DNA of 64,000 bases from an uncultured Cetobacterium sp. (GTDB taxonomy: Bacteria; Fusobacteriota; Fusobacteriia; Fusobacteriales; Fusobacteriaceae). The translations under genes were made by a program, and so were the position numbers. This document shows positions 1 to 64,000 of this stretch, piece by piece; positions within the stretch are counted from its first letter, which is position 1, and every line of letters starts with the position of its first letter. Location: contig NZ_CAMFHX010000004.1 of the NCBI RefSeq assembly GCF_945952365.1, forward strand, positions 1 to 64,000, in the 5' to 3' direction. The notes beneath the pieces are model-generated. The model saw only the letters and a program-made list of their open reading frames with translations, was not told where the DNA came from and ran no database searches.

Positions 1-45
1 AGTACTTGGGGGGCAGCCCCCTGGGAGGATAGGAAGTTGCCAATC
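1..45 (+). rRNA. rrf: 5S ribosomal RNA, 3' end (partial)
   Basis: The window opens inside a 5S rRNA. The segment has the helix IV/V pattern of bacterial 5S: a G-run, a C-run (GGGGGGCAGCCCCC), then GGGAGGATAGGAAGTTGCCA, which closely matches the conserved 3' end of bacterial 5S. A run of eight T follows at 46-53 and probably serves as terminator for the rRNA operon. The 5' part lies outside the window. The exact mature 3' end is uncertain by a few bases. Confidence 0.88.
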
Positions 46-82
46 TTTTTTTTATACCCAAAAATATTGGAGGACAAGTGAT

Positions 83-973
83 ATGTCGAAGCAAAAAAAA
101 GTTAAATTGATATATAATCCTATATCTGGTGGTGGGAAAATTTTAAAAGAGTTAGATAAAATTTTTGCAGTTTATCAAGAGTTTGGATATGTGGTAGATA
201 TATTTAGAATTTCAAAAGCTTGTAAAAGAGAGAGTATTTTAGAAGATGTAGAAAGTTATGATCATTTTTTAATTTCAGGTGGAGATGGAACAATAAATAG
301 TTTTGTAAATATTTTAAAAAGAAATAATGTAGATATTCCAATTGCTGTATTACCTACAGGAACAGCAAATGATTTTGCTAATGTAATTGGAATGCCAAGA
401 GATATAGAGAAAGCTTGTAGAAAAATTTTATCGAGTGAACCTAAAAGTATAGATTTAGGAAGAATCAATGAAAAATATTTTATAAATATTGTCAGTGTTG
501 GAGTTTTTTCAACAATTTCTCAAACAACAGATAGAGGTATGATAAAAACAATAGGAAAATTAGCATATGTTTTAAATGGCATAAAAGAGATGACAAAAAT
601 TAAAAAGTTGAAAGTTATATTAGAAAGTGATGAATATACAGCTATAACAGATATAATATCAATTTTAATTTTTAATGGAAAAAGTGCAGGTAATTTTGAA
701 CTTGCATATAATGCTAAACTAGATGATGGATATTTTGATGTATTAGTTTTAAAGCCAGATTTTTTAGGTCACGTACCAGAAATAAGTGCTGCTTTAGCAA
801 CTAAAACACATCTTGAAAAAGAGATTCATTCTGTAAAATATTTTAAAACAAAATCATTAAAAATTGTAGGTGTTGAAAATTATTTAACAGATATAGATGG
901 AGAAACAGGACCGAAACTGCCTGTAGAGATAGAGTGTATTCATAAAGGCTTAAAAGTTTTAGGAATAAGCTAA
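83..973 (+). CDS. Diacylglycerol kinase family lipid kinase (DgkB/YegS-like)
   Basis: The 296-residue product is a soluble lipid kinase of the DAGK catalytic family, which phosphorylates diacylglycerol or a related lipid using ATP and returns it to phospholipid synthesis. Near the N-terminus it has the IYNPISGGG phosphate-binding segment, then the family signature GGDGT around residues 65-69 and LPTGTANDFA near residues 90-99. The length fits DgkB/YegS proteins. The start has a good GGAGG site about 10 bases upstream. It stands alone between the rRNA operon end and the murF promoter. The exact lipid substrate cannot be told from sequence. Confidence 0.85.
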   Translation: MSKQKKVKLIYNPISGGGKILKELDKIFAVYQEFGYVVDIFRISKACKRESILEDVESYDHFLISGGDGTINSFVNILKRNNVDIPIAVLPTGTANDFANVIGMPRDIEKACRKILSSEPKSIDLGRINEKYFINIVSVGVFSTISQTTDRGMIKTIGKLAYVLNGIKEMTKIKKLKVILESDEYTAITDIISILIFNGKSAGNFELAYNAKLDDGYFDVLVLKPDFLGHVPEISAALATKTHLEKEIHSVKYFKTKSLKIVGVENYLTDIDGETGPKLPVEIECIHKGLKVLGIS

Positions 974-980
974 AAAAAAA

Positions 981-1010
981 TTGAAAAGAGTACTAAAAAA
1001 ATGGTAAAAT
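981..1010 (+). promoter_or_regulatory. Sigma-70-type promoter of the mur/fts cluster
   Basis: TTGAAA at 981-986 and TAAAAT at 1005-1010 are separated by 18 bases, placing the transcription start near 1016-1018. This matters for the murF start: an ATG at 1017 would sit at the very 5' end of the transcript, which argues for the downstream TTG at 1044. Confidence 0.6.
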
Positions 1011-1043
1011 ATTAGAATGAAAATTAAAAAAGGGGATGTGAAA

Positions 1044-2333
1044 TTGAAAGCATTTACAGAAATTCTAATATCATATTTTCAAGAACACAAATTTAACTTA
1101 TCAAAAGATATATTTATAACAGATGTTCAAATGGATAGTAAAAAAGTAACAAAAGGATCATTGTTTATAGCTATAAATAATGGTAATAACTATGTGGGTG
1201 AAGCTTTAGAAAGAGGAGCAAAGATAGTTATTTGTGATAGAGATATAAAAGAACTAAATTTTTCGAATGTAATAAAAGTTGAAAACAGTATTGAAAGTTT
1301 GCAACATTTAGCTAAATTATATAGAAAGAAATTAAAATTAAAAGTTATTGCTATAACAGGAAGTGAAGGTAAAACAACAACAAAAGATTTGATTTTTGGA
1401 GTTTTATCGAAAACTTATAAAGTGAAAAAAACACTAGGTAATCACAATAATCATATAGGTCTTCCATATACAATTCTTCAGCTTAAAGAAGAGGATGAGA
1501 TAGCGGTTTTAGAGATGGGAATGAGTGGTTTAGGAGAGATAGAGTTACTATCTCAAATAGCAGCACCAGACTATGCTGTAATAACGAATATAGGGGATTC
1601 CCACTTAGAGTTTTTAATAAATAGAGATAATGTTTTTAAAGCCAAAACAGAGCTTTTAAAATATGTTTCACCTGAAAGAACATTGTTGTATGGTGATGAT
1701 CCTTATTTTAAAGCAGTAGATGGTATTAAAATAGGTTTTGAAAATCAAAATGACTATGTTATCAATAATGAAAAAGATTCTTATGAAGGACTTAGTTTTA
1801 ATTTGAATGAAGATAGTTATTTCATTCCTTTAAATGGAGCTTATAATGCAATTAATGCCTCTTTCGGAATTGTTTTAGGAAAGATTCTTAATATAGACTA
1901 TCTAGAGATAAAAGAGTCGTTAAAAGATATAGAGATAACTGGAATGAGATTCCAAAAGATTGTAAAGGATAAAACTTTATATATAAACGATGCATATAAT
2001 GCGAGTCCAGTATCAATGAAGATGGCATTGAAAGCTTTTGCATCCTTACCATTAGAAAGAGATAAAGTTGTCGTACTAGCAGATGCACTTGAGCTAGGAG
2101 ATAAAGAGATAGAGTACCATAAAGAGATTTTAACTGAAGCTTTGAAATATAAATTCTATAAAATCTTAGTGTATGGTGAAAGAATGAAAAAAGCTTCTAA
2201 AATATTAAATGATCCGAAAATAATATATTTTGATGACAAAATGAAGATAAAAGATTTTATTCAAAATATGGAGAATATAGGGGTTTTATTAAAAGGATCT
2301 AGAGGAATGAAGTTAGAAGAAATAATTATGTAA
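1044..2333 (+). CDS. murF: UDP-N-acetylmuramoyl-tripeptide--D-alanyl-D-alanine ligase
   Basis: MurF joins D-Ala-D-Ala to the UDP-MurNAc-tripeptide in the cytoplasm, the last soluble step of the peptidoglycan precursor. The product shows the Mur ligase ATP-binding loop AITGSEGKTTTKD, the central NHNNHIGLP and EMGMSG motifs, and the C-terminal DAYNASPVSM segment typical of MurF. I place the start at TTG 1044 because AGGGG at 1031-1035 is well spaced from it. The in-frame ATG at 1017 has no ribosome site and lies at the predicted transcript end. The resulting 429 residues fit the family. It is followed 17 bases later by mraY, as in other dcw clusters. Confidence 0.92.
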   Translation: MKAFTEILISYFQEHKFNLSKDIFITDVQMDSKKVTKGSLFIAINNGNNYVGEALERGAKIVICDRDIKELNFSNVIKVENSIESLQHLAKLYRKKLKLKVIAITGSEGKTTTKDLIFGVLSKTYKVKKTLGNHNNHIGLPYTILQLKEEDEIAVLEMGMSGLGEIELLSQIAAPDYAVITNIGDSHLEFLINRDNVFKAKTELLKYVSPERTLLYGDDPYFKAVDGIKIGFENQNDYVINNEKDSYEGLSFNLNEDSYFIPLNGAYNAINASFGIVLGKILNIDYLEIKESLKDIEITGMRFQKIVKDKTLYINDAYNASPVSMKMALKAFASLPLERDKVVVLADALELGDKEIEYHKEILTEALKYKFYKILVYGERMKKASKILNDPKIIYFDDKMKIKDFIQNMENIGVLLKGSRGMKLEEIIM

Positions 2334-2350
2334 TTAAAGGAGTAAGAGGG

Positions 2351-3439
2351 ATGCTATATTTGTTGGCAGGGTATTTTCCAGTTTTAGAGGGGCTTAAATC
2401 AATATATTTAAGAAGTTTTTTAGGATTTATATTAGCATTTTTAGTTGTTTTAATAACAGGAAAACCGTTTATACAGTATTTAAAAGTTAAAAAATTTGGA
2501 GAATCAATAAGAGAAGAGGGGCCGGTAAGTCATTTCTCTAAAAAAGGAACTCCAACAATGGGTGGAATTTTAATAATATTCGGAACTTTATTAACATCAC
2601 TTTTAATAGGAGATTTGTTTAATAAATTTTTGATTTTAATGTTTATTGTAACAATTTTATTTAGTAGTATAGGATTTATAGATGATTATAAAAAATTTAC
2701 AGTAAATAAAAAAGGGTTATCTGGAAAGAAAAAATTAATGGGACAATGCTTTATAGCTATTGTAACATGGATTTTTATAAAAGAGTTTGGTTTGACAGGA
2801 AATAAAATTTTGGATTTATCAATAATAAATCCGATGATATCTAATAGTAATCTTTATTTAGGTGGAGGATTGATGTTGATATTTATAGCTTTAGTTTTAA
2901 TGGGAACATCAAATGCTGTAAATATAACCGATGGATTAGATGGATTGGCAACAATGCCAGTAGTTATAGGAGCAACAATACTTGGAATAATAGCATATTT
3001 CACAGGTCATATAGAATTAAGTAGTCACCTTAATTTACACTATATAGCAGGAATAGGTGAGCTCTCAGTATTTCTATCAGCTTTGATAGGTGCCGGATTA
3101 GGATTTTTATGGTATAATTTCTATCCAGCTCAGATATTTATGGGAGATACAGGTTCTCTTACTTTAGGAGGAATACTAGGAGTAGTTGCAATTCTTTTAA
3201 AACAAGAACTATTATTACCTGTAATAGGTGGAGTGTTTGTTTTAGAAGCGGTATCGGTTATCCTTCAAGTTGGATCTTTTAAAATGAGAGGGAAAAGAGT
3301 CTTCAGAATGGCTCCAATACATCATCATTTTGAGTTAGCTGGATTACCAGAAACAAAGGTAACAATGAGATTTTGGATTGCTGCTTTATTTTTAGGAATG
3401 CTTGCTTTAGGAATAGTTAGATTAAGAGGAATACTATAA
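2351..3439 (+). CDS. mraY: Phospho-N-acetylmuramoyl-pentapeptide-transferase
   Basis: MraY moves phospho-MurNAc-pentapeptide onto undecaprenyl phosphate at the inner membrane, making lipid I. The 362-residue protein is strongly hydrophobic with about ten membrane segments. It carries the conserved acidic motifs of the family: the GFIDDYKK segment, NITDGLDGLA, MGDTGSL, and the C-terminal APIHHHFE histidine motif. An AAAGGAG-type site precedes the ATG. A hairpin with a T-run lies directly after the stop codon, before murD. Confidence 0.95.
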   Translation: MLYLLAGYFPVLEGLKSIYLRSFLGFILAFLVVLITGKPFIQYLKVKKFGESIREEGPVSHFSKKGTPTMGGILIIFGTLLTSLLIGDLFNKFLILMFIVTILFSSIGFIDDYKKFTVNKKGLSGKKKLMGQCFIAIVTWIFIKEFGLTGNKILDLSIINPMISNSNLYLGGGLMLIFIALVLMGTSNAVNITDGLDGLATMPVVIGATILGIIAYFTGHIELSSHLNLHYIAGIGELSVFLSALIGAGLGFLWYNFYPAQIFMGDTGSLTLGGILGVVAILLKQELLLPVIGGVFVLEAVSVILQVGSFKMRGKRVFRMAPIHHHFELAGLPETKVTMRFWIAALFLGMLALGIVRLRGIL

Positions 3440-3442
3440 TAA

Positions 3443-3470
3443 GGCCACAGTGAAAATCACTGTGGTTTTT
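3443..3470 (+). terminator. Intrinsic terminator-like hairpin between mraY and murD
   Basis: CCACAGTG (3445-3452), a five-base loop and CACTGTGG (3458-3465) form a perfect 8-bp stem followed by TTTTT. It sits in the middle of a cluster that is otherwise tightly coupled, so it may act as a partial terminator that lowers expression of the downstream mur and fts genes relative to murF-mraY. Confidence 0.8.
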
Positions 3471-3497
3471 GTCGTTTAAAAATAAGGAGGCTTTAGG

Positions 3498-4811
3498 ATG
3501 GAGAAAGCTATAGTTTTTGGAGCTGGTGTAAGTGGAAAAGGCTCAAAAAGTACTTTAGAAAAAATGGGATATGAAGTGTATTTAGTAGATGATAAAATAT
3601 CAATAACTTCAGAAAAAGGGATTGAAATCTTAGAGAATGAAAAGATAAGTCTTTTTATAAAAAGTCCAGGAGTTCCCTATACAGATTTAATAAAAAAAGC
3701 TCTTGAGTTAAATATAGAAGTGATAGATGATATTGAACTAGGTTATAGATATAAAATGAAAAATAAAATCTCTGGAAAAATAATAGCAATAACAGGAACA
3801 AATGGAAAAACAACAGTTACGTCTAAAATTTCAGAGCTTTTAGAAAAATCTGGATTTAAAAGTAAGGTTTGTGGAAATATAGGATACTCTTTTAGTGAGA
3901 CGATAAGTGAAAATCCAGACTTAGATTTCTATGTTTTAGAAGCGAGCTCTTATCAATTGGAAAATATTAAAGAGTTTAAAGCTGATATAGCTTTAATTGT
4001 AAATCTAGCTCCAGATCATCTAGCTAGATATAGAGATTTAGATCACTATTATGACACAAAGTTTAATATAGGAAAAAATCAAAAGGAAAACGACTGTTTT
4101 ATAGTAAATACTTTATGTCTGGAAAGTTTAAAAAGATTAGATAAAATTTCTGGGCATAAAAAGTTTGTAGGTTTGAATGAAACAGAATTTAAAGAGAGTG
4201 CCTATGTTAAAAATGGATATATATTCTATGAAAATGAAGAGATTCTAGAAGTTGAATTAGCTTCATTAAAAGGAAAACATAATTTAGAAAATATGTTGTT
4301 TATAGTTTGTGTAGGGAAAAAGTTAGGGATTTCAACAGAAACTATAAGAGATTTTTTATATTCAACAAAAACATTAGAACATAGAATGGAAAACTTTTTT
4401 AAGTATGGAAAAGTTGAATTTATAAATGATTCGAAAGGAACAAATATTGATTCAACAAAATTTGCAGTTGAAGCATTTCAAAATCCAATTCTAATATGTG
4501 GTGGATATGATAAAAAATTAGATTTAAGTCCTTTAGAAAACTTAATTAATAGTAGAGTAAAAGAGGTGTATTTGATCGGAGATATTTCAGATAAGCTTCA
4601 AGAGGGATTAAAAAAATTAGAGTATCCTGAAGAAAAAATATTTAATTTAAAAAATTTAGAAGATGTTTTAAAAAAATTGAAATCTAGATTGGATAAAGAT
4701 AAAGAGAGTGTTGTATTGTTCTCACCTGCAACTTCAAGTTTTGATCAGTTTAAAAACTTTGAAGAGAGAGGAAAGATTTTCAAAGAGTTAACAAAAAGTT
4801 ATTTTAGTTAG
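3498..4811 (+). CDS. murD: UDP-N-acetylmuramoylalanine--D-glutamate ligase
   Basis: MurD adds D-glutamate to UDP-MurNAc-L-Ala in the cytoplasm. The N-terminus has a Rossmann-like UDP-binding start (VFGAGVSGKGS), the Mur ligase P-loop appears as AITGTNGKTT near residues 95-104, and the middle domain has LEASSYQLE and NLAPDHLARY. The C-terminal domain contains NDSKGTNIDST and the terminal FSPATSSFDQF motif diagnostic of MurD. The 437-residue length is normal. It has an AAGGAGG site and lies just after the terminator-like hairpin that separates it from mraY. The usual ftsW neighbour is missing downstream. Confidence 0.95.
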   Translation: MEKAIVFGAGVSGKGSKSTLEKMGYEVYLVDDKISITSEKGIEILENEKISLFIKSPGVPYTDLIKKALELNIEVIDDIELGYRYKMKNKISGKIIAITGTNGKTTVTSKISELLEKSGFKSKVCGNIGYSFSETISENPDLDFYVLEASSYQLENIKEFKADIALIVNLAPDHLARYRDLDHYYDTKFNIGKNQKENDCFIVNTLCLESLKRLDKISGHKKFVGLNETEFKESAYVKNGYIFYENEEILEVELASLKGKHNLENMLFIVCVGKKLGISTETIRDFLYSTKTLEHRMENFFKYGKVEFINDSKGTNIDSTKFAVEAFQNPILICGGYDKKLDLSPLENLINSRVKEVYLIGDISDKLQEGLKKLEYPEEKIFNLKNLEDVLKKLKSRLDKDKESVVLFSPATSSFDQFKNFEERGKIFKELTKSYFS

Positions 4812-4820
4812 GAGAAATTT

Positions 4821-5897
4821 ATGGCAAAAAAGATAATTATAACTACAGGTGGAACTGGCGGACATATCTATCCAGCTTTAGCTGTTGGAAAAAAACTTTT
4901 AGATAAAGGAATGGATGTTCTATTTGTAGGAAGTTCAACAAGAATGGAAAAAGATTTAGTTCCAGAAGAGGGATTTAAATTTTTAGGGATAGACATATAT
5001 CCATTTCAAAATTTCAAAAAAATTCATTTAAATTTAAAAGCTTTTTTACAAGCTTTTAAAATTGTAAAAAAAGAAAATCCAGAGATTATAATAGGGTTTG
5101 GAAATTATATCTCAATTCCAGTTTTATTAGCAGGGCTAATTTTAGGAAAAAAAATATATTTACAAGAGCAAAATGTGGATTTAGGATTGGCAAATAAAAT
5201 ATTTTATAAAATTGCTAAAACATGTTTTTTAGCTTTTGATACAACGTATGAAGATATATCGGTAAAAGATCAACATAAGTTTTTAGTTACGGGAAATCCA
5301 TTGAGAGAAGATATATATGCAATGGATAAAGAGTGTGAAAGAGAAAGACTAAAAATAGGAAAAGATGAGAAAGTATTACTTATAACTGGTGGAAGTTTAG
5401 GTGCAAAATCGTTAAACGAAGCAGTTATAAAAAACTTAAAAGATATATATAAAGATAAGAGTATCAGAATTTACTGGGCAACAGGAGATAAAAACTTTAA
5501 TGAGATAAACGAAAAGCTAGAAGATCAACAAATAAAAGTTAGTGACATAATAAAGCCATATTTTAATAATATGATAAATATTATGGCAGCAGCAGATTTA
5601 GTAGTTTGTAGAGCAGGAGCACTGACTGTTTCTGAAATAATTCAATTGGAAAAACCTTCGATATTGATACCTTATAACTCAATAAAAGTTGGGCAATATC
5701 AAAATGCTAAGATTTTAGATGAAAACGAAGCGGCTCTTTTATATAGTGATAGCAAAGCTGATGAAGCTATTGAGAAAGCTTTAGAGCTTATAAAAAACGA
5801 TGAAGAGTTAAATAAAATGAGTAGAAAAGCAAAAAATTTAAAGAAAAGTAATGCAGCAGAAAAAATCGTTGAATGCTTAGATATATGGAGGAGTTAG
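4821..5897 (+). CDS. murG: UDP-GlcNAc--lipid I N-acetylglucosaminyltransferase
   Basis: MurG is a GT28-family glycosyltransferase at the inner face of the cytoplasmic membrane that adds GlcNAc to lipid I to make lipid II. The first glycine loop TTGGTGGHIYPALA is at residues 8-21, and QEQN occurs near residue 117. The C-terminal half has the nucleotide-sugar region GGSLGAKSLNEA and the acceptor/donor motif RAGALTVSEI followed by IPYNSIKVGQYQNA. The usual form of the latter is IPxPxAxxxHQxxNA; here the histidine position is Gly-Gln, a small departure. It abuts murC directly. Confidence 0.94.
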   Translation: MAKKIIITTGGTGGHIYPALAVGKKLLDKGMDVLFVGSSTRMEKDLVPEEGFKFLGIDIYPFQNFKKIHLNLKAFLQAFKIVKKENPEIIIGFGNYISIPVLLAGLILGKKIYLQEQNVDLGLANKIFYKIAKTCFLAFDTTYEDISVKDQHKFLVTGNPLREDIYAMDKECERERLKIGKDEKVLLITGGSLGAKSLNEAVIKNLKDIYKDKSIRIYWATGDKNFNEINEKLEDQQIKVSDIIKPYFNNMINIMAAADLVVCRAGALTVSEIIQLEKPSILIPYNSIKVGQYQNAKILDENEAALLYSDSKADEAIEKALELIKNDEELNKMSRKAKNLKKSNAAEKIVECLDIWRS

Positions 5898-7235
5898 ATG
5901 GAGAGAATATACTTTATTGGAATAAATGGAATTGGTATGAGTGGTTTAGCTAAGATAATGAAATTAAAAGGTTATGATGTTGTAGGAGCAGATCTTTCTA
6001 GAAACTATGTAACAGAAGAGCTAGAAAGTTTGGGGATAAAGGTATTTGGAGAGCATTTAGCAGAAAATGTAATAGGAGCAGATTTAGTTGTAGCTTCAAG
6101 TGCAATAAAATCTGAAAACTCAGAGATAAAGAAAGCTCTTGAATTAGGAATAAAGATAATAAAAAGAGGAGAACTTTTATCTATTTTAATGAATAAAGAA
6201 AAAGGAATAGCAGTAGCAGGAACTCACGGAAAAACAACTACAAGTTCTATGTTAGGTTCTTTACTTTTAGATATAGATCCAACAATTGTTGTGGGAGGGA
6301 TTCTGCCAGAGATTGGATCAAATTCTAGATTTGGAAAGACAGATGTTTTTATAGCTGAAGCAGATGAGAGTGATAACTCATTTTTATATTTAACACCAGA
6401 AATTTCGATAATAACAAACATAGAAGCAGATCACTTAGAAAATCATGGATGTTTAGAAAATATAAAAAAATCATTTAGACAGTTTATGGATCAGACAAGT
6501 GGAGAGATTTTAGTTTGCGATGACTGTCCAGAAGCTTTAGAGCTAGCAAAAGATAGAAAAAATATAAAAACATATAGTATATATAAGAAAGAGTCGGATA
6601 TAATAGCAACAGATATAAGAGTTGAAAATTTCAAAACGAAATTTAAAGTGTCAATTGAAGGAGATGAGTTTGGGGAGTTTGAGTTATCAATTCCAGGAAA
6701 TCATAATATTCAAAATGCTTTACCAGTTATATATTTAGCTAAAAAATATGGAATTTCAAAAGAGAGAATAGCTCAAAAGTTATTAAACTTTAAAGGTGCT
6801 AAAAGAAGATATGATATACTTCATAGTGATAAGATAAGAATAATTGATGACTATGCACATCATCCAACAGAGATAAAAGCTACGATTCAAGGAGCTAAGA
6901 CTATAGAGAAAAATAAAACAGTAGCAATATTCCAACCACATAGATACAGCCGTGTGAATTTCCTTTTAAATGAATTCAAGGGAAGTTTTGAAGGTGTTGA
7001 TGAAGTGATACTTATGCCTGTATTTAGTGCTGGAGAGAAAAATGAGTTTGGAGTAACTTTAGAGAAACTAAAAGAAAAAATAGGTCATAAACATTGTACA
7101 ATAGTAGAAAAGAATGAAGAGATTGAAAAGATTGTTGAAAGTGAAAGTGAATCAGCGACGTTTTTATTTATGGGAGCTGGAAATATATCGAGTTTAGCTC
7201 ATACTATTGCAGAAAATATAGGGAGAATTAGATAA
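5898..7235 (+). CDS. murC: UDP-N-acetylmuramate--L-alanine ligase
   Basis: MurC attaches L-alanine to UDP-MurNAc, the first amino acid of the stem peptide. The product starts with the UDP-binding motif FIGINGIGMSGLA, has the ATP loop AVAGTHGKTTTSSM near residues 106-119, then EADESDNSFL and NIEADHLENHG. The C-terminal domain has DDYAHHPTEI and FQPHRYSR, both typical of MurC. At 445 residues the length is normal. The start codon immediately follows the murG stop, and the stop codon overlaps the murB start, so translation is probably coupled. Confidence 0.96.
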   Translation: MERIYFIGINGIGMSGLAKIMKLKGYDVVGADLSRNYVTEELESLGIKVFGEHLAENVIGADLVVASSAIKSENSEIKKALELGIKIIKRGELLSILMNKEKGIAVAGTHGKTTTSSMLGSLLLDIDPTIVVGGILPEIGSNSRFGKTDVFIAEADESDNSFLYLTPEISIITNIEADHLENHGCLENIKKSFRQFMDQTSGEILVCDDCPEALELAKDRKNIKTYSIYKKESDIIATDIRVENFKTKFKVSIEGDEFGEFELSIPGNHNIQNALPVIYLAKKYGISKERIAQKLLNFKGAKRRYDILHSDKIRIIDDYAHHPTEIKATIQGAKTIEKNKTVAIFQPHRYSRVNFLLNEFKGSFEGVDEVILMPVFSAGEKNEFGVTLEKLKEKIGHKHCTIVEKNEEIEKIVESESESATFLFMGAGNISSLAHTIAENIGRIR

Positions 7236-8077
7236 TGAGATTACATAAAAATCATGTGATGAAAGAGCACTCTAATATGAAAATAGGTGGAGTTGCTAAA
7301 GAATATATAGAGATTGAAAATAAAGATGAATTAGTAGATATTTTAAAAACAAAGGAGAAAGTATTCATTTTAGGAAATGGAACAAATACTTTGATAAATG
7401 ATGGTGTATTAGAGACAACATTTATCTCTCTTAAAGATATAGATTATATCGATGATAAAGGAGATGGAGTTGTTGAAGTTGGTGCTGGATTAGATTTTTC
7501 TGACTTAATAGATTATATGGGAGAGAAAAACTATTCTGGTTTAGAAAATTTAGCTGGAATACCAGGAACTGTTGGTGGATTGGTATTTATGAATGGTGGA
7601 GCTCACGGAACAGAGATATTTGATAAGATAATATCTGTAGAGATTGTAGATGAAAATAATGAGATAAGAAAAATATCTAAAGAAAATTTAAAGTTCTCTT
7701 ATAGAATTACTGAAATAAAAGAGAAGAAATGGGTTGTAATTAGTGCTACATTTAAATTTGATATTGGATATTTATCAGAAGTTGTGGATAGATATAAAAT
7801 AAAAAGAAGTGAAAATCATCCACTAAACGAACCAAATTTAGGAAGTACATTCAAAAATCCAGAGGGGCATTTTTCTGCAAGATTAATAATAGAATCAGGA
7901 CTTCAAGGAGAGATTATAGGCGGAGCTCAAGTTTCAATGGTTCATCCTAATTTTATAGTAAATAAAGGGGAAGCTAAGTTTTCAGATATTTTAGATATAA
8001 TCGAAAAAGTGAAGTGTGGAGTAAAAGAAAAGACAGGAATACAATTAGAAGAAGAGATAATAATTGTAAGAGACTAG
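7235..8077 (+). CDS. murB: UDP-N-acetylenolpyruvoylglucosamine reductase
   Basis: MurB is the FAD- and NADPH-dependent cytoplasmic reductase that makes UDP-MurNAc. The 280-residue product has the FAD-binding segment LGNGTNTLI, then GLENLAGIPGTVGG, and the C-terminal NPNLGSTFKNP with the serine-equivalent region SEN.HPLNEPNLGS. The compact length and the absence of a long insertion suggest the type II MurB found in Gram-positives. The ATG overlaps the murC stop by one base (TAATG), so the two genes are coupled. ddl follows after 10 bases. Confidence 0.94.
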   Translation: MRLHKNHVMKEHSNMKIGGVAKEYIEIENKDELVDILKTKEKVFILGNGTNTLINDGVLETTFISLKDIDYIDDKGDGVVEVGAGLDFSDLIDYMGEKNYSGLENLAGIPGTVGGLVFMNGGAHGTEIFDKIISVEIVDENNEIRKISKENLKFSYRITEIKEKKWVVISATFKFDIGYLSEVVDRYKIKRSENHPLNEPNLGSTFKNPEGHFSARLIIESGLQGEIIGGAQVSMVHPNFIVNKGEAKFSDILDIIEKVKCGVKEKTGIQLEEEIIIVRD

Positions 8078-8087
8078 GAGGAGTAGC

Positions 8088-8948
8088 ATGAAAATAGCAG
8101 TTGTTATGGGCGGAATTACATCTGAGAGAGAGGTTTCTTTAAGAAGTGGAGCTGCAGTATTAAATAGCTTATTAAGACAGGGATATGACGCATATAAAAT
8201 AGATTTAACTGAAGAAAATCTTGTGTCTGCATTTACAGATAATGAGTATGATTTAGTTTACTTAGCACTTCATGGAGAATATGGAGAAGACGGAAGAGTT
8301 CAGGCTATTTTAGATATGTTAGGAAAAAAATACACGGGTTCTGGAGTTACAGGGAGTGCTGTAGCAATGAATAAAATTTTAACAAAAATAATTGCTAAAG
8401 ATTTAGGAATCAGAATGGCAAAAACTTATTATACAGTAGACGAAGTAGATAGTTATCCGGTAGTAATAAAACCAGCTAAAGAGGGGTCGAGTGTTGGATT
8501 ATATATCTGTAACACAAAAGAAGAGGCGATAGAAGCTTTTGAACTTTTAAAAGATAAAGAACCTCTAATAGAGGAGTTTATAAAAGGTGATGAGTTAACA
8601 GCTGGAGTTTTAAACGGTGAAAAATTGGGAGTTGTAAGAATAAAACCAAAATCAGGGTTATATGATTATGAATCAAAATACACAGTTGGTAAAACAGAGT
8701 ATGAGTGTCCTGCTCAAATAGATGATAAAGCTTATGAGGAGGCAGTTGAAGCAGCAAGAATAATTCATGAAAAGTTAGGGTTAAAAGGAATTACAAGAAG
8801 TGATTTTATACTAAAAGATGGGAAAACATACTTCTTAGAAGTTAATACATGTCCTGGAATGACAGAAACAAGTTTAGCTCCAAAGTTAGCATCATTAAAG
8901 GGTTATACTTTTGATGATTTGACAAGGATTATTGTTGAAAGCTGTTAA
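8088..8948 (+). CDS. ddl: D-alanine--D-alanine ligase
   Basis: This 286-residue ATP-grasp enzyme joins two D-alanines to give the dipeptide used by MurF. Visible motifs are VVMGGITSEREVSLRSG at the N-terminus, ALHGEYGEDGRVQ around residues 60-72, VIKPAKEGSSVG for ATP binding, and the metal-binding C-terminus FLEVNTCPGMTETS. It is shorter than E. coli DdlB (about 306) but keeps all catalytic regions. A GGAGGAG site precedes the ATG. Its place between murB and ftsQ is the classical dcw order. Confidence 0.95.
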   Translation: MKIAVVMGGITSEREVSLRSGAAVLNSLLRQGYDAYKIDLTEENLVSAFTDNEYDLVYLALHGEYGEDGRVQAILDMLGKKYTGSGVTGSAVAMNKILTKIIAKDLGIRMAKTYYTVDEVDSYPVVIKPAKEGSSVGLYICNTKEEAIEAFELLKDKEPLIEEFIKGDELTAGVLNGEKLGVVRIKPKSGLYDYESKYTVGKTEYECPAQIDDKAYEEAVEAARIIHEKLGLKGITRSDFILKDGKTYFLEVNTCPGMTETSLAPKLASLKGYTFDDLTRIIVESC

Positions 8949-8981
8949 CTATAAAATATAAGAAATAACAGGGAGAGATTC

Positions 8982-9680
8982 TTGAAAAAAATACTTAAAA
9001 TTGCTATAATATTGGCACTAACTTTCATTATAATTCAAATAGAAAAAGATTTTAAAAATAGAGAATTTTTTAATATTTCAAAAGTTCAAATTAGTGAAGT
9101 TTCAGAAAACTTAGAGTCAGATTTAGAGAAAATAAAAAATGAAATTTTAGGAAAAAACATTAATGATTTAAATTTAGATGGATTACAAACAAAACTGCTA
9201 AAAGATGTACGAGTTAAAAAAGTAAGTATATCTAAACAGAATCTGAATGAAATAATGATAGATGTTGTTGAAAAAGAGAGCAGTTATTATGTTCAGCACA
9301 AATCTAAGATATATACGATGGATGAAGATGGAACAATTTTTGGAAGACTAGATGAATATCCTAAAAAAAGTATGCCAATTCTTATGATTAAAGAAAGTTC
9401 TGAAAAAGAAAACCTTTTGCAAATAATGCAAAAATTAAAACAACTAGATTTAAAAGATGAGGTTTCCCAGATTTATGTTGAAGATAAAAATCTGATGTAT
9501 GTAGTTTTAAGAGATGGAGCTAGAATAAAAACTGGAGTAGATGTATCTAAAAAAAAATATGAAATAATGATGAATCTATATAAAAATATCGTAGAAACAA
9601 GAGAGAAAGAGATAGATTATATAGATATAAGATTTAACGATATAGTAGTAAAAGAGAAGGAGGGGAAAGGTGCAAGATAA
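8982..9680 (+). CDS. ftsQ: FtsQ/DivIB-family cell division protein
   Basis: The 232-residue product has a short cytoplasmic tail, one membrane segment at about residues 4-20, and a periplasmic region starting NISKVQISEVSENLES that fits a POTRA domain. FtsQ/DivIB proteins connect early and late divisome parts. Sequence similarity in this family is weak, so the call rests on architecture and on position between ddl and ftsA. The start is TTG at 8982 with a GGGAGAG site upstream; no better ATG is present. The last codons overlap the GTG start of ftsA by 11 bases. Confidence 0.8.
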   Translation: MKKILKIAIILALTFIIIQIEKDFKNREFFNISKVQISEVSENLESDLEKIKNEILGKNINDLNLDGLQTKLLKDVRVKKVSISKQNLNEIMIDVVEKESSYYVQHKSKIYTMDEDGTIFGRLDEYPKKSMPILMIKESSEKENLLQIMQKLKQLDLKDEVSQIYVEDKNLMYVVLRDGARIKTGVDVSKKKYEIMMNLYKNIVETREKEIDYIDIRFNDIVVKEKEGKGAR

Positions 9681-10977
9681 TATTACAAAGTTAGCTTTAG
9701 ATGTAGGAAATGGAAAAATAAAGTTTATTTTAGGAGAGTTAAGTACAGAAGGATTAAAGTTAAGAGTATTAGATTATTTAGAGGTGCCTAGCGAGGGAAT
9801 AAAGAGATCTGTTGTAGAAGATTCAGAACTATTAACTGCTAGTATAGTTAAAGGATTAAAAGAGCTAAAGGACAGAAATGGAAGAGAGTTTGAAACAGTT
9901 TCTTTAGGAATTAGCAGTGATAGAATTATATCAAGAACAGATCATGGATGTATTGAGTTTGATGAGAAAGAGATTACAGCTCAAGATATGAACAACTTGG
10001 TGGAGTTAGTAAAAAACAATATACTGAAAGATGATGATATTGTTATAGAGCAAGAGGCATACAATGTTAGAGTAAACAGCTCAGGTATATTAAAAAGTCC
10101 AATAGGACAAGTTGGGAAAAGTATTCAAGGAGATGTTCACTTAATAACGATAAAAGAAGAGGCTTTAGACCCTTTAGTAGAAGCTGTCAATAAAGCGGGA
10201 TTAGAAATAGAAGATATATTTTTAAACGCATCAGCTTCAGCAAAATCAACATTAGAGCAAGAGGATAGACAAATGGGAGTTGCTTTAATTGATATAGGAG
10301 AGGGAGTAACGGATATAGCAATCTATAAGAATGATAAAATTATTTATACGAAATCATTATCAATAGGTGGAATGCATTTTGTAAATGATTTAAGTTATCT
10401 TCTTAAAATTCCTAAAAAAGAAGCTAAGGAGATTCTCGAAAGGCTAAGAGAAAAGCAATCGTTTGATGATGTAATAAGAACGTATAATGGTGAATATAAA
10501 TTAGCTGAAGTAAAAGAGATAATAGATGCTAGAACTGGAGATTTAATAAACTTTATTTCAAAGACAATTGAGGAGTCTGGATTTAATGGGTATTTAGGAA
10601 AAGGATTAGCGTTTACAGGTGGGGCAGTTTCAATAGATGAGATATTTAGTAAAGTTGGAAATAAAATGGAGTGTGCTGTTAGAAAAGTAAATCCATTCCC
10701 ACTTAGAGGACTGGAGAAAGTAAATCCATCTATGTCAACAGCTATAGGAATTTTGTTAACAAAATTAGAGGCAGAATTTAAAAAGAGGAATGAAACAATA
10801 ATTGAAACCTTAGAAAAAGAGATTGTGGTAGAGGAAAAGATAGAAGAGACTTCAGCAGAGCTTCCAATAAATGAAACAGTCTTTAGACAAGAGGATTTTG
10901 AGGAAGATTTCGAAGAGGAAGTAGCAACAGATGGTGCTTTAAATAAAATTAAAAAATGGATTTCTAACTTTATATAA
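9670..10977 (+). CDS. ftsA: Cell division protein FtsA
   Basis: FtsA is an actin-fold ATPase that tethers FtsZ polymers to the membrane. The N-terminal phosphate-1 loop reads LALDVGNGKIKF. The phosphate-2 region VALIDIGEGVTDIAIY, the SIGGMHFVNDL segment and the adenosine region LAFTGGAVSI follow. The C-terminus has an acidic linker (EEDFEEDFEEE) and ends in a probable amphipathic membrane helix, KIKKWISNFI. The start is GTG with an AAGGAGGGG site lying inside ftsQ. At 435 residues the length is usual. ftsZ follows after 11 bases. Confidence 0.94.
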   Translation: MQDNITKLALDVGNGKIKFILGELSTEGLKLRVLDYLEVPSEGIKRSVVEDSELLTASIVKGLKELKDRNGREFETVSLGISSDRIISRTDHGCIEFDEKEITAQDMNNLVELVKNNILKDDDIVIEQEAYNVRVNSSGILKSPIGQVGKSIQGDVHLITIKEEALDPLVEAVNKAGLEIEDIFLNASASAKSTLEQEDRQMGVALIDIGEGVTDIAIYKNDKIIYTKSLSIGGMHFVNDLSYLLKIPKKEAKEILERLREKQSFDDVIRTYNGEYKLAEVKEIIDARTGDLINFISKTIEESGFNGYLGKGLAFTGGAVSIDEIFSKVGNKMECAVRKVNPFPLRGLEKVNPSMSTAIGILLTKLEAEFKKRNETIIETLEKEIVVEEKIEETSAELPINETVFRQEDFEEDFEEEVATDGALNKIKKWISNFI

Positions 10978-10988
10978 TAAGGAGTTGT

Positions 10989-12059
10989 ATGAATATGTTT
11001 AATAACGAATGTGAAGTAAAGATAAAAGTAATTGGAGCTGGAGGAGCTGGAGGAAATGCCTTAAATGATATGATTGCAGCTGGAGTAACTGGTGTAGAAT
11101 ATATCGCGGCAAATACAGATGCTCAAGATTTAAATAACTCTTTAGCAGATATAAGAGTTCAATTGGGAGAAAAATTAACAAGAGGTCTAGGAGCTGGAGC
11201 AGATCCTGAAGTAGGAAAGCAAGCAGCAGAAGAGGATGTAGAAAAGTTAAGAAACTTATTAGAAGAAACAGATATGTTATTTATAACAGCAGGAATGGGT
11301 GGAGGAACAGGAACAGGTTCAGCACCAGTTATTGCTAAAATAGCAAAAGAGATGGGTGTTTTAACTATAGGTATAGTTACAAGACCGTTCTCTTTCGAAG
11401 GAAGAAAAAGAAAAACTAATGCTGATTTAGGTTTATCAAACTTAGAGAAACATGTAGATTCATTAGTTATTATTCCTAATGATAAACTATTTGAATTACC
11501 AGAAAAAACAATAACTTTACAAAACGCTTTTAAAGAAGCAAATAATATCTTAAAGATAGGAATAAAAGGTATTGCTGATTTAATGATAGGTAGAGGTCTT
11601 ATAAACTTAGACTTTGCAGATATTAAAGCTACTATGCAAAATTCAGGGGTAGCAGTATTAGGATTTGGAGAGGGAGAGGGAGAAAATAGAGTTGCTAAAG
11701 CTACTGAAAAAGCTTTATCATCACCTCTTTTAGAAAAGTCAATTATGGGAGCAAGCAAAGTTTTAATCAACATTGCAGGATCATCAAACTTAGGACTTAT
11801 GGAAGCCCAAGCTATTGCTAACATAGTGAAAGAAGCAGCAGGAAAAACAGCGGAAGATATTATGTTTGGTATTACTGCAGATGAAACTTATGGAGATAAA
11901 ATTCAAGTTACAATCATTGCTAATAGTTTTGGTGATGAGCAAGAAAAAACAGAATCATTTATAAATGTAGAAAAAAAAGCAGAAACACCAAAGGTAGAAG
12001 AAACTGCCGAGGTTAGAGATGAGCTAGATCTTCCACCTTGGATAAGAGCTAGTAGATAA
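10989..12059 (+). CDS. ftsZ: Cell division protein FtsZ
   Basis: FtsZ is the tubulin-like GTPase that forms the division ring. The 356-residue protein has the N-terminal nucleotide contact GAGGAGGNALN, the tubulin signature GGGTGTGSAPV near residues 104-114, the NADLGLSNLE (T7-type) region and the expected C-terminal layout: a short acidic/charged linker and a terminal DLPPWIRASR peptide resembling the conserved tail that binds FtsA and other partners. The linker is short. An AAGGAG site precedes the ATG. It closes the dcw run; a separate promoter follows for rpsF. Confidence 0.97.
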   Translation: MNMFNNECEVKIKVIGAGGAGGNALNDMIAAGVTGVEYIAANTDAQDLNNSLADIRVQLGEKLTRGLGAGADPEVGKQAAEEDVEKLRNLLEETDMLFITAGMGGGTGTGSAPVIAKIAKEMGVLTIGIVTRPFSFEGRKRKTNADLGLSNLEKHVDSLVIIPNDKLFELPEKTITLQNAFKEANNILKIGIKGIADLMIGRGLINLDFADIKATMQNSGVAVLGFGEGEGENRVAKATEKALSSPLLEKSIMGASKVLINIAGSSNLGLMEAQAIANIVKEAAGKTAEDIMFGITADETYGDKIQVTIIANSFGDEQEKTESFINVEKKAETPKVEETAEVRDELDLPPWIRASR

Positions 12060-12081
12060 TATTAATAGTCATAAAAAAAGC

Positions 12082-12110
12082 TTGTAAAACTTTAAAAGTT
12101 ATGATACTAT
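12082..12110 (+). promoter_or_regulatory. Promoter of rpsF-rpsR
   Basis: TTGTAA at 12082-12087 and TACTAT at 12105-12110 are 17 bases apart, and TG at 12102-12103 makes an extended -10. This gives a leader of about 55 bases before rpsF. Confidence 0.55.
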
Positions 12111-12122
12111 TAATAATACCCT

Positions 12123-12148
12123 GCTCAGAATCAATACGTATTTTGGGC
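12123..12148 (+). promoter_or_regulatory. Candidate leader hairpin upstream of rpsF
   Basis: GCTCAGAAT (12123-12131) can pair with ATTTTGGGC (12140-12148), using some G-U pairs, just upstream of the GGAGGAGG ribosome site. Many bacteria have an S6:S18-binding leader here that represses the operon. I do not see the CCG motif usual for that family, so the assignment is tentative. Confidence 0.25.
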
Positions 12149-12174
12149 TAAAACCATAGGGAGGAGGTAATAAC

Positions 12175-12459
12175 ATGAAAAAGTATGAATTAATGTTCAT
12201 CATCAATCCAACTATATTAGAGGAAGGAAGAGAAACTGTAATAGCTAAAGTTAACAACATCTTAACTGCTGCTGGAGCAACTGTTCTTAAGTCTGATAAG
12301 TGGGGAGAGAGAAAGCTTGCTTATCCAATCGATAAGAAGAAAACAGGATTCTACGTACTAACTACTTTAGAGATGGACGGTACTAAGTTAACTGAGGTTG
12401 AGTCAAAGCTTAACATAACTGAAGAAGTTATGAGATACATGGTAGTTAAGAACGACTAA
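12175..12459 (+). CDS. rpsF: 30S ribosomal protein S6
   Basis: S6 binds 16S rRNA together with S18 on the platform of the small subunit. The 94-residue product starts KKYELMFIINPT, has WGERKLAYPIDKKKTGFYVL in the middle and ends EEVMRYMVVKND, all typical of S6. The codon choice is visibly more biased (AAG, AAC, CTT) than in neighbouring genes, as expected for a highly expressed protein. A very strong GGAGGAGG ribosome site precedes the ATG. rpsR follows after 45 bases, without the ssb gene that often separates them. Confidence 0.97.
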   Translation: MKKYELMFIINPTILEEGRETVIAKVNNILTAAGATVLKSDKWGERKLAYPIDKKKTGFYVLTTLEMDGTKLTEVESKLNITEEVMRYMVVKND

Positions 12460-12504
12460 TCAAACTAAAGAAAACGTTTATTCTCAAATAAGGAGGTTAT
12501 TAGA

Positions 12505-12723
12505 ATGGCAGAATTCAGAAGAAGAAGAGCTAAATTAAGAGTTAAAGCTGAAGAAATCGATTACAAAAATGTTGATTTATTAAAGAGATTCGTATCTGAT
12601 AAAGGTAGAATCAATCCTTCTAGAGTAACTGGAGCTAACGCTAAGTTACAAAGAAAGATAGCTAAGGCTGTTAAGAGAGCTAGAAACATCGCTCTTATTC
12701 CATACACAAGAGTAGAGAAGTAA
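12505..12723 (+). CDS. rpsR: 30S ribosomal protein S18
   Basis: The 72-residue basic protein has the S18 core: [21 protein letters not shown], then [33 protein letters not shown]18 forms a heterodimer with S6 before assembly. The N-terminus is short and arginine-rich with no zinc cysteines, so it is the zinc-independent form. An AAGGAGG site precedes the ATG, and a strong terminator follows the stop by eight bases, ending the operon. Confidence 0.97.
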
Positions 12724-12730
12724 AAATAAT

Positions 12731-12760
12731 GAGACTGAAGTTATCTTCAGTCTCTTTTTC
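12731..12760 (+). terminator. Intrinsic terminator after rpsR
   Basis: GAGACTGAAG (12731-12740), loop TTAT, and CTTCAGTCTC (12745-12754) form a perfect 10-bp stem followed by TTTTTCTTTTTT. Confidence 0.93.
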
Positions 12761-12813
12761 TTTTTTGTAACTCATTTACTGAGTAGTCATAATTGTTTTG
12801 TTAGTCAAAAAAT

Positions 12814-12854
12814 AAAAAAAAGACAGGCTTTTTTGTTTAAAGCTGTCTTTTTTT
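12814..12854 (-). terminator. Terminator of rpmB, probably bidirectional
   Basis: An A-run plus GACAG at 12814-12826 pairs with CTGTC plus a T-run at 12843-12854, with CTTT/AAAG extending the stem and one bulged G. The A-run on the plus strand gives the U-tract for the minus-strand rpmB transcript. Confidence 0.75.
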
Positions 12855-12861
12855 ATAAGCA

Positions 12862-13119
12862 TTATTTGCTTAATATTTTTCTAAGTCTAGCACTTAGAGT
12901 ATTAGCATTTGCTTTAAGGATTTGCATAACTTCAACTTCGTTAGCAGCCTTTAAAGATTTTAAAGTTTTAGTACAAACTTTAACTTTAACAGCAACACCG
13001 TTGATAACAACTTTAGTTGTTTGTAAGTTAGGTCTCCAAATTCTTCCTGTTACTCTGTGCGAGTGAGAAATTTGATTTCCGAAAGTAATTCCTTTTCCAG
13101 TAATTTCACATCTTTGCAT
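12862..13119 (-). CDS. rpmB: 50S ribosomal protein L28
   Basis: L28 is a small 50S protein near the E-site. The start is the ATG at 13117-13119, giving [20 protein letters not shown], then [13 protein letters not shown], the hallmark of L28. A longer in-frame reading exists but its extra 22 residues do not resemble L28, and AGAGAGGTG upstream of this ATG is the ribosome site. The 85-residue product keeps one N-terminal Cys but lacks the CxxC pair of zinc-type L28. It is monocistronic, with its own promoter and terminator. Confidence 0.95.
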
Positions 13120-13156
13120 TCTATTACACCTCTCTTTCGTTATAAACATGCAAATA

Positions 13157-13185
13157 ATTATACCATTATCGAAACAAAATATCAA
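13157..13185 (-). promoter_or_regulatory. Promoter of rpmB
   Basis: On the minus strand TTGATA (13185-13180) and a perfect TATAAT (13162-13157) are separated by 17 bases, about 40 bases upstream of the L28 start codon. Confidence 0.8.
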
Positions 13186-13211
13186 GGTATTTTTTAAATT
13201 ATTTGGAATAG

Positions 13212-13240
13212 TTTATAAAAAGTAGTAAATATGCTATAAT
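13212..13240 (+). promoter_or_regulatory. Promoter of mutS2 operon
   Basis: TTTATA (13212-13217), 17-base spacer, TATAAT (13235-13240) with TG at 13232-13233, an extended -10. It diverges from the rpmB promoter. Confidence 0.7.
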
Positions 13241-13271
13241 AACTAGGTAAAATATATATAGAAAAGGTGAT

Positions 13272-15617
13272 ATGAAGATGAATAATCATAGCTATAAAGT
13301 ATTAGAATTTAATAAACTAAGAGAAGAACTGTCTCAATATGTAACTGTTGAAGAAAATCAAGAAAGAATTTTAGAGTTAGAACCATTTAAAGATATGAAC
13401 TCTTTAAAAAAAGAACTAGAAATAGTTAACGATTTTATGGATTTTTTAAAGTTTGATGGTGGATTTGAACCAGCTGGTATGAAAGATGTTAGCAATATAA
13501 CTAGAAAATCTCAATTAGTAGGAATGTACTTAGAACCAGATGATCTTTGGTCTTTAAACATAAATTTAAGAATTTTTAGAATATTTAAGGGTAGATTAGA
13601 AACCTTAGAGAAATACAAAAGTCTTAGAGGGAAATTTATATCGGTTCCAACTTTAAAGAATTTTGAAGATCTTATCAATAAAGCTATCGATCCAGAAAGA
13701 AATATAAAAGATGATGCTTCACTTGATTTAAGAGAATTAAGATTCCAGAAGAAGAATACGGTAACTAATATCAAAAGAAAATTTGAAGAGTTATTTACAA
13801 ATCCAAGTTTTGCAAAAGCTATTCAAGAGAAGATTATAACAACAAGAGATGGAAGAAGCGTAATACCTGTTAAAACTGATTTTAAAGGGCTTGTTAAAGG
13901 TATTGAGCACGATAGATCATCTAGTGGATCAACTGTCTTTATAGAGCCTATATCGATTGTATCGTTAAATAATAAAATGAGAGAGTTAGAAGTTAGAGAG
14001 AGAGAAGAGATTAGAAAAATTCTTTTAAGACTGACAGATCAAGTGAGATTAAATAGTTCAGTTATAAATGAAATAGGAAATGCAATGATGTATTTAGATA
14101 TATTAAATGCAAAATCTCAATATGGAGTAGAAAAAAAATGTAATATTCCAGATATAAACAATAAAGAGATGGTTTCTTTAGTGAATGCAAGACATCCATT
14201 TATCAACTCAAATGTAGTTGTACCTTTAACATTTGAAATTGGAAGAGAGTACAACACTCTTTTAATAACAGGACCAAATACAGGTGGAAAAACTGTTGCT
14301 TTAAAAACAGCAGGACTACTGACTTTAATGACTTTAGCAGGAGTTCCAATTCCTGCAGATGAAAAGACAAGTATAGGTTTCTTTGGAGGAGTTTATGCAG
14401 ATATAGGGGATGAGCAAAGTATTGAGCAATCGTTGTCATCATTCTCAGCTCATTTAAAAAATATTCAAGAGATATTAAACTCTGTGACAAAAGCTTCATT
14501 AGTTTTACTAGATGAGTTAGGATCAGGAACAGATCCGATGGAAGGATCAGCTTTTGCAATGGCTGTAATAGACTATTTAAAAGATAAAAAATGTAAATCT
14601 ATGATAACAACTCACTATAGTGAGGTTAAAGCTTATGGATACAATGAGATTGATATAGAAACAGCTTCAATGGAGTTCAATGTTGAAACTTTATCACCAA
14701 CTTATAAATTATTAATAGGTGTTCCTGGAGAAAGTAATGCACTTACTATTGCAAGAAGACTAGGAGTATCTGAAGTTATAATTGAGAAGGCAAAGAGTTA
14801 TATCAGTGATGAGGATAAAAAAGTAGAAAAGATGATTTCGAATATTAAAGATAAATCATTAGAGTTAGAATCGAAGCAGATAGAGGTAGAGGCTTTAAAA
14901 GCTCAAGCTCAAAAAGATAAAGAGGAATATGAGGAAAAATTAAGAGTCTTAGAAAAAGAAAAAAATCAAATTCTAAAAGAAGCTTATGAAAAAGCGGAAG
15001 CGATGATGAGAGATATGCAGAATAAAGCTGCTGCTTTAGTAAGTAAGATTCAAAAGGAAGATAAAACAAAAGAGGATATGAAAGAGGTTCAAAAGAAATT
15101 AAATATGCTTAGAACATCTTTACAAGAGGAAAAAACTGAAAATGTTGAAGTTAAACCAAAAGTTGCAAGAAAAATAGATTATAAAGTTGGAGAGAGAGTC
15201 TTCGTAAATAGTTTAAACCAATATGCAGTTGTAAACAAAATCAATTTAAATAAGGAAACTTTAAATATCCAAGCAGGTATTTTAAAATTAGAAGTATCTA
15301 TGGATGATGTAAAAACTGTTGTTGAACCGAAAAAGAAAGAGTATAGACCAATAAACGCTCATACAAAAACTAAGGTTAAAAATGAAGTGGATTTAAGAGG
15401 TAAACTTGTTGATGAGGGAATTTATGAGTTAGAAACTTATATGGATAGAGCTTTAATGAATGGATATACAGAGATATATGTAATTCATGGAAAAGGAACA
15501 GGAGCTTTAAGAAATGGAATTATGGAGTTCTTAAAAACATCGAGATACGTTAAAAACTTCAGAGCTGGAGGACATAACGAGGGAGGAATAGGATGTACAG
15601 TGGTGACTCTAAAATAA
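13272..15617 (+). CDS. mutS2: Endonuclease MutS2
   Basis: MutS2 is a MutS-family ATPase with a C-terminal Smr nuclease domain. It acts in suppressing recombination and, in some Firmicutes, in splitting collided ribosomes. The ATPase has Walker A ITGPNTGGKTVALKT near residues 334-348, Walker B LVLLDELGSGTDP and the switch TTHYSEVKAYG. A long charged coiled coil occupies about residues 510-620. The Smr domain follows with VDLRGKLVDEG and HGKGTGALRNGI. At 781 residues it has the usual length. The MutS mismatch-recognition domain is absent, as expected. Its 3' end overlaps ispD by 25 bases. Confidence 0.95.
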   Translation: MKMNNHSYKVLEFNKLREELSQYVTVEENQERILELEPFKDMNSLKKELEIVNDFMDFLKFDGGFEPAGMKDVSNITRKSQLVGMYLEPDDLWSLNINLRIFRIFKGRLETLEKYKSLRGKFISVPTLKNFEDLINKAIDPERNIKDDASLDLRELRFQKKNTVTNIKRKFEELFTNPSFAKAIQEKIITTRDGRSVIPVKTDFKGLVKGIEHDRSSSGSTVFIEPISIVSLNNKMRELEVREREEIRKILLRLTDQVRLNSSVINEIGNAMMYLDILNAKSQYGVEKKCNIPDINNKEMVSLVNARHPFINSNVVVPLTFEIGREYNTLLITGPNTGGKTVALKTAGLLTLMTLAGVPIPADEKTSIGFFGGVYADIGDEQSIEQSLSSFSAHLKNIQEILNSVTKASLVLLDELGSGTDPMEGSAFAMAVIDYLKDKKCKSMITTHYSEVKAYGYNEIDIETASMEFNVETLSPTYKLLIGVPGESNALTIARRLGVSEVIIEKAKSYISDEDKKVEKMISNIKDKSLELESKQIEVEALKAQAQKDKEEYEEKLRVLEKEKNQILKEAYEKAEAMMRDMQNKAAALVSKIQKEDKTKEDMKEVQKKLNMLRTSLQEEKTENVEVKPKVARKIDYKVGERVFVNSLNQYAVVNKINLNKETLNIQAGILKLEVSMDDVKTVVEPKKKEYRPINAHTKTKVKNEVDLRGKLVDEGIYELETYMDRALMNGYTEIYVIHGKGTGALRNGIMEFLKTSRYVKNFRAGGHNEGGIGCTVVTLK

Positions 15618-16276
15618 CTTTAATTCTTGCAGCTGCAGGAGTTGGAAAAAGGATGAATCTGGGTTATCCAAAACAATTTTTAGAGGTAGATGGTAAACCA
15701 CTTTTCGTTTTAGCTTTAGAGGTTGCTCAAAAAAGCGATCTTATAAAAGATATAGTAGTTGTTACAGCTGAGGAATCAGTAAAGTTTGTAACTGAAGTTT
15801 GTGAAAGATACAAAGTTTCAAAAATTAAAAAAGTTATTTCAGGCGGAGAAGAAAGACAATATTCTATAGAAAATGCGTTGGAATATTGTGAAGATAATAG
15901 TATAATAGCTGTACAGGATGGTGTGAGACCGTTTCTGAAAGAAAGATATTTTTCTGAGAGCCTTCAAATGTTAAATGAAAACAGCAATTTAGCAGGAGTA
16001 GTTGTGGGAGTACCACTAAAAGATACTATAAAAAGAGTTGATAAAAGTGGTACAGTTATAGAAACTCCTAGGAGAGAGGAGTATATAGCTGTTCATACAC
16101 CGCAAGTTTTCAGAGCTACAATATTGAAAGAGGCTTATAGAAAAGCTAGAGAGGATGAGTTCTTAGGAACGGATGATTCCTCTTTAGTAGAGAGAATAGG
16201 CGTAGAGATAAAAGTTGTTGTGGGAGATTATGACAATATAAAAATTACAACTATAGAAGATTTAAAATTTCTTTAA
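15593..16276 (+). CDS. ispD: 2-C-methyl-D-erythritol 4-phosphate cytidylyltransferase
   Basis: IspD transfers CMP from CTP to methylerythritol phosphate in the MEP route to isoprenoids, which supplies undecaprenyl phosphate for the wall. The N-terminal nucleotide loop is ILAAAGVGKRM followed by PKQFLEVDGKPL; VQDGVRPFL carries the metal aspartate, and HTPQVFR and GTDDSSLVER complete the family pattern. The 227-residue length is normal. The ATG overlaps the end of mutS2 by 25 bases, with a GGGAGG site inside mutS2, so it belongs to the same transcript. Confidence 0.93.
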   Translation: MYSGDSKITLILAAAGVGKRMNLGYPKQFLEVDGKPLFVLALEVAQKSDLIKDIVVVTAEESVKFVTEVCERYKVSKIKKVISGGEERQYSIENALEYCEDNSIIAVQDGVRPFLKERYFSESLQMLNENSNLAGVVVGVPLKDTIKRVDKSGTVIETPRREEYIAVHTPQVFRATILKEAYRKAREDEFLGTDDSSLVERIGVEIKVVVGDYDNIKITTIEDLKFL

Positions 16277-16293
16277 ATGATAAGGAGAGATAG

Positions 16294-17118
16294 ATGAACA
16301 TATTTTTAGCTCAAACAAAGCCAATGTTGGGAAACACAGAGAAAAATTTAGGTAAAATGGTAGAGGTAATTCAAAAGGAGATAGATAAAGGAACAGAGAT
16401 AGTTGTATTTCCAGAGTTATCTTTAACGGGATATTTACTAGAAGAGATGGTGTACGATGTAGCCATTGAAAAAGTACCAGAAATATTAATGGAACTTTCT
16501 AAAAAAATATCTATAATATTTGGAGCCGTTGAATTAGGTGAAGATTTATATCACTATAATACAGCATTTTACTTAGAAGATGGAGAGGTAAAGCATAAGC
16601 ATAGAAAGGTTTATCTACCAACTTACGGTCTTTTTGATGAGGGAAGATATTTTAAAGATGGAGATACTATAAGAGCTTTCGATACGAAGTTTGGAAGAGT
16701 AGGAATGTTGATTTGTGAAGATGTATTCCATCAAAGTAGCTCATATGTGTTAGGACAAGATGGAGCACATACAATCTTTGTTATAACTAACAGTCCAACA
16801 AGATTTACAAATAAAGGCTTAGAAATTGGAGAGCTATGGGAATCGATTTGTAAAACTACATCTGTAAGCAATACGTGTTTTACAGTTATGGTAAATAGAG
16901 TGGGAGTAGAGGATGGAGTTAGCTTCTGGGGAGGAAGTTTAGCTGTAAGTCCATCAGGTGACACAATAAAAAGATTGGAATATTTTAATGAGGATGGAGC
17001 TAATATATCAATAAATAAAAGAGAAGTAGCAAAAGTTAGATTTGCATCGGGATCGAGTAAAAATGAAAAGATAGATTTAGTACTAAATGAGTTAAGAAGA
17101 ATAAAAAAAAGTAGATAA
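16294..17118 (+). CDS. Carbon-nitrogen hydrolase (nitrilase superfamily)
   Basis: The 274-residue protein has the Glu-Lys-Cys triad of the nitrilase superfamily: E41 in FPELSLTGY, K105 in HRKVYLPTYGLFDEGRYF, and C141 in LICEDVFHQSS. The GLFDEGRYF segment is typical of the branch related to the glutaminase domain of NAD synthetases and to N-carbamoyl-type amidases. It has no synthetase domain of its own, and none is adjacent. The substrate therefore cannot be named. It lies 17 bases after ispD with a GGAGAG site and is probably co-transcribed with it. Confidence 0.82.
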   Translation: MNIFLAQTKPMLGNTEKNLGKMVEVIQKEIDKGTEIVVFPELSLTGYLLEEMVYDVAIEKVPEILMELSKKISIIFGAVELGEDLYHYNTAFYLEDGEVKHKHRKVYLPTYGLFDEGRYFKDGDTIRAFDTKFGRVGMLICEDVFHQSSSYVLGQDGAHTIFVITNSPTRFTNKGLEIGELWESICKTTSVSNTCFTVMVNRVGVEDGVSFWGGSLAVSPSGDTIKRLEYFNEDGANISINKREVAKVRFASGSSKNEKIDLVLNELRRIKKSR

Positions 17119-17141
17119 ATTTATTGAAAAAAGGAGTACCG

Positions 17142-18212
17142 ATGAATAAAACTTTAAAGGTAGTGTTAAGTGTTTTTTGTGGACTATCTATTTTAGCTGG
17201 AGTTTTTTATGCTACAAAAGAAAATCCAAGAGTTTATCTAAGCGATAGAATAAATTTAGCTTATGTTAACGAAGACATAAACCATAAAAATTTCGAGAAT
17301 GTTATAGAGCTTTTAAATAAAGCTGATTTTAATGTTGATACCAACATGAAACAGGGATTAAAATATGTAAAGGGTCTTTATATATTGTCAGATAGTAGTT
17401 TTATATCAGATAAAAAAACAGCTGTTGGAATAGTTGATTTTGGATATTTATATCCACTAATGAAATTTAGAGTGGAAACATATTTTGATAAAGTGAATGA
17501 TATGTATCTCTTGAAAGAGGAGTATAAGAAAAAATATTTTAATGGAGAGAGACTTTATTTAAAAATAGAAAAAGGAAATTTCTTAGTTGCAACAAGAGAA
17601 AAAGATATAGAAAAAGCAGTCAAAAGTGAGAGATATTTTAATCAAAATTTAATTAAAATTTTAGATAGAGAAAATAGTAATAACTTAGGTATGTTAATTT
17701 TAAATCTTGGAAAAAATCCACTGGGAGGATTTGATGAACTTGTTTTAACTGGAGATGTAAATTTAAAAAATCAAGCTATATTAACAGCAAATATCGGTGG
17801 TAAAAACGATATAATAAAAAGTTTTAATGGTATTGAAAAGGATAATTTATCTGGAAGTAGAGTTCTTGAAAAAAATAGATTATATCTAAGAAGTTCTAGA
17901 GATGCTGAGTTAAGGTCGTTTTTATTCTTTTTAAACTATTTCTTTAGAAATAGCTTTATAGATGGCATAGCTTCAAGAGTAAATATAAATACTCCTAAAG
18001 ATGATGAAAGATTAGAAAAATTACCAAAGGAAAATCTTGTAACTGTAGATGTAGCTCAAAAACAATTTATTTATAGTCATTTAGATATAGAGATAAAGAA
18101 TAAAAATATTGGTCACATTGAGTTAAAAGGAGTAGCAACAGATAATAGATTAGAGATTACAACAACCTTAGATGAAGAGATAACATTAAATCTATTAAAG
18201 GCGATTAAATAG
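17142..18212 (+). CDS. Unknown protein with N-terminal membrane anchor
   Basis: I do not recognise this 356-residue protein. It begins with Lys-rich residues and a hydrophobic stretch (about residues 5-23), likely an uncleaved signal anchor, and the rest is soluble, rich in Lys, Asn and Glu, so it should lie outside the inner membrane. The body contains repeated hydrophobic-polar strands and no cysteine motif. The start is the ATG at 17142 because AAAGGAG lies eight bases upstream; a TTG at 17124 in the same frame has no such site. It sits between the amidase gene and cysS in one operon. Confidence 0.7.
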   Translation: MNKTLKVVLSVFCGLSILAGVFYATKENPRVYLSDRINLAYVNEDINHKNFENVIELLNKADFNVDTNMKQGLKYVKGLYILSDSSFISDKKTAVGIVDFGYLYPLMKFRVETYFDKVNDMYLLKEEYKKKYFNGERLYLKIEKGNFLVATREKDIEKAVKSERYFNQNLIKILDRENSNNLGMLILNLGKNPLGGFDELVLTGDVNLKNQAILTANIGGKNDIIKSFNGIEKDNLSGSRVLEKNRLYLRSSRDAELRSFLFFLNYFFRNSFIDGIASRVNINTPKDDERLEKLPKENLVTVDVAQKQFIYSHLDIEIKNKNIGHIELKGVATDNRLEITTTLDEEITLNLLKAIK

Positions 18213-18223
18213 GAGGTAAAAAC

Positions 18224-19648
18224 ATGATAAAAATATATAATACACTTAAAGGCGAATTAGAAGTATTTAAACCTCTAAAAGAGGGAGAGGTATCGATGTA
18301 TGTTTGTGGTCCTACAGTTTATAACTATATACATATAGGTAATGCAAGACCAGCAATTTTCTTCGATACGGTTAGAAGATATTTTGAGTTTAGAGGATAT
18401 AAAGTAAAATATGTTCAAAACTTTACAGATGTTGATGATAAAATGATAAAAAGAGCCAATGAAGAGGGAATTACTTTAGAGGATGTAGCTAAAAAATATA
18501 TTGATGCTTATTTTGAGGATACAGCAAAAGTTAATTTAAAAGAAGAGGGTATGATAAGACCTAAAGCTACAGAACATATTGGTGATATGATAAAAATTAT
18601 AAAAACTTTGATTCAAAAAGGATATGCATATGAATCTAGCGGAGATGTATACTTTGATGTAAACAGCTATAAAAGTGAATACGGAGAGTTATCTGGACAA
18701 AGTATAGATGATCTACAAAGTGGTGCAAGAATAGATGTATCAGAAATAAAGAGAAATCCGTTGGACTTTGCTCTTTGGAAAGCTGCGAAAGAGGGAGAAC
18801 CATTCTGGAACTCACCTTGGGGTAAAGGTAGACCAGGTTGGCATATAGAGTGTTCAGCAATGTCTAACAAATACTTAGGACCAACATTTGATATTCACGG
18901 TGGAGGACAAGATTTAATATTCCCTCATCATGAAAATGAGATAGCTCAATCTAAGTGTGGAACAGGTGGAGAGTTTGCAAAGTATTGGATACATAATGGA
19001 TATATAAATGTAAAAGGTGAAAAAATGTCAAAATCTCTAGGAAACTTCTTCCTATTGAGAGAGGTTTTAGAGCAGTTTGAAGGAAGAGTTGTAAGATTCT
19101 TTATTTTAAGTTCTCACTATAGAAAGCCAATTGATTTCTCAGATAATGAATTAATCCAAAGTAAAGCTGGATTAGAAAGAATTGAGAATGCTGTTGCAAG
19201 AGGAAAAGAGAAGTTAACATCTAAACCAGTTGAAGGTGGTTCTGATTTAGTAGAGTTAAATACAATGTTAGAGGTATCAAAAGATAAATTTGTTAAATGT
19301 ATGGATGAGGATTTCAATACAGCTGGAGGAATTGGAGCTATATTTGAACTTGTAAAAGAGTTAAATAAAGCTGCTGAAGAGGACAAAGTATCAAAAGTTG
19401 GATTTGAAGTTATAGAAGCAGCAGTAGAATATATCAGAAATGTAATGGAAGATGTATTTGGAGTATTATTAAAAGTAGAAGTTCAAGTAGGAAATATGAC
19501 AACTGAGTTGATAGAGTTTCTATTAGAATTAAGAAGAGAAGCTAGAGATAATAAAGATTGGACTTTCTCAGATAAAGTAAGAGATAGACTTTTAGAGATG
19601 GGAATAAAAATAAAAGATGGGAAGGATAAAACAACATGGTCGATTTAA
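18224..19648 (+). CDS. cysS: Cysteine--tRNA ligase
   Basis: CysS charges tRNA-Cys in the cytoplasm. It is a class I synthetase: the HIGH-type motif is HIGN in YNYIHIGNARPA near residues 34-37 and KMSKS appears in GEKMSKSLGNFF. Zinc ligands are visible as Cys in YVCGPTVYN, the Cys of WHIECSAMS and the His/Glu of FPHHENEIAQS. The 474-residue length fits. An AGGAGG site precedes the ATG. The last 13 bases overlap the mrnC start, a pairing also seen in Firmicutes where Mini-III follows cysS. Confidence 0.97.
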   Translation: MIKIYNTLKGELEVFKPLKEGEVSMYVCGPTVYNYIHIGNARPAIFFDTVRRYFEFRGYKVKYVQNFTDVDDKMIKRANEEGITLEDVAKKYIDAYFEDTAKVNLKEEGMIRPKATEHIGDMIKIIKTLIQKGYAYESSGDVYFDVNSYKSEYGELSGQSIDDLQSGARIDVSEIKRNPLDFALWKAAKEGEPFWNSPWGKGRPGWHIECSAMSNKYLGPTFDIHGGGQDLIFPHHENEIAQSKCGTGGEFAKYWIHNGYINVKGEKMSKSLGNFFLLREVLEQFEGRVVRFFILSSHYRKPIDFSDNELIQSKAGLERIENAVARGKEKLTSKPVEGGSDLVELNTMLEVSKDKFVKCMDEDFNTAGGIGAIFELVKELNKAAEEDKVSKVGFEVIEAAVEYIRNVMEDVFGVLLKVEVQVGNMTTELIEFLLELRREARDNKDWTFSDKVRDRLLEMGIKIKDGKDKTTWSI

Positions 19649-20007
19649 ATGTGCGTGAAGCAAATGGATTAGTTTTAGCATATTTAGGTGACTCTGTATG
19701 GGAACTTTCTATAAGAACATATTTTATAAATAAAGGTTACAATATAAAAAATCTAAATAGACTTGTCAAGGAACATGTAAATGCTCAAGTTCAAAGTAAG
19801 TATTTAAAAAATATAATTGATGATTTGGATGAGGAGAAGTTAGGTCTTGTAAATAGAGCTAAAAATAGTAATATAAAGACATTCCCTAAGTCATGTACTG
19901 TTATGGAGTATAAAGAAGCAACTGCATTTGAAGCTCTAATTGGAGCTTTGTATGCAGAAGGGAAATTTGAAGATATAAAAAAAATAGTTGAAAAAAACTT
20001 AGGTTAA
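19636..20007 (+). CDS. mrnC: Mini-ribonuclease III
   Basis: Mini-III is a dimeric RNase III catalytic domain without a dsRNA-binding domain; in Bacillus it matures 23S rRNA ends. The 123-residue product has the signature LAYLGDSVWELSIR with catalytic Asp19 and Glu23, and the second motif EYKEATAFEALIGALY near the C-terminus carries the other acidic pair. The start overlaps the end of cysS, so translation is likely coupled. mreB follows after 16 bases. Confidence 0.92.
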   Translation: MVDLNVREANGLVLAYLGDSVWELSIRTYFINKGYNIKNLNRLVKEHVNAQVQSKYLKNIIDDLDEEKLGLVNRAKNSNIKTFPKSCTVMEYKEATAFEALIGALYAEGKFEDIKKIVEKNLG

Positions 20008-20023
20008 GGAGAAGTGATATTAA

Positions 20024-21058
20024 GTGGGATTCAAATTGAAACTACCTGGATTTAGCAGAAGTATAGGAATAGATTTAGGAACAGCAAATACATTGGTATA
20101 CAGTAAAAAACATGGAAAAATAATATTAAATGAACCATCTGTTGTTGCAGTAGAAAGAGAAAGTAGAAAAGTTTTAGCTGTTGGAAATGAAGCTAAAGAT
20201 ATGCTAGGAAAAACACCTGATTCAATAGTTGCAGTGAAACCTTTAAGTGAAGGAGTTATAGCAGATTATGATATAACAGAGGCAATGATAAAGTACTTTA
20301 TAAAAAAAGTGTTTGGAAAATACTCTATGTTCATGCCAGAAGTTATGATTTGTGTACCAATTGATGTTACAGGAGTAGAGAAAAGAGCTGTACTAGAAGC
20401 TACTTTATCAGCTGGAGCTAAGAAAGCTTACTTAATAGAGGAAGCGAGAGCAGCAGCTTTAGGATCAGGAATTGATATATCAGCTCCAGAAGGAAATATG
20501 ATTGTAGATATCGGTGGAGGATCAACAGATGTAGCGGTAATATCTCTAGGTGGAACAGTTGTTAGTAAAACAATTAGAACAGCTGGAAACAACTTTGATA
20601 TGGATATAATAAAATATATTAAGAAAACTCACACGCTATTAATCGGAGACAAAACAGCTGAAAGTATAAAAATGCAAATTGGAACAGCGATTCCAATGGC
20701 AGAAGAGGAAACTATGACAATCAAAGGAAGAGACTTGATAACAGGTCTTCCTAAGTCGGTTACTGTAGGTTCAGAAGAGATTAGAGAAGCTATAATGGAC
20801 TCTTTAATGGAGATTGTAACTTGTGTAAAAGATGTACTAGAAAAAACTCCACCAGAGTTAGCAGCAGATATAATTGATAGAGGTATAGTTATGGCTGGAG
20901 GAGGATCTTTAATTAGAAACTTCCCAGAATTAATATCTAAACATACATCACTAAATGTAAGATTAGCAGATTCACCTTTAGAGAGTGTTGTAAAAGGTGC
21001 AGGAATGGCTTTAGATCAAATCTCTGTATTAAGAAAGATAGAAAAGGCCGAAAGATAA
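20024..21058 (+). CDS. mreB: Rod shape-determining protein MreB
   Basis: MreB is an actin-like filament that guides side-wall synthesis in rods. The product shows phosphate-1 IGIDLGTANTLVY, the conserved NEPSVVAVE, phosphate-2 MIVDIGGGSTDVAVISLGG and adenosine motif GIVMAGGGSLIRNF. It begins with a short amphipathic MGFKLKLPGF segment that could bind membrane. The start is GTG at 20024, with AAGGAG upstream at a somewhat long distance (about 12 bases). At 344 residues it is full length. mreC, mreD and rodA are not adjacent; the stop overlaps the start of the next gene (TAATG). Confidence 0.96.
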   Translation: MGFKLKLPGFSRSIGIDLGTANTLVYSKKHGKIILNEPSVVAVERESRKVLAVGNEAKDMLGKTPDSIVAVKPLSEGVIADYDITEAMIKYFIKKVFGKYSMFMPEVMICVPIDVTGVEKRAVLEATLSAGAKKAYLIEEARAAALGSGIDISAPEGNMIVDIGGGSTDVAVISLGGTVVSKTIRTAGNNFDMDIIKYIKKTHTLLIGDKTAESIKMQIGTAIPMAEEETMTIKGRDLITGLPKSVTVGSEEIREAIMDSLMEIVTCVKDVLEKTPPELAADIIDRGIVMAGGGSLIRNFPELISKHTSLNVRLADSPLESVVKGAGMALDQISVLRKIEKAER

Positions 21059-21975
21059 TGTTTAAAGATTTTAACTCAAATAAAAAAGCTATTGATTTTC
21101 TTCAAAAAGAGCTTAGATTTGGTAGAGAAGCAGGAACATATCTATTTTATGGTGCTGATAGAGAGCTTTTAAAAAAGTTTGCAAAAGCTTTTGCAAAGAG
21201 TTTAAATTGCAGTAATAATATAGATGATTTCTGTGGTGTATGTGAGAATTGTATTAGAATAGAAAGTGAAACTCACGGAGATTTAGAGGTTTTAGATGAT
21301 ATAACAGGAATTAAAATTGAAAAAATTAGAGAGTTAGCTTACAGAGATTCTACAAATTCATATGAAGGAAAAAGAAAGATATACTTGATTAGAGATGTTG
21401 AAAGATTGAGAAAAGAATCTGCAAACGCTTTATTAAAATTAATAGAGGAACCAAATTCAGGCAGTTTCTTTATTTTGATGTCATCTAGTTTAAATATCTT
21501 GCCAACTATAAAATCTAGAGCAATTTTATTGAATTTTATTTCTGAAACTCATGAAGAGATTGGAATAGCAGAAGAGGAGTATAACTTCTTTTTAGGAAAG
21601 ACAAAGGAAATTGATTTATATAAAAAATCATCTTTGATTGATTTAAAAGAGGGATGCTCATTTGAAAGAGTTGGAAGTAATATAAAAAGTTATATAGATA
21701 CCGAGGATTTTTATCATAAAGTTGAGATGTATAAATCTATAAGAGATTTTATAAATACAAAAGAGTACTTAACTTTAGGGGATAAGTTATATTTTGTAGA
21801 TGAGATTCTATTAAATACAAATGATAGAGAGTTAATAAAAGAGATTCTAAGTTATACTTTAAGTTTAATTGGAAGTAGAAATAAAAACTTAGAAAAGTTA
21901 TTAGAACTAAAAAATATGGCGAAGAGCTCTATAAACTTAAAAAATTTACTGACAATATTTTATACAAACATTTAA
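21058..21975 (+). CDS. holB: DNA polymerase III delta'-like subunit
   Basis: The product looks like the delta' clamp-loader subunit. It starts with a RFC-box-like region (LQKELRFGREAGTYLFYGAD) but has no functional Walker A lysine/threonine loop, as in delta'. It keeps the zinc-finger cysteines (CSNNIDDFCGVCENC), the KIEKIRELAYR segment equivalent to DQIR, and ALLKLIEEPNSGSFFILMSSS, a diagnostic stretch. The SRC motif is changed to KSRAILL, fitting a non-hydrolysing subunit. The start overlaps the mreB stop by one base. A strong terminator follows the stop codon. Confidence 0.83.
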   Translation: MFKDFNSNKKAIDFLQKELRFGREAGTYLFYGADRELLKKFAKAFAKSLNCSNNIDDFCGVCENCIRIESETHGDLEVLDDITGIKIEKIRELAYRDSTNSYEGKRKIYLIRDVERLRKESANALLKLIEEPNSGSFFILMSSSLNILPTIKSRAILLNFISETHEEIGIAEEEYNFFLGKTKEIDLYKKSSLIDLKEGCSFERVGSNIKSYIDTEDFYHKVEMYKSIRDFINTKEYLTLGDKLYFVDEILLNTNDRELIKEILSYTLSLIGSRNKNLEKLLELKNMAKSSINLKNLLTIFYTNI

Positions 21976-22006
21976 GAGAGTGATGTGCAATCACTCTCTT
22001 TCATTT
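21974..22006 (+). terminator. Intrinsic terminator after the delta'-like gene
   Basis: AAGAGAGTGAT (21974-21984) and ATCACTCTCTT (21990-22000) form a perfect 11-bp stem with loop GTGCA, followed by TCATTT. The U-tract is modest. The 160 bases beyond it are AT-rich with only the hemA promoter recognised. Confidence 0.85.
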
Positions 22007-22100
22007 ATATTATTTATATATTAAAAGTACTATTTATAATATTTATTGATGATTTGTATATTTTTCATTCAAAAATAATATGATTTTTTCGAAAATAGGC

Positions 22101-22129
22101 TTAAAATTATTTAGAAAAAGTATTATAAT
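22101..22129 (+). promoter_or_regulatory. Promoter of the hem operon
   Basis: TTAAAA (22101-22106), 17-base spacer, TATAAT (22124-22129). No B12-box or other riboswitch motif is visible between it and hemA. Confidence 0.65.
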
Positions 22130-22168
22130 ATATATGTAATTAATAAATCATAGAGGGAAGGAATCTAG

Positions 22169-23164
22169 ATGTATTTTAAAAATTTTATTGTTTTTGGAAT
22201 AACGCATAAAGAGTTGGATTTGTGCCAAAGGGAAAAGTTTATACAAAATGATCCGACATCTTTAATTAAACGATTATTCCAAGATGGAAAGATTATTGGA
22301 TATGTAAATTTATCTACTTGCTTAAGGGTTGAATATTATCTACATTTGGATAAAAACTATTCTTTAGAAGATTTTCAAAAGGATATTGGATTAGATGATA
22401 TTTTTATAAAACAAGGGCATGAAGCTGTAAACTATTTATTTAGAGTTACTTGTGGATTTGAATCTGTGATAAAAGGTGAAGATCAAATCTTAGCTCAAAT
22501 AAAAAAAGCTCAGCTAACAAGCATGGAAAATAAAATTTCTAGTTCGAATATGAATGTAATTTTTAACAAAGCGATTGAGTTAGGCAAAAAATTTAGAAAT
22601 AAAAGTAAGATATGCCATAACGCTTTATCGTTAGAAGCTATTTCGTTAAAATTTATAAAAAATAAAGTTGTGAATTTAAAGGATAAAAAAATTCTGATAC
22701 TTGGTGTCGGAGATTTAGCAAGAGATATAATGGAACTTATAACAAAAGAGGAATATGAAAGTTTGACTATAACAAATAGAAGTTATCATAAAGCTGTTGA
22801 AGTAAGTAATGTATATAATACTGATGTAATTAGTTTTGAAAATAAATTAGAAGAGGTAGCAAAAAGTGATATAATAATATCAGCGACTTCTGCACCTCAT
22901 GCTATTATAAAAAAAGAGGAGATACTTCCACTTTTAGATGAAAATAAAGATTACATATTTTTAGATTTAGCTGTTCCAAGAGATATTGAAGAGGAGCTAA
23001 ATGATTTTAAAAATATAAATTTATACAATATAGATGATGTTTGGGGAGTTTATTACGAAAATTTAGAAAATAGAGAGAATCTATTGAATAAATATGAGTA
23101 TATGCTAAGTGAACAGATGATAAACTTAAAAAAATGGTTTGAATACAAAGAAGGGATTGCATAA
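22169..23164 (+). CDS. hemA: Glutamyl-tRNA reductase (short form)
   Basis: HemA reduces glutamyl-tRNA to glutamate-1-semialdehyde, the entry to tetrapyrroles by the C5 route. The catalytic domain has NLSTCLRVEYY with the nucleophile Cys51, GFESVIKGEDQILAQIKKA for substrate contact, and an NADPH-binding region KKILILGVGDLARDIM. Two departures stand out: the usual STCNR reads STCLR, and at 331 residues the C-terminal dimerisation domain (usually to about 420 residues) is almost absent. Order and neighbours (hemC, hemB, hemL) support the function. A GAGGGAAGG-type site precedes the ATG. Confidence 0.9.
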   Translation: MYFKNFIVFGITHKELDLCQREKFIQNDPTSLIKRLFQDGKIIGYVNLSTCLRVEYYLHLDKNYSLEDFQKDIGLDDIFIKQGHEAVNYLFRVTCGFESVIKGEDQILAQIKKAQLTSMENKISSSNMNVIFNKAIELGKKFRNKSKICHNALSLEAISLKFIKNKVVNLKDKKILILGVGDLARDIMELITKEEYESLTITNRSYHKAVEVSNVYNTDVISFENKLEEVAKSDIIISATSAPHAIIKKEEILPLLDENKDYIFLDLAVPRDIEEELNDFKNINLYNIDDVWGVYYENLENRENLLNKYEYMLSEQMINLKKWFEYKEGIA

Positions 23165-24063
23165 TGAAAGAGAAAATCGTAATTGGAAGTAGAGGAAGTA
23201 TATTAGCATTAGCTCAAAGTGAGATGATAAAAGGAAGACTGGAAAAAAATTATCCAGAACTGAAGTTTGAAATAAAAGTGATTGTAACAAGTGGGGATAA
23301 AGATTTAGTGAGTAATTGGAACAACAGTGATAAATCACTTAAAAGTTTCTTTACAAAAGAGATTGAACATGAGTTGTTAGAAGGAACAGTTGATATAGCA
23401 GTACACTCTATGAAAGATATGCCAATAGTGTCTCCGCCTGGACTTATTTGTGGAGCTACTCCAGATAGAGAGGATAACAGAGATGTAATTGTATCTAGAG
23501 ATGGCAAAAAATTATTGGAATTACCTAGTGGGGCAGTTGTAGGAACAAGTTCTTTAAGAAGAACTATGGGATTAAAAACTTTAAGACCAGATTTAGAGAT
23601 AAAACAACTTAGAGGAAATATACACACAAGATTAAAAAAACTTGATGAGGGACAATACGATGCTATTCTTTTAGCAGCGGCAGGACTTAAAAGAGTTGGA
23701 TTAAAAGATAGAATAACAGAAGAGTTAGATTGTGAACTAATGATGCCAGCACCAGCTCAAGGAGCTTTACACATTCAATGTAGAGGAAATGATGAGTATA
23801 TAAAATCAATTTTAAATAGTATTCACAATCCTGAGATAGAGGAGATTGTAGATATAGAAAGAGAGTTCTCTAAAATTTTTGACGGAGGGTGTCACACTCC
23901 GATGGGATGTTCAGGAGAAAGAGTTGGAGATCAAATATCTTTAAAGGGTGTTTACTGTCACGAGGATATTATGTATAAAGCTGAGGTTTTAGAGAATAGA
24001 GTTTTAGGAAAAGAGATTGCTCATAAATTAGCTGCGAAGATAAGGGAGAAAATAAATGGTTAA
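23164..24063 (+). CDS. hemC: Hydroxymethylbilane synthase
   Basis: HemC polymerises four porphobilinogens into hydroxymethylbilane. The 299-residue product has IGSRGSILALAQ at the N-terminus, HSMKDMP in the middle, LRRTMGLKTLRPDLEIKQLRGNIHTRL for substrate and cofactor contacts, and DGGCHTPMGC near residue 240, where the first Cys holds the dipyrromethane cofactor. The family consensus there is EGGCQVPIG, so a few side chains differ. Its ATG overlaps the hemA stop by one base, and its end overlaps the cobA-hemD start by eight bases. Confidence 0.96.
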   Translation: MKEKIVIGSRGSILALAQSEMIKGRLEKNYPELKFEIKVIVTSGDKDLVSNWNNSDKSLKSFFTKEIEHELLEGTVDIAVHSMKDMPIVSPPGLICGATPDREDNRDVIVSRDGKKLLELPSGAVVGTSSLRRTMGLKTLRPDLEIKQLRGNIHTRLKKLDEGQYDAILLAAAGLKRVGLKDRITEELDCELMMPAPAQGALHIQCRGNDEYIKSILNSIHNPEIEEIVDIEREFSKIFDGGCHTPMGCSGERVGDQISLKGVYCHEDIMYKAEVLENRVLGKEIAHKLAAKIREKING

Positions 24064-25534
24064 TCAAAAGATGGGGAAAGTATATATAATAGGTGCAGGT
24101 TGTGGAAACATAGATCTATTGACATTAAAAGGGAAAAGATGTATAGAGGAAGCAGACTGTGTAGTTTATGATAGATTGATAGATCCAAAGGTTTTAAAAC
24201 TAGCTAAGCCATCAGCAGAGATGATATATCTTGGAAAAGGAAATACTGAAGGTGGAGTAATCCAAGATGAGATAAATAAGACATTAGCTTCAAAAGCTTT
24301 AGAGGGTAAAGTGGTGGCAAGAGTTAAAGGTGGAGATCCTTTTGTTTTTGGTAGAGGTGGAGAGGAGATAGAGGAGATAGTAAAACACTCTATTCCATTT
24401 GAAATTGTTCCAGGAATAAGTTCATCAATAGCTGTACCTGAATATGCAGGAATCCCTGTGACACATAGAGGACTAGCAAGATCATTTCATGTATTCACAG
24501 GTCATACAATGGAAAATGGCGAGTGGCATGACTTCTCGACAATAGCAAAATTAGATGGAACTCTTGTATTTTTAATGGGGATTAAAAATTTAGATTTAAT
24601 AACTGGAGATTTAATAAGTAATGGTAAAAATCCAGATACACCAGTGGCAGTTATAGAAAAAGGAACGAGTGAGAACCAAAGAGTTACAGTTGGAACTTTA
24701 AAAGATATAGTAGAAAAAGCTAAAGAGGAAAAGATTGTTCCACCTGCAATAACTATAATTGGTGATGTTGTTAATATGAGAGAAACATTTAAGTGGTTTG
24801 AAAATCAACCTCTTTCAGGAAAAAAAGTTTTAGTGACAAGGGATGAGAAACAAGCTGCTGAATTTTCTGAGAAATTAAGAGTAAAGGGAGCTACAGTAAG
24901 AGAGTTGCCTTTTATAAATATAGAGAGTGCAGAATCTTTTGACGAAAGAGAGTTGAAAGAGTATAGTGCAATTTTGTTTAACTCACCAAATGGAGTTAAA
25001 TACTTTATGGAAAATATAAAAGATATTAGATCATTAGGGCATTTAAAAATTGGTGTGGTTGGAGCTAAAACAGATGAACTGTTAAGAGAGTATAAAATAA
25101 TACCTGACTTTATTCCAGAAAAATATATGGGTACAGAGTTAGCAAAAGAGGTTGTTAATTTTACGAAGGATGGAGATAAAGTTTTATTTGTAACTTCGGA
25201 TATCTCTCCAGCAAAGTGTGAGAAGTGGAGTGAAGATTATAATAGAGAGTTTCATAAGTTAGTAGTTTATAAAACTGGAAAAAATATTCATCCTAAAGAT
25301 AAAGTAGAGTCTATACTAAATGAAGTGGAGTATATTACATTTTTAAGTTCATCGACAGTTGAGGCTTTCCATGAAAGTATAGAGGGAGATTTATCACTTT
25401 TAGATAGCAAAAAACTTGTATCGATAGGTCCTGTAACAACAAAGACTATGTTAGAGTTAGGCTACAATGTATCTTTAGAAGCAAAAGTTTTTGATGTAGA
25501 TGGTGTTATATCTGTAATAGGAGATGAAAAGTAG
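24056..25534 (+). CDS. cobA-hemD: Fused uroporphyrinogen-III C-methyltransferase / uroporphyrinogen-III synthase
   Basis: This 492-residue fusion makes uroporphyrinogen III and methylates it to precorrin-2. Residues about 5-245 are the SAM-dependent methyltransferase: VYIIGAGCGNIDLLTLKG, VYDRLIDP, VARVKGGDPFVFGRGGEE and PGISSSIAVPEYAGIPVTHRG are diagnostic. Residues about 255-490 are a HemD domain (GKKVLVTRDEKQAAEFSEKL, FNSPNGVKYF, SSTVEAF, ISIGPVTTKTMLELG-like). This fusion is common in Firmicutes and Fusobacteria. The ATG at 24056 has AAGGGAG seven bases upstream. The product directs flux toward siroheme and cobalamin. Confidence 0.95.
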   Translation: MVNQKMGKVYIIGAGCGNIDLLTLKGKRCIEEADCVVYDRLIDPKVLKLAKPSAEMIYLGKGNTEGGVIQDEINKTLASKALEGKVVARVKGGDPFVFGRGGEEIEEIVKHSIPFEIVPGISSSIAVPEYAGIPVTHRGLARSFHVFTGHTMENGEWHDFSTIAKLDGTLVFLMGIKNLDLITGDLISNGKNPDTPVAVIEKGTSENQRVTVGTLKDIVEKAKEEKIVPPAITIIGDVVNMRETFKWFENQPLSGKKVLVTRDEKQAAEFSEKLRVKGATVRELPFINIESAESFDERELKEYSAILFNSPNGVKYFMENIKDIRSLGHLKIGVVGAKTDELLREYKIIPDFIPEKYMGTELAKEVVNFTKDGDKVLFVTSDISPAKCEKWSEDYNREFHKLVVYKTGKNIHPKDKVESILNEVEYITFLSSSTVEAFHESIEGDLSLLDSKKLVSIGPVTTKTMLELGYNVSLEAKVFDVDGVISVIGDEK

Positions 25535-25535
25535 T

Positions 25536-26507
25536 ATGTTTAATAGAACGAGAAGATTAAGAGTTTCTCAAACTATGAGAGATTTAGTTAAAAATATAGA
25601 TTTCTCTTTGGATAATTTAATTTATCCTCTGTTTATAGAGGAGGGAGAGAATATAAAAGTTGAAATTTCATCGATGAAAGGACAGTTTAGAATCTCTATC
25701 GATAGATTAGAAGAGGAGTTAAAAGAGTTAAAGGAGTTAGGAATAAAATCACTACTTCTTTTTGGAATACCTAAGAAAAAAGATTTAGTAGGTAGTGAAG
25801 GATATAGTGAAACAGGTATTGTTCAAGAAGCTATAAGATTTATTAAATCTAAATATCCAGAGTTTTTAATAGTGACAGATGTTTGTCTTTGTGAGTATAC
25901 ATCTCATGGGCATTGTGGAATTTTAAGAGGAGAAGAGTTGTTAAATGACGAAACATTAAAGCTTCTTCAAAAGGTGGCGCTATCACACGCTAAAGCAGGG
26001 GCAGATATAGTGGCTCCTTCAGATATGATGGATGGAAGAATTGCAGCGATAAGAGAAGTGTTAGATGAAAATGGTTTTATAAATTTACCAATTATGTCTT
26101 ACAGTGTTAAGTACTCTTCGGCATATTATGGACCGTTCAGAGAAGCTGCAGATTCAGCACCAGCTTTTGGCGATAGAAAAACTTATCAAATGGATTTTAG
26201 AAATTCAAAAGATTATATGATTGAGGTTCAAAACGATTTAGATGAAGGTGCAGATATAATAATGGTAAAACCAGGGATGCCTTATTTAGATATAGTTAAA
26301 GGTGTAGCGGATGCGATAAATAATCCAGTAGCTATTTATAATGTAAGTGGAGAGTATTCAATGGTTAAAGCTGCCGCAGAAAATGGTTGGATAGATGAAG
26401 AGAAAGTTGTAATGGAAAATATGTATGCTATGAGAAGGGCTGGTGCGGATATAATAATTACTTACCATGCAAAAGATGTAGCGAAATGGTTGAAAAGAGG
26501 AGTTTAA
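25536..26507 (+). CDS. hemB: Delta-aminolevulinic acid dehydratase (porphobilinogen synthase)
   Basis: HemB condenses two aminolevulinates into porphobilinogen. I choose ATG 25536, giving MFNRTRRLR, the usual HemB beginning; the ATG at 25524 sits directly against the AGGAG ribosome site and cannot use it. The metal segment TDVCLCEYTSHGHCGI has the cysteines of zinc-type enzymes, and the Schiff-base lysines lie in YSVKYSSAYYGPFREAA and MVKPGMPYLDI. The 323 residues fit the family. The gene begins one base after the previous stop. Confidence 0.96.
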   Translation: MFNRTRRLRVSQTMRDLVKNIDFSLDNLIYPLFIEEGENIKVEISSMKGQFRISIDRLEEELKELKELGIKSLLLFGIPKKKDLVGSEGYSETGIVQEAIRFIKSKYPEFLIVTDVCLCEYTSHGHCGILRGEELLNDETLKLLQKVALSHAKAGADIVAPSDMMDGRIAAIREVLDENGFINLPIMSYSVKYSSAYYGPFREAADSAPAFGDRKTYQMDFRNSKDYMIEVQNDLDEGADIIMVKPGMPYLDIVKGVADAINNPVAIYNVSGEYSMVKAAAENGWIDEEKVVMENMYAMRRAGADIIITYHAKDVAKWLKRGV

Positions 26508-26508
26508 T

Positions 26509-27816
26509 ATGAGATACAGTAATTCAGAAAAAATATATGAGAAAGCTGTTAAGATTATTCCTGGTGGAGTGAATAGTCCTGTTAGAGCTTTTAAATCAGT
26601 GGATAAAACATACCCTATTTTTGTAAATAGAGGAAAAGGTTCTAAGATATATGATGAGGATAACAATGAGTATATAGATTATATTTGTTCATGGGGTCCG
26701 TTAATTTTAGGGCATAACAATGAGATAGTTTTAAATGGTGTTAGAGAGGCTATTGAGCTTGGAAGTTCATTTGGATTACCAACAAAGATGGAGGTAGAGT
26801 TAGCAGAGTTAGTTTGTAAGTGTTACCCATCGATGGATATGATAAGATTTACAACTTCAGGAACAGAAGCTACTATGGCTGCTATAAGAGTAGCTAGAGC
26901 TTTCACGAATAGAAATAAAATACTGAAATTTGAAGGATGTTATCATGGTCATTCAGATTCACTTTTAGTTAGCTCAGGCTCAGGACTTTTAACAGATGGA
27001 TACCAAGATAGTAACGGAATAACAGAGGGTGTTTTAAAAGATACCTTAGTTGCAAAATTTGGAGATGTTGCTGGAGTGAAAGCAATTTTAGAAAGTAAAG
27101 AGGTTGCAGCTTTAATCATGGAGCCAGTTCCAGCTAATATGGGACTGATAGATAGTTCAAAAGAGTTTTTAACAGCTATGAGAGATATCTGTACAGAGAC
27201 AGGAACACTTCTTATATTTGATGAGGTAATATCAGGATTCAGAGTAGCTCTTGGAGGAGCTCAAGAGTATTATGGTATAACTCCAGATATTACAACTTTA
27301 GGAAAGATAATAGGAGGGGGATATCCTGTTGGAGCTTTTGGTGGAAAAAAAGAGATTATGGATATGATTGCTCCTGTTGGAAGAGTTTATCATGCAGGAA
27401 CTTTATCAGGAAATCCAGTGGCTGTAAGAGCTGGTTTTGAAATGGTAAGTTACTTAATGAAAAATAAAGAGACTCTTTATAAAGAGCTAGAAAAGAAAGT
27501 TATCTATATAACTGATAAAATCGAAGAGTTAGGAAAAAAATATGAAGTGCCTATCAAGATAAATAGATTGGGTTCTTTATTCACAATTTTCTTTACAGAT
27601 TTAAAAGAGGTAACAGCCTTAGATCATGTTATCGATTCAAATACAGAGCACTACTCAATATACTTTAATACTTTATTAGATAACGGTGTTGTAGCACCGC
27701 CTTCAAAATATGAAGCGCATTTTGTTTCAACAGAGCATTCTAAAGAGGATTTAGATAAAACTTTAGAAGTGATGGAGTTAGCGTTTAAAAAAATTGGTGA
27801 ACTTAATGGAAAGTAG
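26509..27816 (+). CDS. hemL: Glutamate-1-semialdehyde 2,1-aminomutase
   Basis: HemL is a PLP enzyme that converts glutamate-1-semialdehyde to 5-aminolevulinate. The 435-residue product has PGGVNSPVRAFKSV at the start, CSWGPLILGH, TSGTEATMAAIRVAR for cofactor phosphate binding, CYHGHSDSLL, LIFDEVISGFRVA with the PLP aspartate, and TLGKIIGGGYPVGAFGGKKEIM with the Schiff-base lysine. All are standard. It starts one base after the hemB stop and overlaps the next gene by 11 bases. Confidence 0.97.
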   Translation: MRYSNSEKIYEKAVKIIPGGVNSPVRAFKSVDKTYPIFVNRGKGSKIYDEDNNEYIDYICSWGPLILGHNNEIVLNGVREAIELGSSFGLPTKMEVELAELVCKCYPSMDMIRFTTSGTEATMAAIRVARAFTNRNKILKFEGCYHGHSDSLLVSSGSGLLTDGYQDSNGITEGVLKDTLVAKFGDVAGVKAILESKEVAALIMEPVPANMGLIDSSKEFLTAMRDICTETGTLLIFDEVISGFRVALGGAQEYYGITPDITTLGKIIGGGYPVGAFGGKKEIMDMIAPVGRVYHAGTLSGNPVAVRAGFEMVSYLMKNKETLYKELEKKVIYITDKIEELGKKYEVPIKINRLGSLFTIFFTDLKEVTALDHVIDSNTEHYSIYFNTLLDNGVVAPPSKYEAHFVSTEHSKEDLDKTLEVMELAFKKIGELNGK

Positions 27817-28270
27817 AAAGTCTTTTTTTCCTTTATTCATAGATTTGACAAATAAAGATTGTTTAGTTGTGGGTGGAGGAAAGATAGCTTTAAGAAAAGT
27901 TAAGAGTTTAGTGGAGTATGGTGCTAGAGTTATTGTGATAGCTCCATATATTCTACCTGAAATTATTGATTTAGATATTGAAGCTGAAAAAAGAGTTTTT
28001 AAAGTTGAAGATATAAAAGATAAGTTTTTAGTTGTAGCAGCAACAGATGATGAAAATCTAAATGAGATGATAGTAGACCTTTGTGAAGATAATAATATTT
28101 TAGTAAATAACATAACATCAAAGGTTTATATGTCAGCTAGATTTACAGCACACATAGATACAAATGAGTATCAGATTGCAGTTTCAGCAAAAGGAAATCC
28201 GAAAGAATCTGTAAAATTGAAAAAAGAGTTAATAGAGTATTTGAAAAATAGAGTAAAAGAAAAAGACTAG
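27806..28270 (+). CDS. Precorrin-2 dehydrogenase / sirohydrochlorin ferrochelatase-type (CysG N-terminal domain)
   Basis: This 154-residue protein matches the NAD-dependent dehydrogenase domain that turns precorrin-2 into sirohydrochlorin: FPLFIDLTNKDCLVVGGGKIALRKVKSLVEYGARV is the Rossmann start, followed by FLVVAATDDENLN and NNITSKVYMSARFTAHI-like segments. Whether it also inserts iron, like Met8p, cannot be read from sequence. The start is ATG 27806 with GGTGA five bases upstream; earlier TTG and GTG codons in frame lack a site. Ending the operon at this step fits supply of sirohydrochlorin for siroheme or anaerobic cobalamin synthesis. Confidence 0.88.
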   Translation: MESRKSFFPLFIDLTNKDCLVVGGGKIALRKVKSLVEYGARVIVIAPYILPEIIDLDIEAEKRVFKVEDIKDKFLVVAATDDENLNEMIVDLCEDNNILVNNITSKVYMSARFTAHIDTNEYQIAVSAKGNPKESVKLKKELIEYLKNRVKEKD

Positions 28271-28288
28271 GTGACTAGTCTTTTTTTT
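28261..28288 (+). terminator. Intrinsic terminator of the hem operon
   Basis: AAAAGACTAG, loop GTGA, CTAGTCTTTT form a 10-bp stem with T8. The hairpin includes the stop codon of the precorrin-2 dehydrogenase gene. It may also stop the converging trmN6 transcript. Confidence 0.9.
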
Positions 28289-28290
28289 GA

Positions 28291-29037
28291 TTAACTTTTG
28301 AAGTCCTCAAATAGCTGAAGAACCTCTTTTGAATATTTGCCATCATTATCGTGAGAGATAAATGGGGGCAGTATAGTAAGTGCATCTTTCCCGTTTCTAA
28401 TTCCTTCAATTAAAAGTATTTTAGCTGGTTTATCAATTTTAGAATGACAGAATTGAACTCTTTTAGGAGCAATTCCATATTTTCTCATTGTATCAACAAT
28501 CTCTAAGAAACGGTCAGGTCTATGAACCATAGCAAAGTATCCCTTATCTTTTAAAAGTTTTGATGAAACCTCAATCAATCCATCTAAATCTATAGTGATC
28601 TCATGTCTAGCAAGAGTAAGTTGATCGAGATCATTCAACTGATTTTCATTGCCATGAAATTTGAAAAAAGGTGGATTTGTAACTACAACATCTTGAGAAC
28701 CATGTTGTAAATATTTGTTCCAATTTTTCATATTGTCATGGATAATAGAGATTTGCCCACTTAAATTGTTTAATTCAATATTTCTTAAAGCTAAATCAGC
28801 AGAAACATCTTGGATTTCAATTCCAGTAATTTTAGCGTCTGTTCTCTGTGAAAGAAATAGAGGGATAGCTCCATTTCCTGTTCCTAAATCCAAAATTTTC
28901 TTAGTTCCTCTAGTTAAAGATATAAAGTTTGATACCAGTAAAGAATCTAGAGAGAAATTGAAAAAATCAGGTCTTTGAATAATTTTTAAATTTTTATTTA
29001 ATAAGTTATTTATAACTTCATTTTCATTAATAGTCAT
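28291..29037 (-). CDS. tRNA1(Val) (adenine-N6)-methyltransferase-like (TrmN6/YfiC family)
   Basis: This 248-residue protein is a Rossmann SAM-dependent methyltransferase. The SAM loop is ILDLGTGNGAIPLFLS near residues 44-59, with GIEIQ as the acidic ribose contact. The catalytic motif is NPPFFK, of the N6-adenine type. QRPDFFNFSLDSLLVSNF at the start is typical of the TrmN6/YfiC family, which modifies A37 of tRNA-Val. It stands alone on the minus strand, converging on the hem operon. Specificity for a given tRNA is inferred from the family. Confidence 0.83.
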   Translation of the reverse strand: MTINENEVINNLLNKNLKIIQRPDFFNFSLDSLLVSNFISLTRGTKKILDLGTGNGAIPLFLSQRTDAKITGIEIQDVSADLALRNIELNNLSGQISIIHDNMKNWNKYLQHGSQDVVVTNPPFFKFHGNENQLNDLDQLTLARHEITIDLDGLIEVSSKLLKDKGYFAMVHRPDRFLEIVDTMRKYGIAPKRVQFCHSKIDKPAKILLIEGIRNGKDALTILPPFISHDNDGKYSKEVLQLFEDFKS

Positions 29038-29084
29038 TTCCTACCTCCAAAGTTATTATAACAAAAAAGGTAGGAAAATAAAAT

Positions 29085-29429
29085 CTATATATCTCTTGTT
29101 AAAACAATATTTGATCCAGTTCCTAAGATATTTTCCAAAACAACAGTTCCAACCTTTTTAGGAGATTCAATTTTTATATCTTTTAAGAGTTCCATACAAT
29201 CAAAAACCAACTCTTTAGGTATAGGTTTATCTGTTTTTACAGGAACCATATGGTGTATTCCACCATAAACTCTTACAATAGATGTGACCACTCTTTTCGG
29301 AGCGATTAACTCCTCTTTTCCATATGTTTCTCCTTTAGGACAAGAGTTTCCAGTAACCTTATAATCGTTTTCAATATCAATATTTAAATGACACCCCATA
29401 GGGCATAGAATACAAATCATCTCTTTCAT
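29085..29429 (-). CDS. DUF1667 Fe-S-type protein of the glycerol-3-phosphate dehydrogenase-like unit
   Basis: The 114-residue product begins MKEMICILCPMGCHL, a CxxCxxxC pattern, with a further Cys at NSCPKGETYG; together these can bind an iron-sulfur cluster. It matches the DUF1667 proteins that commonly sit beside two FAD oxidoreductases in anaerobes. It probably passes electrons from the flavoproteins to an acceptor, but no biochemical role is established from sequence alone. It follows the middle flavoprotein gene by a single base, so it is part of the same transcript. Confidence 0.82.
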   Translation of the reverse strand: MKEMICILCPMGCHLNIDIENDYKVTGNSCPKGETYGKEELIAPKRVVTSIVRVYGGIHHMVPVKTDKPIPKELVFDCMELLKDIKIESPKKVGTVVLENILGTGSNIVLTRDI

Positions 29430-29430
29430 C

Positions 29431-30684
29431 TTAAGCCTCCTGTAGCTCTATAATAATATCTTTAGAAATTCTCTTTAATAAAACTTCTGGCAATAGAACT
29501 TTCTCCATCTCTCCAGGGGCTAGATGAGTTCTTTTAAAACTTGCAATTACATTGTCACCCTCTCGAATTACAATTTTTTTGTTTTTATAGACATTATTAA
29601 CTCTCATAAAAATTTCAAGTTTATTTTGTAGATTATCTAAATTAATAACTTGTGGAACTGTATAAACAATTCCATCTCCATTTTTAACATTTGAAACATT
29701 CTCTATTTTACAATTCTCTTCTGCAATATAACAAGCAGCAAATTTTCCAGCTCTTTCACCCTCTTCACTTACAAAGTCAACTAAGTCATGGACATGAACA
29801 ACATTTCCACAGGCAAATACACCAGGAATACTTGTTTCCATTGAGTTACTAACAATAGGACCGCTAGTTCTGTTGTCTAAAATAACTCCAGCTTCTTTTG
29901 AAAGGTCGTTTTCTGGAATCAATCCAACAGAAAGAAGTAAAGTATCGCAATCGTAATGAATCTCTGTTCCAGGAATTGGTTTTCTATTTTCATCTACTTT
30001 TGCAACAACAACTTTTTCTAATCTATCCTTTCCTTTAACATCAATAACTGTATGAGATAGAAGTAAAGGAATATCAAAATCATCAAGACATTGAACAATG
30101 TTTCTGTTTAGTCCACCAGAAAATGGCATAAGCTCAACAACAGCTTCAACTTTAGCTCCTTCTAAAGTTAAACGTCTTGCCATAATAAGTCCAATATCTC
30201 CACTTCCGAGAATAACAGCTTTTTTTCCAACCATATATCCTTCCATATTTATGTATCTTTGAGCAGCTCCAGCTGTAAATATTCCAGAGGGTCTTTCTCC
30301 AGGGATAGCTATAGCTCCTCTAGTTCTTTCTCGACATCCCATAGCTAGGATAACAGAACTAGCTTCAATCTCTTGGTACCCATCTATCGGATTAATCATA
30401 GAGATAACTCTCTCTTTAGATATATTTAATACCATAGTTTCTAATTTTATTTCAATCGGGTATTGTTTAACAAATTCAATATATTTTTGAGCGTATTCAG
30501 GACCAGTTAATTCCTCTTTGAATCTGTGAAGACCAAATCCATTATGAATACATTGTTGTAAAATACCACCTAACTCTTTATCTCTTTCTAGAATTACAAT
30601 ATTTTTAGCACCATTTTCGTAAGCTGATTTAGCAGCAGCAAGACCAGCAGGTCCTCCACCTATAACAACAACATCATATCTCAT
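29431..30684 (-). CDS. NAD(P)/FAD-dependent oxidoreductase (second subunit of G3P dehydrogenase-like unit)
   Basis: The 417-residue flavoprotein has an FAD-binding start (DVVVIGGGPAGLAAAKSA), a CIHNGFG segment, the second dinucleotide fold KAVILGSGDIGLIMARRL around residue 155, and a late FAD motif PGVFACGNVVHVHDLVD. It belongs to the pyridine-nucleotide disulfide oxidoreductase-like group, without a redox CxxC pair. Next to a GlpA-type protein and DUF1667 it is likely the electron-transfer partner. Start and stop overlap its neighbours by zero to one base. Confidence 0.85.
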   Translation of the reverse strand: MRYDVVVIGGGPAGLAAAKSAYENGAKNIVILERDKELGGILQQCIHNGFGLHRFKEELTGPEYAQKYIEFVKQYPIEIKLETMVLNISKERVISMINPIDGYQEIEASSVILAMGCRERTRGAIAIPGERPSGIFTAGAAQRYINMEGYMVGKKAVILGSGDIGLIMARRLTLEGAKVEAVVELMPFSGGLNRNIVQCLDDFDIPLLLSHTVIDVKGKDRLEKVVVAKVDENRKPIPGTEIHYDCDTLLLSVGLIPENDLSKEAGVILDNRTSGPIVSNSMETSIPGVFACGNVVHVHDLVDFVSEEGERAGKFAACYIAEENCKIENVSNVKNGDGIVYTVPQVINLDNLQNKLEIFMRVNNVYKNKKIVIREGDNVIASFKRTHLAPGEMEKVLLPEVLLKRISKDIIIELQEA

Positions 30685-32111
30685 TATTTCTTCAACTCCT
30701 CTGTTAAAATATATGAATTAGCTTTATCTAAGATAACATCTTTAATATCTTTATTTAACTCTCTAGCGATAATCTCTTGAACCCTAGGCCCACAGAATCC
30801 ACCTTGACATCTACCAGAACCAGGTCGACATCTTCTTTTTACAGCATCCATAGTAGTAGCTTTAACAGGTCTATGGATAGCTTCGACAATCTCTCCCTCA
30901 GTAATCATTTCACATCTACAAATCATTCTTCCAAATCTATCATCCTCAGCTATTTTTTTAGCTTTGTCCTCTGCAGAAAGATGCATGAAAAGAGTGTGCT
31001 TTCTAGGAGTTATAAAGTTATCTTTTAAACTAAGATTAGCTCCAGAAGTTTTTAATAAATCTATTGCAGCTAGAGTTATAGCAGGAGCAGCAGAAAGCCC
31101 TGGAGATTTTATACCAGCAATATCGAAGAATCCTTTCACAGAAGATTCTTCAACTATGAAATCACCTCTATCTGACTCAGCTCTAATTCCAGCGAAAGTT
31201 CTGATATTTTCTCTGAAGTTTATATCTTTAATAGAGTGACTACCTTTAAATTTAATATATTCAAGTCTATCAGTTGCAGTTGAAACATCAAATCTATTAT
31301 CTATATCTTGTGCATCAGGACCAACTAAAAGGTTTCCGTGAACAGTTGGAGTAACTAAAATACCTTTTCCTAATTTTGATGGGCATTGGAAAACAGTTTG
31401 ATTTACTCTTTTTCCCTGGGTTTTATCAAGAACAAAGTATTCACCTTTTCTTGGTAAAATTTTAAATGATTCAGGTGCAATTAAGTTATGAATTAAATCT
31501 GCATGGACACCAGCACAGTTGAAAACATATTTTGTATGGAAGATTCCACTGTCAGTATGAACATCAAAATTTTCGTCAGTTTTTACAATGTTTTTAACTG
31601 TTGTATTTAGGAAAAGGTCCACTCCGTTTTCCACAGCGTTATCTATAAGAGCTTCTGCAAACTCCCAAGGAGAAACAATTCCAGCTGAAGAGCAGTGAAG
31701 TGCAGCGATAGCTTTCTCATCTACATTAGGTTCTAGCTCTCTTAATTTTTCTTGGTTGATAATACTTAGGCCAGGAACTTTATTTATGATACCTCTATTG
31801 TAAAGAACGTTTAGATGTTCTAACTCATCTTCATTGAATGCTAAAACAAGTGAACCGTTACGTTTGAATGGAACAGAAAGCTCATTACATAAATCCTCAT
31901 ACAAAGAGTTACCTAAAACATTTAATTTAGCCATAAGTGATTCTTCTTTAGCGTCGTATCCTCCGTGTACTATAGCACTGTTAGCTTTTGTTGTTTCATT
32001 AGATACATCGGTATCTTTTTCTAAAATTGCAACTTTTAATTTGTATTTAGAAAGCTCTCTTGCGATACCAGTTCCAATAATACCAGCACCAATGATTAAA
32101 ATATCATACAT
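30684..32111 (-). CDS. GlpA-type FAD-dependent glycerol-3-phosphate dehydrogenase-like protein with BFD [2Fe-2S] domain
   Basis: This 475-residue protein has a DAO-type FAD domain (DILIIGAGIIGTGIARELS at the start, later FRENIRTFAGIRAES and FDIAGIKSPGLSAAPA). About residues 400-455 form a BFD-like [2Fe-2S] domain with cysteines in MICRCEMITEGE and RRCRPGSGRCQGGFCGP. Proteins of this type include anaerobic G3P dehydrogenase GlpA and L-2-hydroxyglutarate oxidases; location just after glpK favours oxidation of glycerol 3-phosphate to dihydroxyacetone phosphate. Transcription starts at its own promoter and passes through a terminator-type leader at 32138-32208. Confidence 0.85.
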   Translation of the reverse strand: MYDILIIGAGIIGTGIARELSKYKLKVAILEKDTDVSNETTKANSAIVHGGYDAKEESLMAKLNVLGNSLYEDLCNELSVPFKRNGSLVLAFNEDELEHLNVLYNRGIINKVPGLSIINQEKLRELEPNVDEKAIAALHCSSAGIVSPWEFAEALIDNAVENGVDLFLNTTVKNIVKTDENFDVHTDSGIFHTKYVFNCAGVHADLIHNLIAPESFKILPRKGEYFVLDKTQGKRVNQTVFQCPSKLGKGILVTPTVHGNLLVGPDAQDIDNRFDVSTATDRLEYIKFKGSHSIKDINFRENIRTFAGIRAESDRGDFIVEESSVKGFFDIAGIKSPGLSAAPAITLAAIDLLKTSGANLSLKDNFITPRKHTLFMHLSAEDKAKKIAEDDRFGRMICRCEMITEGEIVEAIHRPVKATTMDAVKRRCRPGSGRCQGGFCGPRVQEIIARELNKDIKDVILDKANSYILTEELKK

Positions 32112-32137
32112 AAAATTCCCTCCTAGTTTTTAATAGC

Positions 32138-32208
32138 AAAAAAGAGAGCACAAAAAGGTGGTAACTTGTTACCAACACTTTTTTAGCTCTCTTCATCTCT
32201 ATTGCTAA
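32138..32208 (-). promoter_or_regulatory. Antiterminator/terminator leader of the G3P dehydrogenase-like operon (candidate GlpP target)
   Basis: On the minus strand TTAGC (32208-32204) can pair with GCTAA (32187-32183), enclosing AATAGAGATGAAGAGA. The second arm overlaps AAGAGAGC, which alternatively forms a terminator with GCTCTCTT at 32149-32142, followed by a U-tract. An inner TGGTAAC/GTTACCA hairpin lies in the terminator loop. The two folds exclude each other. The glpF leader has the same layout and a similar loop. Confidence 0.72.
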
Positions 32209-32228
32209 TATTCAATTTTTCTAATCTA

Positions 32229-33767
<1,539 letters not shown>

Positions 33768-33776
33768 TTAATTTTT

Positions 33777-34532
33777 TTAGTTAAAAGCTGCCGCAAAAGC
33801 TAATGCTCCAATAATACCACCGATGATAGGTCCAGCTATAGGAACCCAAGCATAAGCCCAATCAGAATCTCCTTTGTTAGTGATAGGTAAAATAGAGTGC
33901 ATTATTCTAGGACCTAAATCTCTAGCTGGATTTATAGCATAACCTGTTGGTCCACCTAAGCTTAAACCTAAACTCCAAATATAGAATCCAGCAAGTAAAG
34001 GTCCTACGATTCCAGTAAACCCTTTGATAATCTCTCCGTTAGGAAGTGTAGCAGTGAAAGCTTGGTTGTTAATATGACCGATAGCTAATAAACCAAAAAC
34101 AAGCATAAAAGTACCAATAGCTTCTGTTACAAAATTCCATTTTAAATCTCTGATAGCAGGACCAGTAGAGAAAGAAGCTAAAATAGAACCTGTATCAGTT
34201 GTTTCATCATAATGTCTTTTATAAGTTAAAAATACAAAGAGTTGACCTAACATAGCCCCTAAAACTTGTGCAATAACATACCCTAGAACAAGATTTTTAG
34301 GAAAAAGCCCAGCAACAGCAAAACCGATAGTAAGTGCTGGATTTAAATGGGCACCACTAACCCATCCAACAGCATAAGCTCCTGTCATAACAGCCAGTCC
34401 CCAAGCTGTAGTAATAACAATCCACCCTGAATTATTTCCCTTTGTTTTGTTTAAAACTACATTTGCAACAACACCATTACCAAGTAAAACTAGAATTGCA
34501 GTACCTATAAACTCAGCTACAAAAACATTCAT
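33777..34532 (-). CDS. glpF: Glycerol uptake facilitator (aquaglyceroporin)
   Basis: GlpF is a MIP-family channel for glycerol in the inner membrane. The 251-residue protein has six hydrophobic segments and both half-helix motifs, HLNPALTIG and YAINPARDLGPR; the second, with Asp after Arg, is the glycerol-facilitator form rather than the water-channel form. The start has a GGGAGGAT site. Just upstream the transcript contains a terminator-type hairpin and an alternative antiterminator stem, so read-through probably decides expression of glpF and glpK. Confidence 0.96.
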   Translation of the reverse strand: MNVFVAEFIGTAILVLLGNGVVANVVLNKTKGNNSGWIVITTAWGLAVMTGAYAVGWVSGAHLNPALTIGFAVAGLFPKNLVLGYVIAQVLGAMLGQLFVFLTYKRHYDETTDTGSILASFSTGPAIRDLKWNFVTEAIGTFMLVFGLLAIGHINNQAFTATLPNGEIIKGFTGIVGPLLAGFYIWSLGLSLGGPTGYAINPARDLGPRIMHSILPITNKGDSDWAYAWVPIAGPIIGGIIGALAFAAAFN

Positions 34533-34562
34533 GATATCCTCCCATATTATTTTTTTTATATT

Positions 34563-34634
34563 AAAAAAAGCTATTCAAAAAATAAGGATTTGAAACTCCT
34601 TTTGATTGAATAGCTTCTCTAATATCTCTAGCTA
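34563..34634 (-). promoter_or_regulatory. Antiterminator/terminator leader of glpF-glpK (candidate GlpP target)
   Basis: On the minus strand AGCTATTCAA (34615-34606) pairs with TTGAATAGCT (34578-34569), giving a 10-bp terminator stem followed by a U-tract at 34568-34563; an inner AAGGAG/CTCCTT-like hairpin is present. Alternatively TAGCT (34634-34630) pairs with AGCTA (34615-34611), enclosing AGAGATATTAGAGA and taking the 5' arm of the terminator. The loop resembles AATAGAGATGAAGAGA of the other glycerol leader. No strong promoter is obvious between glpP and this leader. Confidence 0.75.
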
Positions 34635-34636
34635 AA

Positions 34637-35203
34637 TTAACTTATAATATTTAATTTTGTTGTGGATATTGCGACAGCTCCACTATTTAAAGCTAAATTT
34701 ATATCCTCTTCATCGGATATAAGTCCACCAGCTATAATAGGGATTGAGCTTTGCTTTGAAATTTTTTCGATAATTTTAGGCATAACTCCAGGTAGAATTT
34801 CTATTGCATCAATATATGTTTCGTTAAAAAGTTTAGCTGTTGTAGTCAATGAAATTGAATCTATTAAAAAACATCTTAGAATAACTAAAAACCCAACTTT
34901 GTGAGCATACTTAGCTACTCCTGATTTTGTTGTAATAATTCCATCTGCAAAAGTATTTTCTTTGAGATAATCTATGGCAGAGTTGTCTTTTGTATTCAGC
35001 CCTTGTATCATATCTAAATGAACAAAGCATATTTTTCCACTAGCTTTGATTAAACGAGTTGTTTCTTCAACAGAGCAGATATCACTACTTAATAAAAATA
35101 TGATTTTAGCAGAGCTTGAAAGAGCATTCTCTAAAGTTTGTTGATCTTTTACAGCAAGTATTTTGTTGTTTTTGATTAAAATCTTTTCGAAATTTGAGTT
35201 CAT
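34637..35203 (-). CDS. glpP: Glycerol uptake operon antiterminator
   Basis: GlpP in Bacillus binds glycerol 3-phosphate and then the leader of glp mRNA, preventing termination. The 188-residue product fits: a TIM-barrel-like protein with AKIIFLLSSDICSVEE, GKICFVHLDMIQGL, DGIITTKSGVAKYAHKVGF, and a C-terminal IPIIAGGLISDEEDIN with the phosphate loop. It is the first gene of the glpP-glpF-glpK run and lies between its own strong promoter and the glpF leader. Matching leaders exist at both glycerol transcripts in the window. Confidence 0.9.
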   Translation of the reverse strand: MNSNFEKILIKNNKILAVKDQQTLENALSSSAKIIFLLSSDICSVEETTRLIKASGKICFVHLDMIQGLNTKDNSAIDYLKENTFADGIITTKSGVAKYAHKVGFLVILRCFLIDSISLTTTAKLFNETYIDAIEILPGVMPKIIEKISKQSSIPIIAGGLISDEEDINLALNSGAVAISTTKLNIIS

Positions 35204-35234
35204 TTTAATCTCCTTTTGTGTCTTATCAATAACA

Positions 35235-35262
35235 AGTATACTATATTAATTTTAAATGTCAA
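35235..35262 (-). promoter_or_regulatory. Promoter of glpP
   Basis: A perfect TTGACA (35262-35257) and TATACT (35240-35235), 16 bases apart, on the minus strand. TSS is about 25 bases upstream of the glpP start. Confidence 0.8.
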
Positions 35263-35301
35263 GATAAAAAACAGTTAAAATGTTTCAAAAGATGAGAAAT
35301 T

Positions 35302-35328
35302 AAAAAAGAGAGCTTAAAACTCTCTTTT
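35302..35328 (-). terminator. Intrinsic terminator of the fru operon
   Basis: AAAAGAGAG (35304-35312) and CTCTCTTTT (35320-35328) form a 9-bp stem; the A-run on the plus strand supplies the U-tract for the minus-strand fru transcript. Confidence 0.85.
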
Positions 35329-35341
35329 AAATGCTAAGTGT

Positions 35342-37186
35342 TTATATATTTTTAGCTGGTTTAGTAATTCCTATTAAAACAGCAGTTATTAATGAACCTA
35401 TTACAGCTGAAACAAGGTACATTAATGGATTTGTAATGATAGGTAGTACAAATAGTCCACCATGAGGTGCAGGAAGTTGACATTTGAATGCCATAGCTAA
35501 TCCTCCAGCAACAGCAGAACCTATAACACAACTAGGTATTATTCTCATCGGATCAGCAGCAGCAAAAGGAATAGCTCCCTCTGTAATGAACGATGCACCC
35601 ATAATATAGTTAGTTAAACCAGCTTCTCTCTCATCTTTAGTAAATTTATGCTTAAATAATGTTGTAGCAAGAGCTATTCCTAAAGGAGGAGTCATTCCAC
35701 CAATCATAACAGCAGCATGAGGATAGTAGTTTCCAGCAGCGATAGCAGCAATACCAAATGTAAATGCAGCTTTGTTGATAGGTCCACCCATATCAATAGC
35801 CATCATACCACCTAAAACAGCACCTAATATGATTAAGTTTCCAGTTCCAAGACTATTTAAGAAGTTAGTGATACCGTTATTTATAGCTGCCACAGGAGAT
35901 ATAACAACAGTGTACATAAGAAGACCAGTTATTAAAATACCAAATAGAGGGTAAAGTAAAACAGGTTTAATTCCTTCTAATTTTTCAGGTAACTTAGAGA
36001 ATACTTTCTTTAAAAGTACAATAACATAACCACCAAGGAATCCTCCAACTAAACCACCAAGGAACCCTCCACCATTGTTAGCAGAGATAAGTCCTCCAAC
36101 CATAGCAGGAGCAAAACCAGGTCTATCAGCTATACTCATACCAATGAAACCAGCTAAAACAGGAACCATTAAGAAGAAGGCATTTCCTCCACCGATATCC
36201 ATAAGAATCTTAGCTATTGGATTGAAACTAGGATCAGCTGGATTAGATGCGTTAATTCCAAAGATAAATGATAAAGCTATTAATATTCCTCCACCAACAA
36301 CGAATGGTAACATATTAGAAACTCCACTCATAAGATGTTTGTAGAATCCTTTTCTATCATTAGATGTAGACTTTGAAGTTTCATTAGAAGAATACACAGG
36401 GGCTTTTTTATCTAACGCGTTTTGAATAAGTTCTTGAGGTCTTTTTATTCCATCTTTAACAGGAACAATCTCAACGTTCTTTCCATTGAATCTAGCCATA
36501 TCAACATTTTTGTCTGCAGCAACAATGATTCCTTTTGCATTTTTGATATCTTCGTCAGTTATCATATTTTTAACACCAGTTGAACCATTAGTTTCAACTT
36601 TTATAGTTACACCCATCTCTTTAGCTTTTTTATTTAAAGCTTCAGCAGCCATATATGTATGAGCAATTCCTGTAGGGCAAGCAGTTACAGCTAAAACATC
36701 AAAGTTATTTCCAACAGAAACAGTTTCCTCTTTAGCAGGTGCATCTTGTAAAAGAATATTCAGAACCTCTTCTTCTGAAGTAACATTTAAAAGTTGCTCT
36801 CTTACATCGTCTTCTAAAAGAAGAGAAGTAAGTTGTGATAAAGTCTCTATATGAGAATCTGTAGCATCAGCAGGAGCAGCAATCATGAAGAATAGTGTTG
36901 AAGGCTCTCCATCTAACGAATCGTAATCAATTCCAGCTTTTGATAATCCAAAAGCAACTGTAGGAATTTTAACAGAAGCTGATTTCCCGTGAGGAATTGC
37001 AATACCCTCTTCCAATCCAGTACTACTTTGCTCTTCTCTTTTTATTATAGTTTTCTTAAATTCATCTTTATCATTAAGTCTTCCGTTTGCATATAAAACT
37101 TCAACAAGCTCATCTATAACTTCTGCTTTAGTTGTAGCTTTTAAGTTTAGTTTCATACAGTTTTTAACTAACATTTTATCTAACAT
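35342..37186 (-). CDS. fruA: PTS fructose transporter subunit IIABC
   Basis: FruA imports fructose and phosphorylates it to fructose 1-phosphate. The 614-residue chain has three parts: an EIIA domain at about 1-145 with the phospho-histidine in GIAIPHGKSASV; an EIIB domain at about 160-265 with the phospho-cysteine in AVTACPTGIAHTYMAAEAL; and a membrane EIIC domain from about 285 with GFIGMSIADRPGFAPAMVGG, PPLGIALA and ITEGAIPFAAADP. It has no FPr/HPr domain, so general HPr must serve it. It is last in fruR-fruK-fruA, 14 bases after fruK. Confidence 0.96.
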   Translation of the reverse strand: MLDKMLVKNCMKLNLKATTKAEVIDELVEVLYANGRLNDKDEFKKTIIKREEQSSTGLEEGIAIPHGKSASVKIPTVAFGLSKAGIDYDSLDGEPSTLFFMIAAPADATDSHIETLSQLTSLLLEDDVREQLLNVTSEEEVLNILLQDAPAKEETVSVGNNFDVLAVTACPTGIAHTYMAAEALNKKAKEMGVTIKVETNGSTGVKNMITDEDIKNAKGIIVAADKNVDMARFNGKNVEIVPVKDGIKRPQELIQNALDKKAPVYSSNETSKSTSNDRKGFYKHLMSGVSNMLPFVVGGGILIALSFIFGINASNPADPSFNPIAKILMDIGGGNAFFLMVPVLAGFIGMSIADRPGFAPAMVGGLISANNGGGFLGGLVGGFLGGYVIVLLKKVFSKLPEKLEGIKPVLLYPLFGILITGLLMYTVVISPVAAINNGITNFLNSLGTGNLIILGAVLGGMMAIDMGGPINKAAFTFGIAAIAAGNYYPHAAVMIGGMTPPLGIALATTLFKHKFTKDEREAGLTNYIMGASFITEGAIPFAAADPMRIIPSCVIGSAVAGGLAMAFKCQLPAPHGGLFVLPIITNPLMYLVSAVIGSLITAVLIGITKPAKNI

Positions 37187-37200
37187 GATTATCCTCCCGA

Positions 37201-38115
37201 TTATATCTTATTAATTTTTATTTCTTTTAGTAAATTTTCCATAGTTTCAAAAGTTGCTAAGCCTTTAGAGAATGCAGTAGCACTTCCAGAAGCAATTCCA
37301 AGTTCATAACACTTATCTAATTGAAGCTCTTTATTTAGTCCATAGATGAAACCACCGATCATAGAATCTCCAGAACCATTTGAACTTATTAGCTTTCCTT
37401 TTGGAACTCCACTTATAAAGATTTCATCTTTTGTAATGAAGATAGAACCTTTAGCTCCAAGAGATATAAGAACGTTTTCAGCACCCATAGTCTGTAGTTT
37501 TTTTCCAGCTTCGATTAATTCTTCGTTTGTAGAAAAATCTGAGTTGAAAAACTCGTTTATTTCATCCTTGTTTGGTTTTATTAAAAAGACACCTTTTTTT
37601 AAAGCTATCTCAAAAGGTAAACCTCTTGTATCTAAAATAACCTTCACATCTTTAGGAATAGCATCGATTATATCAGCATATATAGATGTGGGGATTGATG
37701 CAGGAACACTTCCTGAAAGAGCTAAGATATCGCCACTTTTCAGATTAGTTTTTATGAAGTGGAATAACTCGTCTAGATTTTCCTTGTTTATTGTAGGTGA
37801 AGTTCCAGCTATCTCACTTTCAAGTCCGTTATTATTTATTTTTATATTGATACGAGTATCCTCTTTAACATTGAACAACTTTGTTTGTAGTCCATCACTC
37901 TCTAAAGCTGATTTGATAAAATCTCCAGTGAATCCACCGATAAATCCAAGACAGATAGAATCTGTATCAAAGTTTTTTAAAATTTTTGAAACGTTAATCC
38001 CTTTTCCTCCAGGTAATTTATAAGTCTCTCTAGGAGTATTTAGATTTCCTTCAACAAAAGAGTCAAAAGCTAAAAAATAATCTATTGCAGGATTTAAAGT
38101 TAATGTATATATCAT
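37201..38115 (-). CDS. fruK: 1-phosphofructokinase
   Basis: FruK phosphorylates fructose 1-phosphate to fructose 1,6-bisphosphate. The 304-residue PfkB-family kinase has YTLTLNPAIDYFL at the start, KLPGGKGINVSKIL as the first PfkB signature, LALSGSVPASIP, and ISSNGSGDSMIGGFIYGL near residue 245; the usual second signature reads GAGDS, so here Gly-Ala is Asn-Gly-Ser, a mild change around the catalytic Asp, which is kept. The start overlaps the fruR stop by four bases. Confidence 0.95.
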   Translation of the reverse strand: MIYTLTLNPAIDYFLAFDSFVEGNLNTPRETYKLPGGKGINVSKILKNFDTDSICLGFIGGFTGDFIKSALESDGLQTKLFNVKEDTRINIKINNNGLESEIAGTSPTINKENLDELFHFIKTNLKSGDILALSGSVPASIPTSIYADIIDAIPKDVKVILDTRGLPFEIALKKGVFLIKPNKDEINEFFNSDFSTNEELIEAGKKLQTMGAENVLISLGAKGSIFITKDEIFISGVPKGKLISSNGSGDSMIGGFIYGLNKELQLDKCYELGIASGSATAFSKGLATFETMENLLKEIKINKI

Positions 38116-38855
38116 TCTACGACCTCCACTTTTACTAAATTTTGATATTCTTTAGGAAGAGGCTTATCTGTAATAACAGTTCCCTTATCTAAAGTTGAAA
38201 AAATTGTGAAACTATGTTTTCCTATTTTTGTATGGTCACATAGGAAGAAAGTTTCTGCTCCTCTATTGATAGCCTCAGATTTTATCATGGCTTCTTCAAA
38301 AGATGGAGTACTACACCCATCAATATTAAGAGCATTTACTCCGATGAAAGTTGAATCGAAGTTGAATGTTTTTAAATATTGAACAGCAGAAAAACCAACA
38401 GTACAACTAGTTTTACTTTTAATTTTTCCTCCAATTAAAAAGCTTTCAATATTATATTTTTCTAGTTCATCAATCAGGTTTAAACCATTTGTGATAACTT
38501 TTACATTTAAATTTTTAAGATGTTTAATCATACAAAGAGTAGTTGTACCAGCATCTAAAAATATGCATGAGTCTCTTTTGACAAAAGATGCAGCAAGTTG
38601 TGCAATTTTTTCTTTCTCCTCTTTATTAAGATTTCTTCTGAATTGTATATTAAAATCCTTTGTTGTATCTAAAGAGTTGTTTAAGATAGCTCCACCATGA
38701 ACCCTCTTAACAAGTTCTTTTTTTTCTAGAGCAGCTAAGTCTCTTCTAGCAGTAGCCTCAGAAACATTTAGAATATCAACAATTTCTTGGATTTTTACAA
38801 CCTCTTTTTGTCTTAACAGTTCTAAAATAGAATTTTCTCTCTCTATATTTAACAT
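38112..38855 (-). CDS. fruR: DeoR-family regulator of the fructose operon
   Basis: The 247-residue product has an N-terminal DeoR helix-turn-helix (RENSILELLRQKEVVKIQEIVDILNVSEATARRDLAAL, cut by position about 5-45, with KRVHGGAIL after it) and a C-terminal sugar-phosphate sensor domain with FLDAGTTTLCMIKHL, VITNGLNLIDEL, GVNALNIDGCSTP and CDHTKIGKHSF. It likely represses the operon until fructose 1-phosphate appears. I use the ATG at 38855 with AAGGAAG upstream; the longer reading runs into the promoter. Three phased direct repeats upstream may be its operator. Confidence 0.9.
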   Translation of the reverse strand: MLNIERENSILELLRQKEVVKIQEIVDILNVSEATARRDLAALEKKELVKRVHGGAILNNSLDTTKDFNIQFRRNLNKEEKEKIAQLAASFVKRDSCIFLDAGTTTLCMIKHLKNLNVKVITNGLNLIDELEKYNIESFLIGGKIKSKTSCTVGFSAVQYLKTFNFDSTFIGVNALNIDGCSTPSFEEAMIKSEAINRGAETFFLCDHTKIGKHSFTIFSTLDKGTVITDKPLPKEYQNLVKVEVVE

Positions 38856-38880
38856 AAAATCACTTCCTTTTATATGAAGT

Positions 38881-38909
38881 ATATTATCATAGTATAAAAT
38901 AAAAATCAA
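38881..38909 (-). promoter_or_regulatory. Promoter of fruR-fruK-fruA
   Basis: TTGATT (38909-38904) and TAATAT (38886-38881), 17 bases apart, with TGA before the -10 (extended -10), on the minus strand. Confidence 0.7.
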
Positions 38910-38945
38910 TCATTTTCTTTCAAAAACTTTCAAAATCAATCAAAA
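38906..38945 (-). promoter_or_regulatory. Candidate FruR operator: 10-bp-phased direct repeats
   Basis: Read on the plus strand, TCAAAA occurs at 38920, 38930 and 38940, exactly 10 bases apart, and TCAATCA at 38906 continues the pattern. Tandem repeats on one helix face at the -35 are typical of DeoR-family binding sites. Confidence 0.5.
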
Positions 38946-39004
38946 ATAAAAAATAAAGGACTTTTTTAAAAAAAAGAGTTAGAATAGAAAAAGGAGGAGA
39001 TAAT

Positions 39005-39619
39005 ATGAAAAAACTTGATTTTACAGAGAAAATAATTGGAAAAGATAGATATTTTAATTCAGCAGTTATAGCTTTGGTTGTTGAAAAAAGTGATGGTAAA
39101 TATTTTTTATTTCAAAAACGAGCAAAAGGGATTAGACAAGCAGGAGATATATCTTTTCCAGGAGGAAGAGTAGAGGAGAATGAAACCGCTTTAGAGGCAT
39201 CTTTAAGAGAAAGCTTTGAGGAGATTGGAATAGATAAAATTGAGATAAAAGGAAAAGTTGGGACATTGGTTATACCTTCAGGAGTTATGGTTGAAGCTTT
39301 TCTTGGATTTATGGATGAAAGTGAACTGATTAATATTAATATCAATGAGGATGAAGTAGAGGAGTGTTTTTTAGTTCCAGTTCAATTTTTTAAAGATAAT
39401 GAGCCTAGGGTAGAAAAATTAGAAGTAGAAACTCGACCTTATTATGAAGAAAACGGAGTTAAATATGTATTTCCTGCTATAGAGTTAAATCTTCCAAAAA
39501 TGTATCATTCACCATGGAAAAGTTCTCCAAGAGAGGTATTTTTGTATATTTATGAAGATAAAGTTATTTGGGGATTAACTGCTGAGATTATAAAAGCTGC
39601 AATAGAGTATGTGGATTAA
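39005..39619 (+). CDS. NUDIX hydrolase (CoA pyrophosphatase-like)
   Basis: The 204-residue product carries a complete Nudix box: GGRVEENETALEASLRESFEEIG at about residues 53-75 (GX5EX7REUXEEXGU pattern), preceded by RAKGIRQAGDISFPGG. The GxxSFPGG and LRExxEEIG layout is typical of NudL/CoA diphosphatases, but the UPF0035 extension is only partly visible, so the substrate is uncertain. It is a single gene on the plus strand, divergent from fruR, with an AAAGGAGGAG site and a terminator after the stop. Confidence 0.85.
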   Translation: MKKLDFTEKIIGKDRYFNSAVIALVVEKSDGKYFLFQKRAKGIRQAGDISFPGGRVEENETALEASLRESFEEIGIDKIEIKGKVGTLVIPSGVMVEAFLGFMDESELINININEDEVEECFLVPVQFFKDNEPRVEKLEVETRPYYEENGVKYVFPAIELNLPKMYHSPWKSSPREVFLYIYEDKVIWGLTAEIIKAAIEYVD

Positions 39620-39631
39620 AAAACAGGAAAT

Positions 39632-39658
39632 AAAAAAAGAGGTCAAACCTCTTTTTTT
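39632..39658 (+). terminator. Bidirectional terminator between the NUDIX gene and citXG
   Basis: A7GAGG (39632-39642), loop TCAAA, CCTCT7 (39648-39658): an 11-bp stem with U-tracts on both strands. It overlaps the stop codon of the converging citXG gene. Confidence 0.9.
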
Positions 39659-41006
39659 ACTCAAAACTATTTTGTATAAAAGATAGAAACATGGTAATAG
39701 CTAGTAAATCAGCAGCTCCACCAGGACTAATTCTTTTACTGATGAAATCTTGTTCAATTTCATTTAAAGTTTGTATATTTAAAGATTCATTAGAAAATTT
39801 CTCTTTTAAATAGATAGCTGTGTCTTTAACTTCATTTAATATCTTAATATCATGTCTGTGTAAGATAGTTGTGTCCTCTAAAATACTCATTAGATATATC
39901 AAGGTTCTGATCATAGCGTGATTTATATGTTCGCCGTTAGCTATAGAGTCTTTAAAAGTAGATATTCCGCCATTAAAAACCATTTCTAAGCCACTTTTAG
40001 CAACACCTCGAACTCCAACAATTCCATGATTAAGAAACAATTTTTCTCCATGAGTTAACTTTTTCTTTAAGTGGATGTTATCAAAGTCTTTCAAAATATC
40101 TTTACACATCTCTTTAATAAAAGTAGAGATATTTTCAAAAGGTAGGTTTTGTGATTTTGTTTTAGCAGCACAAGCAGCTGTTATTCCCATTAAAAATATT
40201 AAACCTTTATGAGTATTTACATTGTTTGTAGCTAAAAACATCTTATCTTCAGCAATCTTTCCCATATATCTAATTTTTTTAAAAATCAGATGAATTGGAA
40301 GCTCTGAATAACCAGCTTTGATAACCTCTTTAAAGTAGCTGTCTAGAGAAAAACCACTGTGAATAAATGTAAAGAAATCCATATCGTCATGTGACCCATT
40401 ACTTTGAGGTGATACTAATCCAAAGGAAGGAAAAGCAGAAACTTCTAAAATAACAGATTTCAAGGCTAAGTTTGAAAATCTTTGAACAACATCTGTTTTT
40501 ATTTTTTCAATCTCTAGATATTTTTCCAATTTGTTTCTAATAGCATCCTGAACTTCTAATTGTGTGTGGCTTTGTTTTCGAGCACAGACAAATGCCATCT
40601 CTTCACAAAGAAGACATTTTCTCTTTTCGCCATTAAAATCTTTTCTAGAAAAAGCATAACCATTCGAATCAAAGACATCTATATCGACACATCTTCCAAG
40701 AGGATGATTTTCTTCGATAAGCATAGCTATCTTTTTTATATCTCTTCCGAAATCTTTTATAGCATATATGTATGTTGGACCTTCAATAGATTCTAATTTT
40801 TCAGAAAAAATAATATCAGAGTTAAAGATATCTATTATCTCATCTTTTAAAATTTCTAGGATATATTTTGGAACAAAACTGTTTTTATCTTCACCAGGAT
40901 AGTTAGCTCTTAATACTAAAATAGGAAGATTATATTTTTCAATTATTGAATTTTGAATTTCAACTCTTTTTTCTCTCATTAATAAAAATTCTTCTAAATT
41001 AAACAT
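39657..41006 (-). CDS. citXG: Fused apo-citrate lyase phosphoribosyl-dephospho-CoA transferase / triphosphoribosyl-dephospho-CoA synthase (CitX-CitG)
   Basis: The protein makes and attaches the prosthetic group of citrate lyase acyl carrier protein. Residues about 1-165 are CitX: LLMREKRVEIQNSII, HPLGRCVDIDVFD, then SRKDF and CLLCEEMAFVCARKQSHT. Residues about 175-445 are CitG: LKSVILEVSAFPSFGLVSPQSNG, SHDDMDFFTFIHSGFSL, THKGLIFLMGITAACA and HGEKLFLNHGI. The same fusion is known in Haemophilus. I use ATG 41006; a TTG at 41012 is also in frame, and neither has a clear ribosome site, so translation is probably coupled to citC, whose stop lies seven bases upstream. Confidence 0.92.
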   Translation of the reverse strand: MFNLEEFLLMREKRVEIQNSIIEKYNLPILVLRANYPGEDKNSFVPKYILEILKDEIIDIFNSDIIFSEKLESIEGPTYIYAIKDFGRDIKKIAMLIEENHPLGRCVDIDVFDSNGYAFSRKDFNGEKRKCLLCEEMAFVCARKQSHTQLEVQDAIRNKLEKYLEIEKIKTDVVQRFSNLALKSVILEVSAFPSFGLVSPQSNGSHDDMDFFTFIHSGFSLDSYFKEVIKAGYSELPIHLIFKKIRYMGKIAEDKMFLATNNVNTHKGLIFLMGITAACAAKTKSQNLPFENISTFIKEMCKDILKDFDNIHLKKKLTHGEKLFLNHGIVGVRGVAKSGLEMVFNGGISTFKDSIANGEHINHAMIRTLIYLMSILEDTTILHRHDIKILNEVKDTAIYLKEKFSNESLNIQTLNEIEQDFISKRISPGGAADLLAITMFLSFIQNSFE

Positions 41007-41012
41007 TGTCAA

Positions 41013-42047
41013 TTAGTGAACAGAGTTAGAATTTTTAATTCTCTCTGCAATCTCCTTTCCTTTTTCTGAGATTAAGTAATCAAATGTAGATTGAGGAACG
41101 AGTGTTTTTAATTCTTCAATCTCATCATTTTTTAAAAGTTCTCGAACTCTCGAAGCACTGATAGCTTTTTCTTTCATCTCTTTTCTAGGTATAATAGAAA
41201 CATTTAAATTGAAATTTTTGAATGTTTCTATCATAGTCTCATTATATTTTTGTGTAATATTACAGTAAGGTTCCTCTCCAACAAATCTTGTATTAATATT
41301 CAATTTAGAACAAAAGTGCTCTGCTGTAATAAGAGTATCAAGTTTCATAAATTCTATAAGAGAATCGTCCTCTTTTCTAAGAAAATAATTAGGGAAAGTA
41401 GCAGAAGATATAACATACTCAGAACTAGGTAAAACAGTAACATTTTTCAGATGAGCAGTTCCTTTTTTTACTAAATCAATTCTATCATTGAATGGAAATG
41501 ATGATTTATTCTCTTCAACAACTAAAATTAAGATGTTATCCATTTTATCAGCGGCATATTCAATTAAAAACTGATGTCCTAAAGTAAAAGGGTTACAGTT
41601 CATTATTAAAAGTCCGTTACTACTATTTTGCTGCCAATTAAGTTGACTTTTGATTTTATTGATAGTTTTATCTATAGAGTTCATTCCTATTTCAAGAAGT
41701 GCAACTTTATCTGTTTTTGAGATAGATTTAAATCCGACTCCTTTAAAAATATCCTCATTCGATGGTTTTGTAAAAACAAAACTGTGAAAAATACCCTCGT
41801 CAAAAGATTTATTTAAAAGTGTTGTAACTAAGGTATTTGTAACACCTTCACCTCTTAAAGAGTCATCTATAGCAAAACACTTTATGATATTTTTACTCTT
41901 TGATGCTGTTGCAACAATCTCTTCATCTCTTCTAATAACTAAAGAATAATCGATACTATCATCAAAAGTTAAATGGAATTTTTTCAAAAAATCTTTCAAC
42001 TCATTTTTTTGATAATTGCTTTTTAGATTTAATGTTTCTATATTCAT
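41013..42047 (-). CDS. citC: [Citrate (pro-3S)-lyase] ligase
   Basis: CitC acetylates the thiol of the citrate lyase prosthetic group with acetate and ATP, activating the enzyme. The 344-residue protein has an N-terminal GNAT-like domain (ATASKSKNIIKCFAIDDSLRGEGVTNTL, described by position about 45-75) and a C-terminal nucleotidyltransferase domain from about residue 145: GLLIMNCNPFTLGHQFLIEYAA contains the HxGH-type site, and ISASRVRELLKN is the ISxSR motif. The start overlaps the lipoprotein stop by four bases. No lyase subunit genes (citD, citE, citF) lie next to it. Confidence 0.94.
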   Translation of the reverse strand: MNIETLNLKSNYQKNELKDFLKKFHLTFDDSIDYSLVIRRDEEIVATASKSKNIIKCFAIDDSLRGEGVTNTLVTTLLNKSFDEGIFHSFVFTKPSNEDIFKGVGFKSISKTDKVALLEIGMNSIDKTINKIKSQLNWQQNSSNGLLIMNCNPFTLGHQFLIEYAADKMDNILILVVEENKSSFPFNDRIDLVKKGTAHLKNVTVLPSSEYVISSATFPNYFLRKEDDSLIEFMKLDTLITAEHFCSKLNINTRFVGEEPYCNITQKYNETMIETFKNFNLNVSIIPRKEMKEKAISASRVRELLKNDEIEELKTLVPQSTFDYLISEKGKEIAERIKNSNSVH

Positions 42048-42562
42048 TGTGATTGATTCACTCCTTCCTTTATAAGTTGAAATTTACTAGTGATATCATC
42101 AATATATTGAATAAAAATATTTTGAGATTCACTTAAAATCTCACTTTTTGACATACTATAAACGATGTAAACTTTATTATTTTCAGACCAAGAATCTTTT
42201 TCAACAGCTCTTTGAACTAGTTGAGTTGCAGTGTAATCCATTAAATCTGATAAAGCTGGAGATAGTATTTTTTTAGTGTATGGATCTGCGGGAACTAAAA
42301 ATGATTTAAAGATAATATCTTCTTCAGCTAAAATTCTAGATTTTAAACGATCTTTTGCTTCACGAGAAGCTTTTCCATTAGCAACAAGAGTTCCGCTACT
42401 GCTAATCTTTGCAGAACCTATTCCAACAACTTCGTTTTCTGAATCGACAGAAGTTGTAACTCTTTCATCAGATAAAGAGCTTTCAATAGGATTTGATATA
42501 GATAGATTATTACAACTTAAAAATAAAAGAGTAAAAAGTATTACAATTAGTTTTTTTAACAT
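42044..42562 (-). CDS. Lipoprotein of unknown role (LPP20-like)
   Basis: The 172-residue product starts MLKKLIVILFTLLFLSCNN, a clear lipoprotein signal with a lipobox ending in Cys17. The mature part contains GIGSAKISSSGTLVANGKASREAKDRL, an LPP20/TolB-N-like pattern seen in surface lipoproteins, and ends in amphipathic helices. A GGGGGAGGG site precedes the ATG. It lies between an AroQ-like gene and citC with a four-base overlap to citC, yet no functional tie to citrate is evident. Its role is unknown. Confidence 0.75.
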   Translation of the reverse strand: MLKKLIVILFTLLFLSCNNLSISNPIESSLSDERVTTSVDSENEVVGIGSAKISSSGTLVANGKASREAKDRLKSRILAEEDIIFKSFLVPADPYTKKILSPALSDLMDYTATQLVQRAVEKDSWSENNKVYIVYSMSKSEILSESQNIFIQYIDDITSKFQLIKEGVNQSQ

Positions 42563-42593
42563 TTTCCCTCCCCCTGTTATTTAAATAATGTAG

Positions 42594-43268
42594 CTAATTT
42601 TTTGGAATAACACCCAAAATTTTAAAATCGTAACAAGATTTAACCTTATTATAAGGTAGTAAATTTATAAAAGTATCTTCATTTAATTTTATAAAATCAT
42701 CAGATATTTTTTGAGTATTTAAAATAAAAGCGATATCTTCGTTATCTAATAAAGTGTTTTCAAAACTAGAAAAAAGATAAAAAGATTCGTTATCTACAAT
42801 AACTTTATTGATAACAAACCAATTGTTTTTTTGAATAAAATCTAAAATCTCATTGTTGAAAGGAGATAAAATATATTTTATACAGTTTTTATCAAAAGAC
42901 TCAAAGGTTTCGATGAAAATTGGATTTACATGTTCACCAAATAGTTTTTTGACACCAATTAAAGAGTAGCTATCTTTCTTGATAGCAACATCTAAAATCC
43001 CCTCTAGTTTTCTACAGAAAGATATAATCTCTGTATAAAAACCAGCGATATCTTGAGATGAGATTTCAGAATGAGAACTCAATTTTTTATAGATAGCACT
43101 CTCTCTTTCAGGAACATATATTCGGCTATTTTCTTTAGATTTTGTAACACCAACTTGATGCACAACTTCCATTCTGTTCGCAATTAGTTCTATTATTTTT
43201 TTATCGATAGTATCAATTTTTTTTCTTAATTCATTAATATTATTTGTAATTTTAATCACCCATTTCAT
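42594..43268 (-). CDS. Chorismate mutase (AroQ)-like domain protein with unknown C-terminal domain
   Basis: Residues about 10-95 match a type II chorismate mutase helix pattern: NELRKKIDTIDKKIIELIANRMEVVHQVGVTK, positions 10-41, then the RIYVPERESAIYKKL segment and a last helix with FYTEIISFCRKLE. Catalytic-type Arg and Lys positions appear kept. The remaining 130 residues are not prephenate dehydratase or dehydrogenase, and I do not recognise them. The start is uncertain: ATG 43268 and an upstream TTG at 43280 are in frame and neither has a ribosome site. A perfect TTGACA lies at 43308-43303 but its -10 is weak. Confidence 0.65.
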   Translation of the reverse strand: MKWVIKITNNINELRKKIDTIDKKIIELIANRMEVVHQVGVTKSKENSRIYVPERESAIYKKLSSHSEISSQDIAGFYTEIISFCRKLEGILDVAIKKDSYSLIGVKKLFGEHVNPIFIETFESFDKNCIKYILSPFNNEILDFIQKNNWFVINKVIVDNESFYLFSSFENTLLDNEDIAFILNTQKISDDFIKLNEDTFINLLPYNKVKSCYDFKILGVIPKN

Positions 43269-43321
43269 GAATATTATCAATAGTCATTTTATAATATAAA
43301 AGTGTCAAAATCAAATAATTA

Positions 43322-43350
43322 TTGAAATATAGTGAAAAATCTTATAGAAT
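43322..43350 (+). promoter_or_regulatory. Promoter of accD-accA
   Basis: TTGAAA (43322-43327), 17-base spacer, TAGAAT (43345-43350). No FapR-type operator was recognised. Confidence 0.65.
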
Positions 43351-43396
43351 GAGATATTGAAATATTAAAAAATAAATGAAGTTTCAGGAGGAAAAT

Positions 43397-44281
43397 ATGA
43401 AGTTTTTTTCTTTGAATAAAAAAAAGTATGCGACTTTAACTGTTAAGGAAAATAAATCAGAAAATAAAAAAGTTGAAGAAAAAGAGGAAAAAATAATAAA
43501 AAAGACTAAGATAACAGGTCTTTGGGAGAAATGCCCAGAATGTAATGAGATTATTTATAAAAACGATATTGAACAAAATTTACAAAAATGTCCACACTGT
43601 GACTATTATTTCTCAATGAGTGCTAAAGAAAGAGTTGCACTATTGATTGATGAGGATACGTTCCAAGAGATGGATAAAAATTTAGTTTCAGAAAATCCTT
43701 TAGATTTCCCAGGATATAAAGAGAAGTATGAGGCCGCAGTGGAAAAAACAGGAATGTTTGAGGGTGTAGTAGCAGGAATTGGGGATATTTTTGGAATAAA
43801 AGTAAGTATAGCTGTTATGGATTTTGACTTCTTAGGTGGAAGTATGGGATCGGTTGTTGGTGAAAAGATAACTAGAGCTATAGAAAGAGGAATTAAATTT
43901 AAAGTTCCTGTCGTAGTTGTATCTTCATCAGGAGGAGCTAGAATGCATGAAGGTATATTGTCGCTTATGCAGATGGCAAAGACGTCAGCGGCATTAGAAA
44001 GATTGAGAGCTGCAGGGCTACCATTTATCTCTATACCAGTTAATCCAACAACTGGTGGAGTAACAGCTTCGTTTGCTATGTTAGGGGATGTTATAATGAC
44101 AGAACCAGATGCTTTGATTGGATTTGCAGGTCAAAGAGTAATTGAACAAACTATAAAGCAAAAATTACCAAACGGGTTCCAAAGAAGTGAGTTCTTACAA
44201 GAGTGTGGAATGGTTGATGTAATTGTAAAAAGAGAGGATATGAAGAGAACTCTTCATAAAATTATAGATAATATAATCTAG
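43397..44281 (+). CDS. accD: Acetyl-CoA carboxylase carboxyltransferase subunit beta
   Basis: AccD, with AccA, transfers the carboxyl group from biotin to acetyl-CoA, giving malonyl-CoA for fatty acids. I choose ATG 43397, five bases after AGGAGG; an upstream ATG at 43376 lies before that site. The N-terminus has a charged stretch, then the zinc finger CPECNEIIYKNDIEQNLQKC region with CPHC. The crotonase-like core shows GGSMGSVVGEKITRAIE, VSSSGGARMHEG and NPTTGGVTASFAMLGD. At 294 residues it is standard. accA follows after 26 bases. Confidence 0.96.
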   Translation: MKFFSLNKKKYATLTVKENKSENKKVEEKEEKIIKKTKITGLWEKCPECNEIIYKNDIEQNLQKCPHCDYYFSMSAKERVALLIDEDTFQEMDKNLVSENPLDFPGYKEKYEAAVEKTGMFEGVVAGIGDIFGIKVSIAVMDFDFLGGSMGSVVGEKITRAIERGIKFKVPVVVVSSSGGARMHEGILSLMQMAKTSAALERLRAAGLPFISIPVNPTTGGVTASFAMLGDVIMTEPDALIGFAGQRVIEQTIKQKLPNGFQRSEFLQECGMVDVIVKREDMKRTLHKIIDNII

Positions 44282-44307
44282 AAATAGCTTGTTTATAGGA
44301 GAGTGTC

Positions 44308-45258
44308 ATGAAATTTAATAACGAAATTTTAGATTTAGAAACGAAAATATCGGAACTTAAAAATTTTTCAAGAGAGAAAAAAATTGATTTAAGCTTAGAG
44401 ATAGAAAAATTAACAAAACAAAGAGATGAATATTTAAAAACAGCATATGAAAGTTTAACAGATTGGGATAGAGTATCTATTGCTCGTCATCCAGAGAGAC
44501 CGTATACTTTAGACTATATAAAAAATATGACTACAGATTTTATTGAACTCCACGGTGATAGACTGTGTAAAGATGATCCAGCAATTGTTGGAGGTCTTTG
44601 TAAAATAGATGGTAAAAAAGTGATGATTATTGGTCATCAAAAAGGAAGAGGTATAGAGGAAAATCTACATAGAAACTTTGGAATGGCTAGTCCTGAAGGT
44701 TATAGAAAAGCTTTAAGACTATTTAGAATGGCTGAAAGATTTTCAATTCCTGTAGTAAACTTGATAGATACAGCAGGAGCTTACCCAGGAATAGAGGCTG
44801 AAAAGCATGGTCAAGGTGAAGCCATAGCTAGAAACTTATTAGAGATGGCAGGAATAAAAACTCCAATAATCTCAGTAGTTATAGGAGAGGGTGGATCAGG
44901 AGGAGCATTAGCTTTAGGAGTAGCAGACAAGGTTTATATGTTAGAGAATTCGGTTTACTCTGTTATATCTCCAGAAGGGTGTGCAGCAATTTTATACAAA
45001 GATTCATCTAAAACATCAGAGGCAGCAAATAATCTAAAAATATCAGGTAAAAGTTTACAAAGTTTAGGTATAATTGACGGTATTATAAAAGAACCATTAG
45101 GTGGGGCTCACAGAGATTATAAGTGTGCAGCAAATGACCTTAAAAGTGTTATTTTGTCATCACTTTCAGAGTTATCTAAATTAGATGTAGATACTTTACT
45201 AAAAAATAGATATAATAAGTTTAGAAAAATGGGAAGTTTTATAGAGAAAACAATCTAA
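44308..45258 (+). CDS. accA: Acetyl-CoA carboxylase carboxyltransferase subunit alpha
   Basis: AccA is the partner of AccD. The 316-residue product begins with a coiled segment (EILDLETKISELKNF), then WDRVSIARHPERPYTLDYI, ELHGDRLCKDDPAIVGGL, NFGMASPEGYRKALRL, NLIDTAGAYPGIEAEKHGQ and VIGEGGSGGALALGVAD, all signatures of AccA. The order accD-accA without accB or accC means biotin carrier and carboxylase are encoded elsewhere. It has a GGAGAG site and is followed by pfkA after 34 bases. Confidence 0.97.
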   Translation: MKFNNEILDLETKISELKNFSREKKIDLSLEIEKLTKQRDEYLKTAYESLTDWDRVSIARHPERPYTLDYIKNMTTDFIELHGDRLCKDDPAIVGGLCKIDGKKVMIIGHQKGRGIEENLHRNFGMASPEGYRKALRLFRMAERFSIPVVNLIDTAGAYPGIEAEKHGQGEAIARNLLEMAGIKTPIISVVIGEGGSGGALALGVADKVYMLENSVYSVISPEGCAAILYKDSSKTSEAANNLKISGKSLQSLGIIDGIIKEPLGGAHRDYKCAANDLKSVILSSLSELSKLDVDTLLKNRYNKFRKMGSFIEKTI

Positions 45259-45292
45259 ATTTTAATAGAAAGTGTCGGAGGTGCGAGTCTTT

Positions 45293-46258
45293 ATGAAAAG
45301 AATAGCGGTTTTAACAAGTGGAGGAGATGCTCCAGGAATGAATGCTGCAGTAAGAGCTGTAGCTAAGGTAGCTTTAGCAAAAGGAATGGAAGTATTCGGG
45401 GTAAAAAGAGGATACTTAGGTATGTTACACGATGAGATATTCCAAATGAATGGAAGCCATGTGTCAGGAATAATTGATAGAGGTGGTACGGTTCTTTTAA
45501 CTGCTAGATGTTTAGAGTTCAAAGATCCAAAGTTTAGAGCTATAGCTGCAGAAAACTTAAAGAAAAGAGGAATTGAAGGGCTAGTAGTAGTAGGAGGAGA
45601 CGGTTCTTATAGAGGAGCGGATTTACTATCTAAAGAGCACGGATTTAAAGTTGTAGGATTACCTGGAACAATAGATAACGATATAATAGGAACAGATTAT
45701 ACAATAGGATTTGATACTTGTTTAAATACAATATTAGATGCTATATCAAAATTAAGAGATACAGCAACTTCTCACGAAAGAACAATCTTAATGGAAGTTA
45801 TGGGAAGACATGCAGGAGATTTAGCTCTTCATGCAACATTAGCAGGTGGAGGAGATGGAGTTTTAATTCCAGAAATCGACGAGCCAATTGAAATGCTAGC
45901 TTACCAAATTAAAGAGAGAAGAAGACAAGGAAAACTTCATGATATAGTACTTATAGCTGAAGGTGTTGGAAGCGTTCTTGAGATTGAAAAGCAATTAAAA
46001 GAAAAAGTAACAACTGAGGTTAGAAGTGTGGTTTTAGCTCACGTTCAAAGAGGTGGAACTCCATCAGGATTTGATAGAGTACTAGCAACTAAGATGGGAG
46101 CAAAAGCAGTTGAACTTCTTGAAAATGGAGAGGGTGGAGTAATGGTTGGAATTGAAAGCAACGAATTAGTAACTCACCCAATATCATTTGCTTGGGAAGG
46201 AAAAAGAAAGTACGATATTACTAAAGATTATGAATTAGCATTAACACTTTGTAAATAG
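45293..46258 (+). CDS. pfkA: ATP-dependent 6-phosphofructokinase
   Basis: PfkA commits fructose 6-phosphate to glycolysis. The start is ATG 45293, nine bases after GGAGGTG; the GTG at 45272 lies before that site. The 321-residue protein has IAVLTSGGDAPGMNAAVRAV, VVGGDGSYRGADLL with the ATP-type Gly after GGD, LPGTIDNDIIGTDYTIGFDT with the catalytic Asp, VMGRHAGDLAL, and AHVQRGGTPSGFDR. GGDGS with Gly supports use of ATP rather than pyrophosphate. The next small gene follows after 16 bases. Confidence 0.97.
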   Translation: MKRIAVLTSGGDAPGMNAAVRAVAKVALAKGMEVFGVKRGYLGMLHDEIFQMNGSHVSGIIDRGGTVLLTARCLEFKDPKFRAIAAENLKKRGIEGLVVVGGDGSYRGADLLSKEHGFKVVGLPGTIDNDIIGTDYTIGFDTCLNTILDAISKLRDTATSHERTILMEVMGRHAGDLALHATLAGGGDGVLIPEIDEPIEMLAYQIKERRRQGKLHDIVLIAEGVGSVLEIEKQLKEKVTTEVRSVVLAHVQRGGTPSGFDRVLATKMGAKAVELLENGEGGVMVGIESNELVTHPISFAWEGKRKYDITKDYELALTLCK

Positions 46259-46274
46259 GAGCTGGTGAAAAGTT

Positions 46275-46595
46275 ATGATTACAGTTTTAGATGTTGTTAG
46301 AAAAGAAAGAAGAAAAAATAAAATAAAAAGAGAGATTGAAGATAACGATAGAAAAGTTAGAGATAACAGAAAAAGAGTAGATCTTCTATCAAACTTAAAA
46401 GAATACTTAAAGCCTGGAATGAGTTATGCTGAGATTCTTGACATAATTGAAAACATGAAGGGTGACTACGAGGATAGAGTAGATGATTATATCATAAAAA
46501 ATGCAGAGTTAGGAAAAGAAAGAAGAGAAATTTCTAAGAGCATTAAAGAGATTACAAGATCATTAGCTCAAAAGACTACAGTAGAAAAAAAGTAG
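46275..46595 (+). CDS. Small charged coiled-coil protein, unknown function
   Basis: The 106-residue product is not recognised. It is mostly predicted helix, rich in Lys, Arg, Glu and Asp, with heptad-like stretches at about residues 8-45 and 65-95, joined by a short [14 protein letters not shown] turn. It has no signal peptide, membrane segment or cysteine. It has a GGAGCTGG site and sits between pfkA and recR with gaps of 16 and 12 bases, so it is translated from the same mRNA. Confidence 0.7.
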
Positions 46596-46607
46596 TAAGG
46601 AGTTTAG

Positions 46608-47201
46608 ATGGCAACTAAGTCATTAGAGATATTAATTGATGAGTTTAATAGATTACCTGGAATCGGGAGAAAAAGTGCTGTAAGATTAGCATTTCATGTT
46701 TTAGAGATGAGTGACGTTGAAGTTGAAAGATTTTCTAAAGCTTTAAAGGATGTAAAGGAAACTGTTAAAAAATGCTCAGTATGTGGAAATTTTAGTGAAA
46801 ATGAGATGTGTGATATCTGTAGAGATGAGTTTAGGGAAAAAGATGTTATCTGTGTTGTAGAGGATAGTAGAGATATTATTCCTTTAGAAAAAACAAAGAG
46901 ATATAAAGGAACATACCATGTTTTAAATGGAAAAATTGATCCTTTAAATGGGATGACACCTGATAAACTAAATTTAAAATCTTTATTAGAGAGAGTAGCA
47001 AAAGATGAGATAAAAGAGGTTATTCTAGCTCTGAATCCAGATTTAGAGGGAGAGACAACTGCACTTTATTTAACTAAGCTATTAAAGCCATTTGGTGTAA
47101 AAATAACTAAAATAGCAAGTGGAATTCCTATGGGAGGAAATATAGAGTTTGCTGATGTAGCAACGATATCACGAGCCCTAGATGGAAGACAAGAGATATA
47201 A
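46608..47201 (+). CDS. recR: Recombination protein RecR
   Basis: RecR works with RecF and RecO to load RecA at gaps. The 197-residue product has the helix-hairpin-helix FNRLPGIGRKSAVRLAFH at the start, a C4 zinc finger (CSVCGNFSENEMCDIC, residues about 57-72), and a Toprim domain with VVEDSRDI, YHVLNGKIDPLNGMTP and LNPDLEGETTALYL. The C-terminus has ASGIPMGGNIEFADVATISRA, the usual RecR ending. It has an AAGGAG site. A bidirectional terminator begins at the stop codon. Confidence 0.97.
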   Translation: MATKSLEILIDEFNRLPGIGRKSAVRLAFHVLEMSDVEVERFSKALKDVKETVKKCSVCGNFSENEMCDICRDEFREKDVICVVEDSRDIIPLEKTKRYKGTYHVLNGKIDPLNGMTPDKLNLKSLLERVAKDEIKEVILALNPDLEGETTALYLTKLLKPFGVKITKIASGIPMGGNIEFADVATISRALDGRQEI

Positions 47202-47228
47202 AAAAGTCGGTTTATACCGACTTTTTTT
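47201..47228 (+). terminator. Bidirectional terminator between recR and the aminotransferase gene
   Basis: AAAAAGTCGG (47201-47210), loop TTTATA, CCGACTTTTT (47217-47226) form a 10-bp stem, with T and A runs on both sides serving both converging genes. Confidence 0.9.
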
Positions 47229-47232
47229 GTAA

Positions 47233-48342
47233 TTATTTTAAATCTATAATAGCTTTTTCTAAGCAATCAAGAGTAAAACGAACTCTATCTTCACGAGCAT
47301 TTTCACCCATATGTCCAATTCTGATAACTTTACCAGCTAAAGGTCCGTAAGAACCTGAAAGTAAGATGTTATATTTAGTTCTTAAATGAACTAAAAGGTC
47401 TTCAGCTCTAATTCCTTCTGGAGGATAGAAAGCTGTAACTGTTGGAGAGAAATTGTCTTCTAGATATAAAGTACACCCGATATCTTTTAGTCTTTGAATA
47501 CAAAGATCTCTCATCTCTTCGTGTCTATCGAAAGTTCTATAAAGAGTTTCTGATAAAAGATTATCAATTGCAGTTCCTAAACTTATAATATCACTTGCAG
47601 GCATAGTGTATGGGAAAGATTTTTTCTCTTCGATATTTTTCCAATGTAAAAGGTTACAATAGAAAGATGGGATAACAGTACTTCTATTTTCCATGGCTTT
47701 CCAAGCATCATCACTAACAGCAACAATAGTTAATCCTGGTGCTGCTGAGAAAACTTTTTGAGATGCAGAAAGAGCGATATCTACACCCCATTCATCCATT
47801 CTAAAATCTACTCCACCAAGGGCAGCAACAGTGTCTACAACAGTTAAAATTCCTTTTGATTTTAGTAGCTGACAAACAGGTCCAATATCATTTAAAAGGC
47901 CACTAGGTGTGTCACAGTGAATAACTGTAGCATATTTAAAATTAGAGTCTTTTTCTAAGAAAGATTTTAGACTTTCTAAATCTATAGATTTTTTCCAACT
48001 TGATTCAAAAATTGTAACTTCTCCACCGTAAGGTTCGATTAATTCTTTAAAACCTTCGCCGAAAAATCCATTAGATATAACAAGAACTCTATCTCCCTTT
48101 TCAGTTAGAGATGCACACGCAGCGTCAAGTCCAAGCATTCCTTCTCCGCTCATAATAAGAATTTTAGATTCTTCAGAACCGATAAAGTTTCTAAGTCTAT
48201 GACAAACGAATTTATAATAGCTTAAAAAATCTGGATCAAGATCGGGGTTACCAAAAACTTTACTTCTAGCATGTAAAGCGTTTCCAGAAACAGTTGTAGG
48301 TCCAGCTGTCATCATAAGGTAGTTAGGTCTGTAAAATAGCAT
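47233..48342 (-). CDS. Class V aminotransferase (alanine-glyoxylate / serine-pyruvate type)
   Basis: The 369-residue PLP enzyme has MTAGPTTVSGNALHA near the start (the usual PGPT region), ILIMSGEGMLGLDAACASL, HCDTPSGLLNDI, VVDTVAALGGVDFRMDEWGVD with the PLP aspartate, and LSASQKVFSAAPGLTIVAVSD with the Schiff-base lysine in SASQK. It ends GKVIRIGHMGENA, typical of the AGT/SPT group. The same fold includes phosphonate and ureidoglycine aminotransferases, but no phosphonate or purine genes are nearby. An AGGAGG site precedes the ATG. The promoter has TATAAT at 48385-48380 on the minus strand. Confidence 0.85.
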   Translation of the reverse strand: MLFYRPNYLMMTAGPTTVSGNALHARSKVFGNPDLDPDFLSYYKFVCHRLRNFIGSEESKILIMSGEGMLGLDAACASLTEKGDRVLVISNGFFGEGFKELIEPYGGEVTIFESSWKKSIDLESLKSFLEKDSNFKYATVIHCDTPSGLLNDIGPVCQLLKSKGILTVVDTVAALGGVDFRMDEWGVDIALSASQKVFSAAPGLTIVAVSDDAWKAMENRSTVIPSFYCNLLHWKNIEEKKSFPYTMPASDIISLGTAIDNLLSETLYRTFDRHEEMRDLCIQRLKDIGCTLYLEDNFSPTVTAFYPPEGIRAEDLLVHLRTKYNILLSGSYGPLAGKVIRIGHMGENAREDRVRFTLDCLEKAIIDLK

Positions 48343-48460
48343 TTAAAAAATCCTCCTTTAACTAATTATATTTTATATTATTATACCGAAAAAGCAGAAA
48401 AAAATCTATTAGAATCAAAAAAACTAAAAACTAGTTGTAAAGTCACACTTTAATTTAGTT

Positions 48461-48551
48461 GTGCACTTATTAATAAATATTGCAATTTTATATCATTGGT
48501 GCTACTATAATTCTATGTAATTATAAAGAAAACTTATTTTTAAATGTGCAC
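48461..48551 (+). promoter_or_regulatory. Promoter with flanking GTGCAC palindromes upstream of the CcpN-like gene
   Basis: A perfect TATAAT lies at 48506-48511 with a weak -35. GTGCAC occurs at 48461-48466 and 48546-48551, 85 bases apart (about eight helical turns). The flanks are similar when the second copy is read in reverse (TTTAGTTGTGCACTT versus AATTTGTGCACATTT). The second copy lies 20 bases before the start codon. They are candidate autoregulatory operators. Confidence 0.5.
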
Positions 48552-48571
48552 AAATTAAAAAAGGAGTTAAT

Positions 48572-49207
48572 ATGCAGTTAACAGAAAGACAAAAAGAGAT
48601 TGTAGAAATAATTAAAAAACATGGTCCAATAACAGGAGACGAAATAGCAAAGATGATATACATAACTAGATCGGCTCTAAGAACAGATTTTTCAATTTTA
48701 AGAAAAGTATCAATAATAAAATCAAAACAGAAAGTTGGATATACTTATAATGAAGCTTTTGTAGAATCAAATAATAAAACTTTGGTAAAGCATATCATGA
48801 GTATGCCTATAACAATTGATGAAAGTTATTCGGTATATAAAACAGTACTACTGATGTTTGAAAAAGATATCGGAACAATTTTCATAACTAAGGATGGGAA
48901 CCTTGCAGGAATTGTATCGAGAAAAGATTTGCTTAGAATTGCTATTGGGAAAAGGGATATTGAGCAGATACCTATAAATCTTATAATGACAAGAATGCCA
49001 AATATAGTTTTTGCAACAGAGGATGAGACAATTGAAAGTTGTGTAAAAAAAATAATAGAGCATCAGATAGATTCAGTACCTGTAGTTAGAATAACTGAAA
49101 AAAATAGTAAAGAAAGCTATAAAGTAGTTGGGAGATTTACTAAAACTAATGTTAGTAAATTACTACTTGATATAGTTGGAAATCAAAATAAAGAGAAAAG
49201 TGAGTAG
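48572..49207 (+). CDS. CcpN-like transcriptional regulator (HTH plus two CBS domains)
   Basis: In Bacillus CcpN represses gluconeogenic genes on glycolytic carbon. The 211-residue product fits: an N-terminal winged helix (LTERQKEIVEIIKKHGPITGDEI and ITRSALRTDFSILRKV, within residues 2-50) and two CBS domains at about 70-135 and 140-205 (FITKDGNLAGIVSRKDLLRI; DSVPVVRI and VVGRFTKTNV), which likely sense adenine nucleotides. Immediately downstream are pyruvate phosphate dikinase and fructose-1,6-bisphosphatase, both gluconeogenic, which strongly supports the role. It has an AAAGGAG site. Confidence 0.87.
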   Translation: MQLTERQKEIVEIIKKHGPITGDEIAKMIYITRSALRTDFSILRKVSIIKSKQKVGYTYNEAFVESNNKTLVKHIMSMPITIDESYSVYKTVLLMFEKDIGTIFITKDGNLAGIVSRKDLLRIAIGKRDIEQIPINLIMTRMPNIVFATEDETIESCVKKIIEHQIDSVPVVRITEKNSKESYKVVGRFTKTNVSKLLLDIVGNQNKEKSE

Positions 49208-49244
49208 TTCAGTAAAATAAATTAGAAAATACAGGAGAGAGAAT

Positions 49245-51815
49245 ATGAAAAATATTTACTTATTCAGTGAGGGAAACGGTTTAGGAAAATTGATACTAGG
49301 TGGAAAGGGAGCCAACTTAGTTGAGATGAAAAGAATAGGATTACCTATTCCAAATGGAATGGTAGTTACAACAACAGCTTGTAAAAACTATTTCGAAAGT
49401 AAAAATTCTTTATCAAGAGAGATGATAGAGGAGATTGATGTAGCGATAGAAAAGCTTCAAAAGGAAACTAAAAAGAGTTTTGAGGGAGAAAACTCTTTAT
49501 TAGTTTCGGTGAGATCAGGAGCACCAGTTTCAATGCCAGGAATGATGGATACAATATTAAATTTAGGATTGAATGATATTGCTGTTCAAAGATTGATTCA
49601 AAAGACAAAAAATGAAAAATTTGTTTATGAAATTTATTTAAGATTTATTGAGATGTTTAGTGAAATTGTAAAAGGGATTCCAAGAGAGAAATTTGTAAAA
49701 GTTAAGAAGTTTTCAAATGGAAAATCAGAAAAAGAGATAGTTGAGATATTTAAAAATATATATTGGATAGAAACAGGGGAGTTTTTTCCAGAAAATCCAA
49801 AAGAACAGATAAAAATGGCAATAGAATCTATATTTAACTCTTGGAATAATGAAAGAGCAAAAATATACAGACAACTTCAAGGGATTGATGAGAGTATGGG
49901 AACTGCTGTTGTTATTCAAGAGATGGTATTTGGAAACTATAATGAACTTTCAGGAACAGGGGTTGCATTTACTAGAAATCCATCAACAGGAGAGAATTTG
50001 CTATTTGGAGAGTATTTACTAGAAGCTCAAGGTGAGGATATCGTAGCTGGTATACGAACTCCAAACTCTATTCAAAGTATGAGAAATCAACTACCAAAAA
50101 TATATGATGAGTTTTCAGAGATTGGAAAACTTTTAGAGAATCACTATGGAGATATGCAAGATATCGAATTTACAATAGAAAATGGAAAACTTTTTATTCT
50201 TCAAACGAGAAGTGGAAAAAGATCGCCGAATGCAGCTGTAAAAATAGCTGTAGATATGGTGAAAGAAGGAGTCATAACAAAAGATAAAGCCATTATGATG
50301 ATAGATACAGAGCTTTTGCCTCAAGTTTTTAATGGAACTTTTGAGGAAAGTGATTTAGCAGGAAAAAAGCTTCTAGGGAAAGGGTTACCGGGTTCAGCAG
50401 GGGTTGCAGTAGGAAAAGTAGCTCTTTCCACAGATATGGTGAAAGAAGGAGAATCTGTAATTTTAGTAAGAGTGGAAACATCGCCAGAAGATATCAAAGG
50501 CATGAGTTTAGCAAAAGGGATAGTAACAGTTAAAGGTGGAGCGACATCTCATGGAGCTGTAGTAGCTAGAGGAATGGGGAAATGTTGTGTAACTGGATGT
50601 GAAAGCATAAAAATAGATTGTAGCGAAAAATTCTTTCATATAAATGAAGAGAAAATTTATGAAGGGGATATCATATCAATCAATGGGTACAACGGTGAGA
50701 TTTATAAAGGTGAAGTTAAACTGAAAAAAGGTGAGATAAGTGAAGAGCTAAAAGAGCTTCTTGAATGGTGCAAAGAGTTTAAAAAATTAGAGATTAGAAT
50801 GAATGCAGATACACCAAGTGATGTACTTGTAGGAAGAGAGTTTGGTGCTGAAGGGATAGGACTTTGTAGAACAGAGCATATGTTTTTTGAAGATGAAAAG
50901 ATTTGGAGTGTTAGAGAGATGATAATAGCTAATACAAAAGAGGAGAGAGAAAAAGCTTTAGAAAAACTTTTGAAACTTCAGAAGATAGATTTTAAAAATA
51001 TGCTTCACAAAATGGATGGAATGCCTATGAATATTAGACTTTTAGATCCACCTTTCCATGAGTTTTTACCTAAAAATGAAAAAGATATAAATAAACTGGC
51101 TCAGCAGTTAAAGAAAACATCTTTAGAAATAGGTACTAGAATAAAAGAGTTGAAAGAAGAAAACCCTATGCTAGGACACAGAGGATGTAGATTGGCAATA
51201 ACTTTCCCAGAGATATATGAGATGCAAGCAAGAGCTATAATAGAATCTGCAATTGAGTATGGATATGAGGGAAGTAGTTGTGAGATCGAGATTATGATTC
51301 CATTTATTGGTGGAATTAGTGAGTTTAAATATATAAAAGAGGGTATTTTAAAAGAGATTGAAAAAGTATTTAAAGAGAAGCAGAAAACGATATCTTATAA
51401 ATTAGGAACAATGATGGAACTTCCTAGAGCGTGTTTGATTGCAAATGAGATAGCTGAAGAGAGTGCATTCTTCTCATTTGGAACAAATGATTTAACTCAG
51501 ACAACGTATGGAATTTCAAGAGATGATTCAATAAAATTTATAGATCACTATAAGGCTAAAAATATAATGAAAAGAGATCCATTTCAATCGATAGATACTC
51601 GTGGAGTTGGAAAGCTTATAGAGTTGGCAAAAGAGTTAGGACAATCAGTGAAACCTGATATAAAAATAGGAGTTTGTGGAGAGCATGGTGGAGATCCAAA
51701 GAGCATTGAATATTTTAATGAGTTAGGGTTTAGTTATGTAAGTTGCTCGCCGTTTAGAGTTCCGATAGCTATAGTAGCTGCAGCTCAAAGTGCTATACAA
51801 AAAAGGATGGGATAG
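49245..51815 (+). CDS. ppdK: Pyruvate, phosphate dikinase
   Basis: PpdK interconverts pyruvate, ATP and phosphate with PEP, AMP and pyrophosphate. The 856-residue product has the ATP-grasp N-domain (LGGKGANLVEMKRIGLPIPNG, VSVRSGAPVSMPGMMDT, GTGVAFTRNPSTGEN), the swivelling histidine domain at about 420-440 with GGATSHGAVVARGMGKCCVTG, and the PEP-binding TIM barrel with GLCRTEHMFF, LGHRGCRL, SFGTNDLTQTTYG and CGEHGGDP. It is slightly shorter than usual (about 875). No regulatory PDRP kinase gene is adjacent. It lies between the CcpN-like gene and fbp. Confidence 0.97.
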   Translation: MKNIYLFSEGNGLGKLILGGKGANLVEMKRIGLPIPNGMVVTTTACKNYFESKNSLSREMIEEIDVAIEKLQKETKKSFEGENSLLVSVRSGAPVSMPGMMDTILNLGLNDIAVQRLIQKTKNEKFVYEIYLRFIEMFSEIVKGIPREKFVKVKKFSNGKSEKEIVEIFKNIYWIETGEFFPENPKEQIKMAIESIFNSWNNERAKIYRQLQGIDESMGTAVVIQEMVFGNYNELSGTGVAFTRNPSTGENLLFGEYLLEAQGEDIVAGIRTPNSIQSMRNQLPKIYDEFSEIGKLLENHYGDMQDIEFTIENGKLFILQTRSGKRSPNAAVKIAVDMVKEGVITKDKAIMMIDTELLPQVFNGTFEESDLAGKKLLGKGLPGSAGVAVGKVALSTDMVKEGESVILVRVETSPEDIKGMSLAKGIVTVKGGATSHGAVVARGMGKCCVTGCESIKIDCSEKFFHINEEKIYEGDIISINGYNGEIYKGEVKLKKGEISEELKELLEWCKEFKKLEIRMNADTPSDVLVGREFGAEGIGLCRTEHMFFEDEKIWSVREMIIANTKEEREKALEKLLKLQKIDFKNMLHKMDGMPMNIRLLDPPFHEFLPKNEKDINKLAQQLKKTSLEIGTRIKELKEENPMLGHRGCRLAITFPEIYEMQARAIIESAIEYGYEGSSCEIEIMIPFIGGISEFKYIKEGILKEIEKVFKEKQKTISYKLGTMMELPRACLIANEIAEESAFFSFGTNDLTQTTYGISRDDSIKFIDHYKAKNIMKRDPFQSIDTRGVGKLIELAKELGQSVKPDIKIGVCGEHGGDPKSIEYFNELGFSYVSCSPFRVPIAIVAAAQSAIQKRMG

Positions 51816-51816
51816 T

Positions 51817-53700
51817 ATGAATTTAAAAGAGGAGGATATAAAATATTTAAAACTTTTATCAAAGAGTTTTCCAACTATTTCTGAAACAGCAACAGAGATA
51901 ATTAACTTAGAAGCTATTTTATCACTTCCGAAAGGAACAGAACATTTTATAAGTGATATACACGGAGAGTATGAGGCATTTAATCATGTTTTGAAAAATT
52001 GTTCTGGAGTGATAAAAGAGAAGATAGAGGCTTTATTTCCTGATGTTATAGAGAAAGAGAGAAATCAATTAGCAACAATAATATATTATCCAAAAGAAAA
52101 AATTGAACTCATTCAATCCTTAGAAATAGATATGAAGGAGTGGTATAAAAAAACTATTCCTAGAGTTTTAGAAGTTTTAAAAATTGTTTCCTCGAAATAT
52201 ACAAGGTCAAAAGTAGGAAAAGCAATGACAAAAGATTTTTCATATATAATCCAAGAGCTACTTTATGAACGTGTTGAAGAGAAAAATAAAAAAGATTACG
52301 TTGAAGGAATAATAAGTACAATTATCGATATAAATCAAGGAAAAGAGTTTATAATAAATGTGAGTACTTTGATTCAGAAGCTAGTGGTGGATAACCTTCA
52401 TATCGTAGGAGATATATATGATAGAGGACCATATCCTCATAAGATAATGGATAAGCTAATAAAGTATCACAATGTAGATATACAGTGGGGAAATCATGAT
52501 ATTTTATGGGTTGGAGCTGCGTGTGGGCATGAAGCTTCTATAGCTAATGCGATCCGAATATGTCTGAGATATTCTAATCGTGAAATATTAGAAGATGGAT
52601 ATGGAATAAATTTATTACCACTAGCAACATTAGCTATAGAGCATTATGCTGATGATTCTTGTTCTGAGTTTAGACCAAAGGATAAAAATGAAAGTAAAGA
52701 TTCGCAGTTGCTATCAAAAATGCATAAAGCGATTTCAATTATTCAATTTAAGTTAGAGGGTGAAGTTATAAAAAGAAACCCAACTTTTAATATGGAGGAC
52801 CGTTTACTTTTACATAATTTGATTGGAAAAAGTAAGATGATAAATTCAGAAAATCCATATCTTTTAACTGAAGATGAAAAGAAAGTTATAGGCGGATTGG
52901 TTAGAAGTTTTAGAAATAGTGAAAAACTTCAAGAACACATAAAATTTCTTTTAGAAAAGGGAAATGTTTATTTAAAAAGAAATTCAAATCTACTATTTCA
53001 TGGTTGTATGCCTTTAGATGAAAAAGGTGGATTTAGAGAGGTAAATATTTTTGGGAAAAAGTATTCAGGAAAAAGATTGTTTGAAAGATGTGACCAACTT
53101 TGTAGAGAGGGTTACTATGATGAAAATGTTCAAGGAAAAGATTTCATCTGGTATCTTTGGTGTGGAAAAGATTCTCCACTTTTTGGAAAAGATAAGATGA
53201 GAACTTTTGAAAGATATTTCTTTTCTGAGAAAGAAAGTCATAAAGAGATTTATGATTTTTATTATGAATTTTTCGATAAAAAAGATGTTGCTGAAAGAAT
53301 ACTCAAAGAGTTTGGAATCAACGATGAGTATTCTCATATAATAAATGGACATGTTCCAGTTAAAGTGAGAAAAGGTGAAACTCCTATAAAAGGAGAGGGA
53401 AAAGTAATTTTAATAGATGGAGGATTTTCAGAAGCCTATCAATCAACAACTGGAATAGCTGGGTATACTTTAATTTTTAACTCACATGGGAAAAGATTAG
53501 TATGTCATAAGCCATTTGAAAATATAGGAGAATCTATTCAAAAATGTTTGGATATTCAATCAACAACCGAGATTTTAGATAGCCGTTATGAAAGATTGAA
53601 GGTTAGAGATACTGATGTAGGAAAAGATTTAGAAAGCCAAGTTAAAGAGTTAAAAAAATTATTGTATTGTTATAAGAAAGGGATAATAAAAAGTCTCTGA
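51817..53700 (+). CDS. fbp: Fructose-1,6-bisphosphatase class III
   Basis: Class III FBPase, first known from Bacillus, is a manganese metallophosphoesterase unrelated to E. coli Fbp. The 627-residue product has the phosphoesterase motifs FISDIHGEYEAFNHVL, HIVGDIYDRGPYPHKIMD, QWGNHDILWVGAACGH and, late, IINGHVPVKVRKGETPIKGEGK plus LIDGGFSEAYQ. The start is ATG 51817, one base after the ppdK stop, with AAGGATGGGA upstream; an earlier ATG at 51790 runs inside ppdK. With ppdK it makes a compact gluconeogenic unit. A terminator follows. Confidence 0.96.
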   Translation: MNLKEEDIKYLKLLSKSFPTISETATEIINLEAILSLPKGTEHFISDIHGEYEAFNHVLKNCSGVIKEKIEALFPDVIEKERNQLATIIYYPKEKIELIQSLEIDMKEWYKKTIPRVLEVLKIVSSKYTRSKVGKAMTKDFSYIIQELLYERVEEKNKKDYVEGIISTIIDINQGKEFIINVSTLIQKLVVDNLHIVGDIYDRGPYPHKIMDKLIKYHNVDIQWGNHDILWVGAACGHEASIANAIRICLRYSNREILEDGYGINLLPLATLAIEHYADDSCSEFRPKDKNESKDSQLLSKMHKAISIIQFKLEGEVIKRNPTFNMEDRLLLHNLIGKSKMINSENPYLLTEDEKKVIGGLVRSFRNSEKLQEHIKFLLEKGNVYLKRNSNLLFHGCMPLDEKGGFREVNIFGKKYSGKRLFERCDQLCREGYYDENVQGKDFIWYLWCGKDSPLFGKDKMRTFERYFFSEKESHKEIYDFYYEFFDKKDVAERILKEFGINDEYSHIINGHVPVKVRKGETPIKGEGKVILIDGGFSEAYQSTTGIAGYTLIFNSHGKRLVCHKPFENIGESIQKCLDIQSTTEILDSRYERLKVRDTDVGKDLESQVKELKKLLYCYKKGIIKSL

Positions 53701-53710
53701 TTATCAAATG

Positions 53711-53744
53711 AAAAATGGAAGAGTTTAATACTCTTCCATTTTTT
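53711..53744 (+). terminator. Bidirectional terminator between fbp and htpG
   Basis: AAAAATGGAAGAG (53711-53723), loop TTTAATA, CTCTTCCATTTTT (53731-53743): a 13-bp perfect stem with U-tracts both ways. Confidence 0.93.
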
Positions 53745-53747
53745 AGT

Positions 53748-55565
53748 TTATTTACTTAAAATTTTATTTAAATTTGTTACAAATTCTAAAGGATTTTCTA
53801 AAGCGAATCCTTCAAGTAAGAGCCCTTGATTATAAAGTATGTTAGAAAGCTCACCAAGTTCATCGTCATTGGCATTTTGTAGTTTGTTAAACAGAGGATG
53901 ATTTGGATTAAGTTCTAAAACTTTTTGAGCTTTAACTCCTTCGTTTCCAGGTATTTGAGATAAAAGTTTTTCCATCTCTAAAGATACCTCACCTTTAGAA
54001 GAAAGAGAGATTGAACTATCTCCAAGCTCTGGATTAAGTTTAACTTCAACAATTTTCTCATTTAAAGTAGACTTAATTTTATCTAATAGTGATTTATTAA
54101 TTTCTGAAAGTTTTTTTAATTCCTCTTTCTCTTCTTCGCTTTCAAAAGAAACATCATAAACAGATTTAAACTCTTTATCAGAGAAACTCTGCATAGTTTT
54201 TAAAGCGAACTCATCGGCAGCTTCAGTTAAATATAAAATTTCAAAATCTTTATTTAAAACATTAGAAACTTTAGGCATTTTTTCTAAAATACCAATATTT
54301 TCACCGACAGCATAATAGATTTCATTTTGATTAGACTTCATTCTTTCTACATACTCTTTAAGAGATACAAATTCTTTATTTTTAGAGCTCTTAAACATAA
54401 GTAGGTTTTGTAGTTTTTCTTTATTCAATCCAAAGTTTTCATGAATCCCGAATTTTATATGTTTTCCAAAAGTTTCCCAGAATTTTATATATTTATCTCT
54501 ATCATTGCTCATAAGTTTTTCAAACTCAGAGATTATTTTCTTTTCTAAATTCTTAGATATATTTTTTAATTGTTGAGTTTTTTGTAGAATTTCTCTAGAA
54601 ATATTTAGAGAAAGGTCATCGGTATCAACAAGTCCTTTTATAAAGTTAAAATATTGTGGAATAAGTTCTTCACATTTATCCATAATAAAAACATTTTTTG
54701 TATAAAGTTGTAACCCTCTTTTGTACTCACGAGTGTATAGATCATATGGTGGAGTAGCAGGTACAAATAAAATAGCATTATACTCTAAGCTACCTTGAAT
54801 ATTAAAGTTAAAGTGTAATAATGGGTCTTGCCAGTCATGGAAATTTGACTTATAAAACTCATTGTAATCCTCGTCTTTTAATTCATTTTTAGGTGTTTTC
54901 CAAATAGGTTTAGTAGAGTTAAGTCTTTCCTCTTTAAAAAGAATAGGATACTTAACATAATCTGAATATTTTTTAATAAGAGCTCTAAATTTATGTTCAT
55001 TTAAAAACTCTTTGTCTTCGTCATTATCTTTTATATGTAGAATAATAGAAGTTCCTATTTCAGCTTTATCGATCTCTTCAATATCATAGCTTCCCTCACC
55101 AGCTGAAATCCATCTAACTCCTTTATCAGAATAAGGTGATTTTGTTTCTAAAATAATTTTATCTGCAACCATAAATGCAGAGTAAAAACCAACGCCAAAT
55201 TGACCGATTATATTTAAATCACCATTTTTTTTAGCTTCTTCTAGAGAGTTTAAAAAAGCTTTTGATCCAGATTTTGCGATTGTACCGATATTTTCAACTA
55301 CTTCATCAAAAGTCATTCCAATACCAGTATCTTTGATAGTCAGTGTTCTAGAATTTGTATCTGGTAAGATAGATATACTAAGTTCTTTAGAAGAATCTAA
55401 AATATGGGTATCTGTAAGAGCTTTAAATTTTAGCTTATCAATTGCATCGCTTGCATTAGAGATTAACTCTCTTAAAAATATCTCCTTATGAGTATAGATT
55501 GAATGAACCATAAGGTTCAGAAGTTCTTTAGTTTCTGCTTGAAATACTTTAGTTTCTTTTTTCAT
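53748..55565 (-). CDS. htpG: Chaperone HtpG (Hsp90)
   Basis: HtpG is the bacterial Hsp90 ATP-dependent chaperone. I use the ATG at 55565, giving MKKETKVFQAETKELLNLM, with AAGGAGG upstream; a longer reading adds 19 residues that overlap the regulatory region. The N-terminal ATPase has HKEIFLRELISNASDAIDKL, IKDTGIGM, IGQFGVGFYSAFMVAD and GTSIILHIK. Middle and C-terminal dimerisation regions follow, for 605 residues. Transcription begins at a strong promoter with a CIRCE-like element at its start. Confidence 0.97.
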   Translation of the reverse strand: MKKETKVFQAETKELLNLMVHSIYTHKEIFLRELISNASDAIDKLKFKALTDTHILDSSKELSISILPDTNSRTLTIKDTGIGMTFDEVVENIGTIAKSGSKAFLNSLEEAKKNGDLNIIGQFGVGFYSAFMVADKIILETKSPYSDKGVRWISAGEGSYDIEEIDKAEIGTSIILHIKDNDEDKEFLNEHKFRALIKKYSDYVKYPILFKEERLNSTKPIWKTPKNELKDEDYNEFYKSNFHDWQDPLLHFNFNIQGSLEYNAILFVPATPPYDLYTREYKRGLQLYTKNVFIMDKCEELIPQYFNFIKGLVDTDDLSLNISREILQKTQQLKNISKNLEKKIISEFEKLMSNDRDKYIKFWETFGKHIKFGIHENFGLNKEKLQNLLMFKSSKNKEFVSLKEYVERMKSNQNEIYYAVGENIGILEKMPKVSNVLNKDFEILYLTEAADEFALKTMQSFSDKEFKSVYDVSFESEEEKEELKKLSEINKSLLDKIKSTLNEKIVEVKLNPELGDSSISLSSKGEVSLEMEKLLSQIPGNEGVKAQKVLELNPNHPLFNKLQNANDDELGELSNILYNQGLLLEGFALENPLEFVTNLNKILSK

Positions 55566-55580
55566 CTTGTCCTCCTTAAA

Positions 55581-55607
55581 ATAGCACTCTAAACTTATTG
55601 TGGCTAA
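55581..55607 (-). promoter_or_regulatory. CIRCE-like element upstream of htpG
   Basis: The plus strand reads ATAGCACTC, nine bases, TGTGGCTAA. One half matches eight of nine positions of the CIRCE half-site TTAGCACTC; the other keeps GCTAA at the outer end. The nine-base spacer is exact. It lies at the predicted transcription start, as HrcA operators do. Confidence 0.6.
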
Positions 55608-55612
55608 TAAAA

Positions 55613-55642
55613 TATATATCATAAACTCTAAAAAAATGTCAA
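55613..55642 (-). promoter_or_regulatory. Promoter of htpG
   Basis: A perfect TTGACA (55642-55637) and TATATA (55618-55613), 18 bases apart on the minus strand, immediately upstream of the CIRCE-like element. Confidence 0.7.
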
Positions 55643-55658
55643 GTCCTAAAAGAAAAAC

Positions 55659-55687
55659 TTGTATTTTATAGTTCTTTGGTATATAAT
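55659..55687 (+). promoter_or_regulatory. Promoter of tcdA-flavodoxin-rhodanese
   Basis: TTGTAT (55659-55664), 17-base spacer, perfect TATAAT (55682-55687). It diverges from the htpG promoter. Confidence 0.78.
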
Positions 55688-55730
55688 CTTTATGGAATTA
55701 GTAAAGAATTATAAAAAGGTTGGTATATAG

Positions 55731-56456
55731 ATGATTTTTCAAAGAACAGAATTATTAATAGGTACAGAAAATCTAAATAAACTAAGCCACTCTCATATAC
55801 TTGTATTTGGAGTAGGTGGAGTAGGTGGATTTGTGGTTGAGTCTTTAGTGAGAGCTGGAGTAGGAGAACTTACAGTTGTTGATTTTGACACTGTTGATAT
55901 AACAAATTTAAATAGACAAGTTATTGCAACTATAGATACTGTTGGTCAAGATAAGGTTGAAGTAATAAAAAGAAGAGCTCTTTCAATTAATCCAGATATA
56001 AAGGTTAATGCCTATAAAGAAAAGTTTTTTAAAGAAAAAAGAGATTTATTTTTCTCAGAAGATAAAAAGTATGATTATATAGTTGATGCTATAGATTTAG
56101 TTACAGCAAAATTAGACTTAATAACAATAGCTAAAGAATTAAAAATTCCAATAATTTCCTCTATGGGAACTGGAAATAAAATAAATCCAACGATGTTTGA
56201 AGTTGCAGATATCAGTAAAACATCAGTTTGTCCTTTAGCAAAAGTTATGAGAGCAGAGTTGAAAAAAAGGAGAATAGGGAAACTTAAGGTATTATTCTCA
56301 AGAGAGTTACCGATGAAACCAAAAAGTTCAGAAGGTGATAGAGCAAAACAAAATAATGTAGGAAGTATATCGTTTGTACCTTCGGTTGCAGGGCTTATTA
56401 TTGCAAGTGAGGTAATAAAAGATATAACTGGTTTAAAGAATGGTGGAGGAAATTAA
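55731..56456 (+). CDS. tcdA: tRNA threonylcarbamoyladenosine dehydratase
   Basis: TcdA (CsdL) is an E1/ThiF-like enzyme that cyclises t6A37 in tRNA to ct6A using ATP. The 241-residue product has FQRTELLIGTENLNKLSHSH at the start, ATP loop VFGVGGVGGFVVESLVRAGVG, DFDTVDITNLNRQ for adenylation, DAIDLVTAKLDLI, and the late FSRELPMKP and GSISFVPSVAGLIIASEVI. These distinguish TcdA from MoeB and ThiF. A rhodanese-like protein two genes later could supply sulfur in related systems, but TcdA needs none. It begins the operon. Confidence 0.9.
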   Translation: MIFQRTELLIGTENLNKLSHSHILVFGVGGVGGFVVESLVRAGVGELTVVDFDTVDITNLNRQVIATIDTVGQDKVEVIKRRALSINPDIKVNAYKEKFFKEKRDLFFSEDKKYDYIVDAIDLVTAKLDLITIAKELKIPIISSMGTGNKINPTMFEVADISKTSVCPLAKVMRAELKKRRIGKLKVLFSRELPMKPKSSEGDRAKQNNVGSISFVPSVAGLIIASEVIKDITGLKNGGGN

Positions 56457-56457
56457 T

Positions 56458-56961
56458 ATGAAAAAAATAGGAATTTTTTATGGAACAACTTCAGGAATAA
56501 CAGCTGGAATAGTTGATGAGATAGAGTTTTATTTAAGAGGTGAGGAATACGAGGTATTTGATGTAGCTAATGGAATAGATGAAATGGCTGGATTAGATAA
56601 CCTTATTTTAGTTTCTCCAACTTATGGTGTAGGAGAGTTACAAAGAGATTGGGAAGCTGTTTATGATACTTTTAAAAATCTTGATTTTACAGGTAAAGTT
56701 GTAGGTATTGTAGGAGTAGGAAATCAATTTGCATTTGGAGAATCATACGTTGGTGCTATGAGAAAACTTTATGATGCTGTAGAAAAAAATGGAGCAAAAG
56801 TTGTAGGATTTACTTCAACAGTAGGATATTCTTATGAAGAGACAGAATCTATCATAGGAGATAAGTTTATAGGATTAGCTTTAGATGAGAGTAATCAAGA
56901 TAATGAGACTCCAGATAGAATAAAAGCTTGGATAGAAGAGATCAAACCGTTATTTAATTAA
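56458..56961 (+). CDS. fldA: Flavodoxin
   Basis: Flavodoxin is a small FMN electron carrier that replaces ferredoxin. I use ATG 56458, one base after the tcdA stop, with GGAGG upstream. The 167-residue product has the FMN phosphate loop IGIFYGTTSGITAGIVDEI (usual form GSTTGNT; here the loop ends with Ile rather than Asn), the 50s loop LVSPTYGVGELQRDWE and the 90s loop GVGNQFAFGESYVGAM. The length is that of a long-chain flavodoxin. It ends DRIKAWIEEIKPLF. Confidence 0.93.
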   Translation: MKKIGIFYGTTSGITAGIVDEIEFYLRGEEYEVFDVANGIDEMAGLDNLILVSPTYGVGELQRDWEAVYDTFKNLDFTGKVVGIVGVGNQFAFGESYVGAMRKLYDAVEKNGAKVVGFTSTVGYSYEETESIIGDKFIGLALDESNQDNETPDRIKAWIEEIKPLFN

Positions 56962-56970
56962 GAGGAAGAT

Positions 56971-57270
56971 ATGCAAAGAGAAACTTATAAAACATTGTCA
57001 AAAGAAGAGGTTAAAACGCTTTTAAAAAATGAAAACTCAATACTTTTAGATGTTAGAACAGAGGAGGAGTATTGGGAAAATTCTTTAGAGGAAACAATTA
57101 ATATTCCACTTCATGAACTTCAAGATAGAGCTTTTGAATTGGATAAAAATAAAACATATATCACTTTTTGTAGAAGTGGAGTTCGTTCAAAAACAGCGGC
57201 TTTAATTCTATTAGAAGAGGGATTTCAAAGTATTTATAATTCAGAAGAGGGTATTTTAACTTGGAAATAA
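56971..57270 (+). CDS. Rhodanese-like domain protein
   Basis: This 99-residue single rhodanese domain has the CH2A-type start ILLDVRTEEEYWENSLEETINIPL and the active loop FCRSGVRSKTAA with Cys67 as the persulfide-carrying residue. It ends with the usual NSEEGILTWK (family GGxxxW). Such proteins shuttle sulfane sulfur; the partner is not evident. It follows flavodoxin by nine bases. Its end is five bases before the -35 of the putP leader promoter, with no terminator hairpin visible between. Confidence 0.88.
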   Translation: MQRETYKTLSKEEVKTLLKNENSILLDVRTEEEYWENSLEETINIPLHELQDRAFELDKNKTYITFCRSGVRSKTAALILLEEGFQSIYNSEEGILTWK

Positions 57271-57274
57271 AAAA

Positions 57275-57303
57275 TTGACAAATTTATTTTCATATGGTAG
57301 TAT
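57275..57303 (+). promoter_or_regulatory. Promoter of the putP leader
   Basis: A perfect TTGACA (57275-57280), 17 bases, then TAGTAT (57298-57303) with TGG before it (extended -10). Transcription should begin near 57310, leaving a leader of about 275 bases before putP. Confidence 0.8.
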
Positions 57304-57333
57304 AAATAAAATAAAAATTGCAGGAGAGTTCTA

Positions 57334-57393
57334 ATGAGAAAAAATCAAGTTATTTCTAATAATGTAAATAGAAAACCCATCCCCCCTAGATAG
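57334..57393 (+). CDS. Putative proline-codon leader peptide of putP
   Basis: A 19-codon reading frame begins at ATG 57334, with AGGAGA eight to thirteen bases upstream, and reads MRKNQVISNNVNRKPIPPR before TAG. Three of its last five codons are proline: CCC, CCC and CCT. CCC looks rare in this AT-rich window, where proline is mostly CCA or CCT. The frame lies about 25 bases after the predicted transcription start and 120 bases before a terminator, and the downstream gene is the proline symporter putP. This is the arrangement of amino-acid leader peptides that control attenuation. No protein function is expected. I see no close known homologue. Confidence 0.72.
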   Translation: MRKNQVISNNVNRKPIPPR

Positions 57394-57422
57394 GGATTTG
57401 TGTTTTAAGCATTAGTTTATGT

Positions 57423-57468
57423 TTAGATACAGATCCATTTTGTGTTACAAATTTGGGTCTGTATCTAA
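57423..57468 (+). promoter_or_regulatory. Long stable hairpin in the putP leader
   Basis: TTAGATACAGATCC (57423-57436) pairs with GGGTCTGTATCTAA (57455-57468), a 14-bp stem with one G-U, and an inner TTTGT/ACAAA stem. It lacks a U-tract, so it is not itself a terminator. Its 3' arm with the following GGGG (57462-57472) can instead pair with CCCCCTAGATA at 57382-57392, the proline codons and stop of the leader peptide (10 of 11 pairs). Confidence 0.75.
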
Positions 57469-57515
57469 GGGGAAATAACTTTTAAAAAAGATTATTTTAA
57501 TAGGATTCTTTTAAT

Positions 57516-57558
57516 GAGGGTCACTTAGGTACAGTTGTACTTAAGTGGCCCTCTTTTT
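57516..57558 (+). terminator. Intrinsic terminator (attenuator) before putP
   Basis: GAGGGTCACTTA (57516-57527) pairs with TAAGTGGCCCTC (57542-57553), 12 bp with one G-U, with an inner GTAC/GTAC stem and loop AGTT, followed by TTTTT. It ends 16 bases before the putP ribosome site and belongs to the putP leader transcript. Confidence 0.92.
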
Positions 57559-57585
57559 ATTTAAAAAAATTTCGGAGGAGAAAAA

Positions 57586-59019
57586 ATGATAGGAGTAGAA
57601 ACATTTATAACATTTGGAGCGTATTTAATATTTTTAATAGGAGTGGGAGTTTATTTTTATGGAAAAACCTCCAGTTCAGAGGATTATCTTATAGGAGGAA
57701 GAGGCGTAGGTAGTTGGGTAACTGCACTATCAGCACAAGCTAGTGATATGAGTGGATGGTTACTTATGGGATTACCTGGAGCAGTTTACCTTTCAGGATT
57801 TGGGGAGATTTGGGTTGTCGTTGGTTTAGCTATTGGAACTTATTTAAATTGGAAGTTTATAGCACCGAAGTTAAGGGTAGAAACAGAAATTGAGGATACA
57901 CTGACACTACCAACATTTTTAGAGAGAAAACTAAAAGATGAGAAGGGAACTATTAGAAAAATTTTAGCTGTAGGAACACTATTTTTCTTTACAATATATT
58001 CATCATCTGGATTAGTAGCAGCAGGAAAACTATTTGAATCGATACTTGGAATAGATTATAAAGTAGCGGTTGTAGTTGGAGCTGTAACTATAGTTGTGTA
58101 TACATTTATGGGTGGATATTTAGCATCGTGTTGGACGGACTTTTTCCAAGGGGCTTTAATGTTTATGGCAATAATAGCGGTTCCGGTTATGGCTTACTAT
58201 AAAGTAGGGGATTTAGAAACTGTAAAGCAAGGAATGGAGTTAAAGGGAATAACTTTTGATATATTTAAACAAGGTGGAAAGGATATCGGGATTATGGGTA
58301 TTTTATCATCTTTAGCTTGGGGATTGGGGTATTTTGGGCAACCACATATCTTAGTTAGATTTATGAGTATAAGTGATGTTAAAGAGTTAAAAAAATCTAG
58401 AAGAATAGCTATGATTTGGGTATTGATATCACTTGTTGGAGCTATAGCGATTGGACTTTTAGGTATTCCTTTATTTAAAGAGGTAAGTCAACTTGGAGGA
58501 GACGCAGAAAAAATATTTATATATATGATAAAAGAGTTATTTAATCCTTGGGTAGCTGGAATTTTATTAGCAGCAATATTATCTGCGATAATGTCTACAA
58601 TAGATTCTCAACTGTTGGTATCATCAACAACACTGACTGAAGATTTTTATAAATATATAAAAAAAGATGCAACAGATAAAGAGATTATGTTTGTAGGAAG
58701 AGTTTGTGTAGTTGTTATTGCATTATTAGCTCTATTATTTGCTCTTAATCAAAATGCTAAAGTGTTGTCGCTAGTTGCTTATGCTTGGGGAGGATTTGGA
58801 ACAATATTTGGACCTGCAATAATAGCTGTTTTATATTTAAAGGATGTAAGTGCAAAAAGTGTTTTATCAGGTATTTTAGTGGGGACATTTATATTTTTAA
58901 TTTGGAAAGTTATTGGTTTAGATGTTTATATGTATGAGTTACTACCTGGATTTATGAGTAATTTAATAACAGTTTATGTAGCTGAAAAAGTATTCTGCAA
59001 AAGAGTAATTGAAGCATAG
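57586..59019 (+). CDS. putP: Sodium/proline symporter
   Basis: PutP is a solute:sodium symporter that imports proline. The 477-residue protein has about 13 hydrophobic segments. Family features are YLIGGRGVGSWVTALSAQASDMSGWLLMGLPGA (residues about 34-66), with the conserved SAQASDMSGW sodium site, WKFIAPKLR, TLPTFLE, YTFMGGYLASCWTDFFQG, GYFGQPHILVRFM and LSAIMSTIDSQLLVSSTTL. The last two are typical for PutP among the SSS family. A GGAGGAG site precedes the ATG. Expression is probably controlled by the leader peptide and terminator upstream. No putA is adjacent. Confidence 0.94.
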   Translation: MIGVETFITFGAYLIFLIGVGVYFYGKTSSSEDYLIGGRGVGSWVTALSAQASDMSGWLLMGLPGAVYLSGFGEIWVVVGLAIGTYLNWKFIAPKLRVETEIEDTLTLPTFLERKLKDEKGTIRKILAVGTLFFFTIYSSSGLVAAGKLFESILGIDYKVAVVVGAVTIVVYTFMGGYLASCWTDFFQGALMFMAIIAVPVMAYYKVGDLETVKQGMELKGITFDIFKQGGKDIGIMGILSSLAWGLGYFGQPHILVRFMSISDVKELKKSRRIAMIWVLISLVGAIAIGLLGIPLFKEVSQLGGDAEKIFIYMIKELFNPWVAGILLAAILSAIMSTIDSQLLVSSTTLTEDFYKYIKKDATDKEIMFVGRVCVVVIALLALLFALNQNAKVLSLVAYAWGGFGTIFGPAIIAVLYLKDVSAKSVLSGILVGTFIFLIWKVIGLDVYMYELLPGFMSNLITVYVAEKVFCKRVIEA

Positions 59020-59021
59020 AG

Positions 59022-59054
59022 AAAAGGTACAAATTTATTTTGTACCTTTTTTTT
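59022..59054 (+). terminator. Bidirectional terminator between putP and ogt
   Basis: AAAAGGTACAAA (59022-59033), loop TTTAT, TTTGTACCTTTT (59039-59050), then TTTT: a 12-bp stem. It includes the stop codon of the converging ogt gene. Confidence 0.88.
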
Positions 59055-59514
59055 CTAGATGCAATAGTTCGTCTTTTAAACTTAAACCATATGCATAGCC
59101 AGTTAATTTTCCATTGCTTCCAATAACTCTATGGCAAGGAATAACAATAGGGATTGGATTTTTATTATTCGCCATTCCTACAGCTCTACACGCTTTTGGA
59201 TTTCCAATAGCGATAGCGATATCTTTATATGACTTAACTTCACCATAAGGTATTTTTAGAAGAGCATTCCACACAGATTTTTGAAATTCTGTTCCTGATG
59301 GATTTATTTTAAAAGTGAAACATTTTCTTTTTCCATTTAAAAATTCCTCTATCTCTTTAAAAGCTTTTTCTAAAAGTTTTGTAAGTTTAAAAGTTCTATT
59401 TGAGTTTGGATTGTTGAGCTCTATTTTTGTAATTTCTTCTTCATTGCCTTCTATTTTAAGTAATCCGAGTGGAGTATCAAAAATATAAAAATAACCTGGA
59501 ACTATATTTTTCAT
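59035..59514 (-). CDS. ogt: Methylated-DNA--protein-cysteine methyltransferase
   Basis: Ogt removes alkyl groups from O6-alkylguanine in DNA by irreversible transfer to its own cysteine. The 159-residue product has FQKSVWNALLKIPYGEVKSYKDIA, with the DNA-binding helix, then NPKACRAVGMANNKNPIPIVIPCHRVIGSNG with the active-site PCHRV, and GYAYGLSLKDELLHLE. It lacks an Ada-type N-terminal regulatory domain. It is a single gene on the minus strand and converges on putP. An AGGAGG-type site precedes the start. Confidence 0.95.
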   Translation of the reverse strand: MKNIVPGYFYIFDTPLGLLKIEGNEEEITKIELNNPNSNRTFKLTKLLEKAFKEIEEFLNGKRKCFTFKINPSGTEFQKSVWNALLKIPYGEVKSYKDIAIAIGNPKACRAVGMANNKNPIPIVIPCHRVIGSNGKLTGYAYGLSLKDELLHLEKKGTK

Positions 59515-59608
59515 AAAACCTCCTATTAAAATATAATTTTAGATTATACTGAAAGAATTAGAAAAAATCAAGATTATTTAAAAAAACATGTTCGTTAAAA
59601 GGTTAAAA

Positions 59609-59637
59609 CTTTTCAAAATAAAATATTTGTAGTATAA
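59609..59637 (+). promoter_or_regulatory. Promoter of the cobalamin uptake operon
   Basis: TTTTCA (59609-59614), 17-base spacer, TATAAT (59632-59637). Transcription starts just before the riboswitch. The bases between ogt and here hold nothing else I recognise. Confidence 0.65.
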
Positions 59638-59639
59638 TA

Positions 59640-59820
59640 ATTTGGTATGGTTTTGAAATTAAAAGGGAATTAAGTGAAAATCTTAAACGGTCACGCCACT
59701 GTAAAATGGACGAAAATAGTGAAACCACTGGGAAACTGGGAAGGGCTATTGCTAGGATGAAGTTGAGTCAGGAGACCTGCCATAAAATTTAAATCTGCGA
59801 ATGACAGAGCGGGAGGATTA
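59640..59820 (+). ncRNA. Cobalamin riboswitch
   Basis: The leader contains the conserved cobalamin aptamer parts in order: AAAAGGGAA (59661-59669), GGTCACGCCACTGT (59689-59702), GGGAAACTGGGAAGGGC region (59730-59746) and a full B12 box, AGTCAGGAGACCTGCC (59766-59781). A short TCTG/CAGA hairpin lies just before GCGGGAGG, the ribosome site. With no terminator after the aptamer, control is probably by masking the ribosome site of the TonB-receptor gene. Confidence 0.95.
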
Positions 59821-59826
59821 AAAAAA

Positions 59827-61755
59827 GTGAATAAAAAATTTTTATTAGTAGCATTAGTTGCTGTAGCTAATTTAGCTGTTGCAGAACAAAAAGTTATAAA
59901 GTTAGAGGAAAGTGTTATAACAAGTGAGAACAGTTCAGCGACGATAGCTGATATTCCAAAAAATATAACTGTTTTAACGGCTGAAGAGATAGAGCAAAGA
60001 GGAGCGAAGACAGTAGCGGAAGCTTTAAAATTAGTATCGAGTGTAACTGTTAAAGAGATGGGTGGAGCAGATGCAGCTTTTGATATGAGAGGTCAAGGAG
60101 CGACTGCAAAATCAAATGTAGTTGTGCTTGTAGATGGAGCACCGATAAACTCGATAGATTTATCTGGATATAAAACTAGTTCAATACCTGTTGACAATAT
60201 AGAGAGAATAGAGGTTATTCCTTCGGGAGGGTCTGTTTTATATGGAGATGGAGCTATTGGAGGAACAATAAATATTGTAACTAAGCAGCCAAAGAATAAG
60301 AAAAATTATGGTAGTTTAAATAGTGAGATAGGGTCTTACGGATTAAAAAAGCAACAAGCTATATATGGAACAAAGATTAATGATAAGTTATCTTTAGAGT
60401 TGGATTATTTGAAAAAAGAGAAGGATGGATATAGAGATTATGCCAAAGATGATTTAGAAAGCTTTGGACTTAGAAGTAGATATAAGTTATCAGAGGGTGA
60501 GTTTGGATTTAAATATAACTATTCAAATACTGAGTTTAGAGCTCCTGGAAGCTTAACAAGAGAAGAGGTTGACGGAGATAGAACTCAATCTACTGGTAAT
60601 AGTTGGAGAGTTTTTGATGGTAAGACAGAAAAAAATGATTTTACAGGAGATTATACATATAATATAAACTCTGATTTAGAATTTAAAGTGCTTGGAATGT
60701 ATTCTAGAGAAGCATATAGAAATATTAACGGATATCTTATTCCAGAATATAGAACAGATTATAAAACAGAGTTGAAATACTTAAAGCCACAGTTAAAGTA
60801 TTCATACTTAGAAGAAAGTTATGTAGTGTTTGGTGGAGAAATTTTTGAAGGAGAAACGATAAATTATTCAAGCTCTGGAGATAATAAAGTTGAAAAAGAA
60901 TCAATAGCAGGGTTTTTAATAAATAGTTATACATTTAATGATTTAAGATTTACTCAAGGATATAGAAGACAAAATATTGAATATAAGGGATTGGGAAAAA
61001 AAGGAATTACAAAAAAATACCAAGCAGATGCGTTAGAATTAACAACAAGTTATCTATATTCAGATTCTGGATCAACTTATATAAGTTATACAAAAGCCTT
61101 TAGAACACCTAATACAGACGAATTAAATCCTGATTATTTACCTGATAATGCTAACTTTGAGATGCAAAAAACAGAGACATATGAATTAGGAATAAAAGAT
61201 TATTTAGGAAATACATATATTTCAACATCAATATTCTACATTGAAACTCAACATGAAATATATTTTGATGCGATCAATTATGTTAATAGAAATTTAGATG
61301 GAATGAGTAAAAGAAAAGGAATTGAGTTCTCGTTAGAGCACTACTTTGATAAGTTGACGATTTCAGAATCATTGACATATATGGAAACAGAGTTTAAAGA
61401 CGGAAAGGATATTCCAGGGGTTCCAAATATAAAAGGAGTGTTGAACTTAAACTATAAGTTTAATGATAAACTTACTTTAAATAACTCTTGGGAATATTAT
61501 GGTAAGGCTTTTGATAGCTCTGATGAAGCAAATATAAGAGAAAAAGTAGATAGTTATTTAATAAGTGGATTATCTATGTCGTATGACTTTAAAGACGGAT
61601 TGATTGTAAGTATAGGAGTAAATAATATGTTCAATGAAAAGTATTATGACTACATAGGATATAAAGAACCTTCAGATTGGGACCCAACTTTTGGTAGAGT
61701 TTATTATCCAGCAGCAGAAAGAAATTATTATTTAGGAGTTAAATACAGCTTCTAA
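59827..61755 (+). CDS. btuB: TonB-dependent outer-membrane receptor, probable cobalamin transporter
   Basis: The 642-residue protein has a signal peptide (NKKFLLVALVAVANLAVA, cleaved before EQ), a plug domain with IADIPKNITVLTAEEIEQRGAKTVAEALKLV, within residues 38-69, and GGSVLYGDGAIGGTINIVTK, then a beta-barrel of about 22 strands ending YYLGVKYSF with the terminal aromatic residue. The TonB box is near VIKLEESVIT. The cobalamin riboswitch directly upstream and btuF downstream indicate a corrinoid substrate. The start is GTG 59827 with GGGAGG upstream. It shows that the organism has an outer membrane. Confidence 0.9.
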   Translation: MNKKFLLVALVAVANLAVAEQKVIKLEESVITSENSSATIADIPKNITVLTAEEIEQRGAKTVAEALKLVSSVTVKEMGGADAAFDMRGQGATAKSNVVVLVDGAPINSIDLSGYKTSSIPVDNIERIEVIPSGGSVLYGDGAIGGTINIVTKQPKNKKNYGSLNSEIGSYGLKKQQAIYGTKINDKLSLELDYLKKEKDGYRDYAKDDLESFGLRSRYKLSEGEFGFKYNYSNTEFRAPGSLTREEVDGDRTQSTGNSWRVFDGKTEKNDFTGDYTYNINSDLEFKVLGMYSREAYRNINGYLIPEYRTDYKTELKYLKPQLKYSYLEESYVVFGGEIFEGETINYSSSGDNKVEKESIAGFLINSYTFNDLRFTQGYRRQNIEYKGLGKKGITKKYQADALELTTSYLYSDSGSTYISYTKAFRTPNTDELNPDYLPDNANFEMQKTETYELGIKDYLGNTYISTSIFYIETQHEIYFDAINYVNRNLDGMSKRKGIEFSLEHYFDKLTISESLTYMETEFKDGKDIPGVPNIKGVLNLNYKFNDKLTLNNSWEYYGKAFDSSDEANIREKVDSYLISGLSMSYDFKDGLIVSIGVNNMFNEKYYDYIGYKEPSDWDPTFGRVYYPAAERNYYLGVKYSF

Positions 61756-61762
61756 GAAAGAG

Positions 61763-61795
61763 ATGCTCTTTTCAAAGTTTGAAAGGAGCATTTTT
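61763..61795 (+). terminator. Terminator-like hairpin between btuB and the btuF-like gene
   Basis: ATGCTCTTTTC (61763-61773), loop AAAGTTT, GAAAGGAGCAT (61781-61791) form an 11-bp stem with one G-U, then TTTT. It probably reduces expression of the downstream genes relative to the receptor. Confidence 0.75.
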
Positions 61796-61818
61796 CATAT
61801 TATTTGAAGGAGAAGGTA

Positions 61819-62673
61819 ATGTTAAAAAAAATAATGATATTAAACACTTTTATTTTCACGATTTGTTTTTCAAGAGTATTAGTAGATAGTACAGGAAGAG
61901 TAATTGAAATACCAGAAAATATCGAAAGAGTAGTATCTACTGTAACATCTAATACAGAGATTATTGTAGATATGGGATTGGTAGATTTATTAGTAGGAGT
62001 GGATAGTTATTCAGAAAAAGTGGATAAAAGATTAAGTGAAAAAGGAGTTTTAAGAAGTGATGACTTGAATGAGGAAAAAATAGTAGAGTTAATGCCAGAC
62101 CTAGTAATTTCATCTCATCATAATCTGAAAAAAGGGAAAGAGAGTTTGAAATTTTTTGATGAAGTTGGAATTCCGGTGTATGTTATTAAAAATCCAAAAT
62201 CTTTGAGTGAGGTAGCTGATTCGGTTATAGAGATAGGTGAAATTTTAAATAAAAAAAGTGAAGCTGAACATCTAAAAGATAAGTTTTTAAAAGAGTTGAA
62301 AGAGATAGTCTCAAATAAAAACTCTGAAGATAAAAAAGTATATTTTGAAATTTTAGAAAATCCAATATATACAACAGGTTCTGAAACTTTTTTAAATGAT
62401 GCTTTAGAAAGTGTTGGTGGAAAAAATATTTTCAGAGATGAAAAGGGCTGGATTTCACCACCAATAGAATCTATTTTAGAGAAAGACCCTGATGTGATAT
62501 TAGTGGGTGAAGATAGAAAATATATGGTAGAAGAGATATTAGCAAGAGATGAGTGGCAGGATGTAAATGCTATAAAAAATAAAGAGGTATATTTTATAGA
62601 TGAAAGTATAAATAGACCTTCACCAAGAGTTTTAAAAGCATTGAAAGAGCTAAGGGAAGTGTTAGATAAATGA
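61819..62673 (+). CDS. btuF: Periplasmic binding protein, BtuF-like (cobalamin ABC transporter)
   Basis: The product is a cluster-8 substrate-binding protein with the BtuF/FhuD fold. The start is ATG 61819, after AAGGAGAAGG; a TTG at 61804 lies within that site. It begins with a signal peptide (KKIMILNTFIFTICFS), then VDSTGRVIEIPENIERVVS, EIIVDMGLVDLLVGVD, IVELMPDLVISS and, later, ESILEKDPDVILVG. No lipobox Cys follows, although C14 lies in the signal. The 284-residue length fits. The ABC permease and ATPase genes btuC and btuD are not in the window. Its end overlaps the next gene by four bases. Confidence 0.82.
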   Translation: MLKKIMILNTFIFTICFSRVLVDSTGRVIEIPENIERVVSTVTSNTEIIVDMGLVDLLVGVDSYSEKVDKRLSEKGVLRSDDLNEEKIVELMPDLVISSHHNLKKGKESLKFFDEVGIPVYVIKNPKSLSEVADSVIEIGEILNKKSEAEHLKDKFLKELKEIVSNKNSEDKKVYFEILENPIYTTGSETFLNDALESVGGKNIFRDEKGWISPPIESILEKDPDVILVGEDRKYMVEEILARDEWQDVNAIKNKEVYFIDESINRPSPRVLKALKELREVLDK

Positions 62674-63629
62674 TAACATTTAGTTTTATACCTAAAGAAA
62701 ATGAGTTTGAAAATTTCAAAACTATATACAATCAACTCAGAGAGAAAGGTATCTCTGGAATTGAAACAATTATCGGAGATCATTTAGATTTTTCAGAGTA
62801 TAAAAACTATCCAATCAAAGGAGTGCATCTTTTGTATTATCCAACGTGGTTAGAGTTTTGGAAAGGTGATTGGAAAAAAGTTAAAGAAGATTTTTATGAT
62901 GATGAAGGGATAAAAAATTACTATAGAAGTTTTAAAAAAAATATTTTGATAGAAACGTTTAAGGAGCAGTTTGAAAACGCTAAAAAAATAGATGCTGAGT
63001 ATATGGTTTTTCATGTTTCACACGTTCGACCAAAAGATATATTTCAATTTGATTTTCAATATACAGATTTAGAGGTTTTAGATGAGTGTATAAAAATAGT
63101 GAATGAAGTTTTTAAAGGTGAAGGACCATTATTGCTATTTGAAAATCTCCCTTGGCCAGGATTAAATTTTAGAGATTATGAACTTACTAGATATTTTATT
63201 CAGAAAGTAAAATATAAAAATAAAGGGTTTCTTTTAGATTTTTCACATCTAATTTGTTTGGAGAGAGAAGTGACAAATTTTGAGGAAGCAAATAAGTTTA
63301 TAATTGATAGAATTGGAAAAATGAAAGAGTTAAAAGATTATATTTTTGGATTACATGTGAATGGGGTAAAGTTTGATAAATTTCTAGATTGTGATTTTCA
63401 AAATAAAATCTCTGAATGGGAGAAGGGAGATAGATATGAAAAATTTCAAATTGAGTTAAATCATATGAAAAATATAGACCCACACCTTTTATATAAAGGG
63501 AATATAAATGAAATAATTAAATATTTACCAAATTTTAAATATATAAATTTAGAACTCGGTTTTTCATCGTTATTAGAGTTAAAAGAGAAAGTTCTAGAGC
63601 AGCTAAATTATCTCAAAATAAATTTTTAA
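62670..63629 (+). CDS. Xylose isomerase-like TIM-barrel protein, unknown role in cobalamin locus
   Basis: The 319-residue product resembles the xylose isomerase/AP endonuclease family 2 TIM barrel: ISGIETIIGDHLDFSEY at strand 2, KGVHLLYYPTWLEFW, AEYMVFHVSHVRP, LLFENLPWPGLNF with a metal-type Glu and the Asn after it, GFLLDFSHLICLE with Asp and His, GLHVNGVKFDKF with His, and NLELGFSS late. These Glu, Asp and His positions fit a divalent-metal site. It overlaps btuF by four bases (ATGA), so the two are made together, which suggests work on corrinoid or on a bound ligand. I do not know its reaction. Confidence 0.75.
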   Translation: MITFSFIPKENEFENFKTIYNQLREKGISGIETIIGDHLDFSEYKNYPIKGVHLLYYPTWLEFWKGDWKKVKEDFYDDEGIKNYYRSFKKNILIETFKEQFENAKKIDAEYMVFHVSHVRPKDIFQFDFQYTDLEVLDECIKIVNEVFKGEGPLLLFENLPWPGLNFRDYELTRYFIQKVKYKNKGFLLDFSHLICLEREVTNFEEANKFIIDRIGKMKELKDYIFGLHVNGVKFDKFLDCDFQNKISEWEKGDRYEKFQIELNHMKNIDPHLLYKGNINEIIKYLPNFKYINLELGFSSLLELKEKVLEQLNYLKINF

Positions 63630-63651
63630 AATATAAAAAATATGATATACT
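63623..63651 (+). promoter_or_regulatory. Promoter of the PSP1-domain gene
   Basis: TTTTTA (63623-63628), 17-base spacer, TATACT (63646-63651) with TG at 63643-63644, an extended -10. It overlaps the end of the TIM-barrel gene. Confidence 0.5.
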
Positions 63652-63689
63652 CTATACTATAGAAAGTTAAGATTTTCGCGGGAGGAAAG

Positions 63690-64000
63690 ATGACACAAGG
63701 AAACTTAGAAATAGATAAAAATATAGATGAAACAACATTACCAGAAGTTGACGTAGCAGGAGAGGAAGTAGCTGAAGAGATTACTTCAGATCCGAATAAA
63801 CTTTATAATATATTAGGTGTTATGTTTGAAACTACAAAAAAAAGATATAGTTTTGAAATTATAGATAATATTGAATATAAAAAAGGCGATAAAGTGATTG
63901 TTGATACTATCAGAGGAAAAGAGATTGGTGTTGTTTATGGTGGACCTATGCAACTTCCAGAAAGAGTTTTAGTATTACCATTAAAACCAGTTGTAAAAAA
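63690..64000 (+). CDS. PSP1-domain protein (RicT/YaaT-like), 5' part
   Basis: An open frame starts at ATG 63690, after GGGAGGAAAG, and runs off the right edge (103 codons seen). After an acidic N-terminal tail, residues from about 38 read LYNILGVMFETTKKRYSFEI, then YKKGDKVIVDTIRGKEIGVV and YGGPMQLPE, the start of the PSP1 C-terminal-type domain of RicT/YaaT. In Bacillus RicT is part of the Y-complex that guides RNase Y. The acidic tail is an addition. The 3' part lies outside the window. Confidence 0.8.
   Translation, partial: MTQGNLEIDKNIDETTLPEVDVAGEEVAEEITSDPNKLYNILGVMFETTKKRYSFEIIDNIEYKKGDKVIVDTIRGKEIGVVYGGPMQLPERVLVLPLKPVVK

Follow-up and report, generated by a model that had tools for sequence, protein, structure and literature searches.

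A predicted leader-peptide attenuator before putP in Fusobacteriota and its probable kinship with the trpB motif

The 64,000-nucleotide stretch of DNA analysed here (the window) encodes a proline symporter, PutP, behind a leader that we predict to be a ribosome-mediated transcription attenuator, one that would set putP transcription according to the supply of prolyl-tRNA. We put the probability of this reading at about 0.88. The anatomy of the leader, its conservation in relatives, the covariation of its helices and the match between leader codons and downstream genes across amino acids are all directly observed. We further consider it probable that the orphan RNA class known as the trpB motif (RF04312) represents an exchangeable cassette of leader-peptide attenuation rather than a riboswitch, one in which the control codons act both as the sensor and as an arm of the switch, with a pairing partner that co-evolves with them. 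In one phylum this cassette would serve about nine amino acids, at genes that include those for importers and tRNA synthetases, and the proline leader of putP would be one version of it.

Results

Anatomy of the putP leader

The elements of the leader are listed in Table 1. A preliminary description of this region had named a TTGACA/TAGTAT promoter, a 19-codon frame with an AGGAGA ribosome site and two CCC codons near its end, a strong terminator, and putP as the downstream gene, and we found each of these where it had been placed. The frame contains one CCT in addition to the two CCC codons, for a total of three Pro codons. In the long ORFs of the window, CCC accounts for only 6 of 526 Pro codons (1.1%). 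The downstream gene matches TIGR02121 at equivalog level, its score exceeding the cut-off of 515.5 bits. Promoter matches of this type are by themselves not above chance in number (3 found, 4.4 expected), but a TTGAC[A/T] hexamer combined with a TA-rich -10 element (TAnnnT) recurs 5' of the leader in relatives. A rhodanese-like ORF (56971-57270) lies directly 5' of the leader promoter.

The intrinsic terminator (57516-57553) consists of 17 pairs closed by a loop of 4 and followed by TTTTT, and 16 nt separate its end from the putP ribosome site; 6 terminator-like sites were found, compared with 0.4 expected in shuffled sequence. The long hairpin of the preliminary description also exists, as the helix between R2 (57423-57436) and R3 (57455-57468), but it is only one among several competing helices.

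Table 1. Features of the putP leader and the downstream gene, in window coordinates.
Feature	Position	Strand	Remarks
Promoter TTGACA-17-TAGTAT	57275..57303	+	-35 at 57275-57280, -10 at 57298-57303, 17-nt spacer
Leader-ORF ribosome-binding site AGGAGAG	57322..57328	+	can pair, with the ORF start, to the R3-R4 spacer
Leader peptide ORF MRKNQVISNNVNRKPIPPR	57334..57393	+	ATG 57334, TAG 57391-57393, 19 codons
Control codons Pro-Ile-Pro-Pro, CCC ATC CCC CCT	57376..57387	+	first CCC kept in 22/22 leaders
R0, control-codon/stop region	57382..57392	+	pairs with R3 tail 57462-57472; pair in the window -13.8 kcal/mol
R1	57394..57408	+	pairs with R2; masked when a ribosome sits at the leader stop codon
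R2	57423..57436	+	pairs with R1 (ON) or R3 (OFF)
R3 plus tail	57455..57472	+	R3 57455-57468; antiterminator left arm; partners R2, R4 or R0
R3-R4 spacer	57472..57515	+	pairs with leader ribosome site and ORF start
R4, terminator left arm	57516..57534	+	57524-57534 (CTTAGGTACAG) pairs with R3 as antiterminator, -14.6 kcal/mol
R5 and U run, terminator right arm	57537..57558	+	R5 at 57537-57553
putP, sodium/proline symporter (putative regulated gene)	57586..59019	+	TIGR02121 608.5 bits, E 8.7e-183

When the window region was searched against Rfam, we obtained a cobalamin riboswitch and one sub-threshold chance match, and nothing at the leader. A T-box covariance model gave no match in the region at E values up to 1, and a comparison of the leader DNA with phage genomes gave no match. 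The cobalamin riboswitch (RF00174, 95.9 bits) is located at 59631-59798, where it precedes a TonB-dependent-receptor-like ORF (59827) and a periplasmic-binding-protein-like ORF (61804).

Conservation of the leader ORF and its proline codons

We compared the regions upstream of PutP orthologues in 61 genomes of the same family and 98 genomes of the phylum. An intact leader ORF with a ribosome site was found at 22 putP genes from six genera, and all of these ORFs encode P-x-[VIMP]-P near the stop codon. Their C-termini, read up to the stop, are QPIPPR, NPMVP, YPIVP, NPIVP, SPIMP, NPTVPRVDLH and NPRVPKMGLYI; only the Pro codons are conserved, and the remainder of the peptide varies between genera. 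The first of these codons is CCC throughout, and the distance from it to the start of R1 is 15-18 nt (17 nt in 19 of the 22 leaders). The preliminary description had named beforehand, among the observations that would count against it, a failure of relatives to conserve either the small frame or the Pro codons in it. Both are kept in 22/22 leaders, at a near-fixed distance from the RNA switch.

Some putP genes have no such leader, among them those of G040, G041 and G043, of genera g8 and g9 and of the f4 family, which indicates that the leader does not merely travel with putP. Because leaders from within a single genus do not count as independent, the argument rests on the six genera with Pro leaders and on the exchange of codons across amino acids described below. 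The Pro codons are few and mostly non-adjacent, unlike the runs found in His or Asn leaders. Ribosomes stall at adjacent prolines even with ample proline, which may be a reason to avoid runs of Pro.

In genera g5 and g13 we observed a second small ORF between the attenuator and putP, with a single Pro codon, CCC or CCG. Examples (L016, L017, L018, L019, L020 and L021; L014 and L015) begin or read MIKVPR, MLKVPR, MKLIKVPG, KFPER and KEIPLG. This second ORF possibly adds translational control to the attenuator.

Four mutually exclusive helices

Four helices are conserved among the leaders: R1:R2, R2:R3, R3:R4 and R4:R5, the last being the terminator. As each helix excludes its neighbor along this chain, R1:R2 goes together with R3:R4 (readthrough), and R2:R3 goes together with R4:R5 (termination). 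The preliminary description had proposed covariation of the hairpins as a check, and the helices do covary among the leaders of relatives. In an alignment of 15 representatives, R1:R2 is paired in 95.0% of cells and R2:R3 in 93.2%, compared with 23-52% and 16-45%, respectively, in controls in which the arms were slid; in each helix, 4 pairs were changed on both sides. A broader alignment of 35 leaders contained 51 doubly changed cells in R1:R2, as opposed to 15.0 in shuffles.

Duplex energies point in the same direction, with cognate arms outperforming shuffled arms for all four helices. The weakest is R3:R4, for which the cognate mean was -10.82 kcal/mol, against -5.54 for shuffled arms and -8.96 for arms permuted between species (1/2000). 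In the closely related G030 and G033 this helix is weak (-5.2), no better than shuffled. Altogether, the Pro leaders have a strong terminator in all cases and a competing antiterminator in nearly all.

Proposed mechanism and folding with masked ribosomes

From this arrangement we infer a ribosome stall, a response to proline and its direction. When proline is short, a ribosome would stall on the first conserved CCC (57376-57378). The front edge of the stalled ribosome, about 15 nt beyond the P site, would end before R1, leaving R0 covered and R1 free. R1:R2 could then form and R3 could pair with R4, which would block the terminator and allow putP to be transcribed. When proline is plentiful, the ribosome would reach the stop codon and cover R0 and most of R1; R2:R3 would form, followed by the R4:R5 terminator, and transcription would end. 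On a leader without a ribosome, R0 would pair with the R3 tail (a pairing that leaves room for R1:R2 within it) and the ribosome site would pair with the spacer. Since both of these helices keep R3 off R4, an untranslated leader should also terminate.

We compared ribosome positions in silico by masking the covered nucleotides and folding the leader as far as the 3' end of R4. In 15/15 leaders, a ribosome with its A site at the first Pro codon made the antiterminator cheaper than did a ribosome at the stop codon. When a queue of upstream ribosomes was also masked in the window, the antiterminator cost 0.1 kcal/mol at the first Pro codon, 3.8 at the stop codon and 7.2 with no ribosome. Queue-masked folding gave clearly the right direction in 12 of the 15 leaders, two near ties, and one reversal (G012). 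In equilibrium folding with one ribosome, R2:R3 is still favored in most leaders of the window's genus, which means that kinetics or queued ribosomes must matter there. At the level of sequence, the kept frame and Pro codons, the covarying helices and the match of codons to genes support the earlier proposal that the ribosome would read proline supply in this leader and set putP transcription.

The control codons and the ribosome site as pairing arms

The control codons double as a pairing arm, and the R3 tail changes along with them. Across 60 non-redundant leaders, the mean R0:R3 tail energy was -11.04 kcal/mol for cognate partners and -7.48 for permuted ones (sd 0.36, 0/5000); partners taken from leaders for another amino acid gave -5.93, and shuffled partners gave -5.45 kcal/mol. 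In the window, CCCC-UAGAUA pairs with UAUCUA-A-GGGG. The corresponding pairings are CAUCAUAGAUA with UAUCUAUGAUG in His leaders, ACCAC with GUGG in Thr leaders, and GAUGCUUUGG with CCAAACAUC in one Met leader. The R0:R3 tail pairing is clear in His, Pro, Thr and most Met leaders, and weak or absent in Trp and Asn leaders. A local R0:R1 hairpin, considered as an alternative protector helix, rarely beat shuffled sequence, and the R0:R3 tail pairing is far better supported.

A second pairing joins the 5' end of the leader to sequence farther downstream. In ten Pro leaders, the ribosome site and ORF start paired with the R3-R4 spacer at -19.75 kcal/mol for cognate partners and -10.54 for permuted ones (0/5000); in the window, for instance, GAAAUAACUU at 57472-57481 pairs with 57347-57356. 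The values for 60 leaders of all classes were -14.23 and -10.27 (0/5000), with the Pro, His and Thr/Ile leaders driving the signal. The preliminary description had proposed the attenuator logic that these data support, but had missed the control-codon arm, the downstream pairing of the 5' end and the overlap with the trpB motif.

The same scaffold carries codons for other amino acids

We trained a covariance model on Pro leaders only and searched 98 genomes with it. The model recovered every training leader and about 40 further loci. Among these, leaders encoding HHHH(H)R precede the gene for a His-type ABC transporter binding protein and hisZ, leaders with NNNNN or NNNNNN precede asnA, and leaders with YYYYY precede tyrS. 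A broader covariance model added leaders from outside its own training set. In these, the gene for aspartate-semialdehyde dehydrogenase (asd) is preceded by TTTIIIM or TTTTIIMI, thrS by TTTTLT, O-acetylhomoserine sulfhydrylase and metN by MMMM, an NSS-type symporter by WWW, DAHP synthase by WYFYYYF, and an AGCS-type symporter by YYYYYLT. A leader ORF with a ribosome site was present at 78 of the 80 loci inspected. NCBIfam supports the gene names of most representatives, with hisZ and MetN scoring below their cut-offs.

Codon identity tracks the function of the downstream gene while the scaffold remains constant. Because this is predicted neither by an arrest peptide, nor by a riboswitch, nor by a plain terminator, classic attenuation is the best explanation.

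The window's own genome contains further leaders of this kind. One, a MSQLFVNLNTLHHHHRY leader (L223, G000:C5:40581-40669), precedes the gene for a His-type ABC binding protein, for which NCBIfam gives no settled assignment at the threshold used. A third leader, MKNIAIKEIKFNNVLLLLADLL (L356, G000:C28:13793-13896), precedes an NSS-type symporter whose substrate is probably leucine. Elsewhere, a Thr/Ile/Met leader before aspartate-semialdehyde dehydrogenase (L248) has downstream of it an element that resembles a glycine riboswitch (RF03166, 95.3 bits, cut-off 110); the two lie at 361-452 and 737-885, in an apparent tandem control. Two Trp leaders (L310 and L296), ending in WQSHWI or YWQSH, precede an ABC binding protein judged by eye to resemble TrpX.

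Overlap with the trpB motif

Over 900 representatives of the trpB motif have been reported from Firmicutes and Fusobacteria, located upstream of varying genes, most often that of an amino-acid ABC transporter (Narunsky et al. 2024, PMC11109978). This range is consistent with the phylum name used here. In alignments from relatives, the motif's P1, whose right shoulder contains the antiterminator, corresponds to R2:R3, and its P2 corresponds to the R4:R5 terminator; no other part of the scaffold is covered. The motif was published as a riboswitch candidate without a leader ORF or R0 and R1 (PMC11109978); the leaders described here have both.

The RF04312 gathering cut-off of 59 bits was reached in none of the 98 Fusobacteriota genomes; putP leaders scored 32-45 bits, and the window's own putP leader gave no RF04312 match even at E values up to 5, and was likewise absent from the genome-wide matches at E values up to 0.01. 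The sub-cut-off matches in the phylum largely coincide with the leaders described here, and weak matches are often plain terminators (about 5 of the 11 inspected were real leaders). We also inspected RF04312 matches in the order of Clostridium ganghwense and in Tepidibacter (L314, L315, L319 and L327-L355). Nearly all of these have a leader ORF that ends just 5' of the motif. By gene names assigned by eye, leaders with HHH precede hisZ and hisS, those with FFFSFFR, YYYNYYR and LLLL precede NSS-type symporters, and aromatic leaders precede BrnQ-like carriers and ABC transporters. The presence of leader ORFs at these matches suggests that the motif is probably the 3' half of a leader-peptide attenuator family.

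Discussion

Alternative explanations

Several other explanations could account for parts of these data. The P-x-V-P or PIPP peptide might itself stall the ribosome, for example by poly-proline stalling that EF-P relieves or in response to a sensed small molecule, with scarce prolyl-tRNA playing no role. The conserved P-x-[VIMP]-P spacing, the often hydrophobic residues at the x positions and the occurrence of PIPP in the window's genus would all fit such nascent-peptide arrest. However, the conserved peptide positions are Pro codons only, the base pairing of the codons accounts for part of the x-x conservation, and the His, Asn, Tyr, Thr, Met and Trp runs that match the downstream genes are something an arrest peptide does not predict; we regard arrest as highly improbable. 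The exchange of codons also bears on the idea that the hairpin and terminator are the aptamer and expression platform of a metabolite riboswitch, as proposed for the trpB motif. RF04312 does match, at 32-52 bits, R2:R3 and the terminator of several leaders, before putP and elsewhere, and its authors published it in 2024 as a strong riboswitch candidate, while they could not rule out a classic attenuator (PMC11109978). Against a riboswitch, the arms covary freely with no aptamer-like conserved core, and the downstream genes concern many amino acids, with the upstream codons changing along with them. A riboswitch here seems to us barely credible.

Alternatively, the element could be an unregulated insulator, the terminator of the upstream rhodanese/flavodoxin operon, with an incidental ORF. 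The leader promoter does begin right after the stop of the upstream ORF (57270), but it lies 5' of the leader rather than 3' of the terminator, and the ORF, Pro codons, switch arms and spacing are kept where the upstream gene differs (G007 and G048), so that an insulator is hardly to be believed. Finally, control might act at translation, through coupling or reinitiation on putP rather than through termination. The g5 and g13 relatives with their second, one-Pro small ORF between the terminator and putP would be in keeping with this, but the terminator is strong in all leaders, an antiterminator is present in nearly all, and 192 nt separate the leader stop from the putP start in the window. 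We consider translational control the least probable of the four, and ribosome-mediated attenuation of transcription as the preferred reading.

Relation to known attenuators

Amino-acid attenuation is a textbook mechanism that has been described mainly in Proteobacteria and Actinobacteria. The his, thr and trp attenuators of E. coli combine a leader ORF with control codons, mutually exclusive RNA arms, and an antiterminator that competes with an intrinsic terminator, and the Pro leader shares its control codons, exclusive arms and antiterminator-terminator pair with them. The E. coli his leader, which corresponds to RF00514, likewise has six arms. RF00514 found no match among the Pro leaders, and one Fusobacteriota hisZ leader scored 34.5 bits, below the cut-off of 49. 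To our knowledge, pairing of the control codons with the R3 tail combined with pairing of the ribosome site with the spacer is a pattern not known from E. coli his.

Pro codons in short ORFs sense prolyl-tRNA in the leaders of Salmonella mgtP (mgtCBR) and mgtA, where low proline raises readthrough; in mgtP the three Pro codons are consecutive, and ATP is a further signal for the mgtCBR leader (PMC3641672). Those leaders control genes for Mg2+ transport and virulence (PMC3641672), whereas the target predicted here is a proline importer. A His leader before hisZ and hisS has been reported in bacilli, outside Proteobacteria and Actinobacteria (Naville and Gautheret 2010, PMC2965389), and the Clostridial hisZ and hisS leaders fit that report. 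In the parts of it drawn on here, the bacilli leader concerns a single amino acid in Bacilli, with no shared multi-amino-acid scaffold described (PMC2965389). A search of mostly non-subscription literature, a weak negative by its nature, found no report of leader-peptide attenuation in Fusobacteria and none of attenuation of putP by a Pro leader.

Implications

On these data, a single scaffold seems to serve numerous genes for amino-acid supply in a phylum for which we found no such report. They give the orphan RNA class RF04312 a concrete candidate function, and they add to the known attenuators a predicted proline attenuator that would control an importer. Control codons that double as a switch arm represent a constraint that would shape the choice of codons in the leader. 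For uncharacterised transporters, the leader codons would also tell which amino acid is sensed, and the same may hold for the Clostridial and Tepidibacter transporters, whose sensed amino acid may be readable from the codons of their leaders.

Follow-up and report, generated by a model that had tools for sequence, protein, structure and literature searches.

A candidate cobamide phosphodiesterase is encoded in the window, the whole 64 kb stretch of DNA analysed here, which comes from a fish-gut type bacterium of the Cetobacterium group. We put at about 0.6 the probability that this TIM-barrel protein is a cytoplasmic metal-dependent enzyme that cleaves cobamides, starts the remodelling of imported corrinoids and belongs to a lineage apart from CbiR. 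It probably removes the lower part of B12-like vitamins after import, so that they can be rebuilt. Removal of the lower part is proposed because of the gene neighbours and the metal-binding residues; the cobamide substrate, the bond cleaved and the coupling of uptake to cleavage are all what we infer. Corrinoids would be imported via the uptake proteins of the locus and cleaved by the barrel protein in the cytoplasm, and the preferred cobamide would be rebuilt by CobU, CobS, CobT and CobC. The genome encodes CobT, a CobC-like protein, CobS and CobU; CbiZ was not found in it.

Organization of the locus

A cobalamin riboswitch aptamer (RF00174) was found at positions 59631..59798 of the forward strand, where all the features described below also lie. 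Its cmscan score of 95.9 bits (E 1.2e-22) is above the gathering threshold of 31.5 bits, and it is the sole Rfam match within the window. Directly 3' of it, an ORF of 642 aa with a GTG start (59827..61755) encodes a btuB-like TonB-dependent outer-membrane receptor with the Pfam domains Plug and TonB_dep_Rec_b-barrel. The receptor gene is followed by a terminator-like hairpin with a T-rich tail (61759..61795; 17 pairs, -19.1 kcal/mol, z -5.1), equalled by 0 of 200 shuffles. The next gene, btuF-like (61819..62673), encodes a periplasmic substrate-binding protein with a Peripla_BP_2 match (127.2 bits) and a hydrophobic N-terminus; this ORF was listed from the TTG at 61804, and the ATG at 61819, which has a ribosome-binding site, is preferred. 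Its stop codon and the start of the barrel gene share the ATGA at 62670..62673. The overlap of these two genes is 4, 8 or 14 nt in all nine loci of the genus. Rfam, the ORFs and Pfam bear out the order given in the preliminary description: riboswitch, TonB receptor, hairpin, BtuF-like protein and barrel gene, the last with an overlap of 4 nt.

Both uptake proteins score below the equivalog cut-offs (NCBIfam TIGR01779 for BtuB, 144.8 vs 599.7 bits; NF002894 for BtuF, 82.7 vs 234). Model scores make them B12-like only, and their substrate is therefore deduced from the riboswitch. The locus had also been described as a riboswitch-controlled operon. The riboswitch and the gene order stand, but control of the whole set by one element is in question, since btuF and the barrel gene lie beyond the conserved terminator-like hairpin 3' of btuB, which is present in 9/9 loci of the genus and makes the case for an operon there weaker. 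As noted earlier, no btuC or btuD lies near the locus. Contig C14 of the same genome contains FecCD and ABC genes, another substrate-binding protein gene and a riboswitch.

The barrel protein and its family

The barrel gene (62670..63629) encodes a protein of 319 aa that matches AP_endonuc_2 (PF01261) with 40.4 bits at a cut-off of 31.1, and the same model is matched by all 31 Fusobacteriota members of its family (E <= 1e-5). No signal peptide was seen by eye. The AlphaFold2 model has a pLDDT of 94.8. Nine residues, H53, H115, E158, D190, H193, H229, D270, H272 and E295, are invariant in 97/97 family members, in agreement with the earlier remark on Glu, Asp and His in the barrel. They are also kept in 8/8 further members, one of which (L212 = L107) was already among the 97. 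Taken in order, they match the ligand set of endonuclease IV. In the multiple alignment five of the nine could be mapped: H115, E158, D190, H193 and H229 correspond to E. coli Nfo H109, E145, D179, H182 and H216 and align with CbiR as well (11/11), and no sequence alignment to Nfo or CbiR was obtained for H53, D270, H272 and E295. The family has about 28 additional residues ahead of D270.

The top Foldseek match of the model is endonuclease IV (E 4.7e-8). By VIA-align, epimerases, xylose isomerases and endonuclease IV tie at Z 17.6-18.9, and the subfamilies are not separated. A profile search of the PDB produced IolI (E 9e-7) and T. maritima endonuclease IV (E 0.004); the single-sequence search produced a chance match only.

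The family clade comprises 97 sequences from Fusobacteriota (29 of 98 genomes), Clostridia, Negativicutes and one Treponema. No description of it was found in searches of an open-access library. A scan of genome contigs with the single sequence recovered no relative; the alignment-based scan did (80 loci). Dropped from these were repeats of Fusobacteriota genomes (L089-L093, L114, L118, L136, L153), loci with odd gene calls (L108, L158, L160), loci where the barrel gene was not called (L145, L168) and a fragment (L073). The 66 loci retained are those closest to the Fusobacteriota profile and form a non-random sample. Among the dropped loci, a riboswitch is present in L158 and, at 0.7 kb, a CobS-like gene in L160.

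A further sample of 249 genomes yielded nine matches, two of them known (L204 = L148, L212 = L107) and seven new. Among the new loci, L216, L218 and L219 have a firm cobamide link, L214 is linked weakly (CbiQ/ECF genes and a riboswitch of 39.6 bits), and L213, L215 and L217 have no cobamide link. In a tblastn search against plasmids, two chromosome-sized records matched, at sites without annotation.

Genomic context of the family

Cobamide genes or B12 riboswitches adjoin 49 of the 97 members. This supports the earlier suggestion that the barrel protein acts on corrinoid, as the family is linked to corrinoid metabolism well beyond this locus. The neighbours across the family include CbiZ, CobN, adenosyltransferase, CobT, BzaB-like ThiC and BtuFCD. 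Overall, then, the family is not found mostly in unrelated contexts, which the preliminary description would have counted against a B12 role; however, 48/97 members lack a B12 context by the criteria used, among them the Cellulosilyticum/Epulopiscium subclade (B12 context in 0/20) and the Psychrilyobacter-type group (0/6).

The riboswitch counts combine a home-made pattern, which has 0 matches in shuffled sequence, with Rfam on 50 loci, and loci outside these 50 may hold more; Rfam supplemented the pattern matches with L053, L061, L067 and L131. Among the Fusobacteriota loci, which are related to each other, a riboswitch lies within 6 kb in 17/31, vs about 0.9 expected by chance. For other AP_endonuc_2 matches the count is 0/71 within 10 kb, as judged by eye among the riboswitches listed. 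In nine members the barrel gene lies directly behind a riboswitch: at 70-78 nt in L102 and L116, also directly behind it in L065, L066 and L072, and at 0.24-0.62 kb in L130, L132, L149 and L144.

Adenosyltransferase genes are neighbours in L051, L156, L159, L161 and L165, and CobT is divergent in L151, L154 and L167. CbiZ, CobN, ChlI and ChlD are neighbours in Fusobacterium, one Treponema and one Selenomonadales MAG; in all, CbiZ occurs in only 6 of the 98 Fusobacteriota genomes. CbiZ, an adenosylcobinamide amidohydrolase, likewise opens imported corrinoids for rebuilding and is linked to uptake genes, and it co-occurs with the barrel family at the Fusobacterium loci. It belongs to another Pfam family and cuts another bond than the one proposed for the barrel protein.

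Some neighbours point to the lower ligand. L218 and L219 contain a riboswitch, two BzaB-like ThiC genes, CobT, ECF and AIRS together with the barrel gene, and in L102 and L116 the barrel gene is divergent from ECF/AIRS. The ECF/AIRS pair may be CblT/CblS (compare PMC6461909 and PMC6167548). One possibility is that the barrel protein belongs to corrinoid metabolism with another target, namely the liberated alpha-riboside or nucleotide of the lower ligand, or a different corrinoid bond, and the lower-ligand genes of these four loci would agree with this. However, members adjoining BtuFCD, adenosyltransferase or CbiZ have no lower-ligand gene in view, the residue set resembles that of phosphodiesterases, and CbiR is a direct precedent; we consider another target unlikely.

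Relation to CbiR and to other members of the superfamily

The preliminary description stated that no role of such a barrel in corrinoid metabolism was known. This was wrong: CbiR of Akkermansia muciniphila (Amuc_1679) is a cobamide phosphodiesterase of the AP endonuclease 2 superfamily that hydrolyses a cobamide to yield cobinamide-phosphate and an alpha-riboside, and 25% of CbiR homologues adjoin transporters (PMC7733943). The barrel family and CbiR have in common the superfamily, the conserved His/Asp/Glu residues and neighbouring cobamide genes. They differ in length, CbiR having 235-290 aa and the barrel family about 320 aa with an insert after H229, and in context, as the barrel family is often riboswitch-linked and adjoins BtuF, adenosyltransferase or CobN/ChlID.

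These common features would also fit a divergent true CbiR that belongs to the known clade and escapes the HMM, and a joint clade of the two groups is just short of rejection in the AU test (p 0.0515, with long branches). Nevertheless, such membership was rejected on the score below the NF041277 (CbiR) cut-off and on the placement outside the CbiR clade, and we regard it as rather improbable. No protein of the 98 Fusobacteriota genomes exceeds the 105-bit cut-off, the window protein has no match to the model at E <= 10, and just 4 of 31 family members match it at all (best E 8e-4). The family and CbiR each form a single clade (100/99), again so in a 116-row tree (99 each), and a 43-row tree joins the family to E. 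coli Nfo (98/83) by long branches. Moreover, the Treponema genome of L147 encodes both a true CbiR (L169, 127.8 bits) and a member of the barrel family. Judged from sequence, the family looks like a recruitment within the superfamily separate from that of CbiR.

A wider reading, to which we give slightly less than even odds, is that the barrel proteins form a previously undescribed group of phosphodiesterases that cleave cobamides, widespread across Fusobacteriota, Clostridia and Negativicutes and recruited independently of CbiR, with the endonuclease IV side of the superfamily as a possible source. Together with CbiZ and the CobN/ChlI/ChlD chelatase, the barrel protein of Fusobacterium and a few others would form one module that dismantles imported corrinoids, possibly down to cobalt. 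If the family does cleave cobamides, many gut and sediment anaerobes that genome surveys would class as non-remodellers, because CbiZ and CbiR are absent, do remodel them, predictions of who uses whose B12-like vitamins change, and one reaction has drawn on this superfamily on at least two occasions.

It is very improbable that the protein is a sugar isomerase or epimerase or a DNA-repair enzyme, here by accident, as the Pfam label, the best NCBIfam matches and the members lacking a B12 context might suggest, since linkage to riboswitches and cobamide genes recurs in three phyla and, in a profile comparison, the resemblance to E. coli Hyi and UlaE is negligible (prob 2 and 0.3). A role in sugar catabolism was rejected on the same negligible matches, and genes for sugars or inositol do not recur in the annotated neighbourhoods. 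Within the family the best NCBIfam matches are to endonuclease IV (11 of 31 members; best E 2e-9) and to IolE (8 of 31). At the TIGR00587 (endonuclease IV) cut-off of 129.65 bits neither protein examined qualifies, the window protein having no match and L156 scoring 27.6 bits. Endonuclease IV shares the fold and the order of the nine ligands with the barrel family; the barrel family differs in its gene context, which is B12 and not DNA repair.

The locus in Cetobacterium

The preliminary description named five elements, all of which were found on contig C4 (122,691 bases) of this 2.5 Mb Fusobacteriota genome: a cobalamin riboswitch (59631-59798), a B12-like TonB receptor gene, here btuB (59827-61755), a hairpin (61759-61795), a Peripla_BP_2 substrate-binding protein gene, here btuF (ending at 62673), and an AP_endonuc_2 TIM-barrel gene (62670-63629). 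The gene order is identical in the nine loci of the genus that carry the barrel gene, with btuF and the barrel gene overlapping by 4, 8 or 14 nt. The hairpin 3' of btuB is also present in these nine loci, and thus riboswitch control beyond btuB is unproven in the window. A second riboswitch-led btuB-like receptor is encoded in the same genome (G000:C49:5748-5927; positions 3768-5738 of locus L042), with 34% identity to the window's receptor.

The barrel family and its candidate metal site

Relatives of the barrel protein were observed in 29 of 98 Fusobacteriota genomes. A profile built from 31 Fusobacteriota relatives and used for further search matched proteins of Clostridium, Paraclostridium, Epulopiscium, Cellulosilyticum, Sporomusa, Selenomonadales, one Treponema MAG, and others. 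With repeated genomes, loci with odd or absent gene calls and a fragment removed, the remaining 97 members form a single clade (SH-aLRT 99), separate from a clade of 12 CbiR proteins (99); CbiR is a cobamide phosphodiesterase of the same superfamily. A careful tree search with 24 members recovered each family at 100/99; in this tree E. coli endonuclease IV (Nfo) joins the barrel family at 98/83, which is a long-branch join. The AU test gave p = 0.0515 for the tree constrained to unite the barrel family with CbiR. The barrel protein is outside the CbiR family as NF041277 defines it. In Clostridium sp. CCUG 7971, a CRISPR array with 33 or more repeat units (L121, 5366-7501) lies upstream of a barrel-family gene.

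Nine residues, H53, H115, E158, D190, H193, H229, D270, H272 and E295, are invariant in all 97 members and in 8/8 additional ones; one of these eight (L212) is the L107 contig, which the 97 already include. In the AlphaFold2 model (pLDDT 94.8), H53, H115, E158, D190 and H229 are at or almost at the ends of barrel strands, E295 immediately follows the last strand, and D270 and H272 adjoin a one-residue bridge. The metal ligands of E. coli Nfo (H69, H109, E145, D179, H182, H216, D229, H231 and E261) match these nine residues in type and order, and the D-x-x-H and D-x-H spacing is identical. Five of the nine matches are directly backed by the alignment; the other four are suggested by order, spacing and invariance. 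This residue set is more like that of the superfamily's phosphodiesterase end than that of its mononuclear isomerases; fold scores did not separate these two groups.

Genetic company

A member was considered linked if a riboswitch or cobamide gene occurred within 6 kb, or if a substrate-binding protein accompanied BtuB or BtuCD, or BtuB accompanied BtuCD. This holds for 49 of the 97 members (23/31 in Fusobacteriota, 26/66 elsewhere), or 46 if transporters alone are not counted. Riboswitches lie within 6 kb of 17 of the 31 Fusobacteriota members, against approximately 0.9 expected.

The neighbours are of several kinds. Besides the riboswitch-btuB-btuF arrangement of the window's genus, there are btuB-adenosyltransferase (L051), riboswitch-barrel-btuB-btuF (L065, L066, L072), BtuFCD-like genes (L061, L069, L122, L131, L137), and BtuCD-adenosyltransferase in Sporomusa. 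A divergent CobT adjoins the barrel gene in L151, L154 and L167; L151 and L167 also have CobU and CobS there. L218 and L219 have the order riboswitch, two BzaB-like ThiC, CobT, ECF, AIRS, barrel, with final gaps of 7 and 78 nt; the ThiC proteins score 592-651 bits against TIGR04386 (cut-off 700) and also pass ThiC cut-offs. In L102 (2110-2755) and L116 (2324-2762), two cobalamin riboswitches stand back to back, one facing ECF transporter and AIRS genes, perhaps CblT and CblS, the other a lone barrel gene 70-78 nt downstream. These cobamide-gene and riboswitch neighbours strongly suggest that the barrel protein's substrate or product belongs to the nucleotide loop.

In Fusobacterium-type genomes the barrel gene closes a run of CbiZ, CobN, radical SAM, ChlI and ChlD. 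Each of the six CbiZ genes detected in Fusobacteriota lies within a barrel-gene locus, which in five cases also has CobN and in one (L070) does not; CbiZ is also near the barrel gene in L142, L147, L148 and L163. The set of CobN-like chelatase, radical SAM/SPASM, ChlI, ChlD and barrel recurs in L062, L063, L064, L067, L068 and L070 (Fusobacterium-type) and in L139, L142 and L147 (Alkalibaculum, Selenomonadales and Treponema MAGs). Its composition differs by locus: most include CbiZ, and L067 has a NifX-like protein. The set is perhaps a corrinoid-opening or cobalt-handling module. The riboswitch-led operon-2 of Dehalobacter restrictus is described as encoding transporters along with CobN, two CbiZ and subunits of a Mg-chelatase, and as induced 346-fold under corrinoid starvation; its description names no barrel gene in the portion available to us (PMC4285132).

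The remaining 48 of the 97 members have no link by the same definition. They include all 20 members of the subclade of Cellulosilyticum, Epulopiscium and kin (L094-L096, L098, L100, L101, L103-L106, L109-L111, L113, L115, L124-L126, L134, L141), which retain the nine invariant residues. Many of these loci have uvrC-hprK-ROK-YcxB(-like) upstream and an NlpC/P60 gene downstream. All six Psychrilyobacter-type members (L055-L060) are also unlinked; here the barrel gene adjoins a radical SAM gene with Radical_SAM_C, in most cases with a 17 nt overlap. A divergently placed histidine phosphatase gene, its product distantly CobC-like (~32% identity), lies about 1 kb from the barrel gene in these loci.

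Candidate role in cobamide remodelling

No paper on the barrel family in B12 metabolism was found in the open-access library to which the search was confined. The barrel protein probably functions like CbiR, which is the precedent in this superfamily. According to PMC7733943, CbiR hydrolyses AdoCbl as well as other cobamides, yielding AdoCbi-P plus alpha-ribazole, requires a reductant and absence of oxygen in vitro, is inhibited by EDTA, and loses activity on mutation of many conserved His, Asp or Glu.

No signal peptide was seen by eye in the barrel protein, and thus it would act downstream of import. Contig C8 of the same genome carries CobT, CobS and CobU together with a CobC-like phosphatase, which scores 147.4 bits against ribazole_cobC (cut-off 162.9), so that both cleavage products could be reused. 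The genome also contains a riboswitch-led cob/cbi operon with CobQ, CbiB, CbiA, CbiC, CbiD and CbiG. The host is thus likely a de novo producer, and the process would be remodelling by such a producer rather than rescue of an auxotroph. One Treponema genome (L147, L169) encodes both a barrel-family member and a true CbiR (127.8 bits), a natural pair for substrate comparison.
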